A stretch of 23,018 nt of DNA. Origin: a virus. Location of the stretch: positions 1 to 23,018 of IMG/VR virus record IMGVR_UViG_3300019776_000032. One strand, 5' to 3'. Below the pieces are notes generated by a model. The model was not told the DNA's origin. It searched no databases and saw only the letters and a list, made by a program, of their open reading frames with translations. Position 1 is the stretch's first letter. Every line of letters starts with the position of its first letter. A program made the translations under genes and the position numbers. This document shows positions 1-23,018 of this stretch, in pieces.

Positions 1-14
1 ACTAAGGAGACTAC

Positions 15-1961
15 ATGACCACACTTATCTTCGACATCGAAACCAACGGCTTCATCGAAACGATGGATCGTATCCACTGCATCGTGATCCGTAACGAGGA
101 AGAAGGACAAGTGTGGTCATGTCACGATCACGGCGCGTACCGTGACATTGAGTGCGCCCTCCAGATACTGATGAAGGCTGACGTTCTCGTCGGCCACAAC
201 ATCATCTCGTTCGATATCCCCGCCATCCAGAAGGTCTACCCTTGGTTCAAACCCAAGGCAGAGATACACGACACCCTGATCATGTCTCGCCTGTTCTGGC
301 CCGACATGGACAGCAGGGACGACGAACAGTACCGTCGCAACCCTGCCTTCCCTCTCCCCAAGAAACGCCGTGGCTCCTACTCCCTTGAAGCATTCGGTTA
401 TCGGATGGGTATCCTCAAGACCGAGTACGACGGCGGCTTCGAGGAATGGTCTCAGGTGATGCAAGACTACTGCGAACAGGACGTGGCTGTTACCACCGCG
501 CTCTACCGCAGGGCCTTGACCAAGTGGAACAGGGGTAAGCCTGATGGATACTCCGACGAATGCGTGAAGCTCGAACACGACGTTGAGCGGATCATCAGCC
601 GACAGATGCGCCGTGGGTTCGCCTTCGACGTACGCGGCGGTGCTGACCTATACGCTCGCCTCTCCGCTAGACGAGAGGAGTTGCGCCGGGAGTTGTGCAT
701 CACGTTCCCTCCCTTTGAACGAGCCAAGGGTAAGCCGTTCGTTCCCAAGCGGGACAACGTCAAGCGTGGCTACGTGAAGGGCGTGCCTGTGCAGAAGTAC
801 GTTACCGTGGAGTTCAACCCCGGTAACAACCACCATATCATCGACCGTCTCAAGAACGTATTCGGATGGGTACCCACTGAGTTCACTGACAAGGGTCACT
901 CGAAGATCGATGACTCCATCATCAGCCGACTGCCCTACCCCGAAGCGAAGCTCATTGCTGAGTACCTTCTTGTACAGAAGCGTATCTCTCAGTTAGCGGA
1001 GGGGGATAACGCTTGGCTGAAGAAGGAGAAGAACGGAGTTGTACACGGGCGCGTCATTGCGCTCGGTGCTGTAACGAGAAGGATGACACACCTTGACCCA
1101 AACCTGGGGCAAGTCCCTTCGGTCAAAGTGCCGTACGGTGTTGATTGTCGAAGTCTATTCGTCGCTCGCCATGGCTACCGCTTGGTCGGCTGCGATGCTG
1201 ACTCTCTTGAGCTTCGCCTTCTTGCTGGATACATGGCAGCTTTCGATGAGGGAGCATACATCGATGTCATCCTCAAGGGGGACAAGTCCAAGGGAACCGA
1301 CATGCACTCCGTCAACTGCCGCGCCCTCGGCATGGACCCTAAGGAACTCTACGATGTAGACGGCACCATGTTACCGGGCCGTGATATCGCAAAGACTTGG
1401 TTCTATGCGTACATCTATGGCGCGGGTTCGGAGAAGCTAGGGTGGATCATGGGGTACCGTGGTGACCCAAGCAAGCCGGAAGACTGGACGTATGACAAGC
1501 GGCAGGGGAAGAAGATTGACGCTGTCGCTCGCGCCGCTGGTACCAAGTCCAAGAAGAACTTCATGGCTGGTCTCCCTGCCCTCGGCACACTTGTCGAGAA
1601 GGTACAGGCCAAGCTCAAGACCGTTGGTTATCTCAGGTCACTCGACGGCGGTAAGCTGTTCGCTCGCTCTGCTCACTCAGCACTGAACACACTGCTCCAG
1701 TCCGCTGGTGCAATCGTGATGAAGAAGGCTCTCGTCATCCTTGACGATGAACTTCAGCGTCTCGGTTTCACTCCGGGGTTGGAGTATGAGTTCGTGGCTA
1801 ACGTCCATGATGAATTTCAGATCGAAGTGAAGCCAGAACACGTCAACACAGTAAAGGAAGAATCGGTACGCGCGATTGAACTCGCAGGACAGTTCTACAA
1901 ATTCCGGTGTCCTCTCGCAGGAAACGCCGACGAAGGAGCAAACTGGGCTGAGACCCACTAA
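15..1961 (+). CDS. T7-like family A DNA polymerase with 3'-5' exonuclease
   Basis: Replicative phage DNA polymerase of 648 aa; T7 gp5 is 704. The ATG follows an AAGGAGA Shine-Dalgarno at 4-10. The proofreading exonuclease looks intact: D7 and E9 (FDIET), H61-N62 and D67 (HNIISFD), and Y152/D156 (DYCEQDVAVT). The polymerase domain has motif A D394 and E399 (CDADSLELR), motif B R456, K460 and Y464 (RDIAKTWFYAYIYG), and motif C H598-D599-E600 (VHDEFQIE). These match the T7 gp5 metal and primer residues. The thumb segment between about residues 231 and 268 is clearly shorter than in T7, where this region carries the thioredoxin-binding loops, so processivity may be achieved differently; that part is inference from remembered alignment. 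Its TAA overlaps an ATG (TAATG, 1959-1963), so the next ORF is probably translationally coupled. Confidence 0.97.
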   Translation: MTTLIFDIETNGFIETMDRIHCIVIRNEEEGQVWSCHDHGAYRDIECALQILMKADVLVGHNIISFDIPAIQKVYPWFKPKAEIHDTLIMSRLFWPDMDSRDDEQYRRNPAFPLPKKRRGSYSLEAFGYRMGILKTEYDGGFEEWSQVMQDYCEQDVAVTTALYRRALTKWNRGKPDGYSDECVKLEHDVERIISRQMRRGFAFDVRGGADLYARLSARREELRRELCITFPPFERAKGKPFVPKRDNVKRGYVKGVPVQKYVTVEFNPGNNHHIIDRLKNVFGWVPTEFTDKGHSKIDDSIISRLPYPEAKLIAEYLLVQKRISQLAEGDNAWLKKEKNGVVHGRVIALGAVTRRMTHLDPNLGQVPSVKVPYGVDCRSLFVARHGYRLVGCDADSLELRLLAGYMAAFDEGAYIDVILKGDKSKGTDMHSVNCRALGMDPKELYDVDGTMLPGRDIAKTWFYAYIYGAGSEKLGWIMGYRGDPSKPEDWTYDKRQGKKIDAVARAAGTKSKKNFMAGLPALGTLVEKVQAKLKTVGYLRSLDGGKLFARSAHSALNTLLQSAGAIVMKKALVILDDELQRLGFTPGLEYEFVANVHDEFQIEVKPEHVNTVKEESVRAIELAGQFYKFRCPLAGNADEGANWAETH

Positions 1962-2235
1962 TGGAAAGGGATACCTCTATGTTGTCAGTAATCCGGCATG
2001 GCCTGGCTTCTGTAAAGTCGGGCGTTCTCTCAATCCTAAAGACCGCCTCGGCCACTACAACACTGGCTCTCCCAACCGGGACTATCAGTTGCACTACGTG
2101 CGAGAGTTCGAGGACATGCGATGGGCAGAACGAATACTGCTCGAACAAGTCCGTGGGTACCACCGCTCCGGTGAATGGTTCCACCTCCACCCCGACGACG
2201 CCCGCACCTTCATTGACGCTATCGCAGATCGATGA
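1876..2235 (+). CDS. GIY-YIG-type (T5orf172/MUG113-like) nuclease-domain protein, start uncertain
   Basis: The 119-aa frame reads clearly as a small GIY-YIG-related domain from about residue 31: GYLYVV (32-37), CKVGRS (46-51) with the conserved Arg, a candidate catalytic Glu at 85 (AERILLEQ) and EWF (100-102). Such domains occur in phage homing-type and repair nucleases, and proximity to a polymerase gene is typical of homing endonucleases; activity here is not shown. The start is the problem. This frame has no ATG. Options are TTG at 1876, 15 nt after AGGAAG, or CTG at 1948, 9 nt after AAGGAG, both inside the polymerase gene. The ATG at 1961 lies in the neighbouring frame but would give MEKGYLYVV directly if one more A were present in the run at 1965-1967. 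A sequencing error, a real frameshift or ribosomal slippage are all possible. The first 28 or so residues of the TTG form are out-of-frame polymerase sequence and probably not part of the protein. Confidence 0.65.
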   Translation: MNSQDSSTNSGVLSQETPTKEQTGLRPTNGKGYLYVVSNPAWPGFCKVGRSLNPKDRLGHYNTGSPNRDYQLHYVREFEDMRWAERILLEQVRGYHRSGEWFHLHPDDARTFIDAIADR

Positions 2236-2329
2236 CGCGGTGATCGACACCATCGCAGCTACACCTATCGAATGGGCGCAGCGTCTACGTAACAAGTACG
2301 GCATCAGCAAACCCATGGAGGACGAGTGA
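1961..2329 (+). CDS. Overlapping ORF whose two ends look real; possibly the same gene as the GIY-YIG frame
   Basis: This frame starts at an ATG fused to the polymerase stop (TAATG) and ends in a GTGA overlap with the exonuclease start, exactly as a genuine operon gene would. Its middle, however, is Ser/Thr-rich and looks out of frame, because the GIY-YIG domain is read in the other frame there. The last 32 or so residues (from IDDAVIDTI to GISKPMEDE) again look like real protein with the codon usage of the neighbours. Either this stretch is one gene with two compensating indels (near 1965-1967 and near 2213-2235), or the tail is a separate short gene beginning at TTG 2213 (38 aa) or GTG 2240 (29 aa). 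No function is recognised for the tail. The exonuclease Shine-Dalgarno (GGAGGA, 2317-2322) lies within it. Confidence 0.4.
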   Translation: MERDTSMLSVIRHGLASVKSGVLSILKTASATTTLALPTGTISCTTCESSRTCDGQNEYCSNKSVGTTAPVNGSTSTPTTPAPSLTLSQIDDAVIDTIAATPIEWAQRLRNKYGISKPMEDE

Positions 2330-3111
2330 AGCCTAAGCTCCTACTGATCGACGGCGACATCTTCGCCTATCGCTACGCCGCCGTTGCCGAGGTCGCTACC
2401 CATTGGGGAGAGGGACTGTGGACACTCCATGCTGACGAAGGTCTGGCGTGGGATAACATGAGGACAGACATCGAGTCCTCCCTCACCACCCTTGAAGCTG
2501 ACAAACTGATCGTCTGCCTATCGTCATCCAAGTCGTTCCGCAAGGAGTGGGTCTACCCCGCCTACAAGTCGAACCGTGACGGTGTACGCCGCCCCATGGT
2601 TCTCAGCGCACTCAAGCAACACATACGTGCCAACTACGAAACGTCGGAGCGTGAGTGGCTGGAAGCTGACGACGTGATGGGCATCATTGCTACTGACCCC
2701 TTGGCGTATCCCGACTACGACAAGGTTATCGTATCCGCTGACAAGGACATGATGACCATCCCTACCGCTGTGTGGAACATGAAGTTCAACAGCAAGGGAA
2801 AGCCGATCATCAACTACATCACCGAGGACGTGGCTGATCACCTACACCGCGTCCAGACGCTGACCGGAGATGTCACTGACGGGTATCCTGGCTGTAAGGG
2901 CATAGGTGCCGTCAGGGCTGAACGGATAGCTAACGACGGGTGGGACGCTGTGTTCGAGACCTTCATCAAGGCTGGTCACGACATGGAGTACGCCCTCTCC
3001 CAAGCACGATGCTCTCGCATTCTCAGGGCATCCGACTACGACTTCAAGAAAGAGGAACCTATTCTTTGGACACCCCCCTCGTCTCCTGTCACTTCTGCGA
3101 CCACGACGTAG
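2326..3111 (+). CDS. 5'-3' exonuclease / flap endonuclease (T7 gp6-like)
   Basis: PIN-like 5'-3' exonuclease of 261 aa, the family that removes RNA primers and degrades host DNA in T7-type infection. Visible motifs are D9 and D11 (LLIDGDIFAYR), E113/D115/D116 (EADDVMG), D139/D141 (SADKDMM), and a helix-three-turn-helix-like segment around 181-194 (GDVTDGYPGCKGIG) that contacts DNA in this family. These acidic residues supply the metal sites. The start is GTG at 2326, overlapping the upstream stop as GTGA, 3 nt after GGAGGA at 2317-2322. The last 15 residues (TPPSSPVTSATTT) are low in complexity and lie where the next gene begins in another frame, so the C-terminus is probably dispensable sequence shaped by the overlap. 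Confidence 0.93.
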   Translation: MKPKLLLIDGDIFAYRYAAVAEVATHWGEGLWTLHADEGLAWDNMRTDIESSLTTLEADKLIVCLSSSKSFRKEWVYPAYKSNRDGVRRPMVLSALKQHIRANYETSEREWLEADDVMGIIATDPLAYPDYDKVIVSADKDMMTIPTAVWNMKFNSKGKPIINYITEDVADHLHRVQTLTGDVTDGYPGCKGIGAVRAERIANDGWDAVFETFIKAGHDMEYALSQARCSRILRASDYDFKKEEPILWTPPSSPVTSATTT

Positions 3112-3404
3112 TCATCCCCTGCTCTATGGATGACGCTTCCTTCTGTCTCAACAACATCAAGGAGGAAGCTGGCCCCACCACTATCAAGTCGGATGGTTCG
3201 TCCACGGACTACTACAAGATACCGGAGGGTGCCACCGACCTGATCGACCTGATCGAACACAAGGAGATGGACTTCGCTATCGGCAACATCTTCAAGGCTT
3301 GTTACCGACTAGGTGAGAAGCACGGTACCGACATGATGTACGACCTCAACAAGATCATCTTCTTCGCGGAGCGTAAGAAAGCCGCGTTGTCAAGAAAATC
3401 CTAG
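3066..3404 (+). CDS. DUF3310-like small phage protein
   Basis: A TTG start at 3066 is chosen because AGAGGA at 3051-3056 lies 9 nt upstream; this gives 112 aa. An ATG at 3126 (92 aa) is the alternative but has no visible Shine-Dalgarno. The second half resembles DUF3310 (SaV-like) proteins common in phages: a Tyr-Tyr segment (STDYYKIPEG), then ATDLIDLIEHK, GNIFKACYRLGEK and YDLNKIIFFAERKK, matching the family's usual helix pattern. The biochemical role of the family is unsettled. The N-terminus has a CHFC motif (C8, C11) followed by C19 and C27, which could bind a metal but may be chance. It overlaps the exonuclease gene by 46 nt and sits at the end of the replication block. Confidence 0.75.
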   Translation: MDTPLVSCHFCDHDVVIPCSMDDASFCLNNIKEEAGPTTIKSDGSSTDYYKIPEGATDLIDLIEHKEMDFAIGNIFKACYRLGEKHGTDMMYDLNKIIFFAERKKAALSRKS

Positions 3405-3427
3405 ACCCCTCCATTATAGCATACGAG
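3387..3427 (+). promoter_or_regulatory. Possible host sigma70-like promoter before the structural genes
   Basis: TTGTCA at 3387-3392 matches the -35 box at five of six positions, and CATTAT at 3412-3417 matches the -10 box at four of six, with a 19-nt spacer that is longer than ideal. It lies at the junction between the replication and structural genes. This is weak evidence, and a phage-specific promoter could equally be present. Confidence 0.22.
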
Positions 3428-3437
3428 GTTTTTCCCT

Positions 3438-3704
3438 ATGCGTACACAAGTCAAGCTCCCCCCTTGTCCTCCCCTCGACCCTGCCCTTGTCAAGTGGCTA
3501 GGTGAAAAGTTCCCTGAGATGTCTCCCCGTAAGGACGAGCCTCTCGGTGACCTCATGTGGCGTGGAGGTATGAGAGAGGTGGTGCGTTTCCTCGAAGTAG
3601 AGTTGGAGAGGCAAGAACAAATCCATGTGCCTACCAAAGCCGCCCAAACCCCCAAAGGCTCCTATCATGCCGGGTCCTCCCCCTACTCCAGAGGAAGCAC
3701 CTAA
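3438..3704 (+). CDS. Small conserved-type phage protein upstream of portal
   Basis: 88-aa ORF with ATG at 3438, about 10 nt after a GAGG at 3425-3428. The core reads DPALVKWLGEKFP, then PLGDLMWRGGMREVVRFLE, a helical pattern seen in small uncharacterised proteins encoded just before the head-tail connector in several T7-like phages. No catalytic motif, signal peptide or membrane segment is visible. The last 27 residues lie in the 80-nt overlap with the next gene and look like out-of-frame sequence, so the functional part is probably residues 1-60. The function is unknown; the position suggests a link to head or tail assembly. Confidence 0.7.
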   Translation: MRTQVKLPPCPPLDPALVKWLGEKFPEMSPRKDEPLGDLMWRGGMREVVRFLEVELERQEQIHVPTKAAQTPKGSYHAGSSPYSRGST

Positions 3705-3813
3705 AGCCGCTATGAAGCCTGAGACACGAACCAATACCGAAACCAAGAAGCGTGGACGTAGCGGTCTCAAGATCGATCTTAACCCCGCTGTCTCTTCCGG
3801 CCTTCGACTGTAA
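3625..3813 (+). CDS. T7 gp6.7-like small virion protein
   Basis: 62-aa protein beginning Met-Cys, followed by a proline-rich stretch (PKPPKPPKAPIMPGPPP) and ending with a basic, conserved-looking tail (KKRGRSGLKIDLNPA). T7 gp6.7 has the same plan: an MCFSPK-type start, a variable middle and a GRKGLKV-like end. gp6.7 is a minor T7 virion protein ejected into the cell. The ATG is about 13 nt after GGAGAGG (3605-3611), and the reading frame overlaps the preceding gene by 80 nt. The stop codon is embedded in the portal's Shine-Dalgarno (TAAGGA at 3811-3816), which ties its translation to the portal. Confidence 0.7.
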   Translation: MCLPKPPKPPKAPIMPGPPPTPEEAPKAAMKPETRTNTETKKRGRSGLKIDLNPAVSSGLRL

Positions 3814-3822
3814 GGATACCTG

Positions 3823-5370
3823 ATGGGAGCAGCAGCCCGATACTCGGCGCTTCAAACTACGCGCCAACCGTACATTAACCGGGCCAGGAATCAGGCGAAG
3901 GTAACCATCCCTTCCCTGTTTCCCGAGACCGACGATGTAACGACACAGCAGTTGTATACCCCTTACCAAAGTATTGGTGCGCGAGGCGTTAACAACATTT
4001 CAGCCAAGCTGATGCTGACACTGTTCCCGCCCAACACCACCAACTTCAAGCTCTCGGTGGATGACCTCACTCTACAGAAGCTCACTGGCGTCGAGAACGC
4101 TCGTGGTGAAGTGGAGAAGAGTTTGTCTGCCATTGAGAAGAAGGCCCTGTTCACCCTAGAGGGTTCGCAGTTCCGCCCGACACTCAGTGAAGTGATGAAG
4201 CAGTTGGTCGTTGCAGGGAACTCCTGTCTATATTTTCCCGACCCTGCCAAGGCCCGTTACTTCAAGCTGACCAACTATGTGGTCAAACGTGCGCCTGACG
4301 GACGGCTGCTTGAGGCTGTCATCAAGGAAGAGGTAGCTCGCGCTGCCCTGCCCGAAGACGTGGCGAAGATGCTGGAAGCAGCACAGCCCACCTCCAAGCC
4401 CGCACCCTCGGACCTCACACCCCCTGATGCCCGCACGATCCCCTTGTACACCTACATCCAGTTCAAGGACGGGAAGTACCACGTTCATCAGGAAGTGATC
4501 GACCAGGTTATCGAAGGCACAGAGGCCACGTATCCCGAAGACCGTATGCCCTATCTCTTCCTCCGCTTCAACAAGCTGGATGGCGAAGACTATGGGCGTG
4601 GTTACGTCGAGGATTACTACGGTGACCTCTACACCCTAGAGAGCCTGATGGAAGCCATGGTCAGTGGCTCTATCATCATGTCGAAGTTCATCTACCTCGT
4701 TGACCCTGCGGGTACCACTCGCGCGGAAGACCTTGCGAAGGCAGAGAACGGTGCGTTCGTTGAAGGACGGCCCGGTGACATCGCCGTGCTACAGACTGAG
4801 AAGCAAGCCGATCTGAACGTAGTGTTCAAGATGGTGGAATCTATTGAGCAGCGACTGGCGTATGCCTTCTTGCTCAACACCGCCATTCAACGCAACGGTG
4901 AACGGGTGACTGCGGAGGAAATCCGCTACATGGCTCGTGAACTGGAAGACGTTCTCGGGGGTGTGTACTCAGTGCTGTCACAGAGCTTGCAGCTTAGTGT
5001 CGCTCAGATACTTCTCGCCTCACTGGAAGACAGCAAGGATATCCCGAAGCTGCCGAAGGAAGTGAAGCCTATGATCGTGACGGGTGTTGAAGCCCTTGGT
5101 CGCGGTCAGGACCTCGGGAAGTTGAACGAGTTCTTGGCTACATCATCTCAGGTCCTCGGACCTCAAATCGTTACACAGTACATCAATCCAGCGGAATACC
5201 TGAAGCGTGTCGCCGCGTCTCTCTCCATCGACACTGGTGGTCTCATCAAGACCGAGGAAGAGATGCAGCAAGATCAGATGATGGCTATGGCCCAACAGAT
5301 GGGACCGGACGCTATCAAGGCTGGTACGCAACTGGCAACCAAATCTATGGAGCAGCCTACGAATGGCTAA
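3823..5370 (+). CDS. Portal / head-tail connector protein (T7 gp8-like)
   Basis: 515 aa, close to T7 gp8 (536 aa). The dodecameric portal sits at one capsid vertex, nucleates assembly, passes DNA during packaging and anchors the tail. Recognisable T7-connector features are the N-terminal segment with RARNQAKVTIPSLFP, the SAKLMLTLFPP stretch, the region around YGRGYVEDYYGDLYTLE, and the helical RVTAEEIRYMARELEDVLGGVYS. The C-terminus is a flexible Gln/Met-rich tail (MQQDQMMAMAQQM). AAGGA at 3812-3816 precedes the ATG by 6 nt. The stop overlaps the start of the following small ORF by 8 nt (5363-5370). Confidence 0.95.
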   Translation: MGAAARYSALQTTRQPYINRARNQAKVTIPSLFPETDDVTTQQLYTPYQSIGARGVNNISAKLMLTLFPPNTTNFKLSVDDLTLQKLTGVENARGEVEKSLSAIEKKALFTLEGSQFRPTLSEVMKQLVVAGNSCLYFPDPAKARYFKLTNYVVKRAPDGRLLEAVIKEEVARAALPEDVAKMLEAAQPTSKPAPSDLTPPDARTIPLYTYIQFKDGKYHVHQEVIDQVIEGTEATYPEDRMPYLFLRFNKLDGEDYGRGYVEDYYGDLYTLESLMEAMVSGSIIMSKFIYLVDPAGTTRAEDLAKAENGAFVEGRPGDIAVLQTEKQADLNVVFKMVESIEQRLAYAFLLNTAIQRNGERVTAEEIRYMARELEDVLGGVYSVLSQSLQLSVAQILLASLEDSKDIPKLPKEVKPMIVTGVEALGRGQDLGKLNEFLATSSQVLGPQIVTQYINPAEYLKRVAASLSIDTGGLIKTEEEMQQDQMMAMAQQMGPDAIKAGTQLATKSMEQPTNG

Positions 5371-5527
5371 AGAAGACGTGAAGGCCACGGAACCCAAGGT
5401 CGAAGAGCCGAAGGTCGAGGTCCATCCCGAGGGTACGATTGAAATCGGCACCGCACCGGGTGAGTTCCTGATCGCTCACAAGAAGAAGGACGGCAGCGAC
5501 GTAGTCATCAAGGTGACCACGCACTAA
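5363..5527 (+). CDS. 54-aa hypothetical protein between portal and scaffold
   Basis: A short ORF beginning ATG at 5363 (inside the end of the portal gene) and ending TAA at 5525-5527, which overlaps the scaffold ATG as TAATG. GGAG at 5349-5352 lies 10 nt upstream of the start. The protein starts MAKEDVKATEPKVEEPKVEV, containing a short EPKVE repeat, then a beta-like core (GTIEIGTAPGEFLIAHKKK) and ends DVVIKVTTH. It is charged, with no membrane segment. Codon choice matches the neighbours and both junctions are tightly coupled, which supports it as a real gene. No family is recognised; its place suggests a role in head assembly. Confidence 0.72.
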   Translation: MAKEDVKATEPKVEEPKVEVHPEGTIEIGTAPGEFLIAHKKKDGSDVVIKVTTH

Positions 5528-6360
5528 TGACGGCGCAGTCCTTCGCGTTGAAGGCAGAAGTGACGGGGTCTGAACGCCCCGTCGCACCTTCGGCAGAACC
5601 CCCGAAGCCTGACGCCAACGAGCGTCCGCAGTGGCTTGACCAGAAGTTCAAGTCGCCGGAACAGATGGCGGAAAGCTACCGTCACCTAGAAGCAGAGCTT
5701 ACCCGTCTACGGCAGGGTAAGGCACCGGAAGCGGAGCCGAAGCCGGAAGACGTAAAGCCTACGGCAGACGCCGAAGCTACTGGTGAGAAGAAGCCCGACG
5801 ATACCGAGAAGAAGGAAGACGCCGTCGTTGACGACCTCAAGGCCAAGGGCCTCGACGTTGACGCCATGTCTGCCCGCTTCTGGGAGAAGGGAGAGATTGC
5901 ACAGGAGGACCGTACGGTTCTCGTGGATGCACTCAAGGATAAGTTCGGTGACCAAGCCGAGACGCTCCTTGATGCCTTCGCCGTAGCGCAGAAGGAAGCG
6001 TTCGAGTACCGTGAGCTTCGTGTTCACGAGCCACTCGGCGGTAAGGAGAAGTCCGATACCATCCTTGAATGGGCCAAGACCAATCTCCCTCAAGCTCAGA
6101 AGGAAGCCATCAACTCCCTGTGGGAATCGAATGACGTAGCCAAGCAGGTCGAAGGATCGAAGATGGTTGCGATGCTGTACGCCCAGGCGAACGGCTCGAA
6201 GCCCACTCGCGTTCTCGACGGTAGCCCTGCCCCGTCAGTTGAACCGGGCTATGGCTCTCGCACCGAGATGTCCGCTGACATGAGTGACCCTCGCTACAAG
6301 ACGGACCCTGCCTTCCAGCGCAAGGTTCTCGACAAGCTCTCTAGGACCACCGCATTCTAA
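5527..6360 (+). CDS. Capsid assembly scaffolding protein (T7 gp9-like)
   Basis: 277 aa; T7 gp9 is about 300. Scaffolding protein drives capsid shell assembly around the portal and leaves before DNA packaging. The identification rests on position between portal and capsid and on composition: highly charged, Glu/Lys/Pro/Ala-rich and largely helical, with an early WLDQKFKSPEQMAESYRHLE segment typical of T7-like scaffolds. A disordered acidic stretch (about residues 65-98) follows, then helical repeats, with a C-terminal helix (DPAFQRKVLDKLSR) of the kind that binds coat protein in other phages. Start and stop are both in TAATG junctions (5525-5529 and 6358-6362). Confidence 0.88.
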   Translation: MTAQSFALKAEVTGSERPVAPSAEPPKPDANERPQWLDQKFKSPEQMAESYRHLEAELTRLRQGKAPEAEPKPEDVKPTADAEATGEKKPDDTEKKEDAVVDDLKAKGLDVDAMSARFWEKGEIAQEDRTVLVDALKDKFGDQAETLLDAFAVAQKEAFEYRELRVHEPLGGKEKSDTILEWAKTNLPQAQKEAINSLWESNDVAKQVEGSKMVAMLYAQANGSKPTRVLDGSPAPSVEPGYGSRTEMSADMSDPRYKTDPAFQRKVLDKLSRTTAF

Positions 6361-6908
6361 TGGGCAAGTACACGAATGAAATCAAAGTACCCTTCGATGT
6401 AAATCGTGGGATCGGTGGTGCCACCAACGGGATGATGAAGATCTTCCTAGGTGAGCCATCCACCCGATACGGTGTCAACTGTGGCCCTGTCAGGAACAAG
6501 AAGCTAGCTGCTCGAATGGTGACCGCAGATGTCGGTCCATTCAACGTCACTGGCTTTGACCTCGCTGTCCGTTCTCTCAAGGATGTTATGAAGGACATTG
6601 CGAAGGCGTATCCTGACATGAAGCTCTCGACGGCTGGCATGTTGTGCTGCCGTCTGGTGCGTGGCTCGAAGACATCCATCAGCAATCACTCGTGGGGTAC
6701 AGCAGTTGACCTCAAGATTGACGGCGTGTTGGACGAGCGTGGAGACGGCAAGGTTCAGTCCGGTCTCGCACTCATCGCACCGATCTTCAACAAGCACGGC
6801 TGGTACTGGGGCGCTCACTTCAACACCGAAGACGGTATGCACTTTGAAATCGGCATAGACACACTCAAGAAGTGGAGGGCAGCGGGTCTCCTCGCTGGTC
6901 TTCCGTAG
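6360..6908 (+). CDS. M15-family peptidase endolysin (D-Ala-D-Ala carboxypeptidase/endopeptidase type)
   Basis: 182-aa zinc peptidase predicted to cut the peptide part of peptidoglycan at lysis. The M15 (VanY-like) signature is complete: SNHSWGTAVDLKI (108-120) gives H110 and D117 in the HxxGxAxD pattern, and GMHFEI (159-164) gives the third zinc ligand H161, with acidic residues just before it. No signal peptide is seen, so it needs the holin encoded next. Its ATG overlaps the scaffold stop (TAATG). In T7 the lysis amidase is an early gene (3.5); here the endolysin lies between scaffold and capsid. Exact bond specificity cannot be read from sequence. Confidence 0.88.
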   Translation: MGKYTNEIKVPFDVNRGIGGATNGMMKIFLGEPSTRYGVNCGPVRNKKLAARMVTADVGPFNVTGFDLAVRSLKDVMKDIAKAYPDMKLSTAGMLCCRLVRGSKTSISNHSWGTAVDLKIDGVLDERGDGKVQSGLALIAPIFNKHGWYWGAHFNTEDGMHFEIGIDTLKKWRAAGLLAGLP

Positions 6909-6916
6909 GAGTACCA

Positions 6917-7108
6917 ATGAATACGACTTTCAATAAGGCCATCGCTACGTTCCTCACAGCTCTCGTGGGCCTGATCGCAGCGTTCGGCTTCGACAAGTAC
7001 ACCGGAGGGTGGGCCACGCCGTCGAACATCGAACTCGCTTCGTCCGTTCTCGGTGCCATCGCCTCTGCGGCTGTCACCTACTGGGTCCCTAACAAGCCCA
7101 AGGCGTAA
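6917..7108 (+). CDS. Holin
   Basis: 63-aa membrane protein with ATG at 6917, 6 nt after TAGGAG, chosen over upstream in-frame GTG codons inside the endolysin gene. Two hydrophobic segments are visible, about residues 8-25 (AIATFLTALVGLIAAFGF) and 38-57 (ASSVLGAIASAAVTYWV), followed by a short basic C-terminus (NKPKA). Size, two-TM topology and position directly after the endolysin fit a class II holin that permeabilises the inner membrane at lysis. No catalytic residues are expected. Confidence 0.82.
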   Translation: MNTTFNKAIATFLTALVGLIAAFGFDKYTGGWATPSNIELASSVLGAIASAAVTYWVPNKPKA

Positions 7109-7111
7109 GCC

Positions 7112-7363
7112 ATGTCTACTGACACGTTGCTAATCACAGCATTCGTGTTGGTTCTACTGATCGGCGCGGGACTGGGAGCGTTCACATTCTTCCGGTCCCC
7201 GCAGTCGTACATCGCATTCGGCACTATCCTGATCGACAAGCTCAAGCCTGTCATCCTCGCATACATGCTCAAGCGCATGGACCCTAAGGTCGAGGCTGAG
7301 TGGAGGAAGTGCGAACTCCGTGGCGGTAAGTGGGACCACATTAAGAAGAGGTGTTCACGATGA
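7112..7363 (+). CDS. Small single-TM protein of the lysis block
   Basis: 83 aa with an N-terminal transmembrane helix (about residues 5-28, LLITAFVLVLLIGAGLGAF) and a basic, Cys-containing cytoplasmic or periplasmic tail with KRMDPKVEAEWRKCELRGG and WDHIKKRC. It begins 3 nt after the holin stop and ends in an ATGA overlap with the next gene. Position next to endolysin and holin suggests a role in lysis, such as a spanin subunit or holin regulator. It lacks a lipobox and a long coiled coil, so a spanin is not supported directly. Similar short proteins appear in phages of this type without assigned function. Confidence 0.72.
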   Translation: MSTDTLLITAFVLVLLIGAGLGAFTFFRSPQSYIAFGTILIDKLKPVILAYMLKRMDPKVEAEWRKCELRGGKWDHIKKRCSR

Positions 7364-7788
7364 CGACAATCGCCTACCGTGATGGCGTACTTGCCAGTGA
7401 CAGTCTCGTTACCCTTGGCGATACCAAGGTTCACGGCAGCTATCAGAAGATCAAACGTGTAGGCGATTACCTCGTTGGCACCGCTGGCTCCGTCGCGTTC
7501 TGCCAGAAGTTCATCGACTGGATGACCTGTGCTGATGAAGAGGAGCCGCCTCCCGAGGGTGCGTACAGCGCAATCCTCATCGACAAGAACGGAAAGGTCC
7601 GCGAGATTGAGAACGGCAATCTTCTACCCGCTCCTCGTGGTGCCAAGTTCTTTGCTATTGGCAGCGGGGGTCCTCTCGCTATTGCTGCCATGTACGCTGG
7701 TGCATCAGCCGTTGACGCTGTGAAGATCGCAGCGAAGATCGATACCTCCACCGGACTTCCGGTCAAGAAACTCACTCTCAAAGGATAG
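7360..7788 (+). CDS. HslV/proteasome-like Ntn hydrolase
   Basis: 142-aa protein starting at ATG 7360 (ATGA overlap; AGAGG about 9 nt upstream). After Met removal it would begin with Thr, as in HslV. By eye the N-terminus aligns with HslV: T2 for nucleophile Thr1, D14 (ASDS) for Asp17, the VTLGDTKVHG segment for ATLGNTVMKG, K30 (QKIKRV) for Lys33, and GTAGSVAFCQKFIDW for GFAGGTADAF. The later half has GAYSAILIDKNGK and FFAIGSGGPLAIAAMYAG, also typical of the fold. It is shorter than bacterial HslV (about 175 aa), and no HslU ATPase is present here. A peptidase role is likely from family and residues; the substrate is unknown. Its place between scaffold and capsid makes a scaffold-degrading or maturation role conceivable but unproven. 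Confidence 0.82.
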   Translation: MTTIAYRDGVLASDSLVTLGDTKVHGSYQKIKRVGDYLVGTAGSVAFCQKFIDWMTCADEEEPPPEGAYSAILIDKNGKVREIENGNLLPAPRGAKFFAIGSGGPLAIAAMYAGASAVDAVKIAAKIDTSTGLPVKKLTLKG

Positions 7789-7791
7789 TCC

Positions 7792-8373
7792 ATGGCTACT
7801 GTATTAACCAGGTTGAACGGTTCGGATGTCAGCGTTGACGACACCCTCCGCACACCTCTCGTTCCCTTCCCCAAGCAGATCACGCTTCCCTCTCGTGGTC
7901 GTCGGGCGCATGTGTTGCGTCTCGCTACCAATCGCACCCTGACCTCGCAGACCGCCGCACAGTCCCTCTTCGGGCGCTCGTTCATGGCTGAGGCTGGTAA
8001 GAACTACAGCTTCTCAATGCGCGTTACGCTTGAGTCGCTGTCGGCTACGTCCGGTGCATTCTCCCTCCTGTTCGCTGGCTCCGCTACCATCGGCGCTATC
8101 GACTACACTGCCCATGCAATCAAGGCGGCTCTCGCTACGGCTACGGCTGGCACTGTCACCGTCTCGAAGGTGGCAACTGCTGTTGCTCTGGTCGCGGCCA
8201 ACACTGCTACCGCTGGCACTATCACGGTCACTGGCACGTTCCGGTGTACGGCTGATGGTACGTTCATCCCTCAGATCGCCCTCGGTGTAGCTGCGGCTGC
8301 TGTCGTGGACGCTGACTCCACGATGACGATCACTGAAATGCCTACCGACGAAATCGACGGCAACTTCATCTAA
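7792..8373 (+). CDS. Beta-rich hypothetical protein, probable virion component
   Basis: 193 aa, ATG at 7792 about 7 nt after AAGGA. No enzyme motif is seen. Residues about 66-103 (EAGKNYSFSMRVTLESLSA, then FSLLFAG) resemble a domain found in phage fibre or surface proteins. The rest is Ala/Thr/Val-rich with alternating beta-like strands (TATAGTVTVSKVATAVALVA; AGTITVTGTFRC). This composition and its position just before the capsid leader suggest a head decoration or other structural protein. A function cannot be given. It ends 8 nt before a long stem-loop. Confidence 0.6.
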   Translation: MATVLTRLNGSDVSVDDTLRTPLVPFPKQITLPSRGRRAHVLRLATNRTLTSQTAAQSLFGRSFMAEAGKNYSFSMRVTLESLSATSGAFSLLFAGSATIGAIDYTAHAIKAALATATAGTVTVSKVATAVALVAANTATAGTITVTGTFRCTADGTFIPQIALGVAAAAVVDADSTMTITEMPTDEIDGNFI

Positions 8374-8600
8374 GACATACAGACGGGAACTGGCTCTGCG
8401 AAAGCATCCAGCCCGTCTCAGTCCTATCCATTGCGAACATAGTCGCGCTTACGTTCTTACGTGGCGACTTCCAAGGCACTAGCTAGAACCTTGACCCTAT
8501 CCTGAGTAACCGCTGCGGCGGTGAATAGGTGCGGACAATCTTGCCGTTCCAGATGCAGCCGAGGATCACAATCCCTCCTCCCGCAAATGGATACATTCCT
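8374..8600 (+). promoter_or_regulatory. Structured non-coding leader of the major capsid gene
   Basis: A 227-nt gap with no convincing ORF but several hairpins by eye: 8381-8418 (long, GAAA loop), 8441-8469 (AGTCGC with GCGACT, plus inner ACGT/ACGT), 8472-8493 (CAAGG with CCTTG), 8509-8522 (ACCGC-TGCG-GCGGT, a UNCG-type loop) and a weaker element at 8561-8580. None is followed by a T run, so none looks like an intrinsic terminator. This is the largest gap in the window and precedes the gene expected to be the most highly expressed, so it may hold a phage promoter and/or an mRNA processing or stability element. Confidence 0.5.
8381..8418 (+). other. Stem-loop with GNRA-type loop
   Basis: AGACGGG (8381-8387) pairs with CCCGTCT (8412-8418). 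Inside it CTGG (8390-8393) pairs with CCAG (8408-8411), and TGC-GAAA-GCA (8397-8406) forms a capped tip. It begins 8 nt after the stop of the preceding gene and has no following T tract. It could mark an RNA cleavage site or protect a 3' end. Confidence 0.6.
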
Positions 8601-9536
8601 ATGACTGATTTCACTCGTTTGCTGCCGGGTGCAGTAAACAACGCTGGCGACAACCTCGCCCTCTTCCTCAAGCTCGCGGCTGGCGAAGTCCTCACCGCGT
8701 TCAAGAACAAGACCATGTTCGAGCAGTACCACCGTGTACGTAACATCACGGCTGGTAAGTCCGTTTCCTTCCCGGCGACTGGCCGTCTCTCTGCCCGCTA
8801 CGTTACGCCCGGTGTGACCCAGGTTGGTCAGGCCATGAACCACAACGAAGTGACCATCGGCGTTGACGGTGAGCTTCTCGCTGACGCCTTCGTCGCGTCC
8901 ATCGATGAAGCCTTCGCTCACTGGGACGTGCGTGCGCCGATCACTGAGGCCATGGGTGACGCCCTCGCGCAGCAGTTCGACCAGAACGTTGCCCGTAACA
9001 TCATCCGCGCCGCTCGTGGCTCGAACGTTGTGACGGGTGAATCCGGTGGTACCTCTATCACCGCCGCTACCGTTCACACGGACGCCGCTGTTCTCGCCGC
9101 TTCGATCTACTCCGCCGCCCAGGCGCTGGACGAGAAGTTCGTTGAGGATGGCAACCGCCGCCTCGCCCTCCGTCCCGCCCAGTATTACCTCGCTGTTCAG
9201 AAGAACGACCTGATCAACAAGGACTGGGATGGTCGCGGTTCGTACGCTGATGGTACGATCCAGTCTATCGCTGGCATCACCATCCTCAAGTCGAACAACG
9301 TTCCGGGTACCGACGACTCGGCCAACTCCAACATCCCCGCTGCCTATCGTCTGAACTACTCCACCGTGCGTGGCGTGATCTGGACGCCGGATGCTGCGGG
9401 TACCGTCAAGCTGATGGACCTCAAGACCGAGGCCGAGTACCAGATTCGTGAGCGCGGCCACTACATGGTGGCTGCGTATGCGATGGGTCACGGCCCGATC
9501 CGTCCGCAGTGCGCCGTCGAACTCAAGAACGCCTAA
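8601..9536 (+). CDS. Major capsid protein (T7 gp10-like)
   Basis: 311-aa major head protein, with the T7-type HK97-like capsid fold expected from the family; T7 gp10A is about 345. The region after the ATG (MTDFTRLLPGAVNNAGDNLA, then KNKTMFEQYHRVRNITAGKS and the TGRLSARYVTPG loop) follows the T7 capsid pattern, as do ALAQQFDQNVARNI and the late GVIWTPDAAGTVKLMDLKTE. ATG 8601 is preferred over an in-frame GTG at 8529 because the added residues look non-coding and the upstream region is structured. The Shine-Dalgarno is weak (GGA at 8589-8591), surprising for an abundant protein. A strong terminator follows directly. No frameshifted longer form like T7 gp10B is evident. Confidence 0.93.
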   Translation: MTDFTRLLPGAVNNAGDNLALFLKLAAGEVLTAFKNKTMFEQYHRVRNITAGKSVSFPATGRLSARYVTPGVTQVGQAMNHNEVTIGVDGELLADAFVASIDEAFAHWDVRAPITEAMGDALAQQFDQNVARNIIRAARGSNVVTGESGGTSITAATVHTDAAVLAASIYSAAQALDEKFVEDGNRRLALRPAQYYLAVQKNDLINKDWDGRGSYADGTIQSIAGITILKSNNVPGTDDSANSNIPAAYRLNYSTVRGVIWTPDAAGTVKLMDLKTEAEYQIRERGHYMVAAYAMGHGPIRPQCAVELKNA

Positions 9537-9572
9537 TCACTTAGGCTCTTAGTTCTCTCTCTACTTCCAACT

Positions 9573-9612
9573 AGCAGGATTGCTCCCACAAAGAGCAGTC
9601 CTGCTTTTTTCT
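9573..9612 (+). terminator. Rho-independent terminator after the capsid gene
   Basis: A near-perfect 13-bp stem pairs 9573-9585 (AGCAGGATTGCTC) with 9593-9605 (GAGCAGTCCTGCT), including one G-U pair, around a 7-nt loop (CCACAAA), followed by a T-rich tract from 9605. Its position directly after the capsid gene matches the main late terminator (Tphi) of T7. Confidence 0.92.
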
Positions 9613-9625
9613 CTTTGAGGCTCAC

Positions 9626-10237
9626 ATGCCCGTCAACCCTCTCACTCTCACTACTGAACTCGACGCCGTGAACCTCATGCTTCGCGCCATCGGTGAGTCC
9701 CGCGTTCTCACCCTAGAGGATGCAACGCATGAGGACGCCGCTGACGCTCTCGAACTTCTCCGTCACCACAACATGACGGTACAGGAACAGGGTTGGCGGT
9801 TTAACGCCCGAGTTAACGTCTTGCTCACGCGGGACGGTTCCAACAACATCAACGTCCCGACGAACACATTGCGTATCGAAACGACTGGCGACAGTTCTAA
9901 CGTCGCTGCTTCCTACATTGATGGCAAGCTGTTCGACCTGGAGAACAACACCTTTGTGTGGTCTCAGAACCTGTATTGCACGTACGTCCTACATTACGAC
10001 TTCTCCAAGATACCGCAGTCCGCACGGAACTACATCGTGCAGTGCGCTGGCCTTGAGTACGTAGGTAACGAGGCCGCTGCATCTGGTCGCGCCACCTTCA
10101 CAGAGAAGCGGAAGTATGAGGCGCTGGCTGCACTGCGTCGATCCGAGTCCCTGATCCGCAGACCCAACATGCTCACGGATAGCTTCCACACCGCCAAGGC
10201 GCTGGTCGGACGGCTCCCGTTCTACCCCGCTACGTAA
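9626..10237 (+). CDS. Tail tubular protein A (T7 gp11-like)
   Basis: 203 aa; T7 gp11 is 196. It forms the ring between the portal and the nozzle and helps attach the fibres. Family-like features are the N-terminal ELDAVNLMLRAIGESRV, a GWRFN segment (QEQGWRFNARVNVLLTRD), the IDGKLFDLENNTFVW strand region, and the C-terminal KYEALAALRRSESLIRRPNM helix. The ATG follows a GAGG at 9617-9620. It is the first gene after the capsid terminator and lies 9 nt before the gp12-like gene. Confidence 0.92.
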   Translation: MPVNPLTLTTELDAVNLMLRAIGESRVLTLEDATHEDAADALELLRHHNMTVQEQGWRFNARVNVLLTRDGSNNINVPTNTLRIETTGDSSNVAASYIDGKLFDLENNTFVWSQNLYCTYVLHYDFSKIPQSARNYIVQCAGLEYVGNEAAASGRATFTEKRKYEALAALRRSESLIRRPNMLTDSFHTAKALVGRLPFYPAT

Positions 10238-10246
10238 GGACCATTC

Positions 10247-12733
10247 ATGGCTTTCTCCAGTTCTATCCCCCACTTCGTTAACGGGGTGTCGCGTCAGGTG
10301 GACGCCATGCGTCTTCCTACTCACGTCGAGGAGATGGTGAACCGCTTCTCGCATCCGGCCACTGGTAACCAGAGGCGTCCCTCTCTTGAGCATATCGCTC
10401 AGTTGTCGGGTACGTTCTCGGGCGACCACTTCTACCACCCGATCAACCGTGACGCATCTGAGCGTTACCACGTCCTGATCAACAACGGCGACCTCAAGGT
10501 ATTTGATAGTGCTGGCAATGCCAAGACTGTCACGTTCCCTGATGGTAAGTCCTATCTCACAGCAGCCTCTCCGAAGTCTATGTTTGCTGCGGCTACATCC
10601 GCCGACTACACCTTCATCGTCAACAAGACGAGGACAGTAGCGTTGGACGCTACGGTGAAGTCACCCGCGCGTGGACAGGAAGCCTTGGTCTTCTGTAGGG
10701 CCGTTAACTTCTCTCGTGTCTACAAGATTTTCATCAATGGTGCCGTGGTAGCACAGTACTCCACGCCTGACGGTGTGGATGACACCCGAGTGAACCAGCT
10801 TCGGGAACAGGCGACAGTAACTCCTGTGAACCTGGCCCGTACCTTGATCTCTGGAGATGTTACATCCGGCACTGTTAACGGATGGAACGTCGCTACCATT
10901 GGAGGTGGCTTCGCTGACGCTGACTACTCCGGTGACACCGCAGGGAGCGAGTCCGTTATCACCACCCGCCTAGTGGATAACCTGAGTACGGCTACTTGGG
11001 ATATGAAGTGCTACGGGAACGTCATCTGGATCAAGAACAAGTCGAACACTGTGTTCTCCATCGCGGTGGAAACTGATCGCGCTGGCGACGGAGATAGCAT
11101 TCTGGCTATCAAGGACCGTGTACAGGACTTCTCGGACTTGCCTAACAAAGGTCCGGTAGGGTTTGTTGTCACAGTCGCGGGTAGCCCAACGGATGGCTTT
11201 GACGACTACTGGGTAAAGCTGGATAAGCCTGATGGTAACGACGCTAACGACAGCGTCGTCTGGAAGGAATGTCCGAAGCCTGACATCTCCATTGCCTTTG
11301 ACTCGACCACCATGCCTCACACCCTTGTTCGAAACAATGATGGCACCTTCACATTCAAGAGGGCCACATGGGTACAGAGGAAGGTAGGTGAGTTCGAAGA
11401 TGACCCCTCCTTCATCGGAGCCACGATCAACGATGCTGTATTCAGTAGGGCGCGACTAGGGTTCCTATGCAACGAATCCATCGTGATGACGAGGCCGGGA
11501 GAGTTCTTTGACTTCTGGCGTACGACACTCACTGCCGTGCTTGATGACGACCCCATTGACGTGTCTGGTACGTCCGACAATGTCGCTATCTTCAAGTATG
11601 CTGTGTCGTTCGCAGAGGACCTATACCTCTTCGCTGACCAGTCGATCCACAGGCTTACCGCTGGTGACCTACTAACGCCAAGCAACGTAGCTCTCCCTGT
11701 GGCCGCGACGGCTCAAGTCAACCTCAGTCTTCAACCTGTTCCCTTGACGAAGTCCATCATCTTTGCTGGCTCCGGTAAGGCGTACGGGGATATGCGAGAG
11801 TTGTTCACGGCACCGGACACTGACGAGTCCGTCAATGCTTCCATCTCGGATCATGCTCCAGGTTACCTACCGACCACGTTCGAGCGTATCACTGCATCGG
11901 ACTCGGTCAACATGGCCTTCGCCTACTCCGCTGGCGTAAACGCTCCAGCGTATGTCTACCAATACTTCTGGTCAGGGAACGAAAAGCTCCAAGCTGCTTG
12001 GCATAAGTGGACGCTCCCTACTGGTACCGAGGTTCTCGGTTCAGTATTCTTTGATGACGAGCTTCACCTTGTTCTTCGCAGGGGGACCACCTTGTTCCTT
12101 GAGAAGATGAGTTGTGCGGCTAACCTGTTCGACAGCGGTAAGGACTGGATGATCCGTATGGATCGCCGCATCCTGTCTACCTCTCTAACTCCTACCGTCT
12201 CAGGGTCTAACCGGGTGTTCACCCTTCCCTATTCGGCAACCGGAGTAGAAGTGTACAGATGGGGCGGAGATACCCACGGACTTCCGGCCACCGTTGTGTC
12301 GAGGTCAGGGAACATGATCACGGTGCCTCTGGCTGAACTGCCTGTGGTCTTCGGTATTCCGTTCACGTCCTACCTCCAATTCTCTCGTATCTACATGAGG
12401 GAACAGCGTGGTGATCGTGAGGTTATCGTACAGGCTTCACACCTTCGCCTTCGTCGTATGTGGTTCCATGTGGACAACACCGCGACACTCACGGCGTACG
12501 TGCAGCCCTACATCGACGGGCCGATCTTCTCGAAGACGTTCACGTCGCTCAGTTCCAATGACGCTGCCTTCGATCCCAACAAGATCATCCTTGGTCGTGG
12601 AGCATTCACGCTCCCGGTGAAGGCACGATCTGATCGGGCAAAGATTTGGGTTGAGTCTACTACACATCTCCCTGACTGTATCACTGGTGCAGAATGGGAA
12701 GGTGACTACGACATCAGGGCCAGGAGAGTATAA
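10247..12733 (+). CDS. Tail tubular protein B / nozzle (T7 gp12-like)
   Basis: 828 aa; T7 gp12 is 794. It makes the hexameric tail nozzle. Recognisable T7-nozzle features are the start (SIPHFVNGVSRQVDAMRLPT), the RRPSLEHIAQL segment, NRDASERYHVLINNGDLKVFD, SADYTFIVNKT, later HTLVRNNDGTFTF and SFAEDLYLFADQSIHRLTAG, and the REVIVQASHLRLRRM region. AAGGA lies about 6 nt upstream of the ATG. The last codons contain AGGAG (12722-12726), which serves as the Shine-Dalgarno for the next gene. Confidence 0.94.
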   Translation: MAFSSSIPHFVNGVSRQVDAMRLPTHVEEMVNRFSHPATGNQRRPSLEHIAQLSGTFSGDHFYHPINRDASERYHVLINNGDLKVFDSAGNAKTVTFPDGKSYLTAASPKSMFAAATSADYTFIVNKTRTVALDATVKSPARGQEALVFCRAVNFSRVYKIFINGAVVAQYSTPDGVDDTRVNQLREQATVTPVNLARTLISGDVTSGTVNGWNVATIGGGFADADYSGDTAGSESVITTRLVDNLSTATWDMKCYGNVIWIKNKSNTVFSIAVETDRAGDGDSILAIKDRVQDFSDLPNKGPVGFVVTVAGSPTDGFDDYWVKLDKPDGNDANDSVVWKECPKPDISIAFDSTTMPHTLVRNNDGTFTFKRATWVQRKVGEFEDDPSFIGATINDAVFSRARLGFLCNESIVMTRPGEFFDFWRTTLTAVLDDDPIDVSGTSDNVAIFKYAVSFAEDLYLFADQSIHRLTAGDLLTPSNVALPVAATAQVNLSLQPVPLTKSIIFAGSGKAYGDMRELFTAPDTDESVNASISDHAPGYLPTTFERITASDSVNMAFAYSAGVNAPAYVYQYFWSGNEKLQAAWHKWTLPTGTEVLGSVFFDDELHLVLRRGTTLFLEKMSCAANLFDSGKDWMIRMDRRILSTSLTPTVSGSNRVFTLPYSATGVEVYRWGGDTHGLPATVVSRSGNMITVPLAELPVVFGIPFTSYLQFSRIYMREQRGDREVIVQASHLRLRRMWFHVDNTATLTAYVQPYIDGPIFSKTFTSLSSNDAAFDPNKIILGRGAFTLPVKARSDRAKIWVESTTHLPDCITGAEWEGDYDIRARRV

Positions 12734-12734
12734 G

Positions 12735-13223
12735 TTGAGCAAGTTCCTTCGACCCGTCAGGCAGACGGATATAACAGTAGTAGCGCGAAACATGCGCGAG
12801 GCTGACAGGCATGAATGCCTAGCCGCTGCCGGGATGCCGGGGGAACTTGCCCTTCTACTCTCCGTCGAGATATCGGAGGAGACCTACACGATGGTGAACC
12901 CCTCTGGCACCCCGGTAGGCATCTGCGGCATTGCAGAGGGTCACACACCTTACGACAAACAGGTGTGGATGCTGGCTACAGATGAACTCCTCCGATACCG
13001 ACGCCTCTTCCTCAAGGAGAGCTTGAAGTGGATCGACGGTCTAACTGATAGATACACCCTGTGGAACTACGTTGATGAACGCAACACGCTCCATATCGAA
13101 TGGCTCGAATGGATTGGCTGTGAGTTCCACGGAAGTCGCACTTCACCATACACAGGGACCCAACAACGATTTTTTACAAAGGTTAAACCATGTGTGTTGC
13201 CCTACCCATCCTCCCTATCCTGA
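12735..13223 (+). CDS. Internal virion protein A (T7 gp13-like, GNAT-like fold)
   Basis: 162 aa from a TTG at 12735, placed 8 nt after AGGAG (12722-12726) and one base after the gp12-like stop. T7 gp13 is 138 aa. The start MSKFLRPVRQTDITVVARNM, DRHECLAAAG, and the acetyltransferase-like middle (GTPVGICGIAEG, VWMLATDELLR, LKESLKWIDGL, HIEWLEWIGCEFHG) match this family, which has a GNAT-like fold but no demonstrated acetyltransferase role. In T7 it is needed for virion morphogenesis. The last 12 or so residues, after a TTTTTT run at 13170-13175, overlap the gp14-like gene by 34 nt and look out of frame; one extra T would end the protein RFFYKG with a stop at 13184-13186 in the present numbering. 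Confidence 0.85.
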   Translation: MSKFLRPVRQTDITVVARNMREADRHECLAAAGMPGELALLLSVEISEETYTMVNPSGTPVGICGIAEGHTPYDKQVWMLATDELLRYRRLFLKESLKWIDGLTDRYTLWNYVDERNTLHIEWLEWIGCEFHGSRTSPYTGTQQRFFTKVKPCVLPYPSSLS

Positions 13224-13702
13224 GTGCCGTGGCTGGTATAGCGTCTGGTGTTGCGAGCTACCAAGGCGCACAGGCTCAGTACGCTCAAGACAAGGCGACG
13301 TACAGAGCTAACGTGGCTAACGCCAAGACTGCTACCTACGCTCGCTACGACTCGATTAACAACCGCGTCATCCAAGAGAAGGCCGCTGCCGACCAGCAGC
13401 TTGAAGAGGCGAGCATTGAGGGTCTCAAGGCCCGTGCTTCTGCCCGTACCGCTTCGGCGGAAGGCGGTGTGTCTGGTGTCTCTGTCGGTGCCATCGTTAG
13501 AGATATGTTCGCGCGTGAATCTCGCTATGCCGAAAACACTCGCACCAACTTCGACTACTCCCGCACCTACTGGGCGGGTGAAGGACAGGCTGCGGCGGCA
13601 CAGGGCCAGAGCCAGATCAACTCGGTCCCCAAGCCGCAGAAGCCCTCGTTCCTCCCCTACGCAATCAATATGTTCGGCAGCGCCGTCAAAGCATTCGGAT
13701 AA
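13190..13702 (+). CDS. Internal virion protein B (T7 gp14-like)
   Basis: 170 aa; T7 gp14 is 196. In T7, gp14 forms the outer-membrane pore of the DNA ejection channel. The sequence starts Met-Cys as T7 gp14 does, with a hydrophobic helix (residues 2-25, ALPILPILSAVAGIASGVAS), then a long Ala/Gln/Arg-rich helical region typical of the family (NNRVIQEKAAADQQLEEASI, EGLKARASARTASAEGG). The SGVSVGAIVRDMFARE segment is also characteristic. AAAGG (13178-13182) lies 7 nt before the ATG. It sits in the usual gp13-14-15 order. Confidence 0.87.
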   Translation: MCVALPILPILSAVAGIASGVASYQGAQAQYAQDKATYRANVANAKTATYARYDSINNRVIQEKAAADQQLEEASIEGLKARASARTASAEGGVSGVSVGAIVRDMFARESRYAENTRTNFDYSRTYWAGEGQAAAAQGQSQINSVPKPQKPSFLPYAINMFGSAVKAFG

Positions 13703-13705
13703 CAA

Positions 13706-16700
13706 ATGAACCAACGTCTTCGTAAAGGCCGTGTGCAGACGCCGGGGTTTAAAGCCGTACAGGCAATCCAACCCGCTGGCCTACCCGGCAGTACCTATGT
13801 CCGTCCCGTCGAAAGGCGGGATGCTGGACGTGACCTCTACGCTATCGCGGAGGCGTTCGGTGGACTGTCCAGTTCTCTTTCCCAACTTAACGATAGCCGC
13901 ATACGTGCAGCGAAAGCAGCCGAGGTAGAAGCCCGAGGTGAGGCGCGTGCGATACGTGCTGATCAGCGTGAGGCTGATACCGCCGCTCGTGAGACTGCTC
14001 GTGATGCCAAGGCTGCGGCCACGATGGCGGATGAGCAGAACAAGAAGATCGCAGGGCAGATGCCTTGGGAAACCTTCACGCTCCCTCAACTCCAGCAAGT
14101 CATTACACAGAATGACACGCCCAACGGTAACCCCTTCGCCCTTGAGATGGCCGCTACGGTCATGGGTAAGAAGGCGGGTGTGGACTTCTCCAACACGCTT
14201 ACGGATATATATGCGGACTACGATCCGTCATCCGGTCAGACCGTTCGCCAGTACCTTGAGGGTAAGTCCCTTGAGTGGCTGAATGAGAACTACAACGACC
14301 TCACTTCTCCGCAGAACCGCCTTGCTCGACAGGGTGCGTGGTCCGTTATCGACACGCATATCAAGACCCTCGAAGACAAGGAAGTTGGGTTCCAGAAGAA
14401 CCAGAAGAAGGAGGTCTACCAGCAGGGCCTCGACGCTGAAGCTGGTAACATCATCGTTGACGGCAAGAACAAGAACATCGCCCCGCGTACCATCGCTGCG
14501 GAGTTCCTCACGTCGTGGTCTACCTTCCGCAAGGAATCGACAGGTGACCGTGCGAACCCTGAGTTCATTGGCGTCGATGCCAACACTCCGTTCAAGAACG
14601 CGGTGCAAGGTGTTGCCGAGTCTGGTGACGTAGAGCTTACGCTCGAACTCCTCAACACTCAGGTGCCAGGTATGCGAGCCTCGTTGCTCAAGGACCCGGA
14701 ACACCAGAAGTGGGCCGAGGAGACCAAGGCCAAGGCTATCGCTGTGTCTACCGAGAAGGTACGCAACGACGCTTACGCCTCTCGCGCTAACATGCAGTTC
14801 CTTGCGTCGAAGGGTGAACTGAACGACCAGATCATCAAGGCGTCGGTAGACAGCGGTGTGATCAAGCCCGCTGAAGCCGAAGACCTCATGGTCAAGTCTC
14901 GCGTTGCCAAGTCACAGGCTATCGCAAAGGCACAGGCCGAGGCTGAGAAGACCAAGGCGGAAGCTGCGAGCCTCACCGCTCGTGACGCTATCACCGCTGG
15001 CAACCTTGAGATTGCGACCACTGGTGGCGGTCTCTCTGGTATCCAAGAGCGCACCATCCCTGCGAAGGACGGAAGCGGAACGACCACGGTATCCGTCAAG
15101 GACCAGTTGGATGACACCACCGCCGCGTGGGAGAAGCAGCACAGCTTGAAGGTCGAGGAGGTTCGCGCCTCTCAGGGGCCGGAAGCCGCTGCCGAGTACG
15201 ACATCAACTCCAAGATCGACTTCTACGGTTCCAACTACCAGCTTGAGAACAAGCAGTGGAAGGCGCTGTTCGACAACGTAGCTGCGGGTACATCGCTCCA
15301 GCGTTGGATCGGCAGCGGTGGTAAGGACGTTCCCCCTGACGTTAAGCTGGCGTTTGAGACCTACCATAAGCTGGCTGAGAAGGACCCGTCTATCGCAGCC
15401 GCGTACGCCAAGGACGAGAAGACCCGTACCATCCTCGAAGCCTACCATATCGCTCAGACTAGGGCGAATGCGTTCGAGGGCGGTGGTGTCTCCACGCCGG
15501 AACAGGCGATGGGCCAGGCGCTCGACATTGCCAACCGCATCACGAACTATCCTGACACCGTCAAGGGTATCTTCTGGAACGACTCTGCTGTCCGCAAGAT
15601 GGAGAGCAAGATCAGCGGAACTGGTTCGTCCATGTTCGGCATGGCGTTCAAGGGTGTCGTCCCTGCTGACCTCACTGCCGAAGCCAAGAAGCTCGCTGAC
15701 TTCTATGCCCGCTCGGGTATGAAGGAAGATGATGCGATTGCTCGTGCCGTCGAGGTAGTCAAGGCAGACTACATCCAAGTTAACGCTGACTGGACTGGCG
15801 GTGGCTATCTCGTCAACGCCAAGGGCATCGGTGACAAGGAAGGCTTCGCTGAGTTCCTCAATCTCGAAATCCCTCGCAAGCTCTCTGGTGCGCGTGGTGG
15901 TCCCAACGATCCAGCACTGGATGCCGAGGACTACATTCCTGTGCGTGTCGGTGACAAGTGGATGCTCAAGGCTGCGAAGGGCAACGCCATCCTGACCAAC
16001 CGTCGTGGTGAACCTGTCCTCATTACCCCTGCCGACTACAATCGGTACAAGGATGGGGAAATGTGGAAGACCATCAAGGAAGCTGAAGACCGTGCGAACG
16101 GTAAGAAGGGCTTCTGGGAATCGGTGTGGAACGGCCTGACGAATGCCGAGGACCGTAACAGGTTCTGGGCGCAGAAGGAGAAGTGGCAGAAGATGAAGGA
16201 ACAGGAAGCTCTATGGGAGAAACAGCGCATTGACCGCGAAGGCGGCGATGGCAGCAACACCAGCATGACGCGCCCTGCTGACCTTCTAAGCTCTCTCGCC
16301 AAGGAAGGACGCACCGCTGCTGTCGAAGGTCTTGACCCCAAGACGTATGACGTGGCGAGCATGGACTCCGGTGGCTTCGGCTCCACCACGTTCCTCCCCG
16401 GCTCATCCATCACTCAGGACAACCTCGCATCCATCGTCATCATCGCTGAGTCTAGCGGTGATCCCACCGCCGTGTCTCCGACTGGTGATCACTTCGGGCT
16501 GATGCAGCTTGGCGTGGACACTGGTGCCGTGGATGCAGCGAAGGCGCTCGGCATGGCTGATTACGTCAGTGCTGACCGAGAGACCCGTATCGACATGCTG
16601 ATGAACCCGATCACCAATCGGAAGCTCGGCACCCAGTACCTCGGCATGATGCTCGACAAGTACGACAACAAGGTCGAGGATGCGCTGGTCGCATACAACT

Positions 16701-17263
16701 GGGGTCCAGGTAACGCTGACAAGTGGATCAACGGTGGTCGAAAGTGGACGGACCTCCCTGAGGAAACTCGTGGGTACGTCACCAAGATCATGTCGAAGTA
16801 CACTCCGGTGGAAGCCTCAGGTGGCGGGTTCGATAAGGGCCAGTACACGACTGGGCAGTACGGCACGAAGGTGCAGTACATCAACTCAAGTGCCACACGT
16901 AACCGCCCCGTCACCCCTACGCTCGAAGCCAAGCTCGACTTCGCCGTGGCTAAGGTGTTCGGCCAAGGGTACACCGTCAAGGTGTTCTCCGGTGGTCAGC
17001 CCAAGAAGGGTTCCGGTGGTGCGCGTACGGGCAGCACTCGACACGATGATCACGGTCATGGTGGACGTGCCGCTGATGTCTACGTGTACGATCCCAATGG
17101 GAACAAGGTCCGTGACAGGAAGATGCTGCTTCGATTGAAGGCGGTCTGGCTGTCGAATGGTCTTGGCTCCGTTGGTACGTTCATGTCTGACTACGGAATG
17201 CACTTGGACGAAATCACCAAAAGCCAACTCGGCGCGGGCCAGTCGCTAACCTGGCAATACTAA
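13706..17263 (+). CDS. Internal virion protein C (gp15 position) with lytic transglycosylase and Zn-peptidase-like domains
   Basis: 1185 aa, larger than T7 gp15 (747). The N-terminal two thirds are helical, including a coiled-coil-like Ala/Arg/Glu stretch at about 60-110, and match the ejected core protein by position. Around residues 900-1035 is an SLT lytic transglycosylase domain: catalytic E915 (IAESSGDP), FGLMQLG (930-936) and AYNWGPGNADKW (996-1007). After a Gly-rich linker, residues about 1065-1175 form a second domain with RTGSTRHDDHGHGGRAADV (H1113, H1116, H1118, D1124) and YGMHLDEI (H1166), resembling M15 metallopeptidase zinc sites, though the His-to-Asp spacing is off by one from HxxGxAxD. 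Together they would cut glycan and possibly peptide bonds so that the ejection channel can cross peptidoglycan. phiKMV gp36 also carries a C-terminal muralytic domain, so the arrangement has precedent. Confidence 0.88.
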   Translation: MNQRLRKGRVQTPGFKAVQAIQPAGLPGSTYVRPVERRDAGRDLYAIAEAFGGLSSSLSQLNDSRIRAAKAAEVEARGEARAIRADQREADTAARETARDAKAAATMADEQNKKIAGQMPWETFTLPQLQQVITQNDTPNGNPFALEMAATVMGKKAGVDFSNTLTDIYADYDPSSGQTVRQYLEGKSLEWLNENYNDLTSPQNRLARQGAWSVIDTHIKTLEDKEVGFQKNQKKEVYQQGLDAEAGNIIVDGKNKNIAPRTIAAEFLTSWSTFRKESTGDRANPEFIGVDANTPFKNAVQGVAESGDVELTLELLNTQVPGMRASLLKDPEHQKWAEETKAKAIAVSTEKVRNDAYASRANMQFLASKGELNDQIIKASVDSGVIKPAEAEDLMVKSRVAKSQAIAKAQAEAEKTKAEAASLTARDAITAGNLEIATTGGGLSGIQERTIPAKDGSGTTTVSVKDQLDDTTAAWEKQHSLKVEEVRASQGPEAAAEYDINSKIDFYGSNYQLENKQWKALFDNVAAGTSLQRWIGSGGKDVPPDVKLAFETYHKLAEKDPSIAAAYAKDEKTRTILEAYHIAQTRANAFEGGGVSTPEQAMGQALDIANRITNYPDTVKGIFWNDSAVRKMESKISGTGSSMFGMAFKGVVPADLTAEAKKLADFYARSGMKEDDAIARAVEVVKADYIQVNADWTGGGYLVNAKGIGDKEGFAEFLNLEIPRKLSGARGGPNDPALDAEDYIPVRVGDKWMLKAAKGNAILTNRRGEPVLITPADYNRYKDGEMWKTIKEAEDRANGKKGFWESVWNGLTNAEDRNRFWAQKEKWQKMKEQEALWEKQRIDREGGDGSNTSMTRPADLLSSLAKEGRTAAVEGLDPKTYDVASMDSGGFGSTTFLPGSSITQDNLASIVIIAESSGDPTAVSPTGDHFGLMQLGVDTGAVDAAKALGMADYVSADRETRIDMLMNPITNRKLGTQYLGMMLDKYDNKVEDALVAYNWGPGNADKWINGGRKWTDLPEETRGYVTKIMSKYTPVEASGGGFDKGQYTTGQYGTKVQYINSSATRNRPVTPTLEAKLDFAVAKVFGQGYTVKVFSGGQPKKGSGGARTGSTRHDDHGHGGRAADVYVYDPNGNKVRDRKMLLRLKAVWLSNGLGSVGTFMSDYGMHLDEITKSQLGAGQSLTWQY

Positions 17264-17271
17264 CCAACCAG

Positions 17272-17300
17272 CCCCCGGTGTGACAGCCGGGGGTTTTCTA
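17272..17300 (+). terminator. Rho-independent terminator
   Basis: CCCCCGG (17272-17278) pairs with CCGGGGG (17287-17293) around an 8-nt loop (TGTGACAG), followed by TTTT and TCTATT. It lies between the gp15-position and gp16-like genes, so some transcripts probably stop or are attenuated before the last ejection protein. Confidence 0.85.
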
Positions 17301-17316
17301 TTGGAGAGACACCGTA

Positions 17317-20300
17317 GTGGAAGCTACTACCTTTGTCCCGAAAATGATGCCGCCTCTCACGGACGCTGAGATGGAGGCTATGAAGACGCCTCAACTTCAG
17401 CCGACTGTGGACACGTCGTCGCCTTTCGCTTCGGTACCCAAGCCTTATGATGAAGCGACGGTCACTGCACAGGACACCGCAGACGCGGAAGCTGCTCGTC
17501 AGTTGGCGCAGAACGATTATGACTACAGCGAGTATATGTCTGACATCGCTGGTACCGAGTGGGCGACCACTCAGGCACTGATCAACTCCTTTGGTGATGA
17601 AGGCCCTGATCTTAACTGGAGCCTCACACCGCAGCATGTCGAACGCTGGAAGAAGGAAGTCCCGGCCTACATGCAGGATCGACTTGCTACCGAGGACATC
17701 TTCTCCGAAAAGCAGTTCGAGAGCGCCATCGCTCGCCTAAAGCTGGAAGACGAACAGACCACCCGTCTATCCACCGCGTCTGGCTTCGGTCAGACTGGTA
17801 GGTTCCTGTGGTCTATGGTCGATCCCACCGAGGTGGCCGCTGCTATCGCTACCGAGATCGGCTCCGCTGGTCTCGCTACACCTATGCTCGTTGCCAAGTA
17901 TGGCTTAAAGGCGAAGAACGCCAAGATGCTTACGGGTGCAGTGTCCAACGCCGCTCTCGGTGTAGGTTTCAACATGGTACGCGACGATGGTGACATGCCG
18001 TTGAGCGACTACGGCTGGAGCCTCGCGTTCGACGCGGTACTCGGTGGCATGATTGGCCGACTTGACCCCTCCATGGTTGGGGTTGGTCAGCGGCAGATCG
18101 AAGACCTAAAGCTCCCGAAGTCTGAGGTGGCGAAGAAGATCGACACCGCGTGGGAAGAGTTCGAGGCCCTTCGTACTAGGGCTGCTGACATCACAGCACC
18201 TCGCGTCCTGTCTACAGGGGAACTGAACCTTGACCCTGTCGTTCCTCCCCAGTCATCCGTGGGTGCTGCACAGGCTACCACCGACGCTATCCGTCCCGGC
18301 GTAACGACTGCACCGGAACTGACGAACGCTGACGCTCCGAAGACCCATGCTCTCGACAAGGGACGCATCAGTGTGGTCGGTCAGGCCATGGCAAGCGATA
18401 GCCCCATGGAACGCCTGATCATGCCGCACCTCGGTGAGGATGCCGTTGGTCGTAACGACGGCTCGGTCACCCCCATCTCTACTGCCGAGTACGCTAGGCA
18501 GAAGCACACCGCTACCGAAGCCTCGTGGAAGCAAGCACTCGTGCCAGCCTTCCGCAAGTGGCAAGAGAACCATGGACACGGGATGATCCGTCGTGCGTGG
18601 TCTGGTGCCAAGGATTTTGATGAGTTCTCGAAGCACGTATACGACTTCATTGAAGACACTCGCCCCGACGCCGCTAACTTCTACGAACCTGAAGTGATCC
18701 AGGCTGGTACACGCGCGAGGGAAATCCTCAAGCACTACGCTGAACTCTACCACAACCCCGGTCTCGAAGACGGACAAATCCTCCGCTCCATCGCTGGTGC
18801 AGAGAGGCTCAAGCCTGATCCGTTCTACTTCCCCAAGATCGCTGACCGTGAGGCCATTGATGACCTGACAGCCAAGTATGGCTTCGTGCAGATCAGGAGT
18901 GCCGTACGTCAGGCGGTTGACGCCGCGATGACACAGCAGGGTTACGACATCAAGGCAGAGCTACTGGACAAGGTGGCGGAAGGCTGGCTGACGAACATCT
19001 CCAAGGCCGGGTACGGTCAGGAAGATGGTATCGCGCAGATCATGTCGGGCCGTTCCAAGTCCCGCATGTATGAAGTGCTTGGTGCCGCTGGCATTGACGA
19101 GGACGTGGTGAAGGAAATCGTCCAAGCTATGGACGCTTCCGACGCCAAGACCCCTCGTCTCAAGGCACGTACCCCTATTGACTACCGCTTCTCCACTCCG
19201 CTCCAGAACCAGATCACTGGACAGATGGAGGAGTTCCGTCCGCTCGACTTCTTCGAGAGGAACGTAGACCACGTTATGATGGCTTACACCCGTCGTGCCG
19301 CTGGTGAGGTGGCAATGGCTCGACTGCGGATCAAGGACCCTACTGCACCCGGCTTCTTCGTTGATGGTATCACCTCCAGCGCAGAGTTCGAGCAGAAGAT
19401 ACTCAAGCCACTGGCTGACGACTGGCAACGGCGTGGCGGTGGTGAAGAGGGGCGCATCAAGTCGAAGCAAGCACAGGACCGTGCTAAGTTCCTCTACAAC
19501 GCTACGGTTGGTCTTCCTCTCCACGAGATGAACCCCACTCACGCTACGTGGGCGCGTCGTGTGCGCGACTACAACTTCCTCCGTCTGATGAACGCAATGG
19601 GTATCACCCAGGCAATCGAGTTCGGACGCATGTTCTCCATGCTAGGAATGAAAGCCGCGTTCGAGCAGATGCCTTCGATCAAGCGCGTCATCGATCCCAA
19701 CACTGGTAGCATCATGTTGAAGAACAAGATGGCCCGTGAGATGGAAATGTGGGGCGTGACCGAGAACGACTACTGGATCGGTGCGTCCAAGTATAACTTC
19801 CAAGAGGAACTGGCTGGTGAGAAGTCTTCTCGCCTTGGTTCGCTCGGTGACAAGTACGACAAGCTCGTCAACCGTGGCAAGGAAGTGATGGCGTACACCT
19901 CGTTCCAGCGTCCGGTACACTCACGTCAGCAGCAGTGGGCAGCGCGAGCCGCAGTCCAGTGGTTCGCTGACAACGCTCGTGACATGAAGAAGTTCGTCAA
20001 GTTCAAGGATCGTATCGCTGACATGGGCCTCAACGAGGCTGACATGAAGGCCATCCGTGAACAGGTGGTGAAGTGGGCAGACAGTGCTGACCCTGAGAAG
20101 CGTAAGATCACTGGCATGAACTTCGAGAAGTGGGACCCCGAGGTCCGGTCTAAGTTCCTCTCTGCTGTGAGGCGGTACACCAACCGCATCATCCAGGTGA
20201 ACGAGCCGGGTAACCTCCCCATGTTCTTCTCGCATCCAGTGGCGCAGACCTTCTTGCAGTTCCGTTCGTTCTCCATCGCCGCATACGACAAGTCCACACT

Positions 20301-20799
20301 GTGGAACATGAAGCACCACGACCAGCAGTCAGTGATGATCGCACTCGGGGATATCGTGTTCGGTGCGGCTACGTTTGCACTGATGGCGAACATCAGGGCG
20401 TTCAATAGGGATGACAGGGAAGAGTACCTCCAAGAGCAACTGAGCCTAGGCAACCTCGCCGCTATGGGCTTCGCTCGCTCCGGTATCTCGTCCATCGTTC
20501 CTATGCTCGTGGACACTGGTCTCATGTTCACTCCGCTCAAGCCCATGTTCATGGGTTCGCGTACGTCAGGTTCGGCTACCGACGCTCTCGGTGGCTCGGC
20601 ACCTATCGACCTATTCAACTCCATCGCATCAAGCTCCAAGGCTTTCGCTGACTCCGTCTGGACGAGTCGAGAGCTTTCTCAGCAAGAAGTGAAGGGGATG
20701 GTCCGCTCAAGTCCATTCAGCAACGCCATTCCGACCATGCTGATGCTTGAGAGTATGATCAAGGATCGAGAACTCATGGCTCCTCGACAGGAGCAGTAA
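17317..20799 (+). CDS. Internal virion protein D (gp16-like ejection protein)
   Basis: 1160 aa from a GTG at 17317, 8 nt after GGAGAG (17303-17308); T7 gp16 is 1318 aa. The family forms the innermost core ring and spans the inner membrane during DNA ejection. Visible: an acidic N-terminus, a hydrophobic small-residue region around 170-220 (EVAAAIATEIGSAGLATPML), long helical repeats, and a C-terminal part with hydrophobic segments about 1006-1027 (IALGDIVFGAATFALMANI) and 1046-1071 (NLAAMGFARSGISSIVPMLV). Unlike T7 gp16 there is no lytic transglycosylase at the N-terminus; that activity lies in the preceding protein. It is flanked by terminators on both sides. Identification rests on size, order and the C-terminal pattern (QTFLQFRSFSIAAYDK). 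Confidence 0.85.
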   Translation: MEATTFVPKMMPPLTDAEMEAMKTPQLQPTVDTSSPFASVPKPYDEATVTAQDTADAEAARQLAQNDYDYSEYMSDIAGTEWATTQALINSFGDEGPDLNWSLTPQHVERWKKEVPAYMQDRLATEDIFSEKQFESAIARLKLEDEQTTRLSTASGFGQTGRFLWSMVDPTEVAAAIATEIGSAGLATPMLVAKYGLKAKNAKMLTGAVSNAALGVGFNMVRDDGDMPLSDYGWSLAFDAVLGGMIGRLDPSMVGVGQRQIEDLKLPKSEVAKKIDTAWEEFEALRTRAADITAPRVLSTGELNLDPVVPPQSSVGAAQATTDAIRPGVTTAPELTNADAPKTHALDKGRISVVGQAMASDSPMERLIMPHLGEDAVGRNDGSVTPISTAEYARQKHTATEASWKQALVPAFRKWQENHGHGMIRRAWSGAKDFDEFSKHVYDFIEDTRPDAANFYEPEVIQAGTRAREILKHYAELYHNPGLEDGQILRSIAGAERLKPDPFYFPKIADREAIDDLTAKYGFVQIRSAVRQAVDAAMTQQGYDIKAELLDKVAEGWLTNISKAGYGQEDGIAQIMSGRSKSRMYEVLGAAGIDEDVVKEIVQAMDASDAKTPRLKARTPIDYRFSTPLQNQITGQMEEFRPLDFFERNVDHVMMAYTRRAAGEVAMARLRIKDPTAPGFFVDGITSSAEFEQKILKPLADDWQRRGGGEEGRIKSKQAQDRAKFLYNATVGLPLHEMNPTHATWARRVRDYNFLRLMNAMGITQAIEFGRMFSMLGMKAAFEQMPSIKRVIDPNTGSIMLKNKMAREMEMWGVTENDYWIGASKYNFQEELAGEKSSRLGSLGDKYDKLVNRGKEVMAYTSFQRPVHSRQQQWAARAAVQWFADNARDMKKFVKFKDRIADMGLNEADMKAIREQVVKWADSADPEKRKITGMNFEKWDPEVRSKFLSAVRRYTNRIIQVNEPGNLPMFFSHPVAQTFLQFRSFSIAAYDKSTLWNMKHHDQQSVMIALGDIVFGAATFALMANIRAFNRDDREEYLQEQLSLGNLAAMGFARSGISSIVPMLVDTGLMFTPLKPMFMGSRTSGSATDALGGSAPIDLFNSIASSSKAFADSVWTSRELSQQEVKGMVRSSPFSNAIPTMLMLESMIKDRELMAPRQEQ

Positions 20800-20804
20800 G
20801 CAAC

Positions 20805-20837
20805 AAGGGGAGGGTTTCGGCTCTCCCCTTCTTCTTT
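20805..20837 (+). terminator. Rho-independent terminator
   Basis: AAGGGGAGGG (20805-20814) pairs with CTCTCCCCTT (20821-20830), with one G-U pair, around a 6-nt loop (TTTCGG), followed by CTTCTTT. It separates the gp16-like gene from the tail fibre gene. Confidence 0.82.
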
Positions 20838-20849
20838 CACAGGACATAG

Positions 20850-23018
20850 ATGGCTAACTACAGCCCCATTACCTACACTGGTACTGGCGCACAGACTAAC
20901 TTTGCAGTCTCGTGGCCCTACCTCGACCAGTCTCACGTCTCGGTTCTCGTCAACGGTTCACCCCGCTCGTTCACTTGGGTGGACGCTGGCACGATCCAGA
21001 TATCTCCAGCCCCGGTTAGTGGCGCTTCAGTTTCCATCATCCGCACCACCCCCGGTGACGTGCTGGTTAACTTCGCTGCTGGCTTCGTCAGGTCATCCGA
21101 CCAGAACTACGCATACAAGCAGCCACTCTTCCGTGCCGACGAAGTACAGGCCCAGGCACAGGCGGGTATCGACGCTGTCAACGCCCTGCTCGCATCGGGC
21201 AAGATCATCCGGTCAGGCGCTGGCGCTCCATCCAACGGCCTCGGTAACGACGGCGACTTCTACATCAACACCACGTCGTGGCTGATCTACGGACCTAAAG
21301 TCTCGGGGTCGTGGCCCTCTGGTGTCTCGCTTATCGGCGCTCAAGGCCCTCAGGGGGCGCAAGGCTTTCAAGGTCCCGTTGGTCCTCAGGGCGCACAAGG
21401 GCCGCAAGGAAACGTCGGACCTCAAGGTAACCAAGGTCCTACTGGTCCTCAGGGTAACCAAGGGTTCCAAGGTCCTACTGGTCCTCAGGGTAACCAAGGG
21501 GTCCAAGGTCCTACTGGTGCAACTGGTGCCGCCTCTACAGTTCCAGGTCCTCAGGGTTCTATTGGTCCTCAAGGTCCCGCTGGTCCTACTGGAGCGACAG
21601 GTGCAGCTTCAACTGTACCCGGTCCTCAAGGTCCCGCTGGTGCCAACGGTACAGGTACTGGTGATGTCGTTGGTCCCGCCTCGGCTACTACCGACCATAT
21701 CGTCCTGTTCGACGGTGCTACAGGCAAGCTCATCAAGAGCAGCGGTACGCTACTGTCTGCTCTCCTTGCATCGTCCTCCATTGGATCGACTGTACAAGGC
21801 TACAGCGCAGAACTGAATACCATCGCTGGTCTCACCACGAACGGTCTACTCCGTCGTAGCGGTGGTGTGTGGACTGTCGATACCACTACCTACCTGACAT
21901 CGCTCGGCATCGGCTCACTGACCCAAGCATGGGACGCGGACCTCGACGCTATCGCTGCTCTCGCCACGACTGGTGTTCTGCGGCGCACAGGTGCCAGTGC
22001 TTGGGGGCTTGCTGCTGAAACTGGTACTGGCTCCGTTGTGTTCGGCACCGGGCCTACGCTCACCAACCCCTTCCTGAGTTCCAGCGTAGCGGTAACCGCT
22101 GGTACGAACGCACAGGGACAGGGTGCGCTGACCGCAGACGTAAACATCATCACCACTACTGCCGCCAACCCCTCTGGCGTCACCCTGCCGACACCCGCTG
22201 CTGGCCGTGTGATGGTGGTAATCAATCGCGGTACGAACCCGATCAACGTCTATCCTCCCACTGGTTGCTCCATCGACGCTCTCGCGGTTAACGGCTCCAT
22301 GCCTATCGCCGCTGGTGGATCGCTGGTTTACTGGGGGCAATCGGCAACCGTGTGGCAGTCGAGCGTCAACCAGATGCTCAATATGTCGTATGCCACTTCG
22401 GGTACACTCCTTGTTACCCGTGGTGGTACTGGTGTCACGGTCTCTACTGGTTCCGGTTCTAACGTACTCGGTACGGCTCCCGCGCTCAGTGCTGTGACCT
22501 ACAGCCTCGCCGCTGCCGTCACCAGCGGTACGAACGCACAGGGACAGGGTGCGCTGACCAGCGACATCAACATTGTCACGACCAACGCTGCGGCACCTGG
22601 AGGTGTTACCCTCCCGACAGCTACGGCGGGGCGTATGAATGTCCTTGTCGTAAACAGGACGGCCAACCCGTTGGCTGTGTTCCCTGCAACTGGTGCATCC
22701 ATTGATGGTCGTGCTGCCAACGCATCCGTCTGGATTCCCGCTGGTTGCTCGGCGTCGTTCTCTGCATCAAGCACCACTGCTTGGTTCAGTGATCAGAGCA
22801 TGTACTCCACCATCGGTGAGAACGCTCAGACAGGTACTACGTACACTCTGGCTCTTAACGACAGTGGTCTACTTGTATCGTTGTCGAACGCCGCTGCCAT
22901 CGCGCTCACCATCCCCACCAACGCTACTGTCCCATTCCCCATCGGTACCCGCATCGACCTCCTCCAAGGTGGTGCTGGTCAGGTAACGATTGGTGGTGCG
23001 GGTGTCACTATCCAGTCC
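20850..23018 (+). CDS. Tail fibre protein with T7-type N-terminus and collagen-like shaft (3' end outside window)
   Basis: The open frame runs 723 codons from ATG 20850 to the window end with no stop, so it is partial. AGGA at 20841-20844 precedes the start by 5 nt. Residues 1 to about 105 match the T7 gp17 virion-binding N-terminal domain (ITYTGTGAQTNFAVSWPYLD, VNGSPRSFTWVD, NFAAGFVRSSDQNY, QPLFRADEVQ). Residues 163-269 are collagen-like Gly-X-Y triplets interrupted twice by STVP. Then come short fibre repeats (YSAELNTIAGLTTNGLLRRS and WDADLDAIAALATTGVLRRT) and two copies of a domain of about 95 aa beginning near 412 and 554. This protein should recognise the host surface. The receptor-binding tip and any chaperone or peptidase domain lie beyond the window. 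Confidence 0.92.
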   Translation, partial: MANYSPITYTGTGAQTNFAVSWPYLDQSHVSVLVNGSPRSFTWVDAGTIQISPAPVSGASVSIIRTTPGDVLVNFAAGFVRSSDQNYAYKQPLFRADEVQAQAQAGIDAVNALLASGKIIRSGAGAPSNGLGNDGDFYINTTSWLIYGPKVSGSWPSGVSLIGAQGPQGAQGFQGPVGPQGAQGPQGNVGPQGNQGPTGPQGNQGFQGPTGPQGNQGVQGPTGATGAASTVPGPQGSIGPQGPAGPTGATGAASTVPGPQGPAGANGTGTGDVVGPASATTDHIVLFDGATGKLIKSSGTLLSALLASSSIGSTVQGYSAELNTIAGLTTNGLLRRSGGVWTVDTTTYLTSLGIGSLTQAWDADLDAIAALATTGVLRRTGASAWGLAAETGTGSVVFGTGPTLTNPFLSSSVAVTAGTNAQGQGALTADVNIITTTAANPSGVTLPTPAAGRVMVVINRGTNPINVYPPTGCSIDALAVNGSMPIAAGGSLVYWGQSATVWQSSVNQMLNMSYATSGTLLVTRGGTGVTVSTGSGSNVLGTAPALSAVTYSLAAAVTSGTNAQGQGALTSDINIVTTNAAAPGGVTLPTATAGRMNVLVVNRTANPLAVFPATGASIDGRAANASVWIPAGCSASFSASSTTAWFSDQSMYSTIGENAQTGTTYTLALNDSGLLVSLSNAAAIALTIPTNATVPFPIGTRIDLLQGGAGQVTIGGAGVTIQS
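21336..21656 (+). repeat. Collagen-like Gly-X-Y coding repeat
   Basis: Twenty-two Gly-X-Y triplets, STVP, seven triplets, STVP, four triplets. X and Y are mainly Pro/Ala/Asn and Gln/Thr. Within it a 36-bp DNA unit is repeated: 21431-21464 and 21467-21500 are identical over 34 bp, and a third partial copy starts at 21503. Trimeric fibre shafts of this kind are known in phages. Confidence 0.9.
22101..22133 (+). repeat. 33-bp direct repeat, copy 1 (fibre domain duplication)
   Basis: This stretch is identical to 22527-22559. It marks the start of the first of two tandem fibre domains (TAGTNAQGQGALTADVNI) that continue to align at protein level for about 95 residues. Confidence 0.9.
22527..22559 (+). 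repeat. 33-bp direct repeat, copy 2 (fibre domain duplication)
   Basis: Identical to 22101-22133, offset by 426 bp (142 codons, in frame). It encodes the start of the second domain (TSGTNAQGQGALTSDINI). Recombination between the copies would add or delete a domain without breaking the frame. Confidence 0.9.

Follow-up and report, generated by a model that had tools for sequence, protein, structure and literature searches.

Tailed phages and their proteobacterial hosts carry a family of small proteasome-like proteins of about 140 residues, described as PPH by Fuchs et al. (2021; PMC8665760), in which the Thr/Asp/Lys triad is present, helix H2 is missing and a propeptide is absent. Another described relative, the betaproteobacterial proteasome homologue BPH (PDB 5ovs/5ovt), forms a double ring of subunits of about 200 residues and has an acidic loop, with no known unfoldase (PMC8665760). 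A phage HslV gene without HslU had also been noted in pSal-SNUABM-04 (PMC7823757). Our literature search on PPH function or virion presence returned the family description (PMC8665760) and incidental annotations, with no report of activity, oligomer or substrate for any member.

We analysed a PPH gene in the incomplete genome of a T7-like phage (IMG/VR record IMGVR_UViG_3300019776_000032, 23,018 nucleotides; hereafter the window). As far as its sequence tells, the product fits every described feature of this known family: about 140 residues, a tailed-phage gene, the Thr/Asp/Lys triad, no propeptide, no helix H2 in the model and a short C-terminus; nothing sets it apart from other members. What is new here is the position of a PPH gene 3' of the lysis cassette in a T7-like phage, together with a survey of PPH positions. 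The survey makes a prohead protease, the first guess one would make, less likely and favours an accessory role, probably directed at the host. Relatives of the protein were found in 473 phage records (E 1e-3), including laboratory-tractable E. coli K-12 phages such as JenK1, which makes the question testable.

Identity of the gene

The gene under study is the following:

7360–7788, plus strand: PPH-family proteasome-like threonine peptidase, 142 residues (open reading frame, PHROG, homologues, model, Foldseek and profile alignment)

It runs from an ATG at 7360 to a stop at 7786–7788, and an alternative GTG start lies three codons upstream at 7351. The ATG matches the conserved start, as relatives begin with (M/V/L)TTIA and have no N-terminal extension. 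In Brevundimonas phage Kabachok (L085:4001-4420), the conserved start would be a non-ATG codon, read as Ile; the annotated start, at 4028, comes after the conserved TTIA, so that the catalytic Thr is missing from the public annotation.

Among PHROGs, the protein matched phrog_1040, 'peptidase HslV family', over residues 1–141 (E 2e-40). Judging from length, source and features, this PHROG appears to be PPH itself. Matches to the Pfam Proteasome model and to the NCBIfam HslV and proteasome models were weak and under the cut-offs. Curated HslV models gave 23.4 bits against a cut-off of 137 and 21.9 bits against one of 157.75, which places the predicted protein outside HslV proper. When the single sequence was compared with solved structures, BPH came first and HslV next, and a profile of 60 sequences matched BPH, HslV and proteasome beta-5 (about 1e-10 to 1e-9). 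PADLOC found no match between the protein and defence families.

Predicted fold and active site

An AlphaFold2 monomer model of high confidence (pLDDT 92.5, pTM 0.87) had BPH and HslV as its best Foldseek matches (E 4e-10). Together with the PHROG match, this likeness to HslV and the proteasome far exceeds chance. The product is thus predicted to be a proteasome-fold Ntn hydrolase, in agreement with the earlier note, which had called it an HslV-like Ntn hydrolase and had proposed structure prediction as a check. Helices in the model are limited to residues 45–57, 104–112 and 117–127. The following residues were assigned to active-site positions:

7363–7365, plus strand: Thr2 codon, predicted nucleophile, on HslV/proteasome Thr1 (HslV profile alignment; 60/60 viral homologues)
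7399–7401, plus strand: Asp14 codon, equivalent of HslV Asp17 (profile alignment; 60/60)
7447–7449, plus strand: Lys30 codon, equivalent of HslV Lys33 (profile alignment; 59/60)
7486–7488, plus strand: Gly43 codon, equivalent of the oxyanion-hole Gly47 (alignments and PMC8665760; 53/60)
7663–7665, plus strand: Ser102 codon in the GSGG motif, putative equivalent of proteasome Ser129 (GSG aligns with HslV and BPH; 53/60)
7741–7752, plus strand: Asp128–Thr131 codons, putative equivalents of Asp166 and Ser169 (Asp in 53/56, Thr or Ser in 55/56)

The triad therefore falls where the earlier note had put it, and its conservation holds among the 60 viral homologues from which these counts were taken. 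Neither outcome that the earlier note had named as refuting, a structure without the Ntn sandwich or a triad that varies among homologues, was observed. The full conservation of Thr2 is partly built in, one of the search patterns having been 'MTTIAYRD', which covers neither Asp14 nor Lys30. Thr2 also follows the start, and the Asp and Lys are kept, in the 18 homologues that tblastn retrieved from annotated phages. The active site is intact, and the protein is probably an active peptidase.

With HslV the protein shares the MTT start, the Asp17 and Lys33 equivalents, the GSGG motif and the Ntn fold, but identity in the structure match is only about 23%, the scores are far under the HslV cut-offs and helix H2 is missing. 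BPH is both its best structural match and its best sequence match in the PDB. Loop 57–69 is net acidic in 43 of the 60 homologues (0.11 per residue against 0.015 elsewhere), which recalls the acidic loop of BPH. In contrast to BPH, PPH is about 40–60 residues shorter.

An HslU partner was sought in the phage genomes. As the earlier note had stated, no hslU-family match was found in the 23-kb record, which is a fragment or incomplete genome, nor in the 44–46 kb contigs of two relatives, and 15 of the 16 records searched had none; a host HslU is possible, as is an unfoldase gene in a part of this genome outside the record. A phage HslU as partner was also considered in Erwinia phage Caitlin and rejected, as the HslU-like AAA+ protein there is close to an S80-type prohead protease and some 105 kb away from PPH. 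This HslU-annotated protein of 579 residues (L243:4574-7515; NC_031120.1 105573-108514) is encoded two genes upstream of the S80-type head maturation protease, and the product of the intervening gene is likewise similar to this protease family. It is unusual for an AAA+ protein to adjoin a prohead protease.

Gene neighbourhood in the window

The genes around PPH, all on one strand, are as follows:

5527–6360, plus strand: T7-like capsid assembly (scaffold) protein (Pfam PF05396; phrog_1052)
6360–6908, plus strand: M15 D-Ala-D-Ala carboxypeptidase-type endolysin (Pfam PF13539, E 6e-14)
6917–7108, plus strand: holin-like membrane protein, 63 residues (from hydrophobic pattern and place; a longer reading has no family match)
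7112–7363, plus strand: small membrane protein of 83 residues with a hydrophobic N-terminus (homologues 51–54% identical adjoin PPH in contigs L003 and L004)
7792–8373, plus strand: protein of 193 residues, small-residue-rich and beta-rich, 3 bp 3' of PPH (no PHROG match; no Pfam match above cut-off)
8601–9536, plus strand: major capsid protein (PF21703; putative start at 8601)
9573–9605, plus strand: terminator-like hairpin 3' of the capsid gene (consensus scan)

The earlier note had placed the gene between scaffold and capsid. This gene order stands, but the interval is shared by the endolysin, the holin-like gene, the second membrane protein and the 193-residue protein, so that a lysis cassette (the M15 endolysin and two small membrane proteins) sits between scaffold and capsid and PPH follows the cassette. 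The TGA stop of the 83-residue gene overlaps the PPH start codon (ATGA). A promoter scan of the PPH region found none. The capsid frame can also be read from a GTG at 8529; its start is probably the ATG at 8601 (311 residues), because every aligned homologue starts at residue 25 of the longer frame. In contig L009 (L009:1348-2190), a different protein of 280 residues takes the place of the 193-residue protein; as a guess, both might be head decoration proteins.

This layout is shared by Rhizobium phage Pasto, whose endolysin, holin and spanins are annotated, and in other T7-like contigs the scaffold–capsid interval holds cassettes with an amidase or a lysozyme (from sequence, some by Pfam). 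One T7-like contig encodes a photosystem II D1-like protein there (L149:4552-5604), recognised by eye, which we take to be psbA. Its presence is a further sign that the interval takes up accessory genes.

Position of PPH among related phages

The order scaffold, (lysis), PPH, capsid is common to the close clade of the window. The genes immediately 5' of PPH vary: an M15 and a small membrane protein in L003, L004 and L009, a lysozyme with a GTA-type holin in L002, an Rz1-like protein (weak match) in L018, and the scaffold gene directly in L011 and L012. Control contigs were gathered through capsid and portal alignments, independently of PPH (single-sequence scans found nothing). Among the 95 T7-like control contigs that hold a scaffold-to-capsid interval, with PPH-found contigs left out and with some near-duplicates, so that 95 is not a number of lineages, none had PPH in the scaffold–capsid interval, which was shorter than 300 bp in 31 of them.

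Elsewhere PPH has many neighbours. Within T7-like phages it lies between DNA polymerase and exonuclease (G013), downstream of the exonuclease (L016, L019, L026 and L060) or near a terminase-like gene (G007). In several podovirus contigs, among them the LUZ24-like L023 and L032, the order is portal, PPH, scaffold. Lysis genes adjoin it in JenK1, Ent3, Proteus RS51pmB and L054, terminase or portal in phiM5, CcrSC, phiAH14a and several contigs, and NAD or nucleotide metabolism genes in DSS3P8 and phiCbK; in KP13-16 and PD06 it lies in the phoH region. The survey of homologue neighbourhoods proposed by the earlier note thus disclosed varied neighbours and no constant link to the head module. A single clade of all T7-like PPHs was weakly rejected (p-AU 0.039), and one of the scaffold–capsid PPHs was not (p-AU 0.49); L018 groups with L014. 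In our best reading, PPH would be a mobile accessory gene with no phage gene as a constant partner.

Against close relatives, dN of PPH was 0.16–0.19 (0.44 for L011), compared with 0.20 for the endolysin, 0.47–0.50 for the capsid and 0.69–0.81 for the scaffold, all at high or saturated synonymous distance. These values indicate strong selection on the PPH protein though its presence is optional. From the synonymous distances, a recent horizontal exchange of the segment is not apparent, though some room remains for a later exchange.

In Aeromonas phage 4L372XY, two PPH-type genes stand in tandem (L244:70-1466). One PPH in this phage and in the related myoviruses L090, L095, L097 and L098 has a C-terminal extension of about 70–160 residues, and these extended proteins resemble the RPC type of PMC8665760.

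Possible functions

The role suggested by the locus itself is that of a head maturation protease, which during prohead assembly would clear the scaffold or else trim the capsid protein or the 7792–8373 protein; scaffold clearance and capsid processing were also among the options of the earlier note. The constant gene order in the close clade, the place directly 3' of the scaffold gene in L011 and L012, and the podovirus arrangement would all fit. However, PPH is absent from the interval in the control contigs, which have homologous scaffold and capsid, and in other T7-like phages it lies near replication or terminase genes. Capsid length is the same with PPH (311–312 residues) and without it (median 314 aligned residues), and scaffolds are slightly longer where PPH is present (about 245 against about 228). 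Caitlin has a separate S80-type head maturation protease besides PPH. In phiAH14a, virion mass spectrometry covered 92% of the capsid protein and did not report PPH, in tail-less particles with few proteins detected (PMC4936722); the phiM5 record does not flag PPH as a particle protein. We rejected the prohead protease as the main reading after the control survey, and scaffold clearance or capsid processing as put forward earlier now seems unlikely; we keep it at a low probability because podovirus PPHs lie near portal and scaffold. Another possibility is a part in lysis: PPH would act together with the holin, endolysin and spanin genes and might, for instance, set lysis time through degradation of an inhibitor or of an envelope protein. 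This reading draws on the ATGA overlap with a cassette gene, on the different lysis genes preceding PPH in L002, L009 and L018, and on the lysis neighbours in JenK1 and the phages listed with it. Many relatives, however, have PPH beside terminase, portal or metabolic genes, that of L011 has no adjoining lysis gene, and no secretion signal is apparent. The neighbours are too varied for a lysis partner to be the general rule, and we regard this role as rather improbable.

Two further readings start from the protein rather than from its position. PPH might join HslV rings or bind HslU of the host and so poison or redirect it, in keeping with its HslV-like fold and with no phage HslU having been found. 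Helix H2 is part of the HslV face where HslU docks. PPH lacks this helix, both in the family description (PMC8665760) and in our model, its identity to HslV is low, and a pure decoy would not need a conserved active site, all of which makes such interference very unlikely. Equally doubtful is a specific processing enzyme or connectase-like ligase with a narrow substrate instead of a degrader: connectase, a ligase, belongs to the proteasome-like family (PMC8665760), and PPH, being small, may not assemble into rings, but the model lacks the two helices that connectase has inserted between strands 3 and 4, and the closest relatives are BPH and HslV.

We give about even chances to a PPH-family peptidase that acts as an uncapped or BPH-like protease, is carried as a mobile accessory gene, and most probably works on host polypeptides and not on virion parts. 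Its gene in the window, after the lysis cassette, would belong to the late block. Host methionine aminopeptidase would remove Met1 and expose Thr2, which would suffice because PPH has no propeptide. Thr2 would then attack peptide bonds, aided by Asp14, Lys30 and the Ser102/Asp128/Thr131 cluster. The protein may form a compact and perhaps oligomeric core that resembles BPH or an uncapped core particle, a mostly acidic loop taking the place of helix H2. In the cytoplasm, such a core would cut polypeptides that are small or unfolded, without an unfoldase of its own, because no phage unfoldase was found. Host polypeptides are the favoured substrate by exclusion, since none of the phage genes accompanies PPH constantly. 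Host proteins had been the third option of the earlier note, and would be compatible with the evidence.

A bolder form, which we consider a long shot, is a minimal proteasome-type protease without unfoldase and perhaps without the dodecameric double ring of HslV, host-directed and moving between lysis, replication and packaging blocks. If true, this virus-encoded proteolytic system would have a quaternary structure that is new.
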